Source of the DNA: Bacteroidales bacterium
GTDB lineage: Bacteria; Bacteroidota; Bacteroidia; Bacteroidales; JAIOZK01
DNA: 64,000 bases
Assembly (NCBI GenBank): GCA_021738625.1
Contig: JAIPBS010000003.1
Span: 62,001-126,000 of the forward strand
Reading direction: 5' to 3'
In this document: positions 1-64,000 of the stretch, in pieces
How positions within the stretch are numbered: position 1 is the stretch's first letter
Layout of the letters: the number at the start of each line of letters is the position of its first letter
Notes under the pieces: generated by a model
The model's input: only the letters and a program-made list of their open reading frames with translations
The model's database searches: none
What the model was told of the DNA's origin: nothing
Translations under genes and position numbers: made by a program

Positions 1-1076
1 TGTTAGAAAAACTAGAAGAAATAAAGAATCGTTACCTGGAGATTCAAAAAGAAATGTCCCAACCCGACGTGGTTTCGGACATGAAGCGCTATGTAAAGAT
101 TAACAAGGACTATAAAGACCTTCAGCCCATCGTGGAGGCCTATTATAAATACAAGAACATCCTCGGAAATATCGACAATGCCAAAAACATCATCAAAACC
201 GAAAAAGATGAAGAGTTCAGGAATATGGCCAAGGATGAGCTGGTAACATTGACCGAAGAAAAGGAAAAACTGGAAGAAGACATCCGCATGATGTTGATTC
301 CCAAAGATCCACAAGACAACAAGAACGCCGTGGTGGAGATCCGGGCCGGCACCGGTGGGGACGAAGCCAGTATTTTTGCCGGTGACCTGTACAGGATGTA
401 CAGCAAATTCATCGAAAACAAAGGCTGGAAGATGGAGCCGGTCTCCTCAACCGAAGGGACCGTGGGCGGTTTCAAGGAAATCGTTTTCAACGTGATCGGG
501 GATGGCGCCTATGGGATCATGAAATATGAATCCGGTGTTCATCGCGTTCAACGGGTGCCCAAAACCGAGACCCAGGGACGGGTGCACACTTCCGCTGCAT
601 CGGTGGCGATTTTGCCGGAAGCCGATGAGTTCGATGTGGAGATCAAAAATGAAGATATCCGAAAGGATACCTTCTGCAGTTCCGGGCCCGGCGGACAATC
701 CGTAAACACAACCTATTCTGCCATCAGGCTGACCCATATTCCGTCAGGGATCGTGGTTTCATGCCAGGATCAGAAATCACAGATCAAGAATTATGACAAG
801 GCGCTTACGGTTCTCAGGACCAGGCTTTTCGAGCGGGAATACAAAAAATATCTCGACGAGATCTCTTCCAAACGAAAAACCATGGTCTCCACCGGCGACC
901 GCTCGGCCAAGATCAGAACCTACAACTGGCCGCAGGGCAGGGTGACCGACCACCGCATCAACCTGACCCTGTATAACCTGCAAAGCATTATCGACGGGGA
1001 GATACAGGAACTGATTGAGCAATTGCAGCTGGCGGAAAACGCCGAAAAGCTGAAAGAAGAGATCGGTACCGAATAA
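1..1076 (+). CDS. prfA: Peptide chain release factor 1 (RF1), start truncated by one base
   Basis: RF1 recognises UAA/UAG in the ribosomal A site and triggers peptidyl-tRNA hydrolysis. The GGQ catalytic loop (SGPGGQSVN) is at about residues 231-233, and the codon-reading PxT motif ([17 protein letters not shown] at about 187-189) marks RF1 rather than RF2. An internal ATG at 54 gives 340 residues, but the frame stays open to the window edge. It reads [17 protein letters not shown] before that Met, which matches the usual N-terminus of Bacteroidota RF1. Bases 1-2 are TG, so the true ATG probably begins one base outside the window, giving about 358 residues, the family length. pyrF follows 27 bp downstream and may be co-transcribed. 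Function is certain; the start is an inference. Confidence 0.96.
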
Positions 1077-1103
1077 TCATCCATTCAACAAAAACAATCA
1101 TTT

Positions 1104-1931
1104 ATGACCAGAGAACAACTCATCGAAAGCATCCGGCTAAAACAAACCTTTTTGTGCATCGGCCTCGATTCGGACATCGACAAAATTCCCAAACACTTGC
1201 TCGAGAAAGATGATCCGGTTTTTGAGTTCAACAAAGCCATTGTGGATTACACCCACGACCTGGCCATCGCCTACAAGCCCAACCTGGCTTTTTACGAAAG
1301 CCGGGGCGCGGAAGGCTGGAAGAGCCTTGAAAAAACCATTGAGTATATCAGCGACAACTACGCCGGCATCTTTACCATAGCCGACGCCAAAAGAGGCGAC
1401 ATCGGCAACACCAGCGGGCAATATGCCAAAGCTTTCTTTGAGAACATGAGTTTCAGCGCACTCACCGTGGCGCCTTATATGGGAGAGGACTCCGTCAGCC
1501 CCTTCCTGGCATACGACAACAAATGGGTGATCCTGCTCGCCCTCACAAGCAACAAGGGCGCATCCGATTTCCAGTATTTTAAAGATAACGATAAACGACT
1601 GTTCGAAGAAGTGATCTCAGTTTCAGGCAAATGGGCAAACCACGACCACATGATGTATGTGGTAGGCGCCACCAAAGCGGAGATGCTTAAAGATATCCGC
1701 AAGCTGGCCCCTGACCATTTTCTGCTGGTTCCCGGCGTGGGCGCCCAGGGCGGCAGCCTGGAGGAAGTGGTCAAATACGGGATGAACAAAGAATGCGGAC
1801 TGATCGTCAATTCTTCACGCGGCATCATCTTCGCCTCCAACCAAAAAAACTTCGCCGATGTGGCCCGCGATAAAGCCCGCGAAATCCAACTCGAAATGGC
1901 AAAGCACTTGATTGATAAAGATGTGATTTAA
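1104..1931 (+). CDS. pyrF: Orotidine 5'-phosphate decarboxylase
   Basis: Converts OMP to UMP, the last step of de novo pyrimidine synthesis, in the cytosol. The catalytic signature DAKRGDIG is at residues 94-101 and the phosphate-gripper region near the C-terminus reads [11 protein letters not shown]. The length of 275 residues fits the longer subfamily 2 of OMP decarboxylases rather than the roughly 230-residue enterobacterial type. The ATG lies 27 bp after the prfA stop and has no alternative in-frame start nearby, so a two-gene transcript is plausible. A short tandem repeat begins four bases after its stop codon. Confidence 0.96.
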
Positions 1932-1935
1932 GAAT

Positions 1936-2010
1936 TGGATGCTGGATAACTGGATGCTGGATAACCGGATACTGGATAACAGGATGCTGGATGCTGGACT
2001 TTATGCTGGA
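1936..2010. repeat. 15-bp tandem repeat after pyrF
   Basis: Two identical 15-bp units (TGGATGCTGGATAAC) at 1936-1950 and 1951-1965 are followed by a diverged unit at 1966-1980. Partial copies of the core ATGCTGG continue to about 2010. The array starts directly after the pyrF stop and contains no gene. It resembles other short intergenic minisatellites, such as the 11-bp array at 28.5 kb in this window. No function can be assigned. Confidence 0.8.
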
Positions 2011-2382
2011 TCCTGATTTCTGCTGTCCAGATGTAATTTTTCCCCGTTTGTTTCACAGAAGTAGCCCGCAAAGTCCGGTCCCTTTTGGGGAGGGATTTAG
2101 GTGTAATCCGATACGGAATGCGGGTTGCCCAGAAGCATAAATAACCACTGGGTTTCTATTGAATTTGGATTCGTTGTTGGCTTATTTGTTGCGCAGCGCA
2201 AAGGAAAAACCTTCCTTATGCAAATGAACTACCCCGCCGAAGAGCAGCTGGATATCAAAAGAAAAATTAAATAGCGCCCCAAGGGGCGGAGAATTAAACC
2301 CTTGTCCGCCTCAGGCGGATTAAAAAAATCCATTTTCATCTTTATTCTTCTGCGGCCAATCACTTTTTAATTATCTCCTTTC
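2011..2382. other. Gene-free stretch with two GC-rich hairpins
   Basis: No credible ORF is present. Two compact inverted repeats lie close together. CGCCCC-AA-GGGGCG occupies 2275-2288 and TCCGCC-TCA-GGCGGA occupies 2305-2319. The second is followed on the plus strand by TTAAAAAAAT, that is, A-rich rather than T-rich, so neither is a classical intrinsic terminator for pyrF. The T9SS gene on the minus strand ends just to the right, at 2383. The stretch may be a dispersed intergenic repeat or a transcript-end structure between convergent genes; the first is inference only. Confidence 0.45.
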
Positions 2383-3894
2383 TCACCGAACACTCATCTT
2401 TCTACTATCAGCCAACCGGCCGTTCACAACCAATGAATAAAAATAGATGCCGGGCGCCAGGTCTCCACAGTTAAGCGTTTCTGAATGCCTGCCCTGTTCA
2501 AGCAATCCCAGTTTAAAGATTTTCAGTTTTTTGCCCGTGTAATCATAAACCTCAAGAGCAACCGTGCTTTCTTCCAATAAATGAAATTCAATAGAGGTTG
2601 AGGAGGAAAACGGGTTGGGATAACAAGTAAGATGGTATTTAAAATTTACTTTTTGCGAATTATTAATTTCAGTGATGGGGTCTTCAACAAAACTTCCATC
2701 TCCATCATTGAACAAAATTACAAGATTATCAGGTAGTACAATAGAAGCGCCACGTGTTATCGCAATATCATTATAGCCATTCCAGTCAAAGTCAGCACAA
2801 CAGCAATTCCTTAACCCTTCATTTTGATAGGCTGGAAGAGAAATAAAAGAAGAATCTCCCAATTGGAAATCGCCCTGGTTATAATATATAACCAATCCCG
2901 AGTTATCTGACAATGTAAATAGTGCATCCGGCAAACTGTCGTTATTGAAATCAGATAAAAAAGCCCTTGAAGATAAAGCATTGAAATAGAATTCACCAAT
3001 TGTATCAAATATACCCTCTCCATGATTTTTAAACATCTTTAACACAGAAACATTGAAAATATAAATTCCATGAAATGTAATGATGTCATTAATCCCGTCC
3101 AGATCAAAATCAACTATGAAAACCTTTTCTTTGGCATCTGCGTCTTCCAGCAGCAGGGATTCAAATCCGTTGGGATAGCTAAAATAAACCTCTGTATTCT
3201 GACCACAAACAACTATATCGTCACGTCCATCTTCGTTTAAATCACCTGCTGTAATTGATACGGGGAAGTAATTTTCCAAGGCATGGTATTCCGGTACAGA
3301 GAAAGACCTATTCCCGTAATTTTCTATCCAGCCCCATAATTTCCCATTATTAGAACAAAATATTACATCTTTCAAGTTATCATTATTTATATCACCTGTT
3401 GCAATGTCGTCAGCATAACTATTTACATCAATTGCTTGAATATTCGGTGGTAAGTAATTATTATCAAACACAATACTTATTTGAGAATTGATATAATTCC
3501 AGCCTTGAGTTACTACGTCAAGTTTTAGGTTTGAGTCAAGTCGATCTAATACAATATTTCTGTGATGGCCATCCATGCTATTTGAATCCCAATTAAAATA
3601 ACCATTATTAAAATTGTTTAAGGAAGTTATTCCAGACCAGTTTGTTTGGGAGTTATCCAAATGGCCAACGACGATGTCATTATCACCATCTGCCTCTAAA
3701 TCGCCGGAGGAAATTCCACTGGCATTCCTGGGTAATTTATATCTACTTCTAATTTCATTGTTTTGTTGATTATCATTTTCGAGAAAAACACTTGTCTGGT
3801 TTGCTACTTTTCCGGCATCGATATCCCTATTATCCCACTGGCTGGTAGCCTGCCCAGCAAAAAGTAAACAGATTAATGATAAGGCATATTTCAT
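2383..3894 (-). CDS. Secreted FG-GAP/VCBS repeat protein with T9SS type-A sorting domain
   Basis: A probable exported beta-propeller-like protein of about 503 residues. The chosen start (MKYALSLICLLFAGQATSQ) gives a clean signal peptide; an ATG five codons upstream at 3909 is also possible. The body carries repeated Ca-binding-like FG-GAP/VCBS motifs with the pattern DxNxDGxxDI, for example DLEADGDNDIVV, DLNEDGRDDIVV and DFDLDGINDII. The last 80 residues form a type-A sorting domain (CYPNPFSSSTSIEF ... APGIYFYSL), which directs passage through the type IX secretion system and attachment to or release from the cell surface. No catalytic domain is visible, so binding or adhesion is only a guess. 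It is a lone gene between non-coding stretches. Confidence 0.85.
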   Translation of the reverse strand: MKYALSLICLLFAGQATSQWDNRDIDAGKVANQTSVFLENDNQQNNEIRSRYKLPRNASGISSGDLEADGDNDIVVGHLDNSQTNWSGITSLNNFNNGYFNWDSNSMDGHHRNIVLDRLDSNLKLDVVTQGWNYINSQISIVFDNNYLPPNIQAIDVNSYADDIATGDINNDNLKDVIFCSNNGKLWGWIENYGNRSFSVPEYHALENYFPVSITAGDLNEDGRDDIVVCGQNTEVYFSYPNGFESLLLEDADAKEKVFIVDFDLDGINDIITFHGIYIFNVSVLKMFKNHGEGIFDTIGEFYFNALSSRAFLSDFNNDSLPDALFTLSDNSGLVIYYNQGDFQLGDSSFISLPAYQNEGLRNCCCADFDWNGYNDIAITRGASIVLPDNLVILFNDGDGSFVEDPITEINNSQKVNFKYHLTCYPNPFSSSTSIEFHLLEESTVALEVYDYTGKKLKIFKLGLLEQGRHSETLNCGDLAPGIYFYSLVVNGRLADSRKMSVR

Positions 3895-3980
3895 TGTTAC
3901 CATTCTCATAAGGCGTGGTTGTTTGTTAATTTTTATAAAGATAAGAAATCGACAACAACTTTTTGGGTCTTTTCATATCA

Positions 3981-4027
3981 AAAAAATGATCCGCTCATCT
4001 GCTGAACGGATCAATTTCTGTTTTTTT
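3981..4027 (-). terminator. Intrinsic terminator of ilvE, possibly bidirectional
   Basis: A perfect 7-bp stem, TGATCCG (3987-3993) with CGGATCA (4007-4013), encloses a 13-nt loop. Read on the minus strand, downstream of the ilvE stop at 4058, the stem is followed by a TTTTTT run. On the plus strand a run of seven T follows a few bases later (4021-4027), so it might also stop transcripts from the left. Confidence 0.75.
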
Positions 4028-4057
4028 AAGAACAGCTCGGAACAGGCTCCGAAAAGA

Positions 4058-5077
4058 TTATTCAATCACCTCTGTCCAACCGTGGCTGTCTTCTTCCTCG
4101 CCTTCCTGTATGGCGCGGAGGGTAACATAGAGTTTGGTTGAGATGGGACCGGCAACGCCGTCCTTGCAATACTCATAAACCTTTTTGTTGTCGCGGTCAA
4201 CGATCTTGCCCACCGGTGAGATGATGGCCGCAGTTCCGCAGGCGCCCACCTCTTCGAAGCTTTCCAGCTCTTCTACCGGGATGTTCCGTTTCTCCACATC
4301 CATGCCCATATCCTTGCACAACTGCTGTATGCTCATATTGGTGATGGACGGCAAAATCGACCTGGACTCCGGTGTGATATAGGTGTTGTTTTTGATCCCG
4401 AAGAAATTTGCCGGTCCGGCTTCGTCGATGTATTTCTTTTCTTTGGCTTCAAGGAAGAGCGCCGAAGCATGGCCTTCGTCCTTGGCACGCAGTCCGGCCC
4501 TGAGACTGGCAGCATAGTTGCCGCCCACTTTGATGTGTCCCGTGCCCTGCGGGGCTGCACGGTCGTAATCATAGACCAGTTGCAATGACACCGGGTTGAA
4601 TCCTTCCTTGAAGTAGGGCCCTACCGGTCCCACAAACACCATAAACATATATTCCTTCGCGGGTTTCACGCCGACCTCGGCCCCTGTGCCGATCAATAAG
4701 GGACGGATATAAAGAGAAGCGCCGGTTCCGTATGGAGGAACATATTTCTCATTCAGCTTAACGGCTTTCACAATGGCATTGTAAAACACATCTTTCGTCA
4801 CTTCGGCCATCACAATGCCCTCGGCGGAGCGTTTCATCCGCTTCCAGTTTTCTTCCCAGCGGAACAAACGGATCTTGCCGTCCTTGCCGCGGAAAGCCTT
4901 CATGCCTTCAAAGGCTTCCTGCCCGTAGTGCAGGCAGGTGGCCGCAATGTGAATGTTGATGTGCTCGGATGAGGAGATCTCCAGCTCGCCCCATTTTCCG
5001 TCTCTCCAGTAACAACGTACATTGTAATCGGTTTTGAAATAACCGAAAGGAAGTTTTCCCCATTCAATATTTTCCAT
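4058..5077 (-). CDS. ilvE: Branched-chain amino acid aminotransferase
   Basis: A class IV PLP-dependent aminotransferase that interconverts Leu, Ile and Val with their 2-oxo acids using 2-oxoglutarate/glutamate. The length of 339 residues and the motif GTGHIKVGGNYAASL, with the PLP lysine at residue 183, match the longer type of branched-chain aminotransferase also found in eukaryotes, rather than the roughly 300-residue E. coli form. Substrate-side motifs include EAFEGMKAFRG near residue 54 and YIDEAGPANFFGI near 215. It is monocistronic, with its own terminator on one side and about 170 bp of AT-rich sequence separating it from the DUF554 gene upstream. Confidence 0.95.
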   Translation of the reverse strand: MENIEWGKLPFGYFKTDYNVRCYWRDGKWGELEISSSEHINIHIAATCLHYGQEAFEGMKAFRGKDGKIRLFRWEENWKRMKRSAEGIVMAEVTKDVFYNAIVKAVKLNEKYVPPYGTGASLYIRPLLIGTGAEVGVKPAKEYMFMVFVGPVGPYFKEGFNPVSLQLVYDYDRAAPQGTGHIKVGGNYAASLRAGLRAKDEGHASALFLEAKEKKYIDEAGPANFFGIKNNTYITPESRSILPSITNMSIQQLCKDMGMDVEKRNIPVEELESFEEVGACGTAAIISPVGKIVDRDNKKVYEYCKDGVAGPISTKLYVTLRAIQEGEEEDSHGWTEVIE

Positions 5078-5245
5078 AACCTTAAATATTTAAGTTAATG
5101 CAATGTTTTGTAGCTCGCTAAAGTAAAGATTTTTTTCAAATCCTTTCCTGATAACCATTCTAAATAAGCTGGGCGGTATTGGAATAGATTGAGTTTCAAA
5201 GGTGAAACAATGCACATAAAATAGCTTTATTTGTTTCAAAAATAC

Positions 5246-5941
5246 TCACCCCCACAATCTCGACAGGTAAACCAACACCACAATAACAACCAAACTGGGC
5301 AGCATATTGAGAATGCGTAGCTTTTTGATCTCAAGAATGTTGACGCCCAGTCCGAGCAGCAAAATGCCCCCGGTGGCGGTCAGCTCATCCACCACCACAT
5401 CCGAGAAATACTCTCCAACCGAGGAAGCGAACAAGGTTATTCCACCCTGGTAAAGCAAAAGCGGTATCACCGAAAAAGCCACCCCCACGCCCATGGCCGA
5501 GGCCAGTGCGATGCTGGAAACGCCGTCCATGATGGATTTCATATAAAGAAGGGTCGGTTTGCCGGTGAGGCCTTCTTCGATGGCGCCAATGATGGTCACC
5601 GAACCCATGCAATACAAAAGGAAAGCCGTGATCATGCCTTCCGAGAAACGTTCGTTCCGCAGTTTCAACTTCCCTTTCAGCCGGTCGGCCAGGCGCTCCA
5701 TGCCCTTTTCCAAACCCAGCAGCTCACCGATCACCGAACCGATCACCAGGCTCATGATCAACAGAATGATGTGATCGGTTTTCAAAGCCATCGACACACC
5801 AATGAACAAGGTGAACAATCCGATGGCCTGGAAAACGATTTGCACAAACCGCTTCGGAAGCTTATCATGGATGATCATCCCGATGATGCTCCCGGCAATG
5901 ATGGCGGCAATATTTACTAAAGTTCCTGTCATAAAGATCAC
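5246..5941 (-). CDS. DUF554 family membrane protein
   Basis: A 231-residue polytopic membrane protein. It begins MTGTLVNIAAIIAGSIIGMI, has glycine-rich helices (SLVIGSVIGELLGLEKGMERLADRL) and a conserved segment GSVTIIGAIEEGLTG that is typical of the DUF554 (YqgA/YdfK-like) family. About six to seven hydrophobic segments are visible. The family has no firmly established function; transport has been suggested. The start at 5941 is used, although a second ATG three codons later (5932) is equally credible. It is divergent from htpG, with about 115 bp between the two starts. Confidence 0.85.
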   Translation of the reverse strand: MIFMTGTLVNIAAIIAGSIIGMIIHDKLPKRFVQIVFQAIGLFTLFIGVSMALKTDHIILLIMSLVIGSVIGELLGLEKGMERLADRLKGKLKLRNERFSEGMITAFLLYCMGSVTIIGAIEEGLTGKPTLLYMKSIMDGVSSIALASAMGVGVAFSVIPLLLYQGGITLFASSVGEYFSDVVVDELTATGGILLLGLGVNILEIKKLRILNMLPSLVVIVVLVYLSRLWG

Positions 5942-6055
5942 CCAAAAATAAACAAATTCCGCTCAAAAGTCATTTTGTCAGGTTCGGTTTCAATGGCACA
6001 ACCTTTGATTTTGCGCAGGCAAATCGAACTGAAAATCAACAAAAAAGAAAATAAA

Positions 6056-7957
6056 ATGGAACAGGGAAAGATCAACGTACAGACAGAGAACATTTTTCCG
6101 ATCATCAAGAAATTTTTGTATTCCGATCATGAAATCTTCCTGAGGGAGCTGATATCCAATGCAGTGGATGCCACACAAAAGCTCAAGACCCTCACCACAA
6201 CAGGAAAATACAGCGGCGAACTGGGCGATCTGACCATACAGGTTAAATCCGATCCCAAAAAGAAAACCATCACAGTAAGCGACCGGGGCGTTGGCATGAC
6301 GGAAGACGAAGTGAAGAATTACATCAACGAGATCGCGTTTTCGAGCGCGGAAGAGTTTGTAAAGAAATTCAAGACCAAGTCGGAAGCCGAACAGAATGCC
6401 CTGATCGGTCATTTCGGACTGGGATTTTACTCTTCCTTCATGGTGGCCGATAAGGTTGAGATATTCACCAAGACTTACAAAAAAGGCGGAAAAACCAAAG
6501 CGGTTCATTGGGAATGCGACGGCAGCCCCAACTATACCATGGAAGAAACCGATAAGGAAGACCGCGGCACCACCATAGTGGTTCACCTGGATAAGGAATC
6601 CAAGGATTTTGCTGAAGAGCACAAGGTGCTCGAACTGCTGAAAAAATACAGCAAGTTCCTGCCGGTGCCCATTCAATTCGGTATGGAAAAAGTAACCGAG
6701 GAGATCGAAGGTGAAAAAGACAAGGACGGCAAACCCAAAACGAAAGAAGTTGAAAAGCCACGCATCATCAACAATACCGATCCGCTTTGGAAGAAACAAC
6801 CCTCCGAATGCAAAGATGAAGATTATAAGAATTTCTACAGGGAGCTATACCCCTATTCATTCGAGGAACCCATGTTCCAGATACACCTGAACGTGGACTA
6901 TCCCTTCAACCTGACAGGTATCCTGTACTTCCCCAAGATCAAGAAAAACATTGAAGTCCAGAAAAACAAAATACAACTTTACAGCAACCAGGTTTTTGTT
7001 ACGGACAGCGTAGAAGGTATCGTACCGGAATTTCTTACCTTGCTGCATGGCGTGATCGATTCACCCGACATACCCTTGAACGTGAGCCGTTCTTATCTGC
7101 AGAGCGATGCGGCCGTGAAAAAGATATCAAACTACATCACCAGAAAGGTGGCCGACAAGCTGGAAGAAAACTTCAAGAAAGACCGGGAATCGTTCGAGAA
7201 GAAATGGGACGACATCAAGGTGTTTATCGAATACGGTATGATCACCGAGCCCAAATTCCAGGAAAGGGCCGAGAAATTCGTCCTGCTCAAAAACACCGAA
7301 GGCAAGTACTTCACCTTTGAGGAATACAAAACCAAGGTTAAGGAAAATCAGAAGGATAAAAACAAAAACATCGTGTACCTCTACGCCAACGATCTTGAAA
7401 GTCAATACAGCTACATTGAGGCGGCCAAAGAAAGAGGCTATGATGTGCTGAATATGGACGGCATTCTCGACAACCACTTCATCAATGCGGTTGAACAAAA
7501 GCTGGATGGCGTCACCTTTAAGCGGGTGGACGCCGATACGGTTGAAAAGCTGATCGAAAAAGAAGAGAAAGCTCCGGCAAAGCTGGACGACAAACAAAAA
7601 GAATCGCTAAAACCGGTTTTTGAAAGAAACATCGACAAAAACAAGTTCAGCGTAATGTTTGAGGATTTGAGCGAGAAGGACATGCCGGCAGTGATCACCC
7701 AGAACGAGTTCATGCGCAGGATGAAAGACATGCAGCAAATGGGCGGCAATGCCTTTATGGGTGACATGCCCGAACAGTACAACATGGTGGTGAATGCCAA
7801 CCATCCCATCATCAACAATATCCTGGAAGAAAAAGAAGAAAAAAATCAGGATGAAATGGTGAAACAGGTTTACGACCTGGCCCTGCTATCCCAAAATTTA
7901 CTAAAAGGTCAGGCCCTGAATGATTTCATCAGGCGCAGTGTGGATATCATCAAATAA
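6056..7957 (+). CDS. htpG: Molecular chaperone HtpG (Hsp90 family)
   Basis: An ATP-dependent cytosolic chaperone. The start is placed at 6056 (MEQGKINVQTENIF) because this gives the family N-terminus; the reading frame is open 27 codons further upstream. The GHKL ATPase domain shows SNAVDA near residue 40, the DRGVGMT box near 80 and GHFGLGFYSSFMVADKV near 120. A charged acidic linker (EEIEGEKDKDGKPKTKEVEKP) follows, and the middle domain carries the conserved LNVSRSYLQSD. The full length of 633 residues is normal. A strong terminator follows directly, so the gene appears to be monocistronic. Confidence 0.97.
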   Translation: MEQGKINVQTENIFPIIKKFLYSDHEIFLRELISNAVDATQKLKTLTTTGKYSGELGDLTIQVKSDPKKKTITVSDRGVGMTEDEVKNYINEIAFSSAEEFVKKFKTKSEAEQNALIGHFGLGFYSSFMVADKVEIFTKTYKKGGKTKAVHWECDGSPNYTMEETDKEDRGTTIVVHLDKESKDFAEEHKVLELLKKYSKFLPVPIQFGMEKVTEEIEGEKDKDGKPKTKEVEKPRIINNTDPLWKKQPSECKDEDYKNFYRELYPYSFEEPMFQIHLNVDYPFNLTGILYFPKIKKNIEVQKNKIQLYSNQVFVTDSVEGIVPEFLTLLHGVIDSPDIPLNVSRSYLQSDAAVKKISNYITRKVADKLEENFKKDRESFEKKWDDIKVFIEYGMITEPKFQERAEKFVLLKNTEGKYFTFEEYKTKVKENQKDKNKNIVYLYANDLESQYSYIEAAKERGYDVLNMDGILDNHFINAVEQKLDGVTFKRVDADTVEKLIEKEEKAPAKLDDKQKESLKPVFERNIDKNKFSVMFEDLSEKDMPAVITQNEFMRRMKDMQQMGGNAFMGDMPEQYNMVVNANHPIINNILEEKEEKNQDEMVKQVYDLALLSQNLLKGQALNDFIRRSVDIIK

Positions 7958-7984
7958 ACATGCACATAGGTTATTTGCACAATA

Positions 7985-8025
7985 AAAAAAGCGTTGCGGA
8001 CCATATGCCCGTTTAACGCTTTTTT
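7985..8025 (+). terminator. Intrinsic terminator of htpG
   Basis: AAAAAAGCGTT (7985-7995) pairs perfectly with AACGCTTTTTT (8015-8025) around a 19-nt loop, and a T run ends the structure. It lies 28 bp after the htpG stop codon. The A-tract on the left also makes it a plausible terminator in reverse. Confidence 0.85.
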
Positions 8026-8078
8026 ATTGCAATCAATTTATAAGTTTGTAATTTAGGCGAAATTTTAAACGAAACCCA

Positions 8079-8669
8079 ATGAAAAAGAAATACATCGTAA
8101 TCATCGTCCTGGCTGTTTTGGCCCTCATCATCTATAGCTCGGTAAAAGGGACATACAACAAGATGGTCACCAAAGATGAAATCATACCTGAAAAATGGTC
8201 GTACGTTGAAAGCGCTTACCAGCGACGCGCCGACCTCATTCCAAACCTGGTAAGCACGGTGAAGGGATATGCGGATTTTGAACAGGAAACCTTAACCCAG
8301 GTTATTGAGGCCCGTTCAAAAGCAACATCAATCAATGTCGATGCCGGGAATTTGAATTCGCAAAACGTCCAGCAATTTCTACAGGCACAGGAAGGACTAT
8401 CCGGTGCTTTAAACAGGTTGATGGTGGTCGTAGAACGTTATCCCGAACTAAAAGCCAACAGAAGTTTTATTGATTTGCAGGAACAGCTTGAACGCACAGA
8501 GAACAGGATCAACATAGCACGTGATGAATTCAATGCTGCGGTTAGGGATTACAATACATACATCAGAACTTTCCCCAGAAACATCTATGCAAATATTTTA
8601 GGATTTGAAAAGAAAGAATATTTCCAGGCTGTATCGGGTGCCGAACAAGCCCCGGAGGTTGAATTTTAA
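8079..8669 (+). CDS. lemA: LemA family protein
   Basis: A 196-residue membrane-anchored protein with one N-terminal helix (residues 4-22) followed by an all-helical domain. The family signature is clear in WSYVESAYQRRADLIPNLVSTVKGYADFE and in the C-terminal DYNTYIRTFPRN ... LGFEKKEYF. LemA proteins are widespread, with no settled biochemical role. They often neighbour TPM-domain proteins, as here, where two TPM genes follow at 30 bp and 1 bp, which suggests one operon for a membrane-associated function. The start is the first ATG after the htpG terminator. Confidence 0.92.
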   Translation: MKKKYIVIIVLAVLALIIYSSVKGTYNKMVTKDEIIPEKWSYVESAYQRRADLIPNLVSTVKGYADFEQETLTQVIEARSKATSINVDAGNLNSQNVQQFLQAQEGLSGALNRLMVVVERYPELKANRSFIDLQEQLERTENRINIARDEFNAAVRDYNTYIRTFPRNIYANILGFEKKEYFQAVSGAEQAPEVEF

Positions 8670-8699
8670 ATTTTTATTTTTGAATTAAAACAAAGCATC

Positions 8700-9146
8700 A
8701 TGGGTACAACAGCCAGAAACTTTTTTTCAAGACAAGAAAAAGCTGAACTCAAGCAGGCTATATTAACGGCAGAACTGGACACCTCAGGTGAAATCAGGCT
8801 ACACATCGAAAACCACTGTAAAGGCGAGGTAATGGACCGGGCGGCCGATGTATTTGCCATGCTTAAAATGCACAAAACCGATTTACGCAACGGTGTGCTT
8901 TTTTACCTGGCAGTGAAAGACAGAAAATATGCCATCATAGGCGACAAGGGGATCAACCAGGTGGTGCCCGATAACTTCTGGAACGAGATCAAGGAAGAAA
9001 TGGGTAACACCTTTAAAGAAGGAAATTTTGCAGAAGGGCTGATCAACGGCATACACCAGGCGGGCAAGCACCTGAAAAAACACTTCCCGCATCAAACAGA
9101 CGACATTAATGAATTATCAGATGAAATATCTTTTGGAGCAGAATAA
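8700..9146 (+). CDS. TPM domain protein without signal peptide
   Basis: A 148-residue protein consisting of a single TPM (DUF477) domain. It starts MGTTARNFFSRQEKAELKQAI, has the core DTSGEIRLHIENHCKG and the conserved ILFYLAVKDRKYAIIGDKGINQVVPDNFW-like stretch. No signal peptide or membrane helix is visible, so it is probably cytosolic, unlike the next gene's product. Related domains occur in photosystem II repair factors of plants; the bacterial role is unknown. It sits between lemA and a second, exported TPM protein. Confidence 0.85.
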   Translation: MGTTARNFFSRQEKAELKQAILTAELDTSGEIRLHIENHCKGEVMDRAADVFAMLKMHKTDLRNGVLFYLAVKDRKYAIIGDKGINQVVPDNFWNEIKEEMGNTFKEGNFAEGLINGIHQAGKHLKKHFPHQTDDINELSDEISFGAE

Positions 9147-9147
9147 T

Positions 9148-9984
9148 ATGTTCAAACAAACAATTAAACATTTTATCGTATTGGGAGTGACCTTAATGGC
9201 ACTCACCATCACGGTTCGCGCACAGGAAGACATTCCGGACCAACCCAAACCACCCAGGATGGTGGTTGATTTTGCCGACATCCTGACCGATGCCGAGGAG
9301 AATGTCCTGGAGCGTAAACTGGTCGCTTTTAACGATACCACCTCCAACCAAATCGCCATAGTGAGCGTGAATTCACTGGGAAGGTACGACATCACCCAAT
9401 ACGCTTACAGGCTGGCTACCAAATGGGGCATCGGACGGGAGAAATACAACAACGGTGTGCTGGTTCTGATTAAACCCAAAGAGGGAACCGGTAAAGGTGA
9501 AGCAAACATTGAAGTCGGTAAGGGACTTGAGGCAGCCATTCCCGACATCACGGCCAACAGGATCATTGACTTTGAAATGATCCCGTCTTTCAAAGAGGAA
9601 AACTATTACGAAGGCATCAACAAAGCGGTGAATATTTTGATGGGACTGGCAGCCAAGGAGATTTCCTCTGACGAATACCTCGACAAAACCGGGGGAAGAG
9701 GCGGCTTCCCGGTCGGGGCAATTTTCCCCATACTCTTTTTTATCATCATCTTTGTGCTGTTTAGCCGCAAACGCAGCAAATACTATACGGAAGGCGGTCG
9801 ACGCGGTGACAACAGCGGACTGTGGACCGCCTTGTTCCTGGGCAGTATGATGGGCGGTGGAAGAAGCCACGGCGGCTGGGGCAATTTCTCTGGCGGCAGC
9901 GGCAGCTTCGGCGGAGGCGGCGGAGGCTTCGGCGGATTCGGCGGAGGGGGCTTCGGTGGTGGCGGTGCCAGCGGAAGCTGGTAG
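9148..9984 (+). CDS. Exported TPM domain protein with glycine-rich tail (YgcG-like)
   Basis: The start at 9148 is preferred because it is one base after the upstream stop and begins a good signal peptide (MFKQTIKHFIVLGVTLMALTITVRAQ). An upstream in-frame ATG at 9109 lies inside the preceding gene. The TPM domain covers roughly residues 35-170 (VVDFADILTDAEE, GVLVLIKPK, EVGKGLEAAIPD). A transmembrane helix follows near residue 185 (AIFPILFFIIIFVLF), and the tail is nearly pure Gly/Ser/Phe. This architecture is the usual YgcG-type partner of LemA. The low-complexity tail may bind or assemble at the membrane; its function is not established. Confidence 0.88.
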   Translation: MFKQTIKHFIVLGVTLMALTITVRAQEDIPDQPKPPRMVVDFADILTDAEENVLERKLVAFNDTTSNQIAIVSVNSLGRYDITQYAYRLATKWGIGREKYNNGVLVLIKPKEGTGKGEANIEVGKGLEAAIPDITANRIIDFEMIPSFKEENYYEGINKAVNILMGLAAKEISSDEYLDKTGGRGGFPVGAIFPILFFIIIFVLFSRKRSKYYTEGGRRGDNSGLWTALFLGSMMGGGRSHGGWGNFSGGSGSFGGGGGGFGGFGGGGFGGGGASGSW

Positions 9985-10309
9985 ATTTCGGGATTAAACC
10001 CGAAATGTTGTTCACCATAACTCCTTAGCTTCAAGCTTGAATTTTCTTAACACAAGGTATACATAATTGGTTGAAACACTCAACTACTGAATTTTTTCCA
10101 CTTACTAAAAATTTCCATATCAATAAATTATACGCTTTCTTAATAAATTCAGGCATTTGATTACCTGAATTTAACTTGCTGAATAGAATTATTTTATACT
10201 TTTACCCGCCGAATAAACCAGGGAGTTTCTTATAGGGCATCTTGCTTGGTTTTCAAAAAAAACTGTTTAATTTTAAAGTTTGTAAATGTATCATTTAATT
10301 CATTTGGCA
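9985..10309 (+). other. Gene-free stretch with a weak terminator-like hairpin
   Basis: TTTCGGG (9986-9992) pairs with CCCGAAA (9999-10005) around ATTAAA directly after the TPM stop codon, but only a short T-poor tail follows, so termination is uncertain. The remainder, up to actA, is AT-rich and contains no ORF or recognisable promoter pair that I can defend. Confidence 0.4.
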
Positions 10310-11551
10310 ATGAATTTGAACCTGTCCAAGCTTACCATCGCGGCATTCAGACGAAAAACGCTTCTTTACGGGATTTTCATGTTCCTTTTATTATTGGCCT
10401 CTCAATCGCTGTGGGCCCAGTCGGCTGCCGAAGGAAAAAAACTTTACCAAACCTGCAAGACCTGTCATACCATCGGCGGCGGACGCCTGGTTGGCCCCGA
10501 CCTGAAAGGGGTGACCGAAAGAAGGGAAGAAGACTGGCTGATCAAATTCATCAACAACTCCCAGGAAATGATCCAGGCCGGCGACCCCACCGCCGTTGAA
10601 CTTTTCAATGATTACAACCAGGTGCCCATGCCCCCCAACAACTTCAGCGATGATGAAGTACGTTCCATCCTGAAATACATCGAAGTGGTGGGAGAAGGCG
10701 GATCCGTTGAAGAAGCAACGGCAGAAAAAGAAACACAACCACAGGCGGAAGCCGAAGAACCAACGGCTGAGAAAACAACGGCTGAACAGGCAAAGGATGA
10801 AATAGATAAAGAAATCACCCAACGTATGCTTGAGAGAAGCCGGAACTACAGCCCGGTTTTTTGGATCTCACTCCTCCTGATCTTTCTTTCCATTTTCGAT
10901 CTCGTTATCACCAGGCTGATCAAAGCACGCTTTGTTCATGTGGTCATCATTTTAATTGGAGTGATCATCGTGACCGAGATCACCGTGCGTGAAGCCATCG
11001 CGCTTGGGCGGCAAGAAGGTTACTCACCAGATCAGCCCATCTGGTTTTCACACCAGGTGCATGTTCAGCAAAACAAGATCGACTGCAAATATTGTCACCA
11101 TATCGCGGAAGATAGTAAATATGCAGGCATCCCCTCCCCCGACCTGTGCATGAACTGCCACAACGTGATCAGGGAAGGAAGCCGAACCGGTAAAGAAGAA
11201 ATTGCAAAGATTCACGATGCCATCGAAAACAACGAACCCATCAAATGGATCAAGGTGCACAACCTGCCCGACCATGTATTTTTCAGCCATGCCCAGCATG
11301 TGAATGTTGGACAGGTGGAATGCCAGGAATGTCACGGACCAGTGGAAGAAATGCATCGCATCGAGCAGGTGAAAGACCTGAGCATGGGTTGGTGTATCAA
11401 TTGCCACCGCAAAGCGGAGGTCGTTAATTTTGAAAGCAACGCCTTTTACGAAGCTTATGTAAAATTGCACGAAGAGCTTAAAGCAGGCGATATTCAAAAG
11501 GTCACCGTGGAAGATATCGGCGGGAATGATTGTCAGAAATGTCATTATTAA
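10310..11551 (+). CDS. actA: Alternative Complex III subunit ActA, multiheme cytochrome c with fused monoheme domain
   Basis: The periplasmic cytochrome c subunit of Alternative Complex III, the quinol:cytochrome c oxidoreductase that replaces bc1 in Bacteroidota. A signal sequence ends near WAQ. A monoheme domain with CKTCH near residue 50 comes first, then a Glu/Ala/Thr-rich linker, two hydrophobic helices (about residues 183-228), and a C-terminal part with five CxxCH motifs (CKYCH, CMNCH, CQECH, CINCH, CQKCH). Six heme sites in total exceed the five of the Rhodothermus-type ActA. An earlier ATG at 10286 is possible. It is first in an act operon; the next gene begins 48 bp later. Confidence 0.92.
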   Translation: MNLNLSKLTIAAFRRKTLLYGIFMFLLLLASQSLWAQSAAEGKKLYQTCKTCHTIGGGRLVGPDLKGVTERREEDWLIKFINNSQEMIQAGDPTAVELFNDYNQVPMPPNNFSDDEVRSILKYIEVVGEGGSVEEATAEKETQPQAEAEEPTAEKTTAEQAKDEIDKEITQRMLERSRNYSPVFWISLLLIFLSIFDLVITRLIKARFVHVVIILIGVIIVTEITVREAIALGRQEGYSPDQPIWFSHQVHVQQNKIDCKYCHHIAEDSKYAGIPSPDLCMNCHNVIREGSRTGKEEIAKIHDAIENNEPIKWIKVHNLPDHVFFSHAQHVNVGQVECQECHGPVEEMHRIEQVKDLSMGWCINCHRKAEVVNFESNAFYEAYVKLHEELKAGDIQKVTVEDIGGNDCQKCHY

Positions 11552-11599
11552 AATCCGAATGCAGGGGCTGATGCCCACTAAAATAACAGTCAATAAAGC

Positions 11600-14536
11600 A
11601 TGAAAAAAAACCGGAACGATCATCAGATGTCAAAAGATAAAATAAAACTCCCGAAGCACTACCGGGAACCTGAATTTTCAGTCGACGGGCTCAGCGATGA
11701 AGAAAAGGCCGGAAAATCCAGCAGAAGGGATTTTTTAAAAATGCTCGGGTTCACGGTTGGTTATGCCACCCTGGCCAGTAGTTGTGAAATGCCCGTCAGA
11801 AAAGCGATTCCTTTCCTGAACAAGCCCGAGCAAATGACACCGGGAGAAGCCAACTTTTATGCTTCCACCTTTTTTGACGGAAACGATTATTGCAGCTTGC
11901 TGGTAAAGACCCGAGAGGGACGTCCCATCAAGATCGAGGGCAACAGACTCTCATCGGTCACCAAAGGCGGAACCACAGCCAGAGTCCAGGCTTCCGTACT
12001 CAACTTGTATGATACTTCCCGCCTGCAGCATCCCCTGAAAAACGGTGAAAAAACCGCATGGGAAGAGATTGACAAAAAGGTACCCACTCAGCTCAACGAC
12101 CTGGCATCTGAAGGCAAAGAGATCACCCTGCTGACTTCATCCCTTATCAGCCCTTCTACACGGCAGCTTATCATTGATTTCAAGGACAAATATCCTTCAG
12201 CAAACTGGGTGAAATACGACCCCGTTTCCGCATCGGCCATATTGGAAGCCAACCGGATATCCTTTGGAACAGCAGTAGTCCCGGCCTATCAATTTGAAAA
12301 CGCCGACCTGATCGTCGGGTTCAATGCCGACTTCCTGGGCACCTGGCTTTCCACGGTAGAATACATTAAAGGATATGCAAAGCGCAGAAACCTGATTGAT
12401 GAAAAAACCATGAGCCGGCATCATCAGTTCGAATCCATGATGAGCCTTACCGGAAGCAACGCGGATGAGAGATATCCCATCAGGCCATCCGAAGAACAAA
12501 ATCTTTTGTTGAATCTTTACAACGAAATAGCTGAGGCTACCGGAGCAGATATCCATCCGGCGAGTCCCGCGAAACAGAATATCTCAGGAATAGCAAAGGA
12601 ACTGCTTAACCACAAGGGAAAATCCCTGATTGTTTGTGGCACAAACGATACCAACAATCAACTGATAGTCAACGCCATCAATTACCTGCTCGGCAACTAT
12701 GGCAAAACCATCGACCTGAATACGCCGCTTTACACCCGTCAGGCTATCGATAAAGAAATGGACGAACTGGTTAAGCGCATGAACAACGGACAGGTGGGTG
12801 CATTGCTCGTATATCAGGCAAATCCGGCCTACGATTATTATGATGCTGAGAAGTTTGCAGAAGGCACAAAAAAAGTAGGCCTGACGGTTTCATTTGCAGA
12901 TTATCATGATGAAACCGCACAACATGCAACTTACGTTTGCCCCGACAGCAATTATCTTGAATCCTGGAACGATGCCGAACCCAAAGCCGGACATTACAGC
13001 CTTGGCCAGCCTACCATCCCCAAATTGTTCGACACACGACAAATGCAGGACAGCCTGTTAAAATGGATGGACAGGGAAGAAGAATATTTCTCTTACATCA
13101 GGAAATACTGGGAAAAAGAACTTTTCCCCAGGCAGGAGAAGCATCTTGTTTTCGAAAGTTTCTGGAACAAAAGCCTGCACGATGGCGTCTTTGAAATAAA
13201 AACCGAAACCGGCGAACAGCCTGAATTCAATGCAAGCCCGTTGAAAGCCAAAAACCCGCAGGAGAACGGCATCGAACTGCTTCTTTACGAAAGCGTTGCC
13301 ATGGGCAGCGGGAAATTTTCAAACAATCCCTGGCTGCAGGAACTACCCGATCCGCTTACAAAGATCACCTGGGACAACTATCTATCGGTCTCACCCTCCT
13401 ATGCACGCAAGCATAAGCTAAAAAATGAGGACCTGGTTCGCATGAACGGCAAGATTGAATTGCCCGTCTTCATCCAACCCGGCATACCTGAAAACGTTAT
13501 GGCCATCGCCCTTGGATACGGCAGACAAAATGCCGGCAAAGTCGGGAACGGGGTTGGAAAAAATCTTTATGCTTTTGTTGAAAAAGAAAACGGTACACGC
13601 AGGTATCACCTTGACGAAGTTGAAATAGAAAAAACCGGCGGCACATATCCCCTTGCCAGTTCGCAGGCTTATTACGAGCAGGAAGGCCGCGACATTGTTC
13701 GCGAAACCACTTTCGATAAATGGAAGAAAAAGCCGAATTCAGGCAATGAGATCCACGAGAAAATTGAGAAGCTACACGTTACTTTGTATGATAAGGCAGA
13801 ATTCCCAAATTTCCACTGGGGGCTGGCCATCAACCTGAATTCATGCATCGGTTGCAGCGCCTGTGAGATTGCCTGCCAGGCAGAAAACAATGTGGCCGTG
13901 ATCGGCAAGGAAGAAGTCAGGAAGCGCCGTATCATGCATTGGATCAGGATCGACAGTTATTACAGTGAAGATGAAGAAAACCCGCAGGTATACCATCAGC
14001 CGGTAATGTGCCAGCAGTGCGACAACGCCCCCTGTGAAAACGTTTGTCCGGTAGCGGCCACCCCCCACAGCAACGAAGGCCTTAACATGATGGCTTACAA
14101 CCGCTGCATCGGCACACGTTACTGCATGAATAACTGTCCATACAGGGTAAGGCGTTTCAATTGGTTCGAATACGTAAACAATAAAAAGTTCCCTTATAAC
14201 ATGGAAAGCGAGCTGGGTCAGATGGTACTTAATCCGGATGTAACGGTCCGTTCGAGAGGAGTTGTTGAGAAGTGCACGTTCTGCTCGCAGCGGATACAGC
14301 ACAAAAAGCTGGCGGCTAAAAAAGAAGGCAGGCAGCTTAAAGAAGGCGACATCAAAATGGCCTGCCAGGAAGCCTGTCCGGCTGACGCCATTGTGTTTGG
14401 CAACCTCAACAACAAAGACAGCGAGGTTTACAAGGCCTTTAAAAACCCCAGGAACTATCATTTGCTGGAACAGTTGCACACCCTGCCGTCGGTAGGATAT
14501 CTGACCAGGGTCAGGAACAAGGAAACGAAAACTTGA
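11600..14536 (+). CDS. actB: Alternative Complex III subunit ActB, molybdopterin-oxidoreductase-like plus iron-sulfur protein
   Basis: A 978-residue fusion of a molybdopterin-oxidoreductase-like domain (about residues 90-700), which in this family lacks the cofactor, and a four-cluster ferredoxin domain. The latter shows CIGCSACEIACQ, CQQCDNAPCENVCP, CIGTRYCMNNCP and CTFCSQ/CQEACP between about residues 750 and 940. A twin-arginine export signal is visible (SSRRDFLKMLGFT), followed by a lipobox-like LASSC, so the protein is probably exported folded and anchored in the membrane. Its clusters carry electrons between ActC and the ActA hemes. An alternative start (MSKDKI) lies nine codons downstream, at 11627. 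Confidence 0.95.
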   Translation: MKKNRNDHQMSKDKIKLPKHYREPEFSVDGLSDEEKAGKSSRRDFLKMLGFTVGYATLASSCEMPVRKAIPFLNKPEQMTPGEANFYASTFFDGNDYCSLLVKTREGRPIKIEGNRLSSVTKGGTTARVQASVLNLYDTSRLQHPLKNGEKTAWEEIDKKVPTQLNDLASEGKEITLLTSSLISPSTRQLIIDFKDKYPSANWVKYDPVSASAILEANRISFGTAVVPAYQFENADLIVGFNADFLGTWLSTVEYIKGYAKRRNLIDEKTMSRHHQFESMMSLTGSNADERYPIRPSEEQNLLLNLYNEIAEATGADIHPASPAKQNISGIAKELLNHKGKSLIVCGTNDTNNQLIVNAINYLLGNYGKTIDLNTPLYTRQAIDKEMDELVKRMNNGQVGALLVYQANPAYDYYDAEKFAEGTKKVGLTVSFADYHDETAQHATYVCPDSNYLESWNDAEPKAGHYSLGQPTIPKLFDTRQMQDSLLKWMDREEEYFSYIRKYWEKELFPRQEKHLVFESFWNKSLHDGVFEIKTETGEQPEFNASPLKAKNPQENGIELLLYESVAMGSGKFSNNPWLQELPDPLTKITWDNYLSVSPSYARKHKLKNEDLVRMNGKIELPVFIQPGIPENVMAIALGYGRQNAGKVGNGVGKNLYAFVEKENGTRRYHLDEVEIEKTGGTYPLASSQAYYEQEGRDIVRETTFDKWKKKPNSGNEIHEKIEKLHVTLYDKAEFPNFHWGLAINLNSCIGCSACEIACQAENNVAVIGKEEVRKRRIMHWIRIDSYYSEDEENPQVYHQPVMCQQCDNAPCENVCPVAATPHSNEGLNMMAYNRCIGTRYCMNNCPYRVRRFNWFEYVNNKKFPYNMESELGQMVLNPDVTVRSRGVVEKCTFCSQRIQHKKLAAKKEGRQLKEGDIKMACQEACPADAIVFGNLNNKDSEVYKAFKNPRNYHLLEQLHTLPSVGYLTRVRNKETKT

Positions 14537-14561
14537 TCACAAACGGATTAAAAACGACAAT

Positions 14562-15917
14562 ATGTATAAAACCAAAGTCAGAGGCGTATTAATTGAAGGC
14601 AACAAAACCCATGGTCAAATCACAGCGGATGTGATGCGGCCCATGGAACAAAAAACCCCAAAGTGGTGGTTCGCAACTATGGGACTGGCCACGCTGGGCA
14701 TGCTGGCCGGAATGTATGCCATCGTAAACACCGTTGTTTTCGGCATCGGCACCTGGGGCCTGAACAACTCAGTGGCCTGGGGATGGGGCATCATCAACTT
14801 CGTTTGGTGGATCGGCATTGGTCATGCAGGCACGGCATTTTCCATCTTCCTGCTGATCCTGCGCCAGCGCTGGAGAACATCCATCAACCGCGCTGCAGAG
14901 GCCATGACTGTTGTTGCTGTGATCTGTGCCGGTCTGTTCCCGCTATTGCATATGGGAAGGATCTGGCTGGCCTTTTTTATCTTCCCTTATCCCAACACCC
15001 GCGGACCGCTCTGGGTAAACTTCAACTCACCCCTCTTCTGGGATGTAGTGGCCATCAGCACTTATTTCATGGCGTCGGCAACCTTTTGGTACATCGGGAT
15101 GATCCCTGATCTGGCCACCGTGCGCGACCGGGCTAAATCAAAAGTCAAAAGGGCTATTTACGGATTTCTTTCCTTTGGCTGGGTTGGCAGGGCCAAATCC
15201 TGGCTGCGCTTCGAAACCGCTGCGCTGATCCTCGGCGGCCTCACGGCTCCACTGGTAATTGCAGTGCACTCCATTGTTTCAATGGATTTTGCAACCTCGG
15301 TAATGGCCGGATGGCACACCACAGTTTTCCCGCCCTATTTCGTGGTTGGCGCCATATTCTCAGGTTTTGCTATGGTGCTCACCCTGATGATCATCATCAG
15401 AAAAGTATTTAAATACCAGGATTATGTTACACGAGGCCACCTGGACGCCATTGCGCGTATCCTCACTTTTATCAGTCTGATCATGGGAACTGCCTACGCC
15501 ACAGAAATTTTTGTAGCCTGGTATTCCGCTATGGAGGGTGAGATTTACACCTTTTTCCACAATAGGATTGCAGGTGATTATACCGGCGCCTTCTGGACCA
15601 TGGTGACCTGCAACGTGGTCTTCCCTCAGCTGTTCTGGTTCAGAAGGATCAGAAAGAACCTGACCATGGTATTCATCATCTCCATTATCATCAACATCGG
15701 CATGTGGTTCGAACGTTATGTAATCATCATCACCTCCCTCACAAAAGACTATCTCCCCGCCAACTGGGCGCACTATTCTCCTACCCTCACCGAAGTGCTG
15801 ATCTTTGTGGGGACACTTTCCATTTTCCTTATCGGCGTATTGCTATTTATCCGATACATCCCGATGATGGCCATGAGCGAACTGAAAGGAATTTTAAAAG
15901 AAACCCGTAAAGATTGA
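14562..15917 (+). CDS. actC: Alternative Complex III subunit ActC, NrfD-like quinol-binding membrane protein
   Basis: A 451-residue NrfD/PsrC-type integral membrane protein with about ten helices. Conserved features include WGIINFVWWIGIGHAGT near residue 75 and IWLAFFIFPYPNTRGPLW near 135. In known ACIII structures ActC holds the quinol site and docks to the iron-sulfur part of ActB. The gene starts 25 bp after actB and ends in an overlap with an upstream ATG of actD, as expected for a co-translated complex. Confidence 0.95.
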   Translation: MYKTKVRGVLIEGNKTHGQITADVMRPMEQKTPKWWFATMGLATLGMLAGMYAIVNTVVFGIGTWGLNNSVAWGWGIINFVWWIGIGHAGTAFSIFLLILRQRWRTSINRAAEAMTVVAVICAGLFPLLHMGRIWLAFFIFPYPNTRGPLWVNFNSPLFWDVVAISTYFMASATFWYIGMIPDLATVRDRAKSKVKRAIYGFLSFGWVGRAKSWLRFETAALILGGLTAPLVIAVHSIVSMDFATSVMAGWHTTVFPPYFVVGAIFSGFAMVLTLMIIIRKVFKYQDYVTRGHLDAIARILTFISLIMGTAYATEIFVAWYSAMEGEIYTFFHNRIAGDYTGAFWTMVTCNVVFPQLFWFRRIRKNLTMVFIISIIINIGMWFERYVIIITSLTKDYLPANWAHYSPTLTEVLIFVGTLSIFLIGVLLFIRYIPMMAMSELKGILKETRKD

Positions 15918-15922
15918 TTGAA

Positions 15923-16453
15923 ATGAGTAAGTCAACTTTAAATATCATAGGTATTTTCGATGATGAGGACAAACTCCTCGGATCGATCAAAAGCCTGCAA
16001 AGCAAAGGCATCTTAATTGGAGATGTCATCACTCCTTACCCCATTCACGGGGTGATCGAGGCCCTGAAACTGAAAACCAGAATTCCATATGCCGCACTGT
16101 TCTATGGGGTTTTTGCCGTGGTAGCCACCTTTGCCTTCTTATACTGGACCTCCGTGGTGAATTATCCTTTGCGTTTCGGGGGTAAGCCACAGAATACCCT
16201 CTCCTTTGTTGTGGTGATCTTTATAATGACCATCAACATTACGGCCCTGTTCACCATAGTGACCTTTTTTCTAAGAGAGAATAAAGGGCCCGGCAAGGTC
16301 GCGGATATCGTTCACAAGGAACTGACCAACGACAGCTATGCCATTCTGATTCAGAAAAAAGAAGGCATGACAGTTGATGACCTCAGCAACATCAATATCT
16401 TGCTGAAGGAAACCGGAGCCATTGAAATTGTGCAAAAAGAAGTAAAACCATAA
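15923..16453 (+). CDS. actD: Alternative Complex III subunit ActD (DUF3341)
   Basis: A DUF3341 protein of about 176 residues. The N-terminal segment STLNIIGIFDDEDKLLGSIKSL and the motif YPIHGVIEALKLKTR are typical of ActD, followed by two membrane helices (about residues 60-80 and 95-118). The start at 15923 is chosen because it begins MSKSTLNIIG; a start at 15914 overlapping the actC stop is possible. ActD is a small structural membrane subunit of ACIII. actE begins three bases after its stop. Confidence 0.93.
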   Translation: MSKSTLNIIGIFDDEDKLLGSIKSLQSKGILIGDVITPYPIHGVIEALKLKTRIPYAALFYGVFAVVATFAFLYWTSVVNYPLRFGGKPQNTLSFVVVIFIMTINITALFTIVTFFLRENKGPGKVADIVHKELTNDSYAILIQKKEGMTVDDLSNINILLKETGAIEIVQKEVKP

Positions 16454-16456
16454 GGC

Positions 16457-17035
16457 ATGAAGCTTAAAAGATACATATTCAATTTGTTGGCTGCTGCAGG
16501 ACTGCTAATTATGATCACCTCCTGCGACCACGACAGGAACCATCCGGGATGGGTATATATGCCCGACATGATGTATTCGGTACCCTATGACGCCTACAGC
16601 CCGAACCCGGTTTTTTCTGACAGCATAACCATGCAACCCCCGGTTAAAGGAACCATTGCAAGGGGAAGAAAACCCTATCCCTTTGAAAGAACTTTTCAGG
16701 GACAGCAACAGGCCGGTAAAGAACTGGAAAACCAGCTGGAGGTGTCGGAAGATATTCTGAGGGAGGGCAAAAGACAATACGACATTTTTTGCGCCATTTG
16801 TCATGGAGAGCAGGGAAAAGGTGAAGGACATTTATATACCAGCAAGCTCTTTCCGGCAAAACCAACTTCACTTGTCGATGATTATGTGCAGAACAAACCG
16901 GATGGAGAGATCTATCATGTGATCACCCTGGGGTCGCTTTCCGGGCTGATGGGAGCGCACGGTCCGCAGATCAAACCCGAGGACCGCTGGAAGATCGTAC
17001 ACTACGTGAAACATGAACTGGGAAAATCGAACTAA
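16457..17035 (+). CDS. actE: Alternative Complex III subunit ActE, monoheme cytochrome c lipoprotein
   Basis: A 192-residue lipoprotein cytochrome. The N-terminus has a lipoprotein signal (LLIMITSCDHD), and the single heme motif CAICHGEQGKGEG lies near residue 115. Candidate axial methionines lie in the C-terminal SLSGLMGAHGPQI. The N-terminal YMPDMMYSVPYDAY region is characteristic of ActE. It may pass electrons from ActA to a soluble cytochrome or straight to the caa3 oxidase encoded downstream. It is tightly packed between actD (3 bp) and actF (28 bp). Confidence 0.94.
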   Translation: MKLKRYIFNLLAAAGLLIMITSCDHDRNHPGWVYMPDMMYSVPYDAYSPNPVFSDSITMQPPVKGTIARGRKPYPFERTFQGQQQAGKELENQLEVSEDILREGKRQYDIFCAICHGEQGKGEGHLYTSKLFPAKPTSLVDDYVQNKPDGEIYHVITLGSLSGLMGAHGPQIKPEDRWKIVHYVKHELGKSN

Positions 17036-17063
17036 CATTTGAAAGATATAAAATCGAAACCAA

Positions 17064-18233
17064 ATGGAGAACAAATTTAAAATCACAGGCGCCTTTAAAC
17101 TGATTTCGTGGGGATTGATCGCCATCGGCCTCATTACCTTCATCCTGGGTTTTATTTACCATCCCGAATCTGCCTGGGCCAATTACCTGCTCAACAACTA
17201 CTACTTCCTGGCGCTGGCTATTGGCGGCACATTCTGGCTCGCCATTCAGAGGATCACCCAGTCGGGCTGGTCTTCAGCCTATATCCGCATACCCGAAGCC
17301 TTTGCCAACTATATTCCCCTGGCGGCGGTTTTCTTTGTTTTGATGTGGTTCGGCTTCCACGATCTCTACCACTGGACCCACGAAAAGGAAGTGATGCAGG
17401 ATGAAATACTGCAACACAAAGCCCCCTACCTGAACATCCCGTTTTTTGTCATCCGGCTAATTATTTATTTTGCTATATGGATTTATTTAACACAGAAAAT
17501 CAGGAAAGTTTCCCTTGAAGAAGACCGCATCGACGGCATGCGTCCTTTTGAGAAATCCGAATGGTATTCCAAGGTATATATATTTGCACTGGCCCTGACT
17601 TTCACCCTGGCCAGTATCGACTGGATCATGTCGATCGACCCACACTGGTACAGCACCATTTTCTCGCTGAAGAACTTTTTAACGGGCTTTTATCACGGCT
17701 CGGCCCTGATCGTGCTTATTGTGATCATCATGCACAAATACGGTTATTATAGGTTCCTGAACAACTCCCACATGATCGACTTTTCAAAGTATGTGTTCAT
17801 CCTGTCCATTCTCTGGGGCTATTTCTGGTTTTCACAATTCCTGCTGATGTGGTACGCCAACATCCCGGAAGAAACAATCTATTACGTCACAAGGATAGAA
17901 GGCCCCTGGTCGACCCTGTTCTGGCTGAACATCATACTCAACACCGGCGTCCCTTTTGTATTTCTACTGTCGAACTATCTGGCCAAAAGCAAAGTAATAC
18001 TGGCCATCACGGTGGTCATCATTATGATTGGTATGTGGATCGATCTTTATCTGCAGATCATGCCGGGCGCCCGCGGCGAACACCACATCGGCTTGCTTGA
18101 GATTGGGAGCTTTCTGGGTTATCTGGGCCTGTTTGCCTGGGTGGTAGGCCGGAGCATGAACAAACGCGCACTTATCCCCGAGAATCATCCTTTGCTTGAA
18201 GAATCCACGGAGCATCATTTGCATGAGTTGTAA
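17064..18233 (+). CDS. actF: Alternative Complex III subunit ActF
   Basis: A 389-residue polytopic membrane protein, the second NrfD-like subunit of ACIII. About ten hydrophobic helices can be seen, with family landmarks such as FHDLYHWTHEKEV near residue 98 and SIDWIMSIDPHWYSTIF near 190. ActF is structurally related to ActC but is not thought to carry the quinol site. It is the last gene of the act operon. A short hairpin (GGCTGA-ACA-TCAGCC, 18258-18272) lies downstream, but its poor T-tract makes termination doubtful. Confidence 0.94.
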   Translation: MENKFKITGAFKLISWGLIAIGLITFILGFIYHPESAWANYLLNNYYFLALAIGGTFWLAIQRITQSGWSSAYIRIPEAFANYIPLAAVFFVLMWFGFHDLYHWTHEKEVMQDEILQHKAPYLNIPFFVIRLIIYFAIWIYLTQKIRKVSLEEDRIDGMRPFEKSEWYSKVYIFALALTFTLASIDWIMSIDPHWYSTIFSLKNFLTGFYHGSALIVLIVIIMHKYGYYRFLNNSHMIDFSKYVFILSILWGYFWFSQFLLMWYANIPEETIYYVTRIEGPWSTLFWLNIILNTGVPFVFLLSNYLAKSKVILAITVVIIMIGMWIDLYLQIMPGARGEHHIGLLEIGSFLGYLGLFAWVVGRSMNKRALIPENHPLLEESTEHHLHEL

Positions 18234-18296
18234 ATTATAAAACAGTTAAACCTCAACGGCTGAACATCAGCCACTTTCATTGAATCCACTTCTATA

Positions 18297-18327
18297 TCTG
18301 CAATTAGCGTGGCTTTTTATACATTTG
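18297..18327 (+). promoter_or_regulatory. Candidate Bacteroidota promoter for the cytochrome c maturation gene
   Basis: TACATTTG (18320-18327) matches the -7 consensus TAnnTTTG. A TCTG (18297-18300), one mismatch from the -33 TTTG, sits 19 bp upstream, the standard spacing. It lies about 65 bp before the ccsBA start, which suggests the maturation genes can be transcribed apart from the act operon. Confidence 0.55.
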
Positions 18328-18390
18328 CATTATTTATAATAGTTCTAAACTTTTTGAAAATCATTTTTGTTCAATACGAAAGCAATCATC

Positions 18391-21300
18391 ATGAAAAAAA
18401 TATATCAGTTTCTATTCTCAATGACCCTGGGCGGTATTTTGCTGTTGGTTCTTGCCGCTTCGATGGCAGTAGCCACTTTTCTTGAAAACGATTTCGGGAC
18501 CCTCGCCGCACGTCAGCTTGTTTATGATGCCTGGTGGTTTGAAGCCCTGATGATTTTGCTCAGCATCAACATGCTGGGTGCTGTGTTCGTAAAGAAGCTT
18601 GCCCAGCGCAAGAAATACGGAGCATTGTTATTGCATATCTCTATTGTGATCATCCTGATCGGTGCCGGTATCACCCGCTGGATCGGTTATGAAGGAACCA
18701 TGTTTATCCGCGAAGGACAAACCCAAAGCCTCATTTACTCCGAAAAACCTTATGTTCAGCTGGAAATTGAAAAAGATGGAAAAACCTACTCCTTTGACGA
18801 ACAAAAAACCTTTTCGAGATTTTCCTCCCAATCATTTGATGAAATTTTTGAATTGAATGACGAACAAATCCGGATGGAGCTCACCGGATTCACACCCAAT
18901 GCTGCATTAAGCATAGCCGAACATCCGGAAGGCAAACCTATTCTGTCGCTTGTGCTGGTAACCGATGGGGAACAGCAAACCCATTTCCTGGAGCATCGCG
19001 ACAGCCTGGTATTTGATGGATATTCCATAGGATTCGGAACGGTATCATCCAACGATATGAACATCGTGTATGTGAACGACAGCCTGTTTTTCAGTTCTCC
19101 GTTCCCGGTTGCCACCATGAGCATGATGGATCGCTCGGAAGACACCCTGGCTGCTGGGAAACGCCATGTGTTTGGGCAGGGAAAACTATTTGACCTTGGA
19201 GAATTAAACATGGTGGTAAAAAACTTTTATCCAAAAGCAAAGATCAGATACATCAGTACAAATAATCAGGATGGTCGCTCACAGCAACATGCACTCACTT
19301 TCAGTGTGCATTACGCAGGAAAAGGCAAAGAAGTCACCGCCCTGGGGGCAAAAGGTTTTATCGGTGAACCCACTTCATTCACTTTAAAGGATGCCCGTTT
19401 CAAGCTGACTTATGGCCCCAGGAAGATCAGGTTGCCCTTTGCCATCAAGCTGATCGACTTTCAGCTGGAGCGCTATCCGGGCTCACGAAGCCCGTCCTCT
19501 TACGCTTCGGAGGTGATCCTGATCGACAAAAGGAAAAATCTGGAGGAACCCTACCGGATATTCATGAACAACGTGTTGAATTATGGAGGGTTCCGTTTTT
19601 TCCAATCCTCCTATGATGAAGATGAAAAAGGAACAGTGCTTTCGGTGAATCACGATGCTGCCGGCACCCTGGTCACTTATATCGGTTATGCCTTGCTGGC
19701 TTTTGGCATGATCTTTAGCTTTTTCAATAAAAACAGCCGGTTTAGGTATCTTATCAGAGCTTCCTCGGAACTGAAGAGGAAAAGTAAAAGTATGGCCATG
19801 CTCATCATGTTGGCACTGCTAAGCACCGTGACCGGAAATCAAATGAAAGCACAAAGCCCCGGGCAACTACCCATTGATGAAAATTATATCAACAAGGAAC
19901 ATGCCGGGGATTTCGGAATGTTGCTGGTACAGGGGCAGGACGGGCGCATTGAGCCATTGAACACCCTGGCTTCGGAGATTATCCGAAAGATCTCGCGCAA
20001 GGATAAGATCATGGGTATGAACGCTGATCAGATTTTGCTGGGCATGCTGGCCGAACCGGCCAGATGGCAAAGCGTTCCCATGATTAAAATCGGGCACAAG
20101 GGTGTGCGGGAAGCCATCGGTGTGGATGGTAAACTTGCCGCTTTTATTGATTTTTTCAACATCCAACAGGACGGATCATACAAACTCAGGGCACAGGTGG
20201 AGCAAGCCTACCAGAAAAAACCGGCCGAGCGCAGTAAGTTCGATACTGAACTAATTAAAACCGATGAACGCCTGAACATCGCATATATGGTTTACCAGGG
20301 AGGATTGCTTAAAATATTCCCCCTGCCTAATGACGAAGAAAAAAGGTGGCTTAATCCCACAGATGCTGCCAGGCTCATCAAAGACAGCACAGCGGCATTG
20401 TTCGTGAAAAACATCCTGCCCATGTATTACGATTCCGTGAAAACGGCTATTCTAACAGGCAACTGGAACAAACCTGCAAAAACGCTAAGTTATATTAAGG
20501 CTTATCAGGAAAAATACGGAAAAGACCTATTTCCTTCCGATGCCAAACTCAGCATGGAGATCACCTACAATAGGATCGACATTTTCAAGCGCTTGTACCA
20601 GGTTTACGGATTGTTGGGTTTTGTTATGCTGATATTCCTGTTTATCAACATTTTCAATCCGAAACGTAAGTTTAAAATCCCTCTTAACATACTGATCAGC
20701 CTGCTGATTGTGGGTTTCATCATGCACACCCTGGGTCTTGCCATGCGGTGGTACATTTCGGGCCATGCCCCCTGGAGTAATGGATACGAATCGATGATCT
20801 ATATTGCCTGGGCCACTATGCTGGCAGGATTGTTATTTATGAACAAATCAAGGATCGCACTGGCAACCACAGCCATATTATCATCGCTCATCCTTATGAT
20901 AGCCCATCTGAGCTGGATGGATCCGCAGATCACCAATCTGGTTCCCGTGCTAAAATCCTACTGGCTGGTAATCCATGTGGCTGTCATCACTGCCAGTTAC
21001 AGCTTCCTTGGACTGGGCGCATTGATGGGATTTTTCAACCTCATTCTTATGATCCTGAAAAACAAAAAAAATCGCGAAAAACTGAACCTCAACATACAGG
21101 AGCTGACATACATTGCCGAGATGACCCTGACCATCGGCCTGGTGATGTTAACCATCGGAACTTTCCTCGGCGGCATCTGGGCCAACGAAAGCTGGGGTCG
21201 ATACTGGGGCTGGGATCCCAAAGAAACCTGGGCGTTGATCACCATTTTGATCTATGGCTTTGTGCTGCATATGCGATTGATACCCGGCCTGCGCGGAGCC

Positions 21301-21507
21301 TACGTATTTAACCTTGCTGCCCTGATTTCATACGGTTCGGTCATCATGACTTATTTCGGTGTGAATTATTACCTGTCGGGGCTGCACTCCTATGCCGCCG
21401 GCGATCCGGTTCCCGTACCAACATTTGTTTATTATGTGGTGGCCATCATTGGCATCACCGGGCTTTGGGCATACCTCAAACACCAGGCCGTAGAGAAAAC
21501 CGAATAA
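18391..21507 (+). CDS. ccsBA: Fused cytochrome c synthase, ResB/CcsB-CcsA (system II)
   Basis: A membrane protein of about 1038 residues that exports heme and ligates it to apocytochrome c CxxCH motifs outside the cytoplasmic membrane. The N-terminal part (about 1-450) is ResB/CcsB-like, with helices around a large periplasmic segment. The C-terminal part (about 730-1035) is CcsA with the heme-handling WWD motif WGRYWGWDPKETW near residues 934-946 and conserved histidines. The start MKKIYQFLFSM at 18391 is preferred over 18367. It supplies heme c to ActA, ActE, the cytochrome at 23.2 kb and oxidase subunit II. Its stop overlaps the next start (TAATG). Confidence 0.93.
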   Translation: MKKIYQFLFSMTLGGILLLVLAASMAVATFLENDFGTLAARQLVYDAWWFEALMILLSINMLGAVFVKKLAQRKKYGALLLHISIVIILIGAGITRWIGYEGTMFIREGQTQSLIYSEKPYVQLEIEKDGKTYSFDEQKTFSRFSSQSFDEIFELNDEQIRMELTGFTPNAALSIAEHPEGKPILSLVLVTDGEQQTHFLEHRDSLVFDGYSIGFGTVSSNDMNIVYVNDSLFFSSPFPVATMSMMDRSEDTLAAGKRHVFGQGKLFDLGELNMVVKNFYPKAKIRYISTNNQDGRSQQHALTFSVHYAGKGKEVTALGAKGFIGEPTSFTLKDARFKLTYGPRKIRLPFAIKLIDFQLERYPGSRSPSSYASEVILIDKRKNLEEPYRIFMNNVLNYGGFRFFQSSYDEDEKGTVLSVNHDAAGTLVTYIGYALLAFGMIFSFFNKNSRFRYLIRASSELKRKSKSMAMLIMLALLSTVTGNQMKAQSPGQLPIDENYINKEHAGDFGMLLVQGQDGRIEPLNTLASEIIRKISRKDKIMGMNADQILLGMLAEPARWQSVPMIKIGHKGVREAIGVDGKLAAFIDFFNIQQDGSYKLRAQVEQAYQKKPAERSKFDTELIKTDERLNIAYMVYQGGLLKIFPLPNDEEKRWLNPTDAARLIKDSTAALFVKNILPMYYDSVKTAILTGNWNKPAKTLSYIKAYQEKYGKDLFPSDAKLSMEITYNRIDIFKRLYQVYGLLGFVMLIFLFINIFNPKRKFKIPLNILISLLIVGFIMHTLGLAMRWYISGHAPWSNGYESMIYIAWATMLAGLLFMNKSRIALATTAILSSLILMIAHLSWMDPQITNLVPVLKSYWLVIHVAVITASYSFLGLGALMGFFNLILMILKNKKNREKLNLNIQELTYIAEMTLTIGLVMLTIGTFLGGIWANESWGRYWGWDPKETWALITILIYGFVLHMRLIPGLRGAYVFNLAALISYGSVIMTYFGVNYYLSGLHSYAAGDPVPVPTFVYYVVAIIGITGLWAYLKHQAVEKTE

Positions 21508-22364
21508 TGTCCGGCAAAGATAAAGAAAGGATTAGCCCTGCCCGCTTCATACAGATCACCAGCCTGGATGTAGTGGCTGGAGCTGTTGCGTCCGCTTTAT
21601 TTGCGACTAAGCTCATTGGCGTCAACCCGGGCTTTGCCTGGTGGATTTTGCTCCCAATGGCGGTATGGACGGTGTATTCGCTGGATCATCTAATTGATGG
21701 GATGCAACTGAAAGAAAAAACAAGCAATCTCAGGCATTATTACCATTACAGATACAGAAAGGTCTTCACGATCCTTATCCTGCTGTTCGCATCGACAGGT
21801 TTTACAATTGCCCTGGTTTATCTGGATCGCAGAATATTCTCGTTCGGAATCCTGCTTGGTATGCTCACGGCAATTTACCTAATGGCTGTAGCTTTTTCTG
21901 ACCGGTTCAGAAGGATTTTCTTTCAGAAGGAAGTCTTTATTGCACTGATCTACACAGCCGGTATCTGGGGTGGGCCTGTGGTAATCGGCGATCCTCCGCC
22001 TGTACCCGAAATCCTGATCATACTGGTTTTTATGATAACAGCATTTATCAACACTTCCCTCCTGGCATGGTTCGAAGCCCGTTTCGACCGTATGGATGAT
22101 GCGCCTTCCATTGCCCGCCGGCTTGGTAAAAATTCACTCAGCAGATTGCTCAAAATCCTGTTGGCGATGAACACATTGATTTTGTTATCCATGATCTTCA
22201 TTTTCCCCGGGTTCATCATGGCCATTTCTGTTTTGTTTTTGATGAGTGCCCTGATGGCCTTGTTGTTATTGTTTCATCCGGTATTTGAAAAGAACAGAAG
22301 ATATAAAGCATTCATCGAAGGAACTTTTTTCCTTCCGGCTTTAAGCCTTTTCATGAGGACCTGA
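21507..22364 (+). CDS. Polytopic membrane protein, UbiA-prenyltransferase-like
   Basis: A 285-residue protein with about eight hydrophobic helices. The ATG overlaps the ccsBA stop (TAATG), a strong sign of translational coupling, so the longer frame from 21465 is rejected. Two acidic clusters sit where UbiA-family enzymes bind Mg-diphosphate: SLDHLIDG at residues 58-65, and FEARFDRMDDAPSIARRLG around 190. The second resembles the DxxxDxxxGKxTLAVRLG motif of UbiA. Neither is a perfect match, so the assignment is a fold-level suggestion. A role in heme, quinone or isoprenoid-linked steps of cytochrome assembly would fit its neighbours but is unproven. Confidence 0.55.
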   Translation: MSGKDKERISPARFIQITSLDVVAGAVASALFATKLIGVNPGFAWWILLPMAVWTVYSLDHLIDGMQLKEKTSNLRHYYHYRYRKVFTILILLFASTGFTIALVYLDRRIFSFGILLGMLTAIYLMAVAFSDRFRRIFFQKEVFIALIYTAGIWGGPVVIGDPPPVPEILIILVFMITAFINTSLLAWFEARFDRMDDAPSIARRLGKNSLSRLLKILLAMNTLILLSMIFIFPGFIMAISVLFLMSALMALLLLFHPVFEKNRRYKAFIEGTFFLPALSLFMRT

Positions 22365-22484
22365 TCTACCCCCAATCAAACAGTAGAGATTAAAGGCAAT
22401 GTGGAAAAAATATTATTTTTATTTGATCTAAATTATAATTATTTTTTTCTACATTTGCAGTGTTAACATCCAAACATACAAATC

Positions 22485-23099
22485 ATGAACATATCAAAAA
22501 ATACAGTAGCTTTTTTAACATATACCCTGAAAGACCATGCAAGCGGTCAGCTCATTGAGAAAATCACAAGCAACGAACCACAAGCATTTATTTTTGGCAC
22601 AGGGCAACTGATACCCGGATTTGAAGACAACCTGATTGGGATGCAGTCCGGAAGCAACTTTGAGTTTGTTATCCCATGCGTGGAAGCATACGGAGAACGG
22701 GACCCCAATGCCGTTTTCGACATTCCAAAAGATACTTTTGAGGTAGATGGAATGATCGACCAGGAGGTGATCCGGATCGGGAACCATATCCCGATGCGCG
22801 ATGATTATGGCAACAAACATGTTGGCAGGGTGATCGAACACAAGCGGGATGAGATCGTGATGGATTTCAACCATCCGCTGGCCGGCAAGGATTTGTTGTT
22901 TAGCGGTGAAGTGCTGCAGGTAAGGGAAGCTTTTGAAGAAGAGCTCAACATGCCGGAAGGTTGCAGTTGCGGCGGCAACTGCGGTTGCAAAGGAGAACAT
23001 GCCCACCAACATAGCCATGAAGGTTCGGAGAACTGCCAGGTTTGCGGCAATCCAGCCGAATTACAGGGACAGGGTATAGGTGACTGCAAATGCAGTTAA
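22485..23099 (+). CDS. SlyD-like FKBP peptidyl-prolyl isomerase with Cys/His metal-binding tail
   Basis: A 204-residue FKBP of the SlyD type. FKBP halves (FIFGTGQLIPGFEDNLIGMQSG, near residue 35) flank an inserted IF chaperone domain (about 70-130, DPNAVFDIPKDTF). The last 50 residues hold CSCGGNCGC, HAHQHSH, CQVC and CKC, a likely binding site for Ni, Zn or Cu. SlyD proteins combine folding and metallochaperone activity in the cytosol. Such tails are common in the family, so metal specificity cannot be read from sequence. It sits among cytochrome and copper-oxidase assembly genes, with a gap of about 120 bp and a possible -7 element (TACATTTG, 22450-22457) upstream. Confidence 0.9.
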   Translation: MNISKNTVAFLTYTLKDHASGQLIEKITSNEPQAFIFGTGQLIPGFEDNLIGMQSGSNFEFVIPCVEAYGERDPNAVFDIPKDTFEVDGMIDQEVIRIGNHIPMRDDYGNKHVGRVIEHKRDEIVMDFNHPLAGKDLLFSGEVLQVREAFEEELNMPEGCSCGGNCGCKGEHAHQHSHEGSENCQVCGNPAELQGQGIGDCKCS

Positions 23100-23157
23100 C
23101 CATACTGTTGAACATATTAATAGAATGCTTGTTTATCTAACAAAAAACCGGATAATC

Positions 23158-23616
23158 ATGAAAATAAAAATAAAAACAATTGCACCGATTTTAATAATGG
23201 CCATCCTCTCAGTATCCGTTGCCGTGCTGGCTGAGAAACGCCAACAGAAAAAGACAAAGCAGGCATTTCTGACCGAATTGCCCCAGGAAGCTGCATTCAC
23301 AAGAGGGAAAGAGATTTACATGGAAAAATGCGTGGTTTGTCACCAGGAAAACGGCAAAGGCATCACCGGCGCATTTCCTCCCCTTGCAAACTCCGACTAT
23401 CTGCTGGCAGACAAGAAAAGAGCAGTAGAACAGGTGCTGAACGGTTCCAATGAAGAAATGATCGTGAACGGTGTCACTTACCGAACGCCAATGCCACCGC
23501 AGGTCGACAATAAACAGGATGCGGTTGCCGTGGTCAATTATATCCTGAATACATGGGGCAATGACGGCGGAACCGTCAGCATGGAAGAAGTTGAAGATAT
23601 CAAAATAAAAAGATAA
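23158..23616 (+). CDS. Monoheme cytochrome c, exported
   Basis: A small cytochrome c of about 152 residues. The start MKIKIKTIAPILIM at 23158 gives an N-terminal signal or anchor helix; longer frames from 23080 overlap the previous gene. The heme motif CVVCH is near residue 58, followed by the class I features GKGITGAFPPLANSDYL and a probable axial Met in TYRTPMPPQ. It is a good candidate for an electron carrier between ACIII and the oxidase. The DUF4920 gene starts four bases after the stop. Confidence 0.88.
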   Translation: MKIKIKTIAPILIMAILSVSVAVLAEKRQQKKTKQAFLTELPQEAAFTRGKEIYMEKCVVCHQENGKGITGAFPPLANSDYLLADKKRAVEQVLNGSNEEMIVNGVTYRTPMPPQVDNKQDAVAVVNYILNTWGNDGGTVSMEEVEDIKIKR

Positions 23617-23620
23617 CATC

Positions 23621-24130
23621 ATGAAAATAGTATTTGTATTGATTCTTCTTGCGGCTGCTGTTAACGCCTGCAACAACAATCAGGATCAGAAAAAGGAACA
23701 GGATGACGGCCAAAACCTGACACAGGCCGATAAACCGGAAGGATCCCATGGCCAGGTGATCACCATGAAAAACGCACAAAATGCATCCGACTTGATCAGC
23801 CTGATGGACGGCCGCGATTCGGTGAGGCTGAAACTGCGGGGAACCATTGCTGCCTGCTGCCAGAGTTCCGGTTGCTGGATGGACATTAAAATCGCGAATA
23901 ATGAAGTGATGAAGGTGACTTTTAAAGATTACGCCTTTTTCATTCCCAAAGATTCGAAAGGAAAAACAGCCTGCGTTGAAGGTTTTGCAAAGCGGGAACT
24001 GATACCTATGGAGACCCTGCGTCATTATGCAATGGATGAAGGAAAATCAAAGGAAGAAATCGAGGCCATAACCGAAGCCCAATATGCCTATACCTTCGAA
24101 GCCAGCGGAGTGTTGATCCGGGAGGAATAG
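23621..24130 (+). CDS. DUF4920 lipoprotein
   Basis: A 169-residue probable lipoprotein (VLILLAAAVNACNNN, Cys near residue 17). The body carries the DUF4920 hallmark GTIAACCQSSGCWMDIK with three cysteines, then VTFKDYAFFIPKD and VEGFAKREL. Similar cysteine-rich motifs could bind copper or exchange disulfides, but no function is established for the family. Its position between a cytochrome c and SCO suggests a role in oxidase assembly; that is inference from context. Confidence 0.82.
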   Translation: MKIVFVLILLAAAVNACNNNQDQKKEQDDGQNLTQADKPEGSHGQVITMKNAQNASDLISLMDGRDSVRLKLRGTIAACCQSSGCWMDIKIANNEVMKVTFKDYAFFIPKDSKGKTACVEGFAKRELIPMETLRHYAMDEGKSKEEIEAITEAQYAYTFEASGVLIREE

Positions 24131-24190
24131 CAAAAATGTTACATTCTAGATATATTAAAATCATTATTTTTACGGATAATTAAAGAAAAG

Positions 24191-25033
24191 ATGATTAACA
24201 GAAAAACACTCTTTAATACAAAGCACCAATTCCTCAATATCTTCCTGCTTCTTCTATTTCTTTCCGTACCCCTCTTTCAGCTATATGCACAGGAAAAAGA
24301 AACAGGCCAGGAGCTTGGCGTTTTCGAAAAACTGGACGAACACGTGCCGGAAGGCCTGGAGCTGATCACCGAAGACTACGATACGGTATTGCTTCGCGAA
24401 GCTATCGACAAACCAACCGTTCTGGTGCTGGTTTATTACGAATGTCCCGGGATTTGCAGTCCGCTGCTGGAAGGCGTTGCAGAAGTCATCTCAAGAAGTG
24501 ATATGCAACTGGGCGAAGACTACCAGGTGTTCACAGTAAGTTTCGATCATACCGAAAGCCCCAGGCTGGCAAAGGACAAAAAGAAAACTTACGCCAAACT
24601 GGTTAAGAACAAGGATGTAAGCAAAGGATGGAAATACTTTACCGGCGATAGCACAAACATCAGCCGATTGCTGAACAGCGTCGGCTTCAGGGTAAAGCCC
24701 GCCGGGCAGGAATGGGTGCATCCCACCGCCCTGATCGTGCTTAGCCCCAAAGGAAAGATCACAAGATATTTACACGGACTTACCTTTCTGCCATTCGATT
24801 TGAAAATGGCGGTTGTGGAAGCAAGCAAGGGAAAATCAGGTCCCACCATAAACAAGGTGCTCAGGTATTGCTTCAGCTACGACCCCGAAGGCCAAAAGTA
24901 TGTATTTAATATCACCAAGATCACCGGCACGCTGATTCTACTTTTTGCTTTGATCCTTTTCCTGGTGCTGATTTTGAAGAAACGCAAAACAAAAAATCAA
25001 CCTAAACAGAATAAGTATGTCGACAGCAACTGA
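24191..25033 (+). CDS. SCO1/SenC family copper chaperone
   Basis: A 280-residue thioredoxin-fold protein. It has an N-terminal signal or anchor, the copper-binding CPGIC motif (Cys85, Cys89), and a distal conserved histidine in EWVHPTALIVLSPKGKI near residue 177. A C-terminal transmembrane helix and a Lys-rich tail follow (about residues 245-275). SCO proteins metallate the CuA centre of cytochrome c oxidase subunit II outside the membrane. The 3' end overlaps the start of oxidase subunit I by 17 bp in another frame, tying it to the oxidase operon. Confidence 0.93.
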   Translation: MINRKTLFNTKHQFLNIFLLLLFLSVPLFQLYAQEKETGQELGVFEKLDEHVPEGLELITEDYDTVLLREAIDKPTVLVLVYYECPGICSPLLEGVAEVISRSDMQLGEDYQVFTVSFDHTESPRLAKDKKKTYAKLVKNKDVSKGWKYFTGDSTNISRLLNSVGFRVKPAGQEWVHPTALIVLSPKGKITRYLHGLTFLPFDLKMAVVEASKGKSGPTINKVLRYCFSYDPEGQKYVFNITKITGTLILLFALILFLVLILKKRKTKNQPKQNKYVDSN

Positions 25034-26618
25034 TTCGGGCTATGTTAATTTTTTCCAGGCAAAGAAAGGACTTGCTTCCTGGATTTTTACCCTGGACCAC
25101 AAGCGCATTGGACTTTTATACTTTTACAGTGTTCTGGCTTTTTTTCTTGTTGGTGTTTTACTGGGTTTCCTGATGCGGCTGGAGCTGATCGCTCCGGGCG
25201 AAACCATCATGAAGGCTACCCAATATAACCAGGTGTTTACCCTGCACGGGGTGATCATGATATTTTTATTCATCATCCCGGTGATCCCGGCCATTTTCGG
25301 TAACTTCTTTTTGCCCATTATGATTGGGACGGATGATGTGGCTTTCCCGAAGCTCAACTTGCTTTCGTGGTGGCTGTATATTTTGGGCGCCCTTTTCGCA
25401 CTTTCAACCCTGGTGGTGGGTGAAGGCCCCGCCGATACGGGCTGGACCTTTTACGCCCCATACAGTGTAAAAACGGGTACCAATGTGACCCTGGCGGTTT
25501 TGGCAGCTTTCATCCTGGGATTTTCATCCATCCTCACCGGACTGAACTTTATCGTAACCATTCACCGCTTGCGTTTTCCGGGGATGAAGTGGTTCGATAT
25601 GCCCTTGTTCATGTGGGGATTGTATGCCACTTCATGGATACAGCTGCTGGCCACACCCGTGATCGGGATCACCCTGCTAATGATCATTGCCGAGCGAACC
25701 TTCGGCATCGGACTGTTCGACCCGGCCATCGGAGGCGATCCCATTCTTTACCAGCATCTGTTCTGGATCTATTCCCATCCGGCCGTTTACATCATGGTGT
25801 TGCCTGCCATGGGAATTGTTTCGGAAATCATACCCACTTTCACAAACCGCACCATTTTCGGATACAAGGCCATCGCCATATCCTCGCTGGCCATTGCTTT
25901 TGTAGGATATTTTGTTTGGGGACACCATATGTTCACATCAGGTATGAGCGGCCCGGCGCGAATCATTTTCTCCCTGCTCACCTTCCTGGTGGCCATCCCC
26001 TCGGCCATTAAAGTTTTTAATTGGGTGGCCACACTTTATAAAGGATCTATCGAAATCAAACCGCCCTTATTATATGCAATGGCGTTCATCTTCCAGTTTT
26101 CAATAGGAGGATTGACCGGCCTGGTGAACGGTGCTCTCGCAGCCAACGTTCATGTGCATGATACGTATTTTGTTGTGGGACATTTTCATTATGTGATGTT
26201 CGGCGGGACCGGCTTCGCTTTCTTCGGAGCCATGCACTATTGGTTCCCAAAGATATGGGGCAAAATGTACAACATCAAACGGGCCAATATTGCTTTCGCC
26301 ATTCTTTTTGCCGGGTTCAACCTCTTGTATTTCCCCATGCTGATCGTTGGCATCATGGGCATGCCCAGAAGATATTACGATTATCTGCCTGAATTCACAA
26401 CAATGAATGTGATCTCCACAGTAGGCTCATGGGTTTTGATCATCGGGCTGATCATGATGCTCTGGAACCTGATCAACGGCTATCGCAAAGGAAAGATCGC
26501 GGGCAATAATCCCTGGGGTGGCGTTACCCTTGAATGGCAAACCAAATCGCCTCCTCCCCTGCCCAACTTTTTGAAAAAACCCGAATTACCTGAAGACGGA
26601 CCATATACTTTTAAATAA
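25017..26618 (+). CDS. ctaD: Cytochrome c oxidase subunit I, caa3-type, YSHPxVY class
   Basis: The catalytic heme-copper subunit, 533 residues, about 12 helices. Ligands visible are the low-spin heme His in [10 protein letters not shown], the CuB site HPAVY and WGHHMF, and the heme pair [13 protein letters not shown]. The helix VI segment reads [14 protein letters not shown]: a Tyr-Ser pair precedes the CuB histidine, and the Glu of HPEVY is absent. This is the established mark of A2-type oxidases such as those of Rhodothermus and Thermus caa3. The operon order is I-III-IV-II, with short gaps of 4-13 bp. Confidence 0.96.
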
Positions 26619-26631
26619 AACATTCAGATAG

Positions 26632-27252
26632 ATGGAACAATACGTATTGCCAAATTCAGGACACAGCAGCAATCCGGAGGCCTCCAAACTGGGAATGTGG
26701 CTATTCCTGTTCACCGAACTTTTGCTTTTCGGCGGCCTGTTTCTTGTTTACATGGTTTACCGCGCCCTCAACCCGGAGGCTTTCCTGATCGCATCCTATG
26801 AATTGAATATCACCATGGGTACCATCAACACGGTTGTACTACTCACCAGCAGCCTGACCATTGCCATGTCGATTTCCGCCCTGCAAAAAGGCAAAAAAGG
26901 ACTGGCGCTTTACCTGATGCTCGCCACCATCGCCTTTTCTTTGATCTTTATGGTGATCAAATTCTTTGAATGGAATGCCAAGATCCACCACGGCTTGTTT
27001 CCGGGCATGGAGCATTATCAATCGCTGCCCCATGGCGAAAGCCTGTTTTTCTTTTTGTATTTTTTCATGACAGGATTGCATGCCCTGCATGTGATCATTG
27101 GCGCCATATTCATTGGCATCGTGGTGGTTAAGGTCGGAACGGATGAGGTAACCGGCGACCAAGGCACCCTGCTGGAAAACAGCGGGCTTTACTGGCATCT
27201 CGTGGATATTATCTGGATTTACCTGTTCCCTTTGTTTTATTTAATTCATTAA
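26632..27252 (+). CDS. ctaE: Cytochrome c oxidase subunit III
   Basis: A 206-residue membrane protein with five helices and the subunit III hallmarks KLGMWLFLFTELLLFGGLF, FEWNAKIHHGLFPG and FFFMTGLHALHVIIGAI. It supports the stability and proton uptake of subunit I. It lies 13 bp after subunit I and 4 bp before subunit IV. Confidence 0.94.
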   Translation: MEQYVLPNSGHSSNPEASKLGMWLFLFTELLLFGGLFLVYMVYRALNPEAFLIASYELNITMGTINTVVLLTSSLTIAMSISALQKGKKGLALYLMLATIAFSLIFMVIKFFEWNAKIHHGLFPGMEHYQSLPHGESLFFFLYFFMTGLHALHVIIGAIFIGIVVVKVGTDEVTGDQGTLLENSGLYWHLVDIIWIYLFPLFYLIH

Positions 27253-27256
27253 GACC

Positions 27257-27550
27257 ATGAAAGCAGAAGAAATTCAACATATAACAAGTTTCAGAGAACA
27301 TTTCGGCACCTGGCTGGCACTGATCATCCTCACCGTGATGACGGTGACCATTTCGGTTTTCGGGGCCGACCTGCTCAGTTTAACTGTGGTTACAGCCCTG
27401 GCCATTGCTACCACCAAAGCCATTGTTGTGGGTTACTATTTCATGCATCTGAAATATGAGTCACGGATATACTTGCTAATGGTAGGTGTGGTGATGCTGC
27501 TGTTTATCGTATTTTTGGTATTAACCATTTTTGATTATGTGTTCAGATAA
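27257..27550 (+). CDS. Cytochrome c oxidase subunit IV (prokaryotic, CyoD/CtaF-like)
   Basis: A 97-residue protein with three predicted helices. It contains the characteristic segment TTKAIVVGYYFMHLKYES, found in the small subunit IV of caa3 and bo3 oxidases. It is an assembly or stabilising subunit with no cofactor. Its place between subunits III and II supports the call. Confidence 0.88.
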   Translation: MKAEEIQHITSFREHFGTWLALIILTVMTVTISVFGADLLSLTVVTALAIATTKAIVVGYYFMHLKYESRIYLLMVGVVMLLFIVFLVLTIFDYVFR

Positions 27551-27562
27551 AAAAGAAGACTT

Positions 27563-28471
27563 ATGAATCAGGCATCAAACTTTGTTGAAGGCGTTGATCT
27601 CTCATTTTATATCATACTCGGGATATCCGTTTTCTTCCTTGTCGGGATCACCGCAACAATGATCTGGTTTGTGGTCCGCTACAGGAAATCGAAAAGTCCC
27701 AAAGCGAAAAACATTGAAGGAAACAACAAGCTTGAGATCCTCTGGACTGTGATCCCTACCCTGCTTGTTTTGGTGATGTTTTATTATGGCTGGACCGAAT
27801 ATGAACCCATGCGCAAGGTCCCGAAAGACGCCATGGTGGTAAAAGCCCACGGGCAGATGTGGAGCTGGTCGTTCGAATACGATGACGGAAGGCGCAGCGA
27901 AGAACTTGTGGTACCTTTGAATAAGCCCGTTAAACTTGAGTTGATCTCCCACGATGTGTTGCATAGCCTTTATATACCCGCCTTCAGGATCAAAGAAGAT
28001 CTGGTTCCGGGCAAAGACAATTACATGTGGTTTTTGCCGCAGAAAGTCGGCGAATACGATATCTTTTGCGCTGAATATTGCGGTGAACGGCATTCCTATA
28101 TGCTTTCGATGGTTCGGGTGCTTACCGAACAGGAATACAATACCTGGTATGAGGAAAAGCTGGGTAAATCAGACGATCCGCCCGGCCTGCAAATTTTAAA
28201 ACAAAATGCCTGCCTGAGCTGTCACTCCAGGGACGGTACCGAGATCGTAGGTCCGACATTTAAAGGGATTTGGGGAAGAAATGAAGTGGTTATAACCGAT
28301 GGTGAAGAACGGGAAATCACGGTCGACAAGGATTACATCCTCCATTCCATTTACGAACCCGACGCGGATGTGGTAAAAGGATTCAATGCAGGGCAAATGA
28401 TCTCTTACAAAAACACCATCTCCGAAGAACAGATCGATCAGATCATTGAATATCTGAAAACGCTGCAATAG
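27563..28471 (+). CDS. ctaC: Cytochrome c oxidase subunit II with fused cytochrome c domain
   Basis: A 302-residue subunit II. Two N-terminal helices anchor a periplasmic cupredoxin domain with the CuA ligands HDVLHS near residue 131 and AEYCGERHSYMLSM near 172. A C-terminal class I cytochrome c domain follows (CLSCHS near residue 214, probable axial Met in AGQMISYKN). The fusion defines a caa3-type oxidase that takes electrons directly from a cytochrome c or from ActE. It is the last structural gene of the operon; an 11-bp tandem repeat array begins about 50 bp downstream. Confidence 0.95.
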   Translation: MNQASNFVEGVDLSFYIILGISVFFLVGITATMIWFVVRYRKSKSPKAKNIEGNNKLEILWTVIPTLLVLVMFYYGWTEYEPMRKVPKDAMVVKAHGQMWSWSFEYDDGRRSEELVVPLNKPVKLELISHDVLHSLYIPAFRIKEDLVPGKDNYMWFLPQKVGEYDIFCAEYCGERHSYMLSMVRVLTEQEYNTWYEEKLGKSDDPPGLQILKQNACLSCHSRDGTEIVGPTFKGIWGRNEVVITDGEEREITVDKDYILHSIYEPDADVVKGFNAGQMISYKNTISEEQIDQIIEYLKTLQ

Positions 28472-28519
28472 CAGGGAGCAGGGAGCCTGGAGCCACTTAA
28501 GATTAACTAATGAACAACT

Positions 28520-28665
28520 GAATGACCATCGAATGACCATCGAATGACCATCGAATGACCATCGAATGACCATCGAATGACCATCGAATGACCATCGAGT
28601 GACCATCGAATGACTATTGAATGACCACTGAATTTCTACTGAGTGACTACTGAATGACCATCGAA
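28520..28665. repeat. 11-bp minisatellite upstream of heme O synthase
   Basis: Thirteen head-to-tail units of GAATGACCATC occupy 28520-28662. The first seven are identical; later ones show substitutions (for example GAGTGACCATC, GAATGACTATT, GAATTTCTACT), and the thirteenth is again perfect. A fourteenth, broken unit (GAATTATGACA) contains the ATG of the next gene. The 11-bp period does not keep a reading frame and is near the DNA helical repeat. On the minus strand the array makes a spurious repetitive ORF, which I do not annotate. Confidence 0.95.
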
Positions 28666-28667
28666 TT

Positions 28668-29549
28668 ATGACAAACAAGAAACACAACAATATATTCAAG
28701 ATACTGATGGAACTCGGCAAGGTACGCATCACCTTTGCCGTTTCGCTCACCACAATAACAGCTTATGTAATTGCAAAGGGCGGTTTCGACAGCGGTTTGA
28801 TCCTGCCGACCCTGGGGATATTTCTGCTGGCCTGCGGTTCTTCCGCCATCAATCATTTTCAGGAAAGGGATAAGGACAGCATCATGGAAAGAACCAAAGA
28901 CCGCCCGATCCCTTCCGGCAGGATTTCGGCCGGCATGACCTTGCTGATCGCTTTCATCTGGTCGGCCACCGGGGCCTATCTGATCTGGCTCGGCTCCAAC
29001 CTTCTGGCCATGCAGTTGGGTCTTCTGGCCCTCATCTGGTACAATGCCATTTACACACCTTTGAAAAAGGTGACGGCTTTCGCAGTGGTGCCAGGGTCGG
29101 TGATCGGCGCCATCCCCCCGGTTGTAGGTTGGATCGCCGGCGGTGGTTCACTGTCCGATCCCAGGATCATGATATTGGCCTTTTTCTTTTTCATCTGGCA
29201 GGTTCCGCATTTCTGGCTGCTTTTACTCAAATTTGGAAAGGAATATGAAAAAGCCGGCTTTCCCTCGCTCACATCTATCTACTCTAACAAACAGATCAAA
29301 AACATCACATTTATCTGGACCCTGTCCACGGCCATAACCGCCCTTATGATCCCGGCTTTTGATATCATCAACTCCATGGTGATTAAGATCGGTTTCCTTT
29401 TGGCCGCCCTCTGGCTGATCATTGTTTTCAGCAGACTGATCCTGTCCAAAAAAGAAACTTTCAGCCCCTTTTTCTTTTTTATGCGGATCAATTATTTCGT
29501 TCTGACCATTTTGGTCCTGCTGATAGCGGATATCTACATGCCGGTTTAA
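28668..29549 (+). CDS. ctaB: Protoheme IX farnesyltransferase (heme O synthase)
   Basis: Adds a farnesyl group to heme B to give heme O for the oxidase. It is a UbiA-superfamily membrane enzyme of 293 residues with the signature NHFQERDKDSIMERTKDRP near residue 62 and the second acidic region near residue 190 (FGKEYEKAGFPSL). The start codon lies inside the final degenerate unit of the 11-bp repeat. No heme A synthase (ctaA/COX15) is present in the window, so the oxidase either uses heme O or gets heme A from an enzyme encoded elsewhere. Confidence 0.94.
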   Translation: MTNKKHNNIFKILMELGKVRITFAVSLTTITAYVIAKGGFDSGLILPTLGIFLLACGSSAINHFQERDKDSIMERTKDRPIPSGRISAGMTLLIAFIWSATGAYLIWLGSNLLAMQLGLLALIWYNAIYTPLKKVTAFAVVPGSVIGAIPPVVGWIAGGGSLSDPRIMILAFFFFIWQVPHFWLLLLKFGKEYEKAGFPSLTSIYSNKQIKNITFIWTLSTAITALMIPAFDIINSMVIKIGFLLAALWLIIVFSRLILSKKETFSPFFFFMRINYFVLTILVLLIADIYMPV

Positions 29550-29722
29550 AGCCGAACAACTCCTTTGCGAATATTTACCAGGCTGATTTACTTTTTCTAA
29601 TTTTATTGTTTCCAAAGAAATTGTAAATAGCTTTCACAACCATGGAAAAAAACCATCACCATTCCCTCAATAAAAAATTGCTGGATAAAAAGGAAACCGC
29701 AATTGGGGACGAGCTTGCAACC

Positions 29723-30171
29723 TGATCCCTTTGATCAACAGCGAGCTGAATATGTTCAGGAAGCAAGCCACCCCCAAATCACTTCGCGTTATAGCGGATT
29801 TTGATCGAGAGCAGGAAGTCATCGTATCCGTCGATCCGGATATGATTTCACTGGTGATCCGCAACCTGGTATCCAATGCCATCAAATTCAGCTATAAGGA
29901 TGCGGATATAGAATTGGAACTCAGGAAAAACGACAGATATGCCAGGGTGTCGGTCAGGGATCACCGGACCTGGTATGTACCCTGAAGCCCTGAACAGCAT
30001 TTTTAAGGGAGGCATTAAAAGCACCCCAGGGTACAGCCGGTGAAGTCGGTTCGGGCCTGGGCCTGAAACTCTGTAAGGACTTCGTGGAAAAACGGCGTAA
30101 AGCTGACCGCAGAATGCCGGCAGGGTAAAGGAAGCACCTTCGGTTTCTCCCTTCCACTCAGTGTTATTTAG
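29723..30171 (+). pseudogene. Remnant of a sensor histidine kinase (HATPase domain)
   Basis: Reading across frames gives the end of a dimerisation domain and a GHKL ATPase: LIPLINSELNMFRKQA, the N-box IRNLVSNAIKFS, then a G1-like GPGMYPEALNSIFK and the G2 box GSGLGLKLCKDFVEK, ending GSTFGFSLPLSV-stop. The frame breaks at about 29965 (one extra base in GATCACCGGA, where GATACCGGA would give DTG). It breaks again near 30029 and 30090. No sensor domain or phosphoacceptor His is found upstream; 29642-29722 holds only a short open stretch. The fragment cannot make a working kinase. Confidence 0.85.
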
Positions 30172-30192
30172 AAAGAATACAAATTATTTTAA

Positions 30193-30226
30193 TTTCGGTA
30201 AGCAAATACTCAAATCACTATATTTG
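30193..30226 (+). promoter_or_regulatory. Candidate promoter for the cytochrome bd operon
   Basis: TATATTTG (30219-30226) matches the -7 consensus TAnnTTTG exactly. TTTC (30193-30196) stands 22 bp upstream as an imperfect -33 element. It lies 20 bp before the DUF4492 gene, so transcription would start very near that gene's ATG. Confidence 0.45.
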
Positions 30227-30246
30227 ATCCATTAATTTACCGGAAC

Positions 30247-30462
30247 ATGAATCTGCTAAAAAAAGTATTTCACTTCTATATTGATGGTTTCAGAAACATG
30301 GACCGGCTTGGCAAAAAACTATGGATCATCATCTTGCTAAAACTTTTCATTTTCTTCATCATTCTCCGCCTGGTCTTCTTCCCAAATTTCCTCAACAAGC
30401 AATTCGATTCAAAAGAGCAAAAAGGCGATTACGTACTTGATCAAATAACAAAAACAAAATAG
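30247..30462 (+). CDS. DUF4492 small membrane protein, cytochrome bd-associated
   Basis: A 71-residue protein with one hydrophobic helix (about residues 26-46, WIIILLKLFIFFIILRLVFF) after an amphipathic start MNLLKKVFHFYIDGFRNM, which matches DUF4492. It is separated from cydA by one base, so the two are almost certainly co-translated. The family has no proven role; its regular place in front of cydAB suggests an assembly factor or accessory subunit of cytochrome bd. Confidence 0.82.
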   Translation: MNLLKKVFHFYIDGFRNMDRLGKKLWIIILLKLFIFFIILRLVFFPNFLNKQFDSKEQKGDYVLDQITKTK

Positions 30463-30463
30463 T

Positions 30464-32071
30464 ATGGAGAATTTCGACATGTCATTGATTGACTGGTCGC
30501 GGGGACAATTTGCCCTGACAGCCTTCTACCATTGGCTGTTCGTGCCCTTAACGCTGGGTCTGTCATTTATCGTGGCCTTCATGGAGACCATTTACGTAAG
30601 GACCGGCAATCCCGAGTGGAAGCGGATCACCAAATTCTGGATGATCCTATTCGGCATCAACTTTGCCATAGGCGTGGCAACCGGGCTTATCCTGGAGTTT
30701 GAGTTCGGCACCAACTGGTCGAACTACAGCTGGTTCGTGGGCGATATTTTCGGAGCGCCTCTGGCTGTGGAAGGCATCATGGCCTTCTTCCTGGAATCCA
30801 CTTTCGTGGCGGTAATGTTTTTCGGCTGGAACAAAGTCAGCAAAAGATTCCACCTGACCTCCACCTGGCTGGTGGCTCTCGGAGCCAACCTTTCGGCACT
30901 GTGGATTTTGGTTGCCAATGCCTGGATGCAGAACCCCGTTGGCACAGAGTTCAATTTCGACATCGCCCGGAACGAGATGACCAGTTTCTGGGCTGTGCTG
31001 TTCTCGCCAACAGCCATCAGCAAGTTTCTGCACACCATCACTTCAGGCTTTGTGCTGGCCTCCATTTTCGTGATGGGAATTAGTTCGTGGTATCTGCTTA
31101 AAAGAAGGCATATCCTGTTTGCCAAACGCAGCATGGTAGTTGCCGGCACTTTTGGCATCCTTTCATCCGTATTCCTGGTGTTTTCAGGCGATGAATCCGC
31201 CAGGGAAATGGCCCGCGTGCAGCCCATGAAATTCGCAGCCATGGAGGGACTTTACAAAGGGACTACCAATGCCCCTTTAATTGCCATCGGGTTTATGGAA
31301 AAACCAACGCCTCCCGGGCTTGAAAGGGATTTCGCCTTCAAGATCGAAATTCCGAACATGCTTTCCTATATGGCTTATCTTGATGTCAATAAATTCGTAC
31401 CCGGTATTGAAGATTTGCTGTGGGGAAATGAAAAACAAAACATACGATCATACGAAGACAAGGTCAAAAAAGGGAAAAAAGCAATTCAAGCGCTGGCCCT
31501 TTACAAAAGATCGGCTAAAATATCGGATTCGTTAAAGTTTGCAGGCGACACAGCCAGAGCTGACAAACATAAAAATACCGCAAACGAAGCCCTGGCTATA
31601 TTTAAAACCAACTTCAAAGACCCGGACGGCAGTTACAATTTCGGATACGGATACTATGCCGGCCACGGACGCAGCATCAAAGAGCTGATCCCCGATGTGC
31701 CCACAGCCTTTTACTCATTTCACCTGATGGTGATCCTGGGCGTGCATTTCGGCATTGTTTTCCTGCTGGGCATGATCTTCATATATAAAAGAAAAATCAT
31801 TAAAAAAAGATGGTACCTCTGGATCACTTTCTGGACCATCCCGCTGGCATACATTGCTACCATGCTCGGCTGGCTGCTTGCGGAGATGGGCCGACAACCC
31901 TGGGTGATACAGGACCTGATGCCTACCCTGTCGGCAGTGTCCCAGCTTGACTCCTCATCCGTGAAGCTCACCTTCTGGATATTTGCAGGCTTGTTCACAG
32001 CTTTGCTGCTCGCCGATTTCTTCATTTTGCGCAGACAAATTCTTATCGGACCAAAAGAAGGAGGGAAATAA
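30464..32071 (+). CDS. cydA: Cytochrome bd ubiquinol oxidase subunit I
   Basis: The quinol-oxidising, heme-bearing subunit of cytochrome bd, 535 residues. Visible features are the N-terminal DWSRGQFALTAFYHWLFVPLTLGLS with a heme-ligand His, the Q-loop region between helices VI and VII (about 265-380), and the conserved EMGRQPWVIQDLMPT near residue 470. An insertion rich in Lys, Asp and Ala (about residues 320-390) lies in the Q-loop region. The oxidase gives a high-affinity, non-proton-pumping route that bypasses ACIII and caa3. cydB starts two bases after the stop. Confidence 0.95.
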   Translation: MENFDMSLIDWSRGQFALTAFYHWLFVPLTLGLSFIVAFMETIYVRTGNPEWKRITKFWMILFGINFAIGVATGLILEFEFGTNWSNYSWFVGDIFGAPLAVEGIMAFFLESTFVAVMFFGWNKVSKRFHLTSTWLVALGANLSALWILVANAWMQNPVGTEFNFDIARNEMTSFWAVLFSPTAISKFLHTITSGFVLASIFVMGISSWYLLKRRHILFAKRSMVVAGTFGILSSVFLVFSGDESAREMARVQPMKFAAMEGLYKGTTNAPLIAIGFMEKPTPPGLERDFAFKIEIPNMLSYMAYLDVNKFVPGIEDLLWGNEKQNIRSYEDKVKKGKKAIQALALYKRSAKISDSLKFAGDTARADKHKNTANEALAIFKTNFKDPDGSYNFGYGYYAGHGRSIKELIPDVPTAFYSFHLMVILGVHFGIVFLLGMIFIYKRKIIKKRWYLWITFWTIPLAYIATMLGWLLAEMGRQPWVIQDLMPTLSAVSQLDSSSVKLTFWIFAGLFTALLLADFFILRRQILIGPKEGGK

Positions 32072-32073
32072 TC

Positions 32074-33225
32074 ATGTTTGAAAATTTTTCACATAGCGTA
32101 TTGCAGCATTACTGGTGGATCATTGTATCATTGCTGGCTGCCATCCTTGTCTTTCTGATGTTCGTTCAGGGCGGGCAAACTTTTGTCTATTCCCTGGGCA
32201 AAACCAAAACACAACGCAAGATGGTAGTGAACGCCCTGGGAAGAAAATGGGAATTCACATTTACTACCCTTGTAACTTTTGGTGGGGCTTTCTTTGCTTC
32301 CTTCCCCTTGTTTTATGCGACCAGCTTCGGAGGCGCTTACTGGGTGTGGCTGCTGATCCTGTTTGCATTCATCATACAGGCAGTGGCTTATGAGTTCCGG
32401 TCCAAGCCGAACAACATATTCGGTTCAGGCACCTACGAAGCTTTTTTGTTTATCAACGGATTGCTGGGAACCGTTTTGATCGGGACCGCCGTAGCCACCT
32501 TCTTCACCGGTTCTGATTTCAGGCTGGATGACATGAACCGGGTTACCTGGGGAAATTCATGGCGCGGGTTGGAGCTGGCATTTAGTTTCGGACGGTATGA
32601 AACCTATATCAATCTCTCGCTTGGCCTGGCTGTGTTCTTCCTGGCCCGTTCGCTCGGTTTGATGTATTTCCTGAACAGCATTGATGATGAAACCCTGGAT
32701 AAACGCATAAGAAAAAAGCTCTGGTACAGCGCCCTGCTTTTTCTCGTATTGTTCTTGTTTTTTCTGGTGAACATTTTGGTAATGAAGGGTTATGCCGTCG
32801 ATCCCGAAACCAGGATCGTGTTCCTTGAACAATATAAATACCTGAATAACTTGCTCAACATGCCGATCGTGCTTATCATCTTCCTGACGGGAGTTGTGGC
32901 CGTGCTTTTCGGGCTGATCGTCAGCCTGACCAAAGCCAGCACCAAAGGGATCTGGTCGGCAGGTTTCGGGACCATCCTCACGGTTTTCGCGCTTTTATTG
33001 GTCGCAGGCTTCAACAACACGGCTTTCTATCCCTCATATTCGAACCTGCAAAGCAGCCTCACAATCGCGAATGCCTCATCAAGCAAATACACCCTGACGG
33101 CCATGAGCTATGTTTCGCTTGTTGTGCCTTTCGTGATCGCATACATCTGGTATGCCTGGAAAGCCATCAACAAAAAGAAGATAGATGAAGAAGAAATGAG
33201 CGATGAAGAATCGCATGCTTATTAA
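32074..33225 (+). CDS. cydB: Cytochrome bd ubiquinol oxidase subunit II
   Basis: A 383-residue polytopic partner of CydA. It begins MFENFSHSVLQHYWWIIVSLLAAILVFLMFVQGGQTF, has the conserved WEFTFTTLVTFGGAFFASFPLFYATSFGGAY-like block near residue 62 and ends in a charged cytosolic tail. CydB does not bind heme in known structures but is needed for assembly and stability. A 39-codon ORF follows after 24 bp. Confidence 0.94.
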   Translation: MFENFSHSVLQHYWWIIVSLLAAILVFLMFVQGGQTFVYSLGKTKTQRKMVVNALGRKWEFTFTTLVTFGGAFFASFPLFYATSFGGAYWVWLLILFAFIIQAVAYEFRSKPNNIFGSGTYEAFLFINGLLGTVLIGTAVATFFTGSDFRLDDMNRVTWGNSWRGLELAFSFGRYETYINLSLGLAVFFLARSLGLMYFLNSIDDETLDKRIRKKLWYSALLFLVLFLFFLVNILVMKGYAVDPETRIVFLEQYKYLNNLLNMPIVLIIFLTGVVAVLFGLIVSLTKASTKGIWSAGFGTILTVFALLLVAGFNNTAFYPSYSNLQSSLTIANASSSKYTLTAMSYVSLVVPFVIAYIWYAWKAINKKKIDEEEMSDEESHAY

Positions 33226-33249
33226 TCAATAATTAAAAGAAACACCATT

Positions 33250-33369
33250 ATGTATACAGAAGAAATATTATGGTTATTGAGCTGGCCGGCATTTATTGTT
33301 CTCAGCTATTATGCGGTCAGGTTTGCCCTGAAGAAGTTCGAAAAGCTTCCCGAAGAAGGTGCAGAATAA
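33250..33369 (+). CDS. 39-residue single-helix protein, CydX-like
   Basis: ATG at 33250 opens a 39-codon frame ending TAA at 33369. The product starts MYTEEILWLLSWPAFIVLSY, has one hydrophobic helix (residues 7-23) and a basic then acidic tail (RFALKKFEKLPEEGAE). Its size, topology and place directly behind cydB match the small third subunits of cytochrome bd (CydX/CydS), although sequence similarity to the proteobacterial CydX is not evident. It lies before a strong terminator, so it would share the cydAB transcript. Confidence 0.72.
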   Translation: MYTEEILWLLSWPAFIVLSYYAVRFALKKFEKLPEEGAE

Positions 33370-33398
33370 TAAAGGCTGTTAAGACCGCGTTTTAAATG

Positions 33399-33434
33399 TC
33401 TCTTTCCTCAAAAGCCAGGGGAAAGAGATTTTTT
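33399..33434 (+). terminator. Intrinsic terminator of the cydAB operon
   Basis: TCTCTTTCC (33399-33407) pairs with GGAAAGAGA (33420-33428) around a 12-nt loop, followed directly by TTTTTT. It lies 29 bp after the small ORF and marks the end of the respiratory locus. Confidence 0.88.
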
Positions 33435-33537
33435 CAACAAATGATTAACCAACCCTTAAGCGGATTTGGTTGTCCTAAAAATTGATGATTATTTATTAAC
33501 TTTACGTAATTAAAAAACAACTAATTAAAGGATTATT

Positions 33538-36500
33538 ATGATACGCTCCATTTTTACTTTGATCCTGGCACTGATCTTTGGCACCCAAATACTTGCGCAG
33601 GAGACAAACGAAAAAGAAAATAAAAACTATTCCGAATTTCCTTACTGGATCGAGATGATGCAGGACCCGGAAGCCAATTATTACGAAACCGTTAAAGCTT
33701 TCGAGGAATATTGGGAAGGACGTGAGATCACCAGGGGAAACGGTTGGAAACCTTTCAAGAGATGGGAATACATTACCGAATTCCGCATCAACCCCAATGG
33801 TGACCTTCTGCCCGCTGATCATGACCGAAATGCCTATTATGAGTTTATGAAAAACAATCCCCCCGAAAGGGATTTCACAGGCGACTGGACCAACATGGGA
33901 CCGTTCACCCTTCCACTTGGCGATCGCGGTTACCAGGGACTCGGCCGGATCAACGATGTGGCCTTTCATCCCACGGACGCCGATATCCTTTATATCGGCG
34001 CTCCCTCAGGCGGCCTTTGGAAAACCACCGATGGTGGCGACACCTGGTCCAGTACCACCGATATCCTCCCGACACTTGGCGTTTCTGCCATTATCGTTGA
34101 TTACAACGATCCGGATAACATTTACATGGGCACCGGCGACCGCGATGCGGGAGATGCCCCCGGACTGGGTGTTTACAGAAGCACCGACGCAGGAGCGACA
34201 TGGGAGGAATGGAGCAACGGCATGGGCGAAAAAACAGTCGGCCGTATGATCCAGCACCCCACCAACCCCCAGATAATGCTTGCCGCCACCAGCGGAGGTA
34301 TCTATAAAACCACCGACGCCGGAGCCACATGGGTGCAGAAAAAGCCCGGCAGCTTTAAAGAAATTGTGTTTAAAAGCGACGACCCCGCCGTGATCTACGC
34401 AGCCAGCGGAGGAGATTTTTACAAATCGACAGATACGGGTGAAACTTGGACGGAGAAAACAAACGGCTTGCCGGGAGGCGCACGCGGCGTGATCGCGGTA
34501 ACCCCCGACGATACCGAAATGGTGTATTTTCTTATTGCCAATTCACAATCATTTAAAGGTCTTTACAGATCGCTGGATGCAGGTGAAAGCTTCCTGGAGA
34601 TGTCGACCTCTCCCAACATCATGAGCTGGGGATGTAACGGCGGAAGCGGCGGACAGGCCTGGTACGACCTGGATGTTTCGGCCGACCCCAACAATGCCGA
34701 TATCATTTATGCAGGTGGAGTCAACTGCTTCAAATCTACCAACGGCGGGATTACCTGGGAAATAAACTCCCATTGGTGGGGCGACTGCGGTGTACCCTCG
34801 GTTCATGCCGACCTGCACGGGCTTGAATGGAACCCGGTGGACGGAAGGCTTTACGCTGTGAACGACGGTGGCATTTACTGGACCGATAACGGTGGAGCCA
34901 CCTGGAACGAGATCACCGACGGACTGCCCATCAGCCAGGCCTATAAGATCGGGCAAAGCGCCACCGCTCGAAACATCGTGATCAACGGCTACCAGGATAA
35001 TGGCACATCAACTTATACAGGATCTTCCTGGCTGAGTGTTTATGGCGGTGACGGTATGGAATGCGCCGTGGACCATGAAGACTCTACCATTTCCTATGCC
35101 ACGCTTTATTATGGTTCGATCTTCAGGCTTACCAACCACAACAACGCATTTCAGGTGGCCGGAAACGGTTATTTCGGCATCAATGAAAGCGGCGCATGGA
35201 TCACCCCCTTCTGCCTGGCTGAACACGATGCCGACATCATGTTTGTCGGATACAACAACGTGTGGAGATCTACCAAGGTGAAAAGCTTCGATCCCGACTG
35301 GGAAAACATCACCAACAACTTTGCAGGCTTCAGTACCAGCACCAACAGGGATGTGGAACATTCACAGGCCGACAACGAAATCCTGTATGTTTCAAGAAAC
35401 AATGGTGAATTTTACAGAAGCGATAATGTACTTGAACAATACCCCGACTGGATCGATCTGACCAACAAATTGCCGGATGCCGGCGATGTGTTTGATATCG
35501 AAGCGCATCCAACCAATCCCGATATCGTTTATATAGCTCAAAACAGAAAAATATACAAATCGGAAGACCGCGGGATGAACTGGGAAGATATCTCTGGCAA
35601 CCTGCCGGATGTCAATATGAATACCATAGTGTATTATGAAAGAAGCCAGGACGGGCTTTATGTGGGTTCCAATGCAGGTATTTATTACCTGGATTCAAAC
35701 ATGACCGATTGGATATCCTTCTCCGATGGATTTCCCGCATCTGCTGAAGTTACCGAGCTTGAAATCTATTACGATCCCGATTCGATTTCCAGAGATGTTA
35801 TCCGCGCAGGAACTTACGGCCGGGGGCTATGGGAATCAGAACCATACTACTACGCCCCGGAGGTTGATTTTTATGCCAGCGAAACCGAACTTCCGCTGGA
35901 TTGCAGCATCAACTTCTTTGACGCCTCTTCGGGCATCCCACACAACTACCAGTGGACATTCGAAGGGGGTACGCCTTCTACATCGTCGGAAATTAATCCA
36001 ACGGATATCACTTACCACGAAGAAGGAACTTTCCTGGTTAAGCTGGTGGTGAGCAATCCTGCAGGAACCGACTCACTGGTGAAAGAAGATTATATTACGG
36101 TGAGTTCCGGGATCCTTCCAACGGTCGAATTCACGACCAGCGATTCCAGTATTTGCGTTGGCAACAGCGCCAGGTTCACGGATGAAACCGAAAATTGCCC
36201 TTCAGGATGGCTCTGGGAATTTGAACCGGATGATGTTGAATTTGTGGAAGGTACCGATGAAAACTCACAAAACCCGGTTGTTCAGTTCAACAATGCTGGC
36301 ATTTATGATGTTACCCTGACGGCAATCAACAGTTCCGGGAACAGCACCATAACAAAAGAAGAATACATACATTCGGGCGGACTTGCTTTGCCCTTCGAGG
36401 AAACCTTTGAAGAAGACAATGTTCTGGCAGGAGGTTCCTGGCAGATCGACAACCCGGACGGAGGCTATACCTGGGGCATAGGACAGGTGGGCGGAACCAC

Positions 36501-37194
36501 ACCCGGTGACCAGGCCGCATGGATCGAGCTGATGAACTACAGCAGCTGGAATGAAAGAGATAAGCTGATCTCGCCCAGCCTCGACCTGACAGATCAAACC
36601 ACTGCCTATCTGCAGTTTAAATATGCCTATACCCAAAGAGGCGCTCAGAAGGATTCCCTTATCGTTTATATTTCAGACGATTGCGGTGAAAGCTGGACAC
36701 GACTTTGGCAGGGCGGCCCCGATGGCACCGGCGTATTTGCTACCCACGAGATGAGTGTTAATTTCTTTGTGCCGGAGGTATCTTCAGACTGGTGCGGCGA
36801 AGGATGGGGCGCCAATTGTCCCACAATTGATATTTCAGAATGGGCGGGAATGAACGACATTAAGATCGCTTTTGAATCTTTCAACAACAGAGGCAACAAC
36901 CTTTACATCGACAATGTGAAAATTTCTAGCACGGTTGGATTTGAAACCGAAGAATCCGTTTCCGAGCTGCATGTTGTCCCCAACCCCAGCCACGGCATCT
37001 TTATGCTGAGCAACAACACAGGCAAGGATGCCCAGCTAAAACTGTTTAACAAGCAGGGTAAGGAGATGATTGAACTCGAACTTCAAAACGGTTCCAGGGA
37101 AGCCCTTGACATATCTGCCTTCCCCAACGGAATCTACCTGCTGAAAATCAAGGCGGACGGACTTGACGGCAGCAGGAAGCTGATCAAGCAGTAA
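33538..37194 (+). CDS. Large secreted beta-propeller/PKD protein with T9SS type-A sorting domain
   Basis: A 1218-residue exported protein. A signal peptide (MIRSIFTLILALIFGTQILAQ) precedes a sortilin/VPS10-like propeller (about 130-770) with many BNR-type repeats such as LWKTTDGGDTW, YRSTDAGATW and YKSTDTGETW. Two PKD-like domains follow (about 780-940), then a jelly-roll-like region of about 180 residues containing DQTTAYLQFKYAY and SDDCGESWTRLW. The protein ends with a type-A sorting domain (VVPNPSHGIFMLS ... FPNGIYLLKIK). BNR repeats also occur in sialidases and glycoside hydrolases, but no catalytic residues can be assigned; surface binding or polymer processing is possible. It has its own terminator. 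Confidence 0.88.
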   Translation: MIRSIFTLILALIFGTQILAQETNEKENKNYSEFPYWIEMMQDPEANYYETVKAFEEYWEGREITRGNGWKPFKRWEYITEFRINPNGDLLPADHDRNAYYEFMKNNPPERDFTGDWTNMGPFTLPLGDRGYQGLGRINDVAFHPTDADILYIGAPSGGLWKTTDGGDTWSSTTDILPTLGVSAIIVDYNDPDNIYMGTGDRDAGDAPGLGVYRSTDAGATWEEWSNGMGEKTVGRMIQHPTNPQIMLAATSGGIYKTTDAGATWVQKKPGSFKEIVFKSDDPAVIYAASGGDFYKSTDTGETWTEKTNGLPGGARGVIAVTPDDTEMVYFLIANSQSFKGLYRSLDAGESFLEMSTSPNIMSWGCNGGSGGQAWYDLDVSADPNNADIIYAGGVNCFKSTNGGITWEINSHWWGDCGVPSVHADLHGLEWNPVDGRLYAVNDGGIYWTDNGGATWNEITDGLPISQAYKIGQSATARNIVINGYQDNGTSTYTGSSWLSVYGGDGMECAVDHEDSTISYATLYYGSIFRLTNHNNAFQVAGNGYFGINESGAWITPFCLAEHDADIMFVGYNNVWRSTKVKSFDPDWENITNNFAGFSTSTNRDVEHSQADNEILYVSRNNGEFYRSDNVLEQYPDWIDLTNKLPDAGDVFDIEAHPTNPDIVYIAQNRKIYKSEDRGMNWEDISGNLPDVNMNTIVYYERSQDGLYVGSNAGIYYLDSNMTDWISFSDGFPASAEVTELEIYYDPDSISRDVIRAGTYGRGLWESEPYYYAPEVDFYASETELPLDCSINFFDASSGIPHNYQWTFEGGTPSTSSEINPTDITYHEEGTFLVKLVVSNPAGTDSLVKEDYITVSSGILPTVEFTTSDSSICVGNSARFTDETENCPSGWLWEFEPDDVEFVEGTDENSQNPVVQFNNAGIYDVTLTAINSSGNSTITKEEYIHSGGLALPFEETFEEDNVLAGGSWQIDNPDGGYTWGIGQVGGTTPGDQAAWIELMNYSSWNERDKLISPSLDLTDQTTAYLQFKYAYTQRGAQKDSLIVYISDDCGESWTRLWQGGPDGTGVFATHEMSVNFFVPEVSSDWCGEGWGANCPTIDISEWAGMNDIKIAFESFNNRGNNLYIDNVKISSTVGFETEESVSELHVVPNPSHGIFMLSNNTGKDAQLKLFNKQGKEMIELELQNGSREALDISAFPNGIYLLKIKADGLDGSRKLIKQ

Positions 37195-37215
37195 AAACAA
37201 AAGACATCTATAAAT

Positions 37216-37248
37216 AAAAGGAGCATCCAAATTGGTTGCTCCTTTTTT
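37216..37248 (+). terminator. Intrinsic terminator after the T9SS propeller gene
   Basis: AAAAGGAGCA (37216-37225) pairs with TGCTCCTTTT (37237-37246) around an 11-nt loop, and the T run continues to 37248. It lies just upstream of the promoter-like element at 37257. Confidence 0.85.
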
Positions 37249-37256
37249 CTTTTCAA

Positions 37257-37264
37257 TATCTTTG
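37257..37264 (+). promoter_or_regulatory. Candidate -7 element for the PD40 lipoprotein pair
   Basis: TATCTTTG fits TAnnTTTG and stands 16 bp before the ATG at 37280. An ATTG (37231-37234) 22 bp upstream is the only possible -33 partner and overlaps the terminator, so the assignment is tentative. Confidence 0.4.
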
Positions 37265-37279
37265 TTCAAAACATAAACC

Positions 37280-38296
37280 ATGAAACAAATATTGATCCTG
37301 ATCTGCATCCTGTGCTCCTTCTTATTTTACTCATGCGATGAATGCATGAAAGAAGACAGCCCGGAACTATCTGGTCCTTATTTTGGGCAGGAACCACCCG
37401 GCGACACGGCCGCACTTTTTGCGCCCGACATTGTTTCCAACGGCATGAACAACCGCGACATGGCTTTTACCGCCGACGGAAAGGAGATCTATTTCAGCAG
37501 CAGTGTGGGCAATAACAATTATGTTAGCCTGCTTTACTGCAAAGAAACTGATGGTAAATGGAGCAAACCGGAAGTGGTGTCCTTTGCACGCGATCAACGC
37601 TATATGTTTTTCGAACCCTTTATCACAGCCGACGGGAAGAAACTTTACTTTTCTTCTGACATGCCTGTAGAAGGCGAACAACCGATGGAATATCCCGATC
37701 TTTATGTTTCGGAACGGGTCAACGGTCAATGGACCGCTCCCGAAAACCTCGGCCCCGGCGTAAACACAGAGGAAGGAGAGTACTTCCCCAGTGTGACAGA
37801 TGATGGAACACTTTATTTTACAAGGGATGAATCGGCAACCCGCCTGAGTTTCATTTACCGTTCGGAGTTTGAAAACGGCCGTTACAGCGAGGCGGAGAAA
37901 ATGCCGGTCGAGATCAATGCCGGCGTCAGCAGGTACAATGCATTTGTGGCCCCCGACGAAAGCTATATCATCATTCCCATCTACGGAGGAAAAGACTCCT
38001 TCGGCGGAACGGATTATTACATTTCATACAGGCAAAGCAACGGCAGCTGGTCGGTTCCCAAAAACCTGGGGTCGGAGATCAACAGCAAGGACTCAAGGGA
38101 ATATTCTCCCTTTGTCAGCCGCGACGGGAAATACTTCTTTTTCATGTCGGCACGCACACCCGAACGCGGAAAGGGAAGCATGACCTATGCCAAACTTGAC
38201 AGTCTGCACAACAGCCCGCAAAACGGAAACACCGATATTTACTGGATATCAACCCGCTTTATTGATGTTTTGAAAGCGGCCCGAAAAACTGACTAA
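37280..38296 (+). CDS. PD40 beta-propeller lipoprotein, copy 1
   Basis: A 338-residue lipoprotein (LCSFLFYSCDEC, Cys near residue 19) made of TolB/WD40-like PD40 repeats. Recurrent blocks are AFTADGKEIYFSSS, FITADGKKLYFSSD and FVSRDGKYFFFMSA. The last of these is followed by TDIYWISTRFIDVLKAA, an ending shared with the next gene. Such proteins are common in Bacteroidota envelopes, often beside OmpA or surface systems, and have no defined substrate. It probably faces the periplasm or the outer membrane. Confidence 0.82.
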   Translation: MKQILILICILCSFLFYSCDECMKEDSPELSGPYFGQEPPGDTAALFAPDIVSNGMNNRDMAFTADGKEIYFSSSVGNNNYVSLLYCKETDGKWSKPEVVSFARDQRYMFFEPFITADGKKLYFSSDMPVEGEQPMEYPDLYVSERVNGQWTAPENLGPGVNTEEGEYFPSVTDDGTLYFTRDESATRLSFIYRSEFENGRYSEAEKMPVEINAGVSRYNAFVAPDESYIIIPIYGGKDSFGGTDYYISYRQSNGSWSVPKNLGSEINSKDSREYSPFVSRDGKYFFFMSARTPERGKGSMTYAKLDSLHNSPQNGNTDIYWISTRFIDVLKAARKTD

Positions 38297-38321
38297 AATT
38301 ATCAATCAATAACCAAAAACC

Positions 38322-39317
38322 ATGAAACACACAAAATTGCTGCCCGTAATTCTTATGATGGCCCTGGCAATGGCCTCATGCAAACAAAGCAAACAGGTAA
38401 CTTACCTGGGATTCCAGGCTCCGGCCGACAGCGCCCTGCTGTTCGGGCCGGGCGTTTTCAGCGGGATTTACGATGAGTTTAACGCAAGCTTCGACGAGCA
38501 AAATCAGAAACTTTTCTACACCCTCCGCAAAGGGTGGTTTTCATTCATCATACTCCAACGTCAACTGACGAACGGGGAATGGAGCGATCCGGATATTGCA
38601 ACTTTTTCGGGCACCTACCGGGATGCCGATCCCTTTATTTCCCCCGACAAAAGCAGGCTGATTTTTTGCTCCGACAGGCCCATGCATAAAGGGGACACCC
38701 GGCTCGACTGGAACATCTGGATATGTGAAAGAACGGAGGATGGCTGGGGTGAGCCCTTGCCCCTGGATTTCAACACGGATAATAAAAACGAAATGTACCC
38801 CACCATGTCGAAAAACGGGAACATCTATTTCCATGCTGATTATGAAGGCGAAGAGGAGCCCCTCGACATCATGCATACCAACATCTATGTGGCAAAAAAG
38901 ATAAACGATGACTGGACCTGGGCCGATCCCGAAATGGTGCCCTCGCCGGTCAGTACCGACCGCAGCCCGCAATGGGACCCCTTCATCAGCCCAGATGAGG
39001 ATTACATCATTTTCACGGCCATGCTGCCCGGCGGAATCGGCGGTGGCGATATGTATATCAGTTTCAAACGGGAAAACGGACAGTGGGGCGTGCCCGAAAA
39101 TATGGGACAGAAAATCAATTCGAAAGCCCTGGATTACTGCCCCAACCTCTCCCCCGACGGAAAATATTTGTTCTTCTCAAGCTACAGGACCCCGCCCCGG
39201 CCGGTGGGTGAAAACACCTACGATTTTTTGAAATCGGTTGAGCCGGGGCCAAAAGGCAGGGCCGGCAACATCTACTGGATTGACAGCAGCGTGATTGAAG
39301 ACTTGAGAAACAGATAA
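38322..39317 (+). CDS. PD40 beta-propeller lipoprotein, copy 2
   Basis: A 331-residue paralogue of the preceding gene, 25 bp downstream. Lipoprotein signal MKHTKLLPVILMMALAMASC; PD40 repeats such as FISPDKSRLIFCSD, FISPDEDYIIFTA and NLSPDGKYLFFSS. The C-terminus GNIYWIDSSVIEDLRN parallels copy 1. Both start with a DSALLFGPG/DTAALFAPD-like segment, so the pair arose by tandem duplication. The function is unknown. Confidence 0.82.
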   Translation: MKHTKLLPVILMMALAMASCKQSKQVTYLGFQAPADSALLFGPGVFSGIYDEFNASFDEQNQKLFYTLRKGWFSFIILQRQLTNGEWSDPDIATFSGTYRDADPFISPDKSRLIFCSDRPMHKGDTRLDWNIWICERTEDGWGEPLPLDFNTDNKNEMYPTMSKNGNIYFHADYEGEEEPLDIMHTNIYVAKKINDDWTWADPEMVPSPVSTDRSPQWDPFISPDEDYIIFTAMLPGGIGGGDMYISFKRENGQWGVPENMGQKINSKALDYCPNLSPDGKYLFFSSYRTPPRPVGENTYDFLKSVEPGPKGRAGNIYWIDSSVIEDLRNR

Positions 39318-39370
39318 TTTCACCGTCTGGCAATATCTAACTATTTTTATCCTTACAAAAAACGGAAAGG

Positions 39371-40078
39371 ATGCAATTGTTTTACACTACCGAATTCAAA
39401 GGCAATCATGCCGTCCTTGATCCGGGGGATTCCAAACATCTGATCAGGGTGCTGCGGATGAACAAAGGGGATGAGGTCAGGCTGACCGATGGGAAAGGCA
39501 ATATGTTCAGCGGAAGGATAGAAACCGCCGACCCAAAAAAATGCATGATCGCCCTGACGGATAAGATCAGTGATTTCGGCAAGCGGAACTACCGGCTACA
39601 CATGGCCGTGGCCCCCACGAAAAACATCAGCCGGTTTGAGTGGTTTCTTGAAAAGGCCACAGAGATCGGTGTTGATGAGATCACACCTGTGATTTGCGAA
39701 CATTCCGAGAGAAGGATCGTGAAAACGGAAAGAATGCAACGCATCCTGATCGCTGCCATGAAGCAAAGCCTGAAAGCCTTTCTCCCGAAAATCAATGAAG
39801 CGGTATCATTGCAGAAGTTTTTTCATAATGATACCGTGGATATGAGATTTATCGCCTTCATCGACGATTCGGTTAAAAGCCATCTGACGGAACTTTACGA
39901 AAAAGAAAAGGATTGCATCATTTTGGTCGGCCCGGAAGGCGATTTCAGCAGGGAAGAGTTTGAGCAGGCCAAAGAAAATGGCTTTGTTCCAATAAGTCTG
40001 GGCAAAAGTCGTTTAAGAACCGAGACGGCCGCAGTGGTGGCATGCCACAGCGTGAACCTGATCAACGAACAACTGTAA
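39371..40078 (+). CDS. rsmE: 16S rRNA (uracil(1498)-N3)-methyltransferase
   Basis: A 235-residue SPOUT-family RNA methyltransferase that modifies U1498 of 16S rRNA. It has the N-terminal RNA-binding fold (HLIRVLRMNKGDEVRLTDGKG) and the knotted SAM-binding domain with TEIGVDEITPVICEHSERR near residue 97, ILVGPEGDFSREEF near 180 and SLGKSRLRTETAAV near 205. The length is that of the family. It probably shares a transcript with the DUF4159 gene 28 bp downstream. Confidence 0.95.
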   Translation: MQLFYTTEFKGNHAVLDPGDSKHLIRVLRMNKGDEVRLTDGKGNMFSGRIETADPKKCMIALTDKISDFGKRNYRLHMAVAPTKNISRFEWFLEKATEIGVDEITPVICEHSERRIVKTERMQRILIAAMKQSLKAFLPKINEAVSLQKFFHNDTVDMRFIAFIDDSVKSHLTELYEKEKDCIILVGPEGDFSREEFEQAKENGFVPISLGKSRLRTETAAVVACHSVNLINEQL

Positions 40079-40106
40079 CAGGCAGCCGGAAGCAACAATA
40101 ATCACT

Positions 40107-40784
40107 ATGAAAAAATACATCAAACCCATACTGGCAATTATTTTTTTAATCACGGGCTTTGGAGTTCAGCAGCAGCTGAAAGCACAAACCGCCTATCAGA
40201 TCGCCCTGCTGAAATACAAAGGCGGCGGCGACTGGTATGCCAACCCAACCTCTTTGCCCAACCTCATCGCATTTTGTAACGAAAACCTTGAAACCGCCAT
40301 CGATCCCGAACCGGTCACAATAGAGGTGGACAACCCCGACATTTTCAATTATCCCTTCATCCACATAACCGGGCACGGCAACGTGGTTTTTTCGCATGAT
40401 GAAGCCCAGAATTTAAGGGAGTACCTGCTGGCCGGAGGCTTTCTACACATCGACGACAATTATGGCCTGGATCAGTATATCCGGCCGCAAATGAAAAAGG
40501 TGTTTCCCGAACTTGATTTTGTTGAGTTGTCTTATGATCATCCTATTTACCACCAGAAATACGATTTCCCGAAGGGATTGCCCAAAATCCATGAGCACGA
40601 CAACAAACCGCCACAGGGCTTCGGTTTGATCTACGAGGGACGACTGCTCTGTTTTTACACCTATGAATCCGACCTGGGCGACGGCTGGGAAGACCAGGAA
40701 GTGCATGACGACTCGCAGGAAACTCGCCTGAAAGCCTTGCAGATGGGCGCTAATATTATACAATACGCCTTCACATCAAAGTAG
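40107..40784 (+). CDS. DUF4159 domain protein, exported
   Basis: A 225-residue protein with an N-terminal signal peptide (residues 1-28, ending LKAQ). The DUF4159 hallmarks are LKYKGGGDWYANPTSLPNL, PFIHITGHGNVVFS, LREYLLAGGFLHIDDNYG and FYTYESDLGDGWE. The fold resembles glutamine-amidotransferase-like domains used in large surface or gliding-type clusters, but no activity is known. The neighbours give no clue. Confidence 0.88.
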   Translation: MKKYIKPILAIIFLITGFGVQQQLKAQTAYQIALLKYKGGGDWYANPTSLPNLIAFCNENLETAIDPEPVTIEVDNPDIFNYPFIHITGHGNVVFSHDEAQNLREYLLAGGFLHIDDNYGLDQYIRPQMKKVFPELDFVELSYDHPIYHQKYDFPKGLPKIHEHDNKPPQGFGLIYEGRLLCFYTYESDLGDGWEDQEVHDDSQETRLKALQMGANIIQYAFTSK

Positions 40785-41076
40785 CCCAGTGTATCGGTCA
40801 CTTAGCGCAGGGCAAAGAGCATAGAGCTGGGAGTGCAGGGTCCGTTTACTGAATAGGGGTCACTGTCACGTGAACGGTGAATACCCTACTGATTTGAATG
40901 TTCAACATAATTGCTCTGTCACTGTTCAAAAGTAAGAAAAATTGCTTTATTGATCCGCTCCGCGGTTCCCGGTTGGTTCTATCCTTTTTACACCGCATTG
41001 CATGCGGCGCTATTTTAATGGAGAAATCGACAAAATCACAGATGACGTGACAGGTAGAGAATTGGTAAATCTATAC
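40785..41076. other. Intergenic stretch with a CACGTG-centred imperfect hairpin
   Basis: Between about 40854 and 40888, TAGGG and CACTGT on the left pair with ACGGTG and ACCCTA on the right around a CACGTGA loop, with a small internal bulge. No T-tract follows, so it is not a standard terminator. No ORF is seen in the interval. Confidence 0.35.
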
Positions 41077-41624
41077 TTATTTTTGTTGTTTGAACCCAAT
41101 CCTTTCCCGGTTGTCCTGTTCTATCTGTTGCTGTTTTGATTCTTCTACCTTTTTTAAATATTCGAAAATTAACAGTAACTTATCATCGTGATCTGACAGT
41201 TGTCTTTTTATATTCCCTATTTCCTGCATTATATCTTTATGTAACAACACTGCCTTTCTTAACATGGTAAAAGTTCGCATGATAGCAATATTAATTTCTA
41301 TTGCTCTTTACTGTTTAAGACACTTGATAGCATAGCAACACCATTTTCAGTGAATGCAAAAGGAACTGCACCACCAAAATGTCTTTTAGAAGGTATCACA
41401 TTTTGTGATACCACATTGTTTATTTCAACGTCGGTAAGTTCATACATAAAATCAGCAGGAAAACGATCTTTATTCCGGCGGACAGCTTGTTTTAAAGATC
41501 TTGTTTCAACACCATAAAATTCTGCGAGATGAACATCAAGTATTACACTTTCACCTCTCACGACAATAATTTTACTTGCTATTAATGATTCCTGTGTTGC
41601 CACTGGTTTGCTTTCTTCGGCCAT
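41077..41624 (-). pseudogene. ORF6N domain protein, disrupted by one frameshift
   Basis: From 41624 the product starts MAEESKPVATQESLIASKIIVVRGESVILDVHLAEFYG and carries the ORF6N DNA-binding domain (VETRSLKQAVRRNKDRFPADFMYELT ... AFTENGVAMLSSVLNSK). At about 41300 the frame runs into a stop after NSKEQ. In the adjacent frame the expected continuation RAIEINIAIMRTFTMLRKAVL and the coiled-coil tail run to 41077. A single missing base between AAA and GAGCA restores the protein. ORF6N proteins are related to phage Kil/anti-repressor domains and are often mobile. It may be a real inactivation or a sequencing error. Confidence 0.85.
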
Positions 41625-41689
41625 CTGGTTTCGTTTGCATCGTAAAAGTAAACAATTTTGTTTTAGGAAATAATTCATTGAAACCAAGG

Positions 41690-41745
41690 AAGCCCCGGGA
41701 CTCAATATGAATAGCCCCCGTTGAAACCGGGTGGAAAACACCACG
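41690..41745. repeat. Possible dispersed GC-rich intergenic repeat
   Basis: The segment contains GCCCCGGGACTC, ATGAATAGCCCCC and GTTGAAACCGGGTGG, a style of degenerate palindromic text often scattered between Bacteroidota genes. Only one copy is in the window, so this is inference. The flanking bases 41625-41830 hold no gene. Confidence 0.3.
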
Positions 41746-41830
41746 CATCAATCTCAAGTCCGGCAAGGATTGAACCGCAAACCGCATCAAGGTATTGATA
41801 TTGGTGAATCGGATTTTCTTTCCAATACTG

Positions 41831-42967
41831 TCAAATGAACTGACGGTAGTTTTCCCTGTTTATTACATGAAATTCGCAATCCGGATAGGCCTTTTTAAAA
41901 GCAGATGGTGGTTTTTTAATTTGCCGGGGATTCCATTTAAATTCAAAGGCTTTAAGCTGCCCTGAATGTTCCTCGATCAAATCGATTTCCTGCTGCTGGT
42001 AGGTTCTCCAAAAATACATGTTAACTCTTCTATCAATGGCCTGATTTAATTTAATTCTTTCAACCAGGCAAAAGTTTTCCCATAACTGTACGGTATCATT
42101 GCGGCCTGCTAATGGAGTAAAGTTTTGCAGTAAACTGTTTCTAATCCCAAGGTCATAGAAAAAATACTTCTTTCCTTTCGATATCTCGTTTCTCAGGTTT
42201 CTGCAATAGGAAGAGAGGGAAAAAAGAACGAATGACTTTTCCAGCAAAGTAATATACCGGCTAATCGTTTCCAGGCTCACCTTAAGAAGATTGCTTAACT
42301 CCCTTAAAGAAACCTCGTGACCTACCTGCAGCGCAATAGCCTTGAGTAAACTGACCAATATGTCCGGTCTTCTCATATTCTCAAACCTCAATACATCTTT
42401 AAAAAGGTAATCGCTTGCCAATTCTTCCAGTAGTTTTTCTTTTTGTGCTTGCGGCCTGTCAACAATATCAGGATAGGATCCGTATAAAAGTAAATCATGC
42501 AACATTTCATCCTGCCTGGGTTTATCGAATTGTTTACTCAATTCCTTAAGGGAAAGCGGATACATGATAAATTTGACATTTCGTCCTGTAAGTGGTTCGG
42601 ATAGAATGTTGGTCAGATCGAAACTGCTTGAGCCTGTGGCAATATATTGTATTTCAGGATAAGTATCAACAAGCAACTTCAAAATATCACCAATATCAGG
42701 AATTTTCTGAGCCTCATCAAAAACAGCAAGGGAGGCTTCTCCAATGTAATTCCTGATGCGTTCCACATTCCGGGAAGTAAGCAATTCCCATACAGGTTGT
42801 CTTTCACAGTTCAAATAAACAGCATTTGATTGGTTTCTGATGATATCCTTAACCAATGTGGTTTTACCTACCTGACGTGGACCATAAAGAATAATGATCT
42901 TTCCCTGATACAGCCAGGAGGTGATCTTTTCCATCAAAGTTCGCTTATAGAATAATTTGTTTTTCAT
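41831..42967 (-). CDS. AAA-type ATPase with C-terminal DUF4143
   Basis: A 378-residue P-loop protein. Walker A is GPRQVGKTTL (about residues 29-38), Walker B LAVFDEAQK near 83, and a sensor-1-like ATGSSSFDLT near 115. A winged-helix region and the DUF4143 nuclease-like domain follow, with the segment FWRTYQQQEIDLIEEHSGQLKAFEFKWN. These STAND/AAA-like proteins are often mobile or toxin-like orphans of unknown role. The gene is monocistronic and borders the broken ORF6N gene, suggesting a small accessory patch. Confidence 0.88.
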   Translation of the reverse strand: MKNKLFYKRTLMEKITSWLYQGKIIILYGPRQVGKTTLVKDIIRNQSNAVYLNCERQPVWELLTSRNVERIRNYIGEASLAVFDEAQKIPDIGDILKLLVDTYPEIQYIATGSSSFDLTNILSEPLTGRNVKFIMYPLSLKELSKQFDKPRQDEMLHDLLLYGSYPDIVDRPQAQKEKLLEELASDYLFKDVLRFENMRRPDILVSLLKAIALQVGHEVSLRELSNLLKVSLETISRYITLLEKSFVLFSLSSYCRNLRNEISKGKKYFFYDLGIRNSLLQNFTPLAGRNDTVQLWENFCLVERIKLNQAIDRRVNMYFWRTYQQQEIDLIEEHSGQLKAFEFKWNPRQIKKPPSAFKKAYPDCEFHVINRENYRQFI

Positions 42968-43268
42968 TAATTAGTCGCATTAACCTGACAAATTTATGAA
43001 AAAATGCAGTATAAACCTGACAAATTTTAATAACGTTAAGAAAGGTCTGAATAGCAAGGGCTTGAAGAAATCACGGCTTTAAGACAGCCTGATAAACATA
43101 AAAGAACATCTTAGCTATCATGGCATAAACCTTTGCGGTCGTCGAGCTTAAATATTCTGCTACTATCAAACTTCCCGAAACAATAAACAATTTGTTGTTT
43201 AAAAAAACAAAACAGCCGCTCTCGGCGGGCTATGATTTGTCATACCTTTACTCCTTTCGGGAAATCAT
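42968..43268. other. AT-rich intergenic stretch, nothing recognised
   Basis: The divergent promoter region between the DUF4143 ATPase and the DUF2079 gene. There is no ORF; a small GCCG-CTCT-CGGC hairpin lies near 43216 and a TACCTTTA element near 43243 without a matching -33 box. Confidence 0.4.
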
Positions 43269-44729
43269 ATGGGCAGGTTGTTCACATATAAATTCAAAAG
43301 AGATGCACCCATCAGCTTGCTGATCCTGATCTTTGGAATCATCTACTGCCTTATTGCATTGCTCAACCATCACAACTTCAGCTTCAACACCATCGAGCTG
43401 GGGGAGTATAACCAGGCCCTGTGGGATTACAGCCATTTCAAGTGGCACTACGGCCCCTTCTTCAGTCCCGATCCGCAAAACATCCTTTCACAGGATTTCG
43501 ATCTTTACCTGATGATCTTCTCCCCGCTGGTATGGATCGGCGGCAGCTACACTCTCATCATCATACAGATCATTGCCATCCTGATGGGCGGATTGGGCAT
43601 CTACAAATACCTGAGAGTTTTGGAAGCATCCAATAAAGTCGCCTTTTTTGCCGCCCTGCATTTCTTTTTGTTTTTTGGAGTCTATTCTGCCTTAATACAG
43701 CAATATCAGAGTTTTGCCGTGGCGGCCATGCTGCTGCCCTGGCTCTTGTATTTTTTCCATCAGGAAAAATATAAAACGGCAGTCTTGTTTTACCTATTGA
43801 TGATCGTCGCCAACGAAAACATCAGCCTTTGGCTGGTGCTGGTTTTCGGAGGTTTTATTTTCAATTATTACAAAGACAGGCGGGCCACCATCATCCTGAT
43901 CGAACTGTTATTGATCTCCTTTGCCTATTACCTGGTTGTGACGGAAGTTGCCATGCCCTGGTTTTCGGATAGTAACAAACAGCAGCAATTTGAATATTCG
44001 GGGGTGGGGGAGAGTTTCTTGAAAAGCATCGGCTGGATCATCGGGCATCCCAGGCTGACCATGGAGATGATGGTCCTGAACCATCTCGACATTCCCGGTG
44101 CAAATTACGTTAAAATTGAATTGATTGCTCTGCTGCTTATATCAGGGGCATTTATGTTCATCATCAGGCCGCAATATTTACTGATGCTGATCCCGCTGTT
44201 CTTCAACAAGCTTTTAAGCGACAACCACGAACTTTGGGGGGCAAGCGGCCTGTACACCATTGCTTTTGGGCCGGTCATTACAATCGGGTTGTTCAAATAC
44301 ATCAGCGAGCTATGGACGCCCAAACAAAAGTTTAACTGGAGCTTCATCTTTGTGATCCTTGCTGCTGCCGCCACCCTTTTCTTTGTTTTTAAACCGTCCG
44401 ATCAAAACAAAGCATTGCAGATTTATCGCAAGGATCGTTACCATGATATCAACAAGGCTGCCATGGTGCAGAAAATGCTGGACAAGCTTCCCGACACAGC
44501 CAGTCTGAGTGTGCCTCCCGGCATGTTTGCCAATGCATCCGTGAGGGAAAATGTTTACATCTTTCCCAATATCAAAAAAGCGGATTTTGTATTTTTTTCT
44601 GAAAAAAGGATGCCAGATTGGGCGCCCGAAAGCTACGATACCATCGGGCAGCAGTTGGTGAATTCAAACCAATGGGAAATCGTCGATTATTATGATGGGC
44701 ATTATATGTTGAAAAGGAACAATCCATAG
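43269..44729 (+). CDS. DUF2079 polytopic membrane protein
   Basis: A 486-residue membrane protein with about ten helices. DUF2079 features include FNTIELGEYNQALWDYSH near residue 40, LSQDFDLYLMIFSPLVWIGGSY, an HP(R/K) segment near 255, and a C-terminal soluble domain (about 385-486) with LPDTASLSVPPGMFANASVRENVYIFP. The family resembles GT-C glycosyltransferase-like mannosyltransferases, but its reaction is unknown. The gene is monocistronic. Confidence 0.85.
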   Translation: MGRLFTYKFKRDAPISLLILIFGIIYCLIALLNHHNFSFNTIELGEYNQALWDYSHFKWHYGPFFSPDPQNILSQDFDLYLMIFSPLVWIGGSYTLIIIQIIAILMGGLGIYKYLRVLEASNKVAFFAALHFFLFFGVYSALIQQYQSFAVAAMLLPWLLYFFHQEKYKTAVLFYLLMIVANENISLWLVLVFGGFIFNYYKDRRATIILIELLLISFAYYLVVTEVAMPWFSDSNKQQQFEYSGVGESFLKSIGWIIGHPRLTMEMMVLNHLDIPGANYVKIELIALLLISGAFMFIIRPQYLLMLIPLFFNKLLSDNHELWGASGLYTIAFGPVITIGLFKYISELWTPKQKFNWSFIFVILAAAATLFFVFKPSDQNKALQIYRKDRYHDINKAAMVQKMLDKLPDTASLSVPPGMFANASVRENVYIFPNIKKADFVFFSEKRMPDWAPESYDTIGQQLVNSNQWEIVDYYDGHYMLKRNNP

Positions 44730-44921
44730 ACACCCTCATCCGAGCAGCGGAATAATAAATGATTGCTTTCAATAAGATTAATGAATCGTTATTTCCTTGT
44801 TAAATGACTGTAAATATGCAACTCATGTTAGTATAATTCCTACCTTTGCCGCCATTCCTGAAAATGGAGCGGTTTTTGTTTACCAAACAATTAATTATCA
44901 ACATTTTAATCAATCAAATAG

Positions 44922-47003
44922 ATGATACCTTTAAGTAAGATCAGAAATATTGGCATTGCTGCGCATATAGACGCCGGAAAAACAACGGTAACAGAAAGAA
45001 TGCTATTTTATACCGGGGTTAAACGGAAAATGGGGGAAGTTCATGACGGCATGGCCACCATGGATTTCATGAAGCAGGAGCAGGAAAGGGGCATCACCAT
45101 TGCCTCGGCGGCCATCTCCTGTGTGTGGAACAATGCCAACATCAACATCATCGACACCCCGGGCCACGTTGACTTCACCATCGAGGTGGAGCGTTCTCTG
45201 CGCGTGATCGACGGGATGATCGCCGTGTTCGACGCCGTGAATGGAGTGGAGCCCCAAAGCGAAACCGTCTGGAACCAGGCCGACAAATACAAAGTGCCCC
45301 GCGTCGCCTTCATCAACAAAATGGACCGTTCGGGAGCCGATTATGAAGAAGCCGTTAAAATGATGAACCAATACCTCGACGCCAATGCCGTTCCTTTCCA
45401 TTTGCCCATGGGCGCCGAAGAAGACTTTGTCGGCATCATCGATGTGATTGAAGAGAAGGCCTATATTTTTAAGGAATTTGAAAGAATAGAAGCCGAAATA
45501 CCCAACGAATACAAAGAGCAGGCAAAAGCAGCCCGCGATTTCCTGATTGAAAATGTTGCCGATTACAACGATGAGATCGCCGAGCTGTTTTTGGAGGAAC
45601 AGCAAATCCCTTCCGAAATGCTCAAACGTGCCGCCAGAAAAGCGGCGCTTCACCTGCTGATCACTCCTGTATTCTGTGGGGCGGCCTACAAAAACAAAGG
45701 CATTCAATTGCTGCTCGACGCCGTGGTCGACTACCTACCCTCACCCATCGACGTGGGCGCCATTGTGGGCATCGACACCGAAGACAAAGAAAAAACGCAT
45801 ACCCGCTGCCCCTCCTCCAAAGAACCTTTTGCTGCCTTGGCTTTCAAACTTATACACGATCCTTACGTCGGTCAGCAAACTTTTATTCGGATTTACTCGG
45901 GCTACCTGAAAAGCGGCATGCAAATCCTGAACAGTACAAAAGACCAGATGGAACGTATCGGGAGGATCATGAAAATCAGGGCCAAGGACAGGGATGAGAT
46001 TGAAGAAGCCGGTCCCGGCGATATTGTGGCCTTGATCGGCATGAAAAATACAAAAACCGGAGACACCTTGTGCGATCCCAACAACAAGCTGTTCCTGGAA
46101 TCCATTAGCATTCCGCCCACGGTGATTGAGATGAAGATCAATCCCACTTCCAGAAAAGAGCAGGCCAAACTGGGCGAAGCGTTGCACAAGCTCTCAAGTG
46201 AAGACCCATCTTTCAATGTAAGATATGATGAGGAAACCGACGAGAATATCATCTCCGGTATGGGCGAGTTGCACCTGGAGATTATTGTCGATCGCCTGAG
46301 GTTTGAATTCGGAGTGGATGTTAAAGTTGGAGAGCCGGCCGTGGCATACCGCGAAAGCATCACCACCGAGGTTGAAACCACTTACCGCCATGTAAAACAG
46401 TCGGGTGGCAAGGGACAGTTCGCACAAACTGAAATGCGGCTCGAACCCAATAGCGGAAACGGCTATGAATTTATCGATCTGATCAAGGGAGGCAGGATTC
46501 CGGCTGAGTATATCCCCTCGGTGAACAAAGGAGTGCAAAAAACCCTGACCGAAGGCATCCTGGCCGGATATCCCATTGTGGACGTTAAAGTTGTTTTGCT
46601 GGACGGAAAGTTCCATCCGGTGGATAGCTCCGACTGGGCTTTCCAGACCTGTGCATCCATTGCATTCAAAAAGGGCTTTACAAAAGCCAAACCCATTTTA
46701 CTCGAACCCATGATGCGCATCGAGATCAACACCCCCGACGAGTACATCGGCGATATTGTGGGCAACCTGAACAAAAGGCGCGGCAAGATCGAATCGATGA
46801 GAAGGTATCGCAAAGGATCGCAAAAACTTGTTGGGTTTGTCCCCTTGAGTGAAATGTTCGGATATGCCACCACCTTAAGGAATATGTCGAGCGGACGGGC
46901 CAACTACTCGATGGATTTTTACAAATACATGCCCCTGCAACCTTCCGTACAGGAGGATGTGCTTAAGAAGCTGAGGGAGAAAAAAGCAGAAGAGCAGAAG
47001 TGA
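44922..47003 (+). CDS. fusA: Elongation factor G (stand-alone copy)
   Basis: A 693-residue translational GTPase that drives ribosomal translocation. GTPase motifs are intact: AHIDAGKTT (G1, residues 14-22), QERGITIASAA (G2 region), DTPGHVDF (G3) and NKMD (G4). Domains II-V follow with normal length, and domain IV carries the VKQSGGKGQFAQ loop. The gene stands alone, without rpsL, rpsG or tuf, so it may be a paralogue (EF-G2 type); the window cannot show whether a second copy exists. A -7-like TACCTTTG lies at 44841-44848. Confidence 0.95.
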   Translation: MIPLSKIRNIGIAAHIDAGKTTVTERMLFYTGVKRKMGEVHDGMATMDFMKQEQERGITIASAAISCVWNNANINIIDTPGHVDFTIEVERSLRVIDGMIAVFDAVNGVEPQSETVWNQADKYKVPRVAFINKMDRSGADYEEAVKMMNQYLDANAVPFHLPMGAEEDFVGIIDVIEEKAYIFKEFERIEAEIPNEYKEQAKAARDFLIENVADYNDEIAELFLEEQQIPSEMLKRAARKAALHLLITPVFCGAAYKNKGIQLLLDAVVDYLPSPIDVGAIVGIDTEDKEKTHTRCPSSKEPFAALAFKLIHDPYVGQQTFIRIYSGYLKSGMQILNSTKDQMERIGRIMKIRAKDRDEIEEAGPGDIVALIGMKNTKTGDTLCDPNNKLFLESISIPPTVIEMKINPTSRKEQAKLGEALHKLSSEDPSFNVRYDEETDENIISGMGELHLEIIVDRLRFEFGVDVKVGEPAVAYRESITTEVETTYRHVKQSGGKGQFAQTEMRLEPNSGNGYEFIDLIKGGRIPAEYIPSVNKGVQKTLTEGILAGYPIVDVKVVLLDGKFHPVDSSDWAFQTCASIAFKKGFTKAKPILLEPMMRIEINTPDEYIGDIVGNLNKRRGKIESMRRYRKGSQKLVGFVPLSEMFGYATTLRNMSSGRANYSMDFYKYMPLQPSVQEDVLKKLREKKAEEQK

Positions 47004-47015
47004 TCCGTGCTTTTT
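46981..47015 (+). terminator. Weak hairpin overlapping the fusA stop
   Basis: AAAAAGCA (46981-46988) can pair with TGCTTTTT (47008-47015) around a 19-nt loop that contains the stop codon at 47001-47003, with a T run at the end. The stem has only three G/C pairs, so termination is uncertain. Confidence 0.35.
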
Positions 47016-47103
47016 GGCTTTATCGGTATATTTGCAACAATTAATGGAAACCCGACGGGAAATTATCTCCCGGGAATTCCGAAATTAATAAACATTACGT
47101 ATC

Positions 47104-48324
47104 ATGACTTTCGAAGAATTCGGGCTTAGCGACACCATCAATGAAGCCATTTCCTATATGGGATATGAAAAAGCCACCCCCATACAGGAGAAAACCATTC
47201 CCGCCATCATGCAGGGCAAAGATATCGTGGCATCGGCGCAAACCGGAACCGGAAAAACAGCTGCGTTTATCCTGCCTGTTCTTGATAAAATCATCAATCA
47301 TTCTAAGGGACATACTTCGACCCTGATCCTGGCGCCCACCCGCGAACTGGCCATACAAATCGACCAGCAGGTGCAGGGATTTGCTTATTTTACGGATGTT
47401 CATTCCATTGCACTATACGGTGGTACCGACGGCGCCGAATGGGGACAGCAAAAAAAATCGCTTACAAGGGGCGCTGAAATTATTGTAGCCACACCCGGAA
47501 AACTGATCGCTCATCTGAACATGGGCTATGTTAAATTTGAGAAAATCGAACATTTTATTTTGGATGAGGCCGACCGCATGCTCGACATTGGTTTTTACGA
47601 GGACATCCTGCGCATCGAATCCTATTTGCCGAAAAAGCGGCAAACCCTGATGTTCAGTGCCACCATGCCTCCTGAAATAAGAAAGCTGGCCTCTCGTATC
47701 CTTGACAATCCCGTTGAGATCAGCACAGCCATTGCCAAACCGCCCGAGAACATTCTCCAGGCAGTTTACCTGTTGCACGAAGAACAGAAGATCCCGTTAA
47801 TCAACAGACTGATCAAAGACAAACCAGATTATAAGAGCATCCTGATCTTCAGTTCAACCAAGAAAAAGGTGACCGATATTGTACGTGCCCTGAAAAAGGA
47901 CAACTTCAATACCGAGGGCATATCCTCCGACTTGGAACAAAAAGAAAGACAGGCCGTGCTGCTGCGTTTCAAATCGCGCGAAACCAGAATCCTTGTAGCC
48001 ACCGATGTGTTGAGCCGGGGCATCGACATACAGGACATCAACCTGGTGATCAATTTCGACGTGCCCAATGACGCCGAAGACTACGTGCACCGCATCGGAC
48101 GTACGGCACGCGCGGAAAAAGACGGGGTGGCCATTACCTTCGTCACAACTTCTGAAATCAGGGACATTCATAAGATTGAAAAGCTCATCGAACGGGAGAT
48201 CATCAAACTGCCTCCGCCACCCGAACTGGGTAAAGGCCCCGAATGGAAAGAAAGCAAAAAAGCTCCTTCCCATGACCGTTTCAGGAGGAAGCACAGCCAA
48301 CCCGGGAAAAGACATCGCAAATAA
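47104..48324 (+). CDS. DEAD-box RNA helicase, short form
   Basis: A 406-residue ATP-dependent RNA helicase. Q-motif TPIQEKTIPAIMQGKD, motif I SAQTGTGKTA, DEAD (LDEADRML), SAT (FSATMP) and motif VI HRIGRTARAE are present. The basic C-terminal tail (KESKKAPSHDRFRRKHSQ) may hold RNA. It is one of two DEAD-box genes in this window and lacks the C-terminal RNA-binding domain of the other. It follows the EF-G gene by 100 bp with its own -7-like TATATTTG (47027-47034). Confidence 0.93.
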   Translation: MTFEEFGLSDTINEAISYMGYEKATPIQEKTIPAIMQGKDIVASAQTGTGKTAAFILPVLDKIINHSKGHTSTLILAPTRELAIQIDQQVQGFAYFTDVHSIALYGGTDGAEWGQQKKSLTRGAEIIVATPGKLIAHLNMGYVKFEKIEHFILDEADRMLDIGFYEDILRIESYLPKKRQTLMFSATMPPEIRKLASRILDNPVEISTAIAKPPENILQAVYLLHEEQKIPLINRLIKDKPDYKSILIFSSTKKKVTDIVRALKKDNFNTEGISSDLEQKERQAVLLRFKSRETRILVATDVLSRGIDIQDINLVINFDVPNDAEDYVHRIGRTARAEKDGVAITFVTTSEIRDIHKIEKLIEREIIKLPPPPELGKGPEWKESKKAPSHDRFRRKHSQPGKRHRK

Positions 48325-48401
48325 ATAGCCAATAGACGGTTCCCGATGTGTTAACTTGGAAGCATTTTTGCAGTTGTATTATATAAAAAAATTACACTGC
48401 T

Positions 48402-49727
48402 ATGTCATACCGGGAAAACAACATCATACAGATCAATGAAAGAGATCTGATAAACCTCATTGAAAGCAACGCACACGATCTTCACAAAAGTCTGGACCCA
48501 CTGATGGACCGCATTGGCAAGGCGCCCATTGTAATGCTGGGAGAAGCTTCGCATGGAACACACGAATATTATATGTGGCGTGCACGCATCAGCCGGCGGC
48601 TCATTGAAGAGAAAGACTTCAAAATCATTGGAGTTGAAGGCGACTGGCCAGATTGTTACCGCATAAACAGATACATCCGGAATTATGATGACACTGAAAA
48701 CACTGCCTTTGAAGTGTTGAAGGAATTCAACAGGTGGCCAACATGGATGTGGTCCAATTGGGAAATCCAGGCCCTGATGGAGTGGCTAAAAAAACACAAC
48801 CAAAACAAAACACACGACAGGCAGACAGGCTTTTATGGTTTGGATGTTTATAGCCTTTGGGAATCTCTTGAAGCCATCACGGATTACCTCAGGACAAACG
48901 ATCCCGATGCGCTGAAAGCTGCGGAACATGCTATGCAATGCTTTGAACCCTACGGAGAGAAAGGGGCAGAATACGGATCAGCCAGCAGATTCGTTCCTGA
49001 AAGTTGTCAGGAAGAAGTGCTCGACCTGTTGAAAACCATCCGAGCCAGGGTGCCGCTCTACGACAGTGACCCGGAAGCGCCCTTCAATGCCGAGCAAAAC
49101 GCCATGACCGCCGTAAATGCAGAGAAATACTACCGCGCCATGATGGAAGGCGGGCCCGAATCATGGAACATCCGCGATGTGCACATGACCGAAACCCTAG
49201 AACGTTTGCTGGACTTCCATGGCGAAGGCGCCAAAGCCATTGTGTGGGAGCACAACACCCACATCGGGGATGCACGCGCCACCGATATGAGCCGGGGCGG
49301 TATGGTGAACGTTGGTCAGCTGGCCCGCGAAAAATGGGGCCGGTCCGACACCGTGCTGGTAGGTTTCGGCTCTCACAGAGGTACGGTGATCGCAGCCAGG
49401 GCCTGGGATGATAAAATGAAGGAAATGGTAGTGCCGCCGGCCAGGGAAAACAGCTGGGAAGACCTTCTGAACCGGAGCGAACCCACCGACAAGATCGTCA
49501 TCAACCAGGATATTAAAGACAGTCCGCTGCTCAATAACCCGGTCAACCACAGGGCCATCGGCGTGGTCTATGATCCCGATAGGGAATATTACGGCAACTA
49601 TGTGCCCAGCATCATTCCCGACCGCTACGACGCTTTTGTGTTTATTGATGATAGCCAGGCGCTGCATCCGATTAAAACAGCCACTAAAAGCAATATGACC
49701 CCCGAAACTTATCCCTGGGGAATATAA
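48402..49727 (+). CDS. Erythromycin esterase family protein
   Basis: A 441-residue EreA/EreB-like hydrolase. Family motifs are LGEASHGTHEYY (about residues 47-58) with the catalytic-type Glu-His, IGVEGDWPDCYRINRYI near 76, HNTHIGDARATDM near 286 and FGSHRGTVIAA near 325. Proven members hydrolyse macrolide lactones, but most homologues, including this chromosomal one, have unknown substrates, so antibiotic resistance should not be assumed. It has no signal peptide. It appears monocistronic. Confidence 0.9.
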   Translation: MSYRENNIIQINERDLINLIESNAHDLHKSLDPLMDRIGKAPIVMLGEASHGTHEYYMWRARISRRLIEEKDFKIIGVEGDWPDCYRINRYIRNYDDTENTAFEVLKEFNRWPTWMWSNWEIQALMEWLKKHNQNKTHDRQTGFYGLDVYSLWESLEAITDYLRTNDPDALKAAEHAMQCFEPYGEKGAEYGSASRFVPESCQEEVLDLLKTIRARVPLYDSDPEAPFNAEQNAMTAVNAEKYYRAMMEGGPESWNIRDVHMTETLERLLDFHGEGAKAIVWEHNTHIGDARATDMSRGGMVNVGQLAREKWGRSDTVLVGFGSHRGTVIAARAWDDKMKEMVVPPARENSWEDLLNRSEPTDKIVINQDIKDSPLLNNPVNHRAIGVVYDPDREYYGNYVPSIIPDRYDAFVFIDDSQALHPIKTATKSNMTPETYPWGI

Positions 49728-49789
49728 TACATCTTTTTAGTACCGGAAGTATTGTATATTTGAAAATCTATATATATGTTCACAAAACC

Positions 49790-50242
49790 GGATTACTTTA
49801 AAAACACTGAATAAAATCCTGATCTTTGTTCTTCTTTTCTCTTTTCGGTTGCAAGGATAAAGAAGAAAATCCGCCCACTGAAACTGATTTACTTACCTTG
49901 GAAGCCTGGTATCATAATTCTACCATAGTAGATATGAACAACAATTTTATCCCGGACGACGAAACACAAGCGGGTTCGGATGTGTATATGCGATTTGAAA
50001 AAAATCGGCTCGCTTTTATACGGCAATGATGACACCACAAAAAATCTGACATGGAATTTGAAAGTGATGAGAAGATTCTCAGGATATTAGGCGTGATGAA
50101 TGATTCCATTGTTCCGCCTGTAACCGAGAGCGACCATGAGATCTATCAATTAGATGAGAACTCCCTGATCTTTTATTACGAATCCTCAGCTTCTCATCCC
50201 GAAACGGGTACATTTGAGAAATACGGGCATAATATCGACTAA
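49790..50242 (+). pseudogene. Small lipoprotein (lipocalin-like) broken by frameshifts
   Basis: Joining frames gives KTLNKILIFVLLFS, then LFGCKDKEENPP (lipobox), LEAWYHNSTIVDMNNNFIPDD, YMRFEKNGSLLYGNDDTTKNLTWN, and FESDEKILRILGV ... THEIYQLDE-type continuation to a stop at 50240-50242. At least three frame changes are needed: near 49840, in the seven-A run around 50000, and near 50055. A -7 element TATATTTG (49755-49762) is still present upstream. Its last bases overlap the end of the convergent gene. The intact family member would be a small secreted lipoprotein of unknown role. Confidence 0.8.
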
Positions 50243-50853
50243 GGCATTTGAATCTTATTATACAAATACTCCAGATGTTCCAGGTTGTTTAACTGGTATT
50301 TCCTGATTTTATGAGCGACATAATAACTGACAAACAACCCGATCGGAAGTGAGATGATTAGACCGGTCAGCGATTCTTCATTGTTAAAGATCTCAGCAAA
50401 AGTAGCCTGTTCAAAATAAACATGGATCGACAACAAAAGCATAGTATAGAAAACCGGAATAAGAAATAAGTAGACATTGCTGTATTTTCCTTTCAACCAA
50501 AAAGCAAGTATCTTTATTTGCTCACCCAGCCGGGTCTTAAGAGATTTTTTGTAAGAAATATTCCTGAATTTAAGCCATGTAGCCAACAGCGAACCTCCCA
50601 ATGTTGAGATAATGAATGCCAGCAAAAGATTGTTATATATAAACAATACATCTCCGGAACGGTTAATTACTGAATATATGAGAAATATCAGCACCCCCCC
50701 GCACAGCACCAGGGAAATCATAAACTCATAAACATATTTAAGAATGATTTTACTGATTTTTTTGTTGAGAAGGTGATCCAATTCCACTTCTGATTTCGAT
50801 ACAAAAGACTTGTCTAACTGATTCCAGGTGTTTTGCAATTCATTGTTTTCCAT
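50239..50853 (-). CDS. Membrane protein paired with an ECF sigma factor, possible anti-sigma factor
   Basis: A 204-residue protein with a soluble N-terminal segment (MENNELQNTWNQLDKSF) and four hydrophobic helices. It starts two bases after the ECF sigma gene stop and is thus co-translated with it. Such sigma-membrane protein pairs in Bacteroidota usually encode an anti-sigma factor, but no zinc-binding anti-sigma motif is seen. I therefore call the role likely from context only. Confidence 0.6.
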   Translation of the reverse strand: MENNELQNTWNQLDKSFVSKSEVELDHLLNKKISKIILKYVYEFMISLVLCGGVLIFLIYSVINRSGDVLFIYNNLLLAFIISTLGGSLLATWLKFRNISYKKSLKTRLGEQIKILAFWLKGKYSNVYLFLIPVFYTMLLLSIHVYFEQATFAEIFNNEESLTGLIISLPIGLFVSYYVAHKIRKYQLNNLEHLEYLYNKIQMP

Positions 50854-50855
50854 GA

Positions 50856-51344
50856 CTAAGTATTTTTAAGGTTTTTCTTCAATTCACTTTTGGCCCGGTT
50901 GATGCGCACCCCTACATTCGATACCGACATGCCCAGGATCACTGAGATTTCTTTATAACTTTTTTCTTCAAGGAAAAGCAGCAAGAGCGATCGGTCAATT
51001 TCGTTTAACTGCCTGATGGCCTTTAACAAAATCTCAGTTTCTTCATTCCTTGCAATTTGCTCAAAAACATCCTTTTCATCCTGAATATCAGGCAAATCTT
51101 TACGATATTCCATGCGGCTCTTTCTTTTCAACTGAGTGATGCTTGTGTTAATTGCAACTGCGTAAATCCAAGAGCTTGGGTTTTCAGTGTTTTTCAGCCG
51201 GGGATATGATCTCCAAAGCTGAAAAACTGTTTCCTGAAAATTATCTTCTCTCTCGGCCAGGTCGCGGAAATACAACAGACCGACTTTATGGATGATCCCC
51301 TGATAGGCGGAAAGCATGTTAAGAAATGAGCGTCGGGATTTCAT
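50856..51344 (-). CDS. ECF-family RNA polymerase sigma factor
   Basis: A 162-residue sigma-70 factor of the extracytoplasmic function group. Region 2 shows REDNFQETVFQLWRSYPRLKN ... PSSWIYAVAINTSITQLKR, and region 4 a helix-turn-helix (EKSYKEISVILGMSVSNVGVRINRAKSELKK). It would direct polymerase to a small regulon on an envelope signal. It is divergent from the LytTR gene, with about 105 bp between the starts. Confidence 0.9.
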   Translation of the reverse strand: MKSRRSFLNMLSAYQGIIHKVGLLYFRDLAEREDNFQETVFQLWRSYPRLKNTENPSSWIYAVAINTSITQLKRKSRMEYRKDLPDIQDEKDVFEQIARNEETEILLKAIRQLNEIDRSLLLLFLEEKSYKEISVILGMSVSNVGVRINRAKSELKKNLKNT

Positions 51345-51449
51345 GACAATTTATTGCTTTATATAATAGTATCATTAGGAATACTTTTATTACAAAAAAA
51401 TAAAAAATCATTAACTTTAAGTTTTTATGAATTCAAATCAAAAGTGCGA

Positions 51450-52295
51450 ATGGATCAAAAAACCTATGAATTAATTAAACTGCTTAAAGATGAATGGAAA
51501 TTATTTCTCTCCATTGCTCTGGGGGTTTTCCTTTTCATATTGTTTTTCCAACCCTTTGAAACCGGACATATGGAATTCAATAACCGCCTGCTTTTTACCG
51601 CGGGTATGGCCGGGATTGTTTTTCTTGTGATGTTGTTGGTCCGTACTTTCACGCCCTGGTTGTTTCGTTTTTATGTTCGAGAAGAATATACAGAAATCCT
51701 GATTTCAAACATTGGAGGTTTTATCATCCTGCTGCTAAGTGCAGCGGGAATGGCTTTTTATCTTAACTATGTTGGATGGATTACGCTTAGTTTGTATCTG
51801 ATGTTCAAGGTGGTACTGGTTTGTCTTATTCCACCTGTGGCATTGAAAATGAATGATCTGATCAAAGACCTCAAAATGGAAAATAGAATGCTTTTAAATG
51901 AAAAGTTGCGACAGAACAAGATGATCGGTAAGTATGAAGACGACATCCAGAACAAATCGCTGAATTTTGTTTCGGAAGGTGAAAGCGAGAACCTGGAACT
52001 GCGACTCTCAGATATAGTTTATATCAAATCGGCTGACAATTATGTTGAAATTGCTTACCTGAAAGAAGGTGATTTGAAAAAGGAACTCCTACGAAACACC
52101 CTCAAAAACATTGAAAAGCAGTTAAAACCTTATGCAAAATTTATCCGTTGTCATCGCAGTTGTATGGTCAATGCCAATTACATTGAAAAACTGCTTAGCA
52201 AAAACAACACCTACGTCATTAAGGTTAAAGGGCAAGACGAACAACTTCCCGTTTCAAGACAGTATCTACTGAATGTCAGAAAGATCGTCTCCTGA
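51450..52295 (+). CDS. Membrane-bound LytTR transcriptional regulator
   Basis: A protein of about 281 residues. The start MDQKTYELIKL at 51450 is chosen; an open frame runs 32 codons further back. Four hydrophobic helices (about residues 18-130) are followed by a coiled-coil linker and a C-terminal LytTR DNA-binding domain (LRLSDIVYIKSADNYVEIAYL ... FIRCHRSCMVNANYIEKL). It lacks a response-regulator receiver domain, so it is a one-component membrane sensor or regulator. Its divergent arrangement with the ECF sigma pair may mean shared control. Confidence 0.85.
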   Translation: MDQKTYELIKLLKDEWKLFLSIALGVFLFILFFQPFETGHMEFNNRLLFTAGMAGIVFLVMLLVRTFTPWLFRFYVREEYTEILISNIGGFIILLLSAAGMAFYLNYVGWITLSLYLMFKVVLVCLIPPVALKMNDLIKDLKMENRMLLNEKLRQNKMIGKYEDDIQNKSLNFVSEGESENLELRLSDIVYIKSADNYVEIAYLKEGDLKKELLRNTLKNIEKQLKPYAKFIRCHRSCMVNANYIEKLLSKNNTYVIKVKGQDEQLPVSRQYLLNVRKIVS

Positions 52296-52383
52296 TTTGG
52301 CGAATGGCATTGGCCGCCACTGACTGACCTTCTCCCCTCCTATTAACCAACCAACCCTTATGCCGGCAGTTAATCCCTATTAT

Positions 52384-52414
52384 TTTCAAATCATTCCGGA
52401 CTCCGATATTTTTG
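52384..52414 (+). promoter_or_regulatory. Candidate promoter for the radical SAM gene
   Basis: TATTTTTG (52407-52414) fits TAnnTTTG, and TTTC (52384-52387) lies 19 bp upstream as a near -33 element. The ATG of the next gene is 30 bp downstream. Confidence 0.45.
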
Positions 52415-52444
52415 TAATCGAAAAATAAAAACAAACTGATTACT

Positions 52445-53932
52445 ATGAATATTTTAATGATCTATCCCAAATATCCGGATACTTATTGGAGCTTTAAACA
52501 TGCGCTCCGTTTCGTTTCTAAAAAGGCTGCAGTTCCACCGCTTGGGCTGATAACCGTTTCGGCCATGTTGCCTGACAACTGGAATAAAAAGCTTGTCGAT
52601 TTAAACGTAACAGAACTAAAGCTTTCTGACCTGAACCATGCCGATTATGTTTTTATCAGCGCCATGTACATACAGAAAGAATCGGTTGATGAGGTGCTTG
52701 CGCAGTGCCGCGATCTACAGGTGAAAGTTGTTGCCGGCGGTCCGCTTTTCACACAGGAATATCAAAACTACCCTGAGGTAGACCATTTTATACTGAATGA
52801 AGCGGAAGTCACGCTGCAACCATTTTTAAAAGACCTTGAGAATGGAGACCCTATAAAGAAAATTTATCAAAGCTCGGAATATGCCGACATTACGGACAGT
52901 CCGGTTCCGGACTATCATTTACTCTCACAAAAAGATTATGCTTTCATGAACTTGCAGGTAACACGTGGCTGTCCTTTCAACTGTGATTTTTGTGAGATCA
53001 CGGCTTTACTGGGCCATAAAGTCAGGATGAAAAAAACCGAACAGATTCTCAGGGAACTGGAAGCATTGTATCGTCTGAAATGGCGTGGGCCGGTGTCAAT
53101 CGTTGATGACAATTTTGTGGGCAAGAAAAATCAGGTTAAACAGGATTTGCTACCGGCAATGAATCAATGGATGAAAAAACACAAGCACCCCTTTACCTTC
53201 AACATCCAAACGTCCATCAACCTGGCCGATGATGATGAGCTGCTGTCGTTGTTAACGAAAACCGGCTTCACCTCCACATTTATCGGGATTGAAACCCCGG
53301 ATGAAGTATCGCTGCAAAGCTGCAACAAAGTACAGAACAACAACAGGAATCTTTTGGGGAACGTAACCAAAATCCAAAAATCGGGCATGCAGGTGTCAGG
53401 TGGGTTTATCGTAGGTTTCGACAGCGACACGCCTGCCGTTTTTCAAAGGCAAATCGATTTCATTCAAAAAAGCGGTATCGTTTCGGCCATGGTTGGGTTG
53501 CTGAATGCACCGCGCAATACAAAGCTCTATGAGCGTATGAAAGCCGAGAACAGGCTGACCGTGGAAGCATCCGGCAGCAATACCGATATGTCGATGAACT
53601 TTAAACCGAAAATGAAACGGGAAGAACTGCTGGAGGGCTACCGCAAAATCATCTCGAATATTTATTCTCCCAAACCCTATTATAAGAGAATACGTAAGTC
53701 GCTGATGGATTATAAGCGACAACACAGCAGACCGGTCAAAAAAATCGAATTCAGCCAGATCAAGGCCCTGTTCAAATCGTTCTTCATTATCGGTATAATG
53801 AATAAAGGAAGAAGCGAATACTGGAAATTTATTTTCTGGACCTTATTAAACCGACCGGGCTTATTCATCGAAGCCATTACCTATGCCGTGTTCGGTTACC
53901 ATTTCAGGATCGTTTACGGACTAAAAAAATAA
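52445..53932 (+). CDS. B12-binding domain radical SAM protein
   Basis: A 495-residue enzyme with an N-terminal cobalamin-binding-like domain (about 1-140), a radical SAM core with CPFNCDFCEI (Cys176, 180, 183 bind the 4Fe-4S cluster), and a C-terminal DUF4070-like segment (ISNIYSPKPYYKRIRKSL near residue 400). Relatives methylate or rearrange unreactive carbons, for example in hopanoid or lipid modification; the substrate here is unknown. A fatty acid desaturase follows 74 bp downstream, which could hint at lipid work. Confidence 0.9.
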   Translation: MNILMIYPKYPDTYWSFKHALRFVSKKAAVPPLGLITVSAMLPDNWNKKLVDLNVTELKLSDLNHADYVFISAMYIQKESVDEVLAQCRDLQVKVVAGGPLFTQEYQNYPEVDHFILNEAEVTLQPFLKDLENGDPIKKIYQSSEYADITDSPVPDYHLLSQKDYAFMNLQVTRGCPFNCDFCEITALLGHKVRMKKTEQILRELEALYRLKWRGPVSIVDDNFVGKKNQVKQDLLPAMNQWMKKHKHPFTFNIQTSINLADDDELLSLLTKTGFTSTFIGIETPDEVSLQSCNKVQNNNRNLLGNVTKIQKSGMQVSGGFIVGFDSDTPAVFQRQIDFIQKSGIVSAMVGLLNAPRNTKLYERMKAENRLTVEASGSNTDMSMNFKPKMKREELLEGYRKIISNIYSPKPYYKRIRKSLMDYKRQHSRPVKKIEFSQIKALFKSFFIIGIMNKGRSEYWKFIFWTLLNRPGLFIEAITYAVFGYHFRIVYGLKK

Positions 53933-54006
53933 TCGAAGATGAACAATTCAATATCAGTAATGTTTTAACACTGATAAGCTATCATTTAAAAAGTATATCA
54001 ACACAT

Positions 54007-55104
54007 ATGACAAAAAGTAAAATCCGCTTTTCCCCCCGAAAGGACGCAGATTTCATCAAAGAGTTAAGGAAAAGTGTCAATGAATATTTCAAACAAAACA
54101 ATATATCCACCTTTGGCAACACCAGTATCATTGTCAAATCAACTTTTATGCTGTTGTTGTATTTTATTCCGTACATCTTAATGATGACCGGATTGGTAAC
54201 CGCCCTGCCCCTGGTTTTCGCTTGCTGGATATTGATGGGCTTTGGCATGGCCGGACTCGGGATGGCACTAATGCATGACGCTAACCACGGCACCTGGTCC
54301 AAAAACCGCAAAATGAATAATTTTATGGGCAGCTCCCTTTACTTGCTAGGAGGATTGCCTGCCACATGGAAACATCAGCACAATACCCTGCACCATGGAT
54401 TTACCAACATCGACGGGCAGGATGAAGACATCAATGCCTCTGCCATCCTGCGGTTTTCTCCTCATCAGCCTCTTCGGAAAATTCATAAATATCAACATTG
54501 GTATGCCTGGATGCTATATGGGCTGATGACCATGGCCTGGATCACCACCAAAGACTTCAGGCAGGTACTCAACTACAAAAAGGAAAGAGTCCCCTTAAAT
54601 ACAAAAAGAACATACAATGGGTTGATGTTCGACCTCATTCTCTCCAAAGCACTTTACTATATTGTTTTCCTAATATTGCCGATCATTGTTTTGCCCATTG
54701 CCTGGTACTGGACTTTGCTGTTCTTTTTAACGATGCATTTCATTAGCGGGTTTTTGTTGAGCGTCATTTTCCAGACCGCCCACGTAATGCCCGATTCGGA
54801 TTTCCCGCAACCCGATGAAAACGGCCATATCGACGCAAACTGGGCCATCCACCAATTGTCAACCACCACCAACTATGCCCGGAACAATAAGATTTTCACC
54901 TGGCTCATCGGAGGATTAAACCATCAGGTAGAACATCACTTGTTTCCAAATATAAGTCATGTGCATTACCGCAAGATCGCCGTTCTGGTAAAAGAAACAG
55001 CGCATAAATACAGACTGCCTTACCATGATCAGGGTAGTTTTTTTGAAGCCGTTCGGCAACATGGCAAAATGCTGAAGATGTTGGGAAGAGAAAATCAAAT
55101 CTGA
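54007..55104 (+). CDS. Membrane fatty acid desaturase
   Basis: A 365-residue integral membrane di-iron enzyme. Three histidine boxes are present: HDANHG (residues 90-95), HQHNTLHH (123-130) and HQVEHH (306-311). The HQVEHH type with Gln is typical of front-end or acyl-lipid desaturases. There is no fused cytochrome b5 domain. It would introduce double bases-in-chain unsaturation (double bonds) into membrane lipids, a common cold response, and it lies next to RNA helicase and cold-shock genes. Confidence 0.92.
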   Translation: MTKSKIRFSPRKDADFIKELRKSVNEYFKQNNISTFGNTSIIVKSTFMLLLYFIPYILMMTGLVTALPLVFACWILMGFGMAGLGMALMHDANHGTWSKNRKMNNFMGSSLYLLGGLPATWKHQHNTLHHGFTNIDGQDEDINASAILRFSPHQPLRKIHKYQHWYAWMLYGLMTMAWITTKDFRQVLNYKKERVPLNTKRTYNGLMFDLILSKALYYIVFLILPIIVLPIAWYWTLLFFLTMHFISGFLLSVIFQTAHVMPDSDFPQPDENGHIDANWAIHQLSTTTNYARNNKIFTWLIGGLNHQVEHHLFPNISHVHYRKIAVLVKETAHKYRLPYHDQGSFFEAVRQHGKMLKMLGRENQI

Positions 55105-55182
55105 ATACCAGAACAACGATTTCTCAGTAAGATGCTTAAAGGATTAAGATATTGCCGGGCAACAAACCAGACAATTAATTAA

Positions 55183-55216
55183 TTTGTTTTTTGTATTGTT
55201 TAAAACATTACCTTTG
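55183..55216 (+). promoter_or_regulatory. Candidate promoter of the long DEAD-box helicase
   Basis: TACCTTTG (55209-55216) matches the -7 consensus, and TTTG (55183-55186) stands 22 bp upstream, near the standard spacing. The preferred ATG is at 55242. Confidence 0.55.
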
Positions 55217-55241
55217 CAGCAAATTTTTTAAACACAACAAC

Positions 55242-56927
55242 ATGAGATTTGACGAATTGGGTTTGTCGCCCAATTTGCTGAAAGGAATTGACAAGCTGGG
55301 ATTTGAAAAACCAACCACAATTCAGGAAAAGATAATACCTCTTATTTTTAACACAGCAAACGACATCACGGGATTAGCTCAAACCGGAACAGGTAAAACG
55401 GCCGCATTCGGCCTGCCTATAATTGAGCAAACAGATATCAACCAAAAAGCGGTCCAGGCATTGATCTTATCCCCCACGCGGGAATTATGCATACAGATCA
55501 GCAAAGACATGCAGTCATATGCACAATATGTACCCGGTCTTATAGTATTGCCGGTTTACGGTGGCGCCAGCATAGAAGAACAGATCCGGATATTGAAAAA
55601 AGGAGTTCACATTATCGTTGCCACACCGGGCAGGATGCTCGATCTGATTAAACGGAAAGCCGCCAGCATAAAGCACATTCAAACACTTGTCCTGGATGAG
55701 GCGGATGAAATGCTGAACATGGGGTTCAGGGATGAACTTGACGCCATACTTGAAACAACACCATCTTTCAAGCGAACTTTACTGTTTTCGGCCACCATGC
55801 CGAAAGAAGTTGAACGGATCGCCAAAAAATACATGAGAGAGCCGGTCAACATAACCGTTGGCAGACAGAATTCAGGAGCTGAGAATGTGAAGCATATTTA
55901 TTACCAGGTGCATGCCCCCGACCGCTATCTCGCCCTGAAACGCATTGCTGATATGCAACCGGATATTTACAGCCTGGTTTTTTGCCGCACCCGGCGGGAA
56001 ACCAAAGAAATAGCCGATAAACTCATCAAAGACGGATACAATGCCGACGCCTTGCATGGAGACCTGTCGCAGTCGCAACGTGACCACGTCATGAAACGAT
56101 TCCGGGAGAAAAGCCTGCAGATGCTCGTTGCAACCGACGTAGCAGCAAGAGGTATCGATGTGCAGGACATCTCGCATGTGATCAATTACAACCTGCCAGA
56201 TGATCCGGATGTGTACACGCATCGCAGCGGCAGAACAGGACGGGCTGATAAGTCAGGTATATCCATCGCCATAGTGAATTTCCGGGAAAAAAGTAAAATT
56301 TCGAAAATTGAAAAGATTCTTGGTAAATCATTTAAAAAACAAGCCATCCCAAGCGGAGAGGAAATATGCAGGAAACAATTGTTCAGGATGATCGACAGGA
56401 TGGAAAAAGCAGAAGTTGATGAAGAACAAATTGCTCCTTTTATGGAAACCGTCAACAACAAACTGGAATGGCTTAGCAAGGAACAAATAATCAAACACTT
56501 CGTTTCTCTCGAATTTAACCGTTTTCTTGACTACTATAAGAATGCACCCGATTTGAACAAGGTTACAGAACCTGCAAAGGAAGGCAACAGAAAGAAAAAT
56601 ACCAAGCAAGGCCGCACCAAACACTTTCAGGCCGATCAGGGTCAATATTTGCGCTTCTTTATGAGTCTGGGAAAAAATGACGGCATTCTCCCGAAAAATA
56701 TCATCGGGATGATCAATGAAAGCACAAGAGACCGGGATATCAACATCGGAGACATCGACATCAAAGACACCCACTCCTTTTTTGAAGCAGGCGAAGCCTA
56801 TACCGATAAAATACTTAACGGCTTCAACAAACGCTTCAAAGGGCGACGCATTAAGGTTTCACTGGCCGATAGCACTTCAAACAAAAGAAAAAAAAGAAGC
56901 AAAAAACCGCTTAACAGCAGGGTATAA
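55242..56927 (+). CDS. DEAD-box RNA helicase with C-terminal RNA-binding domain (DeaD/DbpA-like)
   Basis: An RNA helicase of about 561 residues. The start MRFDELGLSPNLL at 55242 is chosen because the frame further up (55191) lies in the promoter. Motifs: TTIQEKIIPLIF, AQTGTGKTAAFG, LDEADEML, FSATMP and HRSGRTGRAD. A C-terminal segment (about 465-545: LRFFMSLGKNDGILPKN, GDIDIKDTHSFFE, RFKGRRIKVSLA) matches the DbpA/CsdA-type RNA-binding domain. Such helicases unwind structured RNA in ribosome assembly or cold shock. The RRM and cold-shock genes follow. Confidence 0.93.
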   Translation: MRFDELGLSPNLLKGIDKLGFEKPTTIQEKIIPLIFNTANDITGLAQTGTGKTAAFGLPIIEQTDINQKAVQALILSPTRELCIQISKDMQSYAQYVPGLIVLPVYGGASIEEQIRILKKGVHIIVATPGRMLDLIKRKAASIKHIQTLVLDEADEMLNMGFRDELDAILETTPSFKRTLLFSATMPKEVERIAKKYMREPVNITVGRQNSGAENVKHIYYQVHAPDRYLALKRIADMQPDIYSLVFCRTRRETKEIADKLIKDGYNADALHGDLSQSQRDHVMKRFREKSLQMLVATDVAARGIDVQDISHVINYNLPDDPDVYTHRSGRTGRADKSGISIAIVNFREKSKISKIEKILGKSFKKQAIPSGEEICRKQLFRMIDRMEKAEVDEEQIAPFMETVNNKLEWLSKEQIIKHFVSLEFNRFLDYYKNAPDLNKVTEPAKEGNRKKNTKQGRTKHFQADQGQYLRFFMSLGKNDGILPKNIIGMINESTRDRDINIGDIDIKDTHSFFEAGEAYTDKILNGFNKRFKGRRIKVSLADSTSNKRKKRSKKPLNSRV

Positions 56928-57218
56928 AGCAACAAAAAAAAATAAATAAATCAATTTAAAAAAAATGTTTATCTTTGCAACAATAACAGATTTAAAGAAA
57001 CGAGCTATCGCAGCTAATATCTTATTCGCTATTGGTTGCTTTTAGCATTTTTTTAAATCCTTTTAAAACAATTAACGCAGCCTTGGATCATGTTTCCTTC
57101 ACTTCACCAGGATTTTCACCTCCGATTTATTTACACAGTAAAACACGGTTTAACAGATTTTCCTGCCGTCGTGAAAAACACAACAAGCTGTTTTTAAACT
57201 AACATTAATTTTTTCAAC
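56928..57218 (+). promoter_or_regulatory. Long untranslated leader of the RRM-cold-shock gene pair
   Basis: The interval has no credible ORF. TATCTTTG (56970-56977) is an exact -7 element, without a clear -33 TTTG. Transcription starting near 56985 would give a 5' leader of about 235 nt before the RRM gene. Long structured leaders are a known feature of cold-shock mRNAs in other bacteria, so regulation through RNA folding is a reasonable inference. Confidence 0.5.
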
Positions 57219-57479
57219 ATGAACATTTACGTAGGAAATCTCGATTACAAAGTAGACGAGAACGAGCTGCAGGAAATATTCGAAGAATATGGAAGCGTTA
57301 GCTCTGCAAAAATCATTATGGACCGTTTCAGCGGCAGAAGCAAAGGCTTCGGCTTTGTCACCATGGACGATGACGAAGAAGCCCAAAAAGCTATCAACGA
57401 ACTAAACGGCGCCAATTACAAGAACCGGGACATCGTCGTTAACGAAGCACGTCCCAGAAAAGAAAGTTTCAACAGATAA
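57219..57479 (+). CDS. Single-RRM RNA-binding protein
   Basis: An 86-residue protein consisting of one RNA recognition motif. RNP2 is IYVGNL (residues 3-8) and RNP1 is KGFGFVTM near residue 47. Bacterial RRM proteins of this size, known from cyanobacteria and Bacteroidota, are often cold-induced and may act as RNA chaperones. The CspA-like gene starts 11 bp downstream, so the two are probably co-transcribed. Confidence 0.94.
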   Translation: MNIYVGNLDYKVDENELQEIFEEYGSVSSAKIIMDRFSGRSKGFGFVTMDDDEEAQKAINELNGANYKNRDIVVNEARPRKESFNR

Positions 57480-57490
57480 AACAAGTTCTC

Positions 57491-57691
57491 ATGACAAAAG
57501 GAAAAGTAAAATGGTACAACGAAACCAAAGGATTTGGTTTCATTGAGACCCCCGAAGGCAACGATATATTTGTACATCGCAGCGGACTCGAAAATTCTTT
57601 CGAAGGCCTGCAGCCCGATCAGGAAGTTTCATACGAAGTGAAACAGGGCGACAGAGGTCCTGTAGCCATCAACGTTAAGGTAACAGGCTGA
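57491..57691 (+). CDS. Cold shock domain protein (CspA family)
   Basis: A 66-residue single cold-shock domain: GKVKWYNETKGFGFIETPEG with RNP1 KGFGFIE, then DIFVHRSGL (RNP2). It binds single-stranded RNA/DNA and acts as an antiterminator or RNA chaperone. It is the second gene of the RRM-csp pair and is followed by a hairpin. Confidence 0.95.
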   Translation: MTKGKVKWYNETKGFGFIETPEGNDIFVHRSGLENSFEGLQPDQEVSYEVKQGDRGPVAINVKVTG

Positions 57692-57713
57692 TCAATAACA
57701 AAGTAAATAACCC

Positions 57714-57753
57714 ATACCCGTTTCGACCCATACGGCCGGAACGGGTATTTGCG
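57714..57753 (+). terminator. Probable terminator after the CspA-like gene
   Basis: ATACCCGTT (57714-57722) pairs with AACGGGTAT (57740-57748) around a 17-nt loop, followed by TTTGCG. The stem is strong but the T run is short. Confidence 0.55.
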
Positions 57754-57827
57754 TTTATGCCGGAATACAGGGATCCGGCAAAGCAGGGACCTTTGGTTGG
57801 CAACCGACCCCGTGCAGACAAAACAAT

Positions 57828-57866
57828 TTCAAAATTTTGAATTTTCTTCTAAAATCATTACCTTAA
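57828..57866 (+). promoter_or_regulatory. Promoter with overlapping 14-bp palindrome upstream of the CSD gene
   Basis: TTTG (57836-57839) and TACCTTAA (57859-57866), spaced 19 bp, fit the Bacteroidota -33/-7 pattern (the last two -7 bases differ). The -33 box lies inside a perfect palindrome TTCAAAATTTTGAA (57828-57841), which could be an operator. The ATG at 57900 is 33 bp downstream of the -7 box. Confidence 0.5.
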
Positions 57867-57899
57867 CCGCAATAAAAATTAATAAACGACAAAAATAAT

Positions 57900-58346
57900 A
57901 TGGGCAGATCACGCGAAACATTTGGGAAAAAAGAAGTTAGAACCAAGAAAGAAAAAAAACGTAAAGAAAAAGCAAAAAGACGTCAGGCCAAAAAAGAAAA
58001 GGAAAAAAGCGGCAGTCTGGATGATATGATCGCTTACGTGGATGAAAAAGGCAACATCACCGACACCCCACCCGATCCCGACGAAAAAGAGGAAGTCAAA
58101 GCTGAAGACATCCAGATCAGTCCCCCCAAACAGGACGAAATTGAAACCACAGACCGGAGAGGAACCGTCACCTTTTTTAACGACTCCAAAGGATACGGAT
58201 TCATCAAGGATTCGGAAACCAAAGAAGACGTGTTCGTGCACATCAACAATTCAGCCGACGAGCTAAAAGAAGGCAACCTGGTTAGCTATGAAGTAGTGGC
58301 AGGTGAAAAAGGTCCCGCGGCCGCCAATGTAAAGCTGGTAAAGTAA
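57900..58346 (+). CDS. Cold shock domain protein with basic N-terminal extension
   Basis: A 148-residue protein. The first 38 residues are very Lys/Arg-rich (KKEVRTKKEKKRKEKAKRR) and likely bind nucleic acid. An acidic linker follows (about 40-80). The C-terminal CSD (about 85-148) has GTVTFFNDSKGYGFIKDSE and DVFVHINNS. This architecture is common in Bacteroidota. The second CSD protein in 1 kb extends the cold-response theme of the region. Confidence 0.92.
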   Translation: MGRSRETFGKKEVRTKKEKKRKEKAKRRQAKKEKEKSGSLDDMIAYVDEKGNITDTPPDPDEKEEVKAEDIQISPPKQDEIETTDRRGTVTFFNDSKGYGFIKDSETKEDVFVHINNSADELKEGNLVSYEVVAGEKGPAAANVKLVK

Positions 58347-58616
58347 TTACCAGGGCGAAAAGATCAAAAAGCGCAACCACCAAACCCTAAAAATCGGGAT
58401 ATACATCATCATCCGGCCGGTGCTGCTCACCGCCGGGGTTTTGTGTATCGAGCAAAATCCACCTCAATATCGAGGATTGCATCCCAAATAAATACCGGCT
58501 TGATATCAGATGCGGCATTGACGAAATCAACTACCAGACAACCATCATCACCAGGGTTAGCAGGTTTTGAATTGCTTTCTGGTTACTGGATAGGGCCGTG
58601 TGATTGGCCGCAGTTT
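58347..58616. other. Intergenic stretch between the CSD gene and the arsenic operon
   Basis: No supported gene. A 50-codon open stretch on the minus strand (about 58455-58600, with GDDGCLVVDFVNAASDIK) reads like protein but has no start and ends at stops on both sides. It may be a relic or chance. A GGCCGG/CCGGGG-rich segment lies near 58410. Confidence 0.35.
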
Positions 58617-59936
58617 TTAAAAGAATGTTCCATAAATCAATCCTGACAATGTTGCCATGATCACCACCAATAAAACATAAACCAGTGTTTTTTGTGTGCC
58701 GATTACCCCCCGTATAACAAGCATGTTAGGCAGCGACAGTGAAGGGCCGGCAAGCAGTAAGGCCAAAGCAGGCCCTTTGCCCATGCCGGCGGCAATCAGC
58801 CCTTGCAAAATGGGCACTTCTGTTAAGGTGGCAAAATACATGAAAGCCCCCACGATGGAAGCAAAAAAGTTGGAGAATACTGAATTTCCACCAACAAGAC
58901 TGGCTACCCATTCGTTTGGAATGATACCGGCCATGGCTGTATCATCGTGTGTCGAACCCAGCAGAAAACCGGCAATCAAAACGCCAATGGCCAGCAAGGG
59001 CATAATTTGTTTGGTGAAATCCCATGTTGAGAGCGTCCACTCTTTGTTATCAGGATCTCTTTTATCTGTTAATGTAATGATGCTTAAGCCTGCAATTCCG
59101 ACGACCATGTGGATGAGCGGGGAGGAACTTAAAAATGCAGACAGGGCGGTTGCCAGGGCGGCAATAATAACATATTGCCATTTCAATTTTAAAATATAGA
59201 TCAATGAAAAAATGAGCAACAACGCAAAACCAGCGGTTATATGCCATTTATTGGACCAAATCCAGTACCAGGTGCCACTTTCCACACCTTCACCAGGTTT
59301 TCCCCAGTTGGCAAAAACCAAAATAAGCACGAGCGTAAAAAAGTGAAATGCAGTTTGCCACATGGGACGCTTTTCCGGTGTTTCGGGGAAGTTTAATTGC
59401 TCTTCTTTTTTAACCTTTTCCTCTTTGCTATAAATGAAGGACATGACAGAACCGATGACCACGGCAAAGACCACAGCTCCTATAATACGTGCCACGCCCA
59501 TTTCAAATCCCAAAATCCGGGCGGTTAAGATAATTGCCAGTATGTTGATGGCAGGACCGGAATATAGAAAGGCGATGGCAGGGCCAAGGCCGGCCCCTCG
59601 TTTGTGAATACTCGAAAACAACGGCAAAATCGTACAGCTACAAACAGCCAGTATGGTTCCTGAAACCGAGGCCACCGTATAGGCTACCCATTTTTTGGCT
59701 TTGGCACCAAAGTATTTCATCACTGCCCCCTGGCTAACAAAAACAGCAATAACGCCTGCAATGAAGAAAGCCGGCAGCAAACATAAAATTACATGTTCCT
59801 GTGCATACCACCTGGTCAGATCAAACATGGCCATGATGGCTTCTTTGAACCTCGCATTATCCAAAGGCATGAAATACGCGAATACGAATACAGCAATAAT
59901 CCACGCCAGTAATTTAAATTCCCTTTTCTTTTCCAT
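58617..59936 (-). CDS. ArsP-like permease (DUF318 family)
   Basis: A 439-residue membrane permease with about ten helices. It belongs to the family of ArsP, which exports trivalent organoarsenicals, and carries the paired-cysteine motif AVCSCTILPLF (Cys99, Cys101). The second half has FFASIVGAFMYFATLTEVPI and GPALALLLAGPSLSLPNML. Proteins annotated as metal efflux permeases share this fold, so the substrate is inferred from the ars context, mainly from arsM, which makes methylarsenicals. It is last in the operon, 51 bp after arsG, and longer than Campylobacter ArsP. Confidence 0.78.
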   Translation of the reverse strand: MEKKREFKLLAWIIAVFVFAYFMPLDNARFKEAIMAMFDLTRWYAQEHVILCLLPAFFIAGVIAVFVSQGAVMKYFGAKAKKWVAYTVASVSGTILAVCSCTILPLFSSIHKRGAGLGPAIAFLYSGPAINILAIILTARILGFEMGVARIIGAVVFAVVIGSVMSFIYSKEEKVKKEEQLNFPETPEKRPMWQTAFHFFTLVLILVFANWGKPGEGVESGTWYWIWSNKWHITAGFALLLIFSLIYILKLKWQYVIIAALATALSAFLSSSPLIHMVVGIAGLSIITLTDKRDPDNKEWTLSTWDFTKQIMPLLAIGVLIAGFLLGSTHDDTAMAGIIPNEWVASLVGGNSVFSNFFASIVGAFMYFATLTEVPILQGLIAAGMGKGPALALLLAGPSLSLPNMLVIRGVIGTQKTLVYVLLVVIMATLSGLIYGTFF

Positions 59937-59987
59937 TTTTTTAGTTGAATATGTTGATTGTGTAATTAAGTTGGTTAACTCAATTAA

Positions 59988-60689
59988 CTACAAATAAATC
60001 ACAATCACATAATACACCCCCACACCAATGAACACCATTGCAATTACGCGCCGGAACCAGATTTCAAATGTTTTCAGGCTGTTGTAAACCTTTCCAACAC
60101 CCGAAACAGTATAGGCTATTAGCCAGGCAAAAATAATCACCGGGATTCCGGTGGCAATGGCAAAAACTACTGGTAGATACAAACCGGAAGTACTGCTTAC
60201 CGTTATCGGGATCAATATGCCAAAATAAAGCACACCGCTGTATGGGCAGAATGCCAGGGCAAAGATTACTCCCAATATCAGCACATCCCAATAAGTATGT
60301 TTTGTTTTATTCTGAAATTTCTTGCTTAAGTTTCCAAGCCCCGGAAATTTTATTTTCAGGATATCAAGCATAAACAGTCCGATTATGATCAGCAAAGGCC
60401 CGATTATTTTCTCACCATACTTTTGAAACCAGCCTGAAATCTCAAATTGGTCGGCTCCAATAAATATGACTACAGCTAAAAGCGTATATGCAATGGCACG
60501 GCCTGCCGTATAGATCAGGCCATTCATAAACACCCTGCGCTTATCTTCCACATCCTTGCTGATAAACCCAATGGCTGTGATATTCGTGGCCATCGGACAT
60601 GGGCTTATGGCTGTCATCAATCCCAGAATAAAAGCCGTAACCACAGGCGATGAACTGTTGCTCATTAAATTTTGCAGAAACGCTTCCAT
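59988..60689 (-). CDS. arsG: ArsG-family membrane protein, CcdA/DsbD-like
   Basis: A 233-residue protein with six helices of the LysE/CcdA fold. Annotated ArsG members are described as aromatic arsenical efflux permeases. The sequence carries SPCPMATN in helix 1 (Cys31) and AFCPYSGVLYFG in helix 4 (Cys148), exactly the placement of the transmembrane thiol pair of CcdA/DsbD. It could therefore be a thiol-electron conduit rather than, or besides, an exporter. It starts one base after the arsF stop, as part of the arsE-arsF-arsG set. Confidence 0.82.
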   Translation of the reverse strand: MEAFLQNLMSNSSSPVVTAFILGLMTAISPCPMATNITAIGFISKDVEDKRRVFMNGLIYTAGRAIAYTLLAVVIFIGADQFEISGWFQKYGEKIIGPLLIIIGLFMLDILKIKFPGLGNLSKKFQNKTKHTYWDVLILGVIFALAFCPYSGVLYFGILIPITVSSTSGLYLPVVFAIATGIPVIIFAWLIAYTVSGVGKVYNSLKTFEIWFRRVIAMVFIGVGVYYVIVIYL

Positions 60690-60690
60690 A

Positions 60691-61101
60691 TTAATTAATC
60701 ATCGGGTCGATCTTTTCCTTTAAAATCTGTTTTAACTTTTCAGGATTATTCCTGGCATTCATAAAGGCTTCATTGGTAAGGTCTACCCTGGTATCGCCGC
60801 CTACAATTAGTAATGTTTGCCCTGACACGCCCAATTCTTCAGCTTTTTGTTCGCCTTCGGTTTCTTCGAGGTTATAAGCATAAAAAGTCACTTTGTCGCC
60901 ATAAAGCTCTTCAACAGCTTCCTTTGATTCTGACTCAACGGCTTTGCAGGTGGCACATCTCCGTTCATTATGAAAATAATAAACCTGCACATCATCTGCT
61001 TTCTTCACCCTTGTGTTTTGGTTCTGATCGCTCTGGCCGGCGCATGAAAAATTCATGCCGGCAAGCACGAATAAAAGAGAAATAATTTTAACTGTTTTCA
61101 T
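60691..61101 (-). CDS. arsF: ArsF-family thioredoxin-like lipoprotein
   Basis: A 136-residue exported protein with a lipoprotein-type signal (LLFVLAGMNFSC, Cys20) and a thioredoxin-like domain carrying RRCATCKAVE (Cys49, Cys52). ArsF relatives are named as subunits of a nitrophenyl-arsenical reducing system, a family-level statement. The periplasmic side and the CxxC motif suit a reducing partner that receives electrons through ArsG. Four bp separate it from arsE. Confidence 0.85.
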   Translation of the reverse strand: MKTVKIISLLFVLAGMNFSCAGQSDQNQNTRVKKADDVQVYYFHNERRCATCKAVESESKEAVEELYGDKVTFYAYNLEETEGEQKAEELGVSGQTLLIVGGDTRVDLTNEAFMNARNNPEKLKQILKEKIDPMIN

Positions 61102-61105
61102 AAGG

Positions 61106-61345
61106 TTATTTGTTATTTGTTAATAATGCATTGAGTTCTTGAGCAGAAGGAACACGGCCCGAAAAAACGACTTTTTCATCAATTACAAGACCGGGTGTTT
61201 TCATGATCCCATATTCCATTATTTTTATAATGTCATTCTCTTTTGTGATATTGGCTTCAATACCTTCTTTTTCAACTGTTTCCCTTGTAAGTTTTTCAAG
61301 AGTTTTACATTTCGGACAACCTGTCCCGAGAATTTTAATTTCCAT
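61106..61345 (-). CDS. arsE: ArsE-like small thioredoxin-fold protein
   Basis: A 79-residue cytosolic protein of the redox-active disulfide protein 2 type: KILGTGCPKCKTLEKL with CPKC at residues 10-13, then the cis-Pro TPGLVIDEKVVFSG. No signal peptide. It is the natural cytosolic electron donor in an ArsE-ArsG-ArsF chain. It starts 32 bp after acr3. Confidence 0.85.
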   Translation of the reverse strand: MEIKILGTGCPKCKTLEKLTRETVEKEGIEANITKENDIIKIMEYGIMKTPGLVIDEKVVFSGRVPSAQELNALLTNNK

Positions 61346-61377
61346 ATTATTACCTTTTTTTATTGTTTATCAATTAA

Positions 61378-62439
61378 TTAAGATACATCTAAAGCACCTT
61401 CCTTTGAAAAATATTTTTCTTTCATTTTTAAAGCGACATTTACCAGGGCGATCAGCACCGGCACTTCCACCAGGGGGCCGATGACCGCTGCAAAGGCTTC
61501 ACCGGAATTAATACCGAAAACAGCCACAGCCACGGCTATGGCCAGTTCAAAGTTGTTGCTTGCCGCTGTGAATGACAACGTGGTGGTTTTTGAATAATCT
61601 GCTCCAAATTTTCTGCTTAAAAAGAACGAAAGGAAAAACATCACCACGAAATAAATAACCAGGGGAATAGCTATCCTGACAACATCAAGTGGTAGCTTAA
61701 CAATATAATCGCCTTTTAACGAAAACATGACATATATCGTGAAAAGTAAAGCAACAAGTGTTAAAGGGCTAATTTTGGGTATAAAATTTTGTTGATACCA
61801 GTTTTTGCTTTTTATCCTGATCAAAGCAAAGCGGGTTATCATGCCTGCAAGAAATGGTATGCCGAGATAGATAAAAACGCTTTCGGCAATTTGCCCCATT
61901 GTTACATCCACGGCGCTGCCTTCCAAGCCGAAATATTCTGGCAATACGGTTATGAACACCCAGGCATAAACCGAAAAGAAAAGCACCTGGAAAATGCTGT
62001 TAAAGGCTACAAGCCCGGCAGCATATTCGGTATCGCCTTTAGCAAGATCATTCCAAACAATTACCATAGCGATGCAGCGTGCCAGCCCGATCAAAATCAA
62101 ACCCACCATGTAATGCGGATAATCATGCAAAAAAGTGATGGCCAGGAAAAACATGAGTACCGGGCCAATGATCCAGTTTTGCACCAAAGAAAGCAATAGT
62201 ATTTTGCGGTTTTTGAAAACGTCTTTTAATTCTTCATATTTGACTTTGGCCAATGGCGGGTACATCATCACAATGAGCCCGATGGCGATGGGGATATTGG
62301 TTGTTCCGCTGCTCATATAGTTCCAAAAATCAGCCATGCCCGGGATCAATCTTCCCGATGCTATTCCAATGGCCATAGCAAAGAAAATCCAAAGTGTAAG
62401 ATAACGGTCCAGAAATGATAATTTCTTTGTTGCACCCAT
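61378..62439 (-). CDS. acr3: ACR3-family arsenite efflux permease
   Basis: A 353-residue, ten-helix arsenite/H+ antiporter that exports As(III) and often Sb(III). The functional Cys is Cys122 in [18 protein letters not shown] (helix 4), and helix 9 contains [24 protein letters not shown]. Both are signatures of the BART/ACR3 family. It completes arsenate detoxification after ArsC. It lies 19 bp after arsM. Confidence 0.95.
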
Positions 62440-62458
62440 AGTAATTAAATTTTTTTAA

Positions 62459-63265
62459 TTATTTATTTGCTGAAACTGTTATGCTAAAAATCCCTGTTTT
62501 GCTCCTTTTAAAATTCCTTAATTCGTCTAATGTCATGTACTTCAGCAGAAGTGGATTTGGCAATTCAATTTTTTTGTCCTTATGGACTTTAATTTCATTG
62601 AATCCTGCATTTTTTATGATTTCAAGATATTTGTGCTTTTGAATTGCCCCCGAAACACATCCTGCATACATTTCGGCATCCTGCTTGATTTTTTCAGGTA
62701 ACTTCCCTTCAATCACAACATCAGAAATGCAGAAATGTCCTCTTTTCTTTAAAACCCTGAATATTTCACTGAAAGCTTTCTCTTTATCCGGTACAAGGTT
62801 TAAAACACAATTTGAAATAATGACATCATAAGAATCACCTTTCAATGGGATATCTTCGATGTCGCCTTTAACAAATTCAATATTGGGATAACCAGGTCTT
62901 TTATTATTATCAATTGCTTTTTCCACCATTTCATCCGTAAAATCCAAGCCGGTAACTTTACCGCTTTCACCCACTATAGCCCTTACAACAAAGCAATCGT
63001 TCCCGGCCCCGCTTCCTAGATCAAGAACATGGTCCCCCTTTTCAATGCCTGCAAATTCTGTTGGCAGACCACAGCCCAGCCCAAGGTCTGCAGCCGAATT
63101 ATAGCCTTCATTTCGTGTGTAATCTTCACTAAAAATCGCATAATCAACACTTGAGCAGCAATCTGATGTACCGCAACAAGAGGTTTCATTTTGTTGTTTC
63201 TTTGATTGTTGGGCTATTTGACTGTATTTCTCTTTAACAACCGTCTTTAAATTGTTTTTATTCAT
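62459..63265 (-). CDS. arsM: Arsenite S-adenosylmethionine methyltransferase
   Basis: A 268-residue class I methyltransferase that methylates As(III) to mono- and dimethylated species. SAM motif VLDLGSGAGND (residues 80-90); arsenic-site cysteines Cys65 (LGLGCG) and Cys203 (AGCVSGA). A CCGTSDCC cluster (Cys30, 31, 36, 37) near the N-terminus could supply additional thiols. The Cys equivalent to Cys224 of algal ArsM is not visible in the C-terminus. Its ATG overlaps the arsC stop. Confidence 0.93.
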   Translation of the reverse strand: MNKNNLKTVVKEKYSQIAQQSKKQQNETSCCGTSDCCSSVDYAIFSEDYTRNEGYNSAADLGLGCGLPTEFAGIEKGDHVLDLGSGAGNDCFVVRAIVGESGKVTGLDFTDEMVEKAIDNNKRPGYPNIEFVKGDIEDIPLKGDSYDVIISNCVLNLVPDKEKAFSEIFRVLKKRGHFCISDVVIEGKLPEKIKQDAEMYAGCVSGAIQKHKYLEIIKNAGFNEIKVHKDKKIELPNPLLLKYMTLDELRNFKRSKTGIFSITVSANK

Positions 63266-63687
63266 AATGTTGATTTTATTCGTTTGTTATAAAATTCCCG
63301 AAAATCCCTTTTAATCTCGTCGCGTATCCTGCGAAATTCCGATAAAATAAAATCCTCGCTGCCTGTTACTTTTGCCGGGTCTTCAAAGGCAATGTGCAAG
63401 CGGTTTTTCACCTTAGCGGTAAATACGGGGCAACTTTCTTTGGCGCCATTGCAAACTGTAATGACATAGTCAAATTCCTCATCAAGAAATTCGGATACGG
63501 CTTTCGGACTGTTCCGGCTCAAATCTATTCCTTCCTCTTTCATTACCTGAACAGCCCCGGGATGAACCCGTTTACCCGGCTGTGTGCCCGCCGAAAAAAC
63601 ATTTAGGCGACGATCAAATGTTTTTAGAAATCCCCCGGCCATTTGACTGCGACAACTATTTCCCGTACATAGGATTAATATTTTCAT
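63262..63687 (-). CDS. arsC: Arsenate reductase, thioredoxin-coupled (LMW phosphatase fold)
   Basis: A 141-residue enzyme that reduces As(V) to As(III). P-loop CTGNSCRS (Cys7-Arg13) and the redox pair Cys79 and Cys86 (VCNGAKESCPVF) identify the Staphylococcus/Bacillus thioredoxin-linked class, distinct from the glutaredoxin-linked R773 class. Its ATG overlaps the arsR stop (ATGA). Confidence 0.95.
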   Translation of the reverse strand: MKILILCTGNSCRSQMAGGFLKTFDRRLNVFSAGTQPGKRVHPGAVQVMKEEGIDLSRNSPKAVSEFLDEEFDYVITVCNGAKESCPVFTAKVKNRLHIAFEDPAKVTGSEDFILSEFRRIRDEIKRDFREFYNKRIKSTL

Positions 63688-63998
63688 AATTCCTGATCTG
63701 CGTTAAACAATTGATGAAACATCTCCTTTGCCTTTTTCCAGTTTTCGCGATTCAGACAATATTTTATATAAGGAGGTTCGATTTCCCCCTGGATCAGCCC
63801 GGCATATTTCAGCTCTTTCAAATGTTGCGATAAGGTGGAACGTCCAACTGGCAATTCATCAACAAGGTCACCGCTATAACAGCAAGCATTCATCCTGGAT
63901 AACTTTTGTAAAATATACAAACGAACAGGATGCCCCATTGCCTTGGTAATCCTTGCCATTTCTTTAATATCTTCTGACAGTTCAATCTTATTATCCAT
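63684..63998 (-). CDS. arsR: ArsR/SmtB family arsenic-responsive repressor
   Basis: A 104-residue winged-helix repressor. A vicinal cysteine pair NACCYSGDLV (Cys39, Cys40) lies beside the recognition helix (VGRSTLSQHLKELKYAGLI, about residues 51-69) and would bind As(III) to release DNA. It is first in the minus-strand ars operon and begins two bases inside the right edge; its promoter and operator lie outside the window. Confidence 0.93.
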   Translation of the reverse strand: MDNKIELSEDIKEMARITKAMGHPVRLYILQKLSRMNACCYSGDLVDELPVGRSTLSQHLKELKYAGLIQGEIEPPYIKYCLNRENWKKAKEMFHQLFNADQEL

Positions 63999-64000
63999 TT

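Follow-up and report, generated by a model that had tools for sequence, protein, structure and literature searches.

The arsEFG genes of Bacteroidota arsenic resistance operons as a candidate transmembrane thiol relay

ArsE, ArsF, and ArsG of a Bacteroidales arsenic resistance operon are best explained as a transmembrane thiol relay dedicated to the operon and operating in the manner of CcdA and DsbD, and we consider this explanation fairly probable. In such a relay, reduced ArsE would pass two electrons to the C31/C148 cysteine pair of ArsG, and from this pair they would go on to ArsF on the outer side of the inner membrane. Less certain is the end of the chain, where ArsF with its dithiol kept reduced may act on arsenic chemistry, whether by reducing an arsenical or a thiol partner or by holding a trivalent arsenical. 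Export itself would fall to the neighboring permease and Acr3, and ArsG would be a supply of reductant rather than a pump, a role through which the relay could raise resistance.

A sequence-only reading of this DNA had proposed ArsG as a redox conduit from ArsE to ArsF. The proposal is supported by conserved cysteines, topology, a CcdA-like fold, a fixed gene trio, a separate permease, and the replacement of partners by a thioredoxin and CcdA in other operons, but the flow of electrons is something that we infer from these features, and ArsG has turned out not to be CcdA proper.

The operon and its thioredoxin-like proteins

The genes are listed in Table 1 with their positions in the window, by which we mean the whole 64,000-nucleotide stretch of DNA that was analyzed. 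The intergenic gaps are 4 bases between arsE and arsF and 1 base between arsF and arsG. Contiguous genes for a CPKC protein, an exported CATC protein, and a membrane protein with C31 and C148 had been described from the sequence alone, and both the coordinates and the family scores agree with that description. The ArsP_1-type permease is probably the exporter paired with arsEFG. An ordinary DsbD is also encoded in the same genome (L002).

Table 1. Genes of the ars operon, with positions in the window and family scores
Gene	Position	Strand	Product and family evidence
ArsP_1-type permease	58617..59936	minus	439 aa, directly downstream of arsG; PF03773 241 bits
arsG	59988..60689	minus	DsbD/CcdA-superfamily membrane protein, six-helix, 233 aa; NF040495 318 bits (cut-off 200)
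arsF	60691..61101	minus	exported thioredoxin-fold protein, 136 aa, probable lipoprotein (Cys20); NF040494 96.8 bits (cut-off 60)
arsE	61106..61345	minus	cytosolic thioredoxin-like protein, 79 aa, C10-P-K-C13, cis-Pro51; TIGR00412 (MTH895/ArsE) 110.5 bits (cut-off 62)
acr3	61378..62439	minus	arsenite efflux transporter, same operon; TIGR00832 464 bits
arsM	62459..63265	minus	arsenite methyltransferase, same operon; NF008823 334 bits
arsC	63262..63687	minus	LMW-phosphatase-type arsenate reductase; PF01451 above GA, TIGR02691 117 bits (below the 174 cut-off)
arsR-type regulator	63684..63998	minus	operon head; PF01022 40.5 bits

The solved structure nearest to ArsE is MTH895 (1ilo). Among 138 ArsE homologs the CxxC is kept in 97-99%, with three proteins carrying a CAC motif among the exceptions, and the cis-proline is kept in 100%. 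A hydrophobic N-terminus is absent from the ArsE described here and is found in 3% of 119 homologs.

ArsF has an N-terminal signal segment ending in NFSC20 and the motif FHxxxRC49-A-T-C52. The N-terminus is hydrophobic in 98% of 129 homologs, and the CxxC is kept in 98-100% of 150, the exceptions being truncated rows, CCxAxAC paralogs that align with a shift, and an additional ArsF-like copy encoded apart from ArsG (L108). The ArsF model (pLDDT 85.4) predicts a thioredoxin fold (Z 11.7 over 86 residues) in which the CxxC opens helix 1. Fold and CxxC are thus those of a canonical exported thioredoxin of the TlpA/ResA/Trx type, but the cis-proline is missing. Its site is occupied by Gln95 in the ArsF described here, where the third core strand of the model begins at T96, and across 151 ArsF sequences by Gln in 64%, Ser in 25%, Ala in 5%, and Pro in 1/151. 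The proline is also lost where ArsF sits with CcdA (L179) or apart from ArsG (L193, L194). The cis-proline hinders metal binding by CxxC motifs, according to Su et al. 2007 (cited in a passage of PMC2757866). An ArsF lacking this residue may be able to bind and retain a trivalent arsenical, or its reducing power may be changed; either would need ArsF to be kept reduced, and the relay would supply that. Reduction of a periplasmic arsenical by ArsF, as proposed from the sequence alone, is then one possible end of the chain among several, and an ArsF without cis-proline is no ordinary thioredoxin.

Other ArsF-like proteins were encountered alongside these. A second exported one, with a CCxAxAC motif and a score below the NF040494 cut-off, occurs at L095:467-868, L034:7697-8095, L112, L120, L125, L136, and L147, and at L095 its gene lies between arsF and arsG; with cysteines spaced as in CCxAxAC, a metal(loid) site seems likelier than a redox-active CxxC. 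Directly upstream of arsF-arsG-arsE, L149:520-1029 encodes an exported TlpA/StoA-like protein whose CxxC is replaced by CCPNN. A search of viral contigs for diverse ArsG gave one locus, a putatively viral IMG/VR contig (L172:2-936) with the end of an ArsF-like gene (SPS, with Pro at the cis-Pro site) followed by an ArsG-like gene.

The placement of ArsE and ArsF bears on the published account of these genes, which has ArsE and ArsF acting together to reduce the nitro group of roxarsone or nitarsone and ArsG exporting the amino compound that results. In NCBIfam, ArsG goes under the name of efflux permease and ArsF under that of nitroreductase subunit, and a 2022 paper (PMC9144182) puts ArsG among efflux transporters and has ArsE and ArsF confer organoarsenical resistance. 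The signal segment that is nearly universal in ArsF is almost never found in ArsE, however, and N-termini that differ in this way would place the two proteins on opposite sides of the membrane, though the published names treat them as one activity. An NCBIfam/Pfam profile scan of ArsE and ArsF detected no domain for flavin, NAD(P)H, a metal, or any other cofactor, which makes a direct nitroreductase activity of ArsF doubtful. Six-electron reduction of a nitro group by only two small CxxC proteins is chemically unlikely. The invariance of the two cysteines of ArsG, described below, would also need another reason, and we regard the nitroreductase and pump account as improbable.

ArsG and its relationship to CcdA

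ArsG scores above the Pfam gathering thresholds for DsbD_2 (PF13386, 74.6 versus 24.9) and DsbD_TM (PF02683, 43.6 versus 27.1), and an ArsG above the family cut-off is present in 207/393 sampled genomes of the order Bacteroidales. The protein contains exactly two cysteines, C31 within SPCP and C148 within FCPYSG. Loci were collected both with a profile over whole genomes and with a back-translated pattern in GTDB genomes. In the profile-found set, which comes from Bacteroidota only and was gathered with no cysteine required in the search, the sequences covering each site have Cys at C31 in 65/65 and at C148 in 66/66; with all loci taken together, the counts are 146/146 and 147/147. Of the 80 pattern-found loci, 17 matched just one of the cysteine patterns and yet contain both cysteines, which together with the profile-found loci indicates that the conservation is not a product of the search pattern. 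Conservation of the pair across ArsG homologs, on which the idea of a conduit had been made to depend, holds in every locus that covers the sites.

The AlphaFold2 model of ArsG is of middling confidence (pLDDT 70.6, pTM 0.62). It predicts a helix 1 split into residues 15-28 and 30-44, with the break at S29 just ahead of P30-C31, and a helix 4 split into 133-145 and 149-165, with the break at 146-148. Net loop charges give six helices with the N-terminus outside and loops 1-2, 3-4, and 5-6 inside. The top match of the model in a Foldseek comparison with the PDB is Thermus CcdA 5vkv (probability 0.99, TM ~0.5, E 0.11), and CcdA is also the sole PDB sequence match of ArsG (E 0.025). A VIA comparison of the model with 5vkv gives a Z of 6.6 over 196 residues, a score that unrelated helical proteins also reach. 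The CcdA-like fold anticipated for ArsG is borne out to the extent that 5vkv is the best match of the predicted structure among solved ones. Kinship with NqrE/RnfA (VIA Z 7.2-7.4) was considered and dropped, as these scores are at the level of generic helical matches.

Much of this architecture is held in common with the CcdA, ScsB, and DsbD conduits, which have six helices with the N-terminus outside, a conserved cysteine where helix 1 is broken and another in helix 4, and a cytosolic thioredoxin-like donor and an exported thioredoxin-like partner encoded alongside. In helix 1, the SPC of ArsG aligns with the SPC of CcdA, the cysteine following the proline in both. Helix 4 differs. An alignment of 48 membrane proteins has an invariant helix-4 proline, and the cysteine stands before it in 24/24 ArsG rows (FCP) and in 4/4 rows from a copper context, versus after it (PC) in 20/20 CcdA-type rows, so that the helix-4 cysteine of ArsG is two residues away from the position in CcdA. 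A tree splits ArsG and the copper-context clade from the CcdA types with support of 100/99; several branches on the ArsG side are long, and the placement of the copper-context rows there is unsure. Judged by alignment and tree, ArsG is a sister clade of CcdA and not CcdA proper, and its partner ArsF differs as well in having no cis-proline.

The copper-context proteins are the nearest sister clade of ArsG and share its PC in helix 1 and FCP in helix 4. They are encoded at L142:3962-4696, L181:2893-3645, L182:2956-3693, and L183:2761-3624, on plasmids labelled Bacillota, Deinococcus, and Stenotrophomonas, under the name "sulfite exporter TauE/SafE family," and the one at L142 scores 137.8 bits against NF040495, below the cut-off. 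Their genes mostly adjoin those for CopC, cupredoxin, or similar proteins, and no thioredoxin, ArsE, or ArsF partners were seen among the neighbors of the four. With no thioredoxin partner seen beside the sister clade, the cysteine pair may have a part in handling soft metals directly.

The main rival to the relay is that what passes along the cysteine pairs from thiol to thiol is As(III) or a trivalent organoarsenical and no electrons. ArsE would load the arsenical, C31/C148 would bind it as a dithiolate, and the cis-Pro-less ArsF would receive it outside, making ArsG a thiol-dependent permease. The copper neighborhoods of the PC/CP sister clade and its lack of thioredoxin partners suit this idea, as do the efflux permease name of ArsG, the loss in ArsF of a residue that is reportedly unfavorable to metal binding at CxxC motifs, and the His-rich tails of some divergent ArsG-like proteins. 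The complete retention of cis-proline in ArsE argues the other way. Such a hand-off path, or a device with the double function of electron supply and arsenical transport, seems rather unlikely to us; if it exists, the PC/CP clade would form a new class of carriers that handle soft metal(loid)s within the membrane, copper among them.

The His-rich C-terminal tails are found at L161:1444-2319, L162:125-958, L164:1414-2286, and L155:1468-2241, in proteins that keep both cysteines; at L161 and L162 ArsE is encoded directly upstream and ArsF is missing. The long open frames at L161, L162, and L164 were considered as fusions and ruled out, being ArsG-like proteins with His-rich tails. A search for natural ArsE-ArsG or ArsF-ArsG fusions found none.

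Gene neighborhoods and partner exchange

Among the 80 pattern-found loci, the most frequent gene order is ArsR-ArsE-ArsF-ArsG-permease. ArsF is present in 78/80, ArsE in 75/80, an ArsR-type gene in 71/80, and an ArsP_1-type permease in 77/80, the shorter type of permease likewise belonging to PF03773. The gene immediately upstream of arsG is arsF in 76/80. In a phylum-wide sample of 296 genomes, ArsF is found in 8, and these include all 6 that have ArsG (hypergeometric 3e-11, a value that ignores relatedness); the association of ArsF with ArsG exceeds chance. The permease directly follows arsG in 67/80 loci, which indicates that a separate exporter is available, and this speaks against ArsG itself being the thiol-dependent permease of the hand-off path.

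ArsE and ArsG also occur without ArsF at L158, L161, L162, L168, and L169. ArsE and ArsF occur without ArsG once, in a permease-ArsE-ArsF-Acr3 operon of genome G196 (L193:3165-6256), where the ArsG profile finds nothing closer than a protein of the size of DsbD. At L158:2451-3659 a NosR/NapH-like polyferredoxin membrane protein is encoded directly upstream of ArsE and ArsG, and is a possible alternative source of electrons.

In eight other Bacteroidota loci (L173-L180), ArsE is encoded near a CcdA relative that has P-C in both helices, and ars genes (arsR, arsC, arsM, acr3 or permease) are present in the stretch examined at 8/8. An exported thioredoxin lies between ArsE and CcdA in six of them, identified by the search in L173, L174, L175, L178, and L180 and by its NCIPC sequence in L177. 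The same thioredoxin is visible in the raw translation of a seventh locus, L179, and none was picked up between ArsE and CcdA by the search at L176. These thioredoxins have NCIPC or KCIPC and, where the row is complete, a cis-proline (LIPTQ or LIPSQ). L179 is a mosaic with the order permease-ArsE-ArsF-ArsE-Trx-CcdA, and its ArsF is over the family cut-off (93 bits). ArsE thus stays constant while the membrane and exported members swap, as would be predicted by a common role in electron supply. This exchange of partners, read from gene content, is the strongest new evidence for the relay, and replacement by a canonical CcdA and a thioredoxin with cis-proline suits the passage of electrons better than that of arsenicals.

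A further possibility is that ArsE works mostly for the cytosolic ArsC of thioredoxin type, with ArsF and ArsG maintaining periplasmic thiols in general, such as by shielding those of the permease or of lipoproteins from arsenic, and acting on no specific arsenical substrate. Donation from thioredoxin to ArsC was favored by Castillo and Saier 2010 in the portion of their paper dealing with such operons (PMC2963123), arsC is part of the operon described here, and the genome has an ordinary DsbD that would fit the same picture. Yet arsC is found within 5 kb of ArsEFG in just 32/80 loci, far from the near-constancy of the permease, and some divergent loci with ArsE and ArsG have no arsC in the short stretch examined. 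We consider this division of labor very unlikely.

Several observations count against the relay itself: the middling confidence of the ArsG model and its undistinguished VIA score, the shifted cysteine of helix 4, the copper sister clade, and the missing cis-proline of ArsF. To these can be added the database names (permease, nitroreductase subunit) and the ArsE-ArsF pair beside Acr3 without ArsG in G196.

Earlier proposals and significance

A relay of this kind has a precedent. Castillo and Saier 2010 (PMC2963123), in the portion of the paper at issue, described CcdA, thioredoxin, and redox-active disulfide protein 2 in ars operons and suggested electron donation to the CcdA homolog. The layout is that of ArsEFG, and the donor is by name of the same family as ArsE (TIGR00412 is "redox_disulf_2"). 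In that portion the genes are tied to ArsC and transmembrane flow is thought less likely, and there is no mention of a distinction between ArsG and CcdA, of the cis-Pro loss in ArsF, or of the linkage to a permease. The relay had been presented as a distinct view of the system; its general form was anticipated in 2010, while the link of ArsEFG to it through partner exchange is new. New as well are the helix-4 cysteine shift with the copper sister clade, the family-wide loss of cis-proline in ArsF, and the near-constant permease.

All three proteins described here meet the cut-offs of the ArsEFG families of the organoarsenical literature (NF040494/NF040495 for ArsF and ArsG). The source that NCBIfam follows in naming them nitroreductase subunits and an efflux permease is reportedly Chen, Zhang and Rosen 2019. 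Chen et al. 2019 is among the references of the 2022 paper (PMC9144182). The SAO and Tso selenoprotein systems (SaoE, SaoT, TsoB; reviewed in PMC13188914) share with this locus the detoxification of thiophilic metals and a set of components resembling thioredoxin, DsbD, and the SaoE permease, to which the permease described here is a weak match. Scores are, however, far below the SAO/Tso family cut-offs, and the proteins contain Cys, no in-frame stop codon being read through.

If the relay is correct, a family labelled in databases as an arsenical pump would be a membrane supply of reductant, and surveys of organoarsenical resistance would be misled by wrongly labelled transporter genes. The DsbD/CcdA superfamily is also split into two clades by one cysteine shifted across a proline, offering a simple test of the role of this site. 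Arsenic resistance in many genomes of the order (207/393) would then have an extracytoplasmic thiol arm that is absent from current models.
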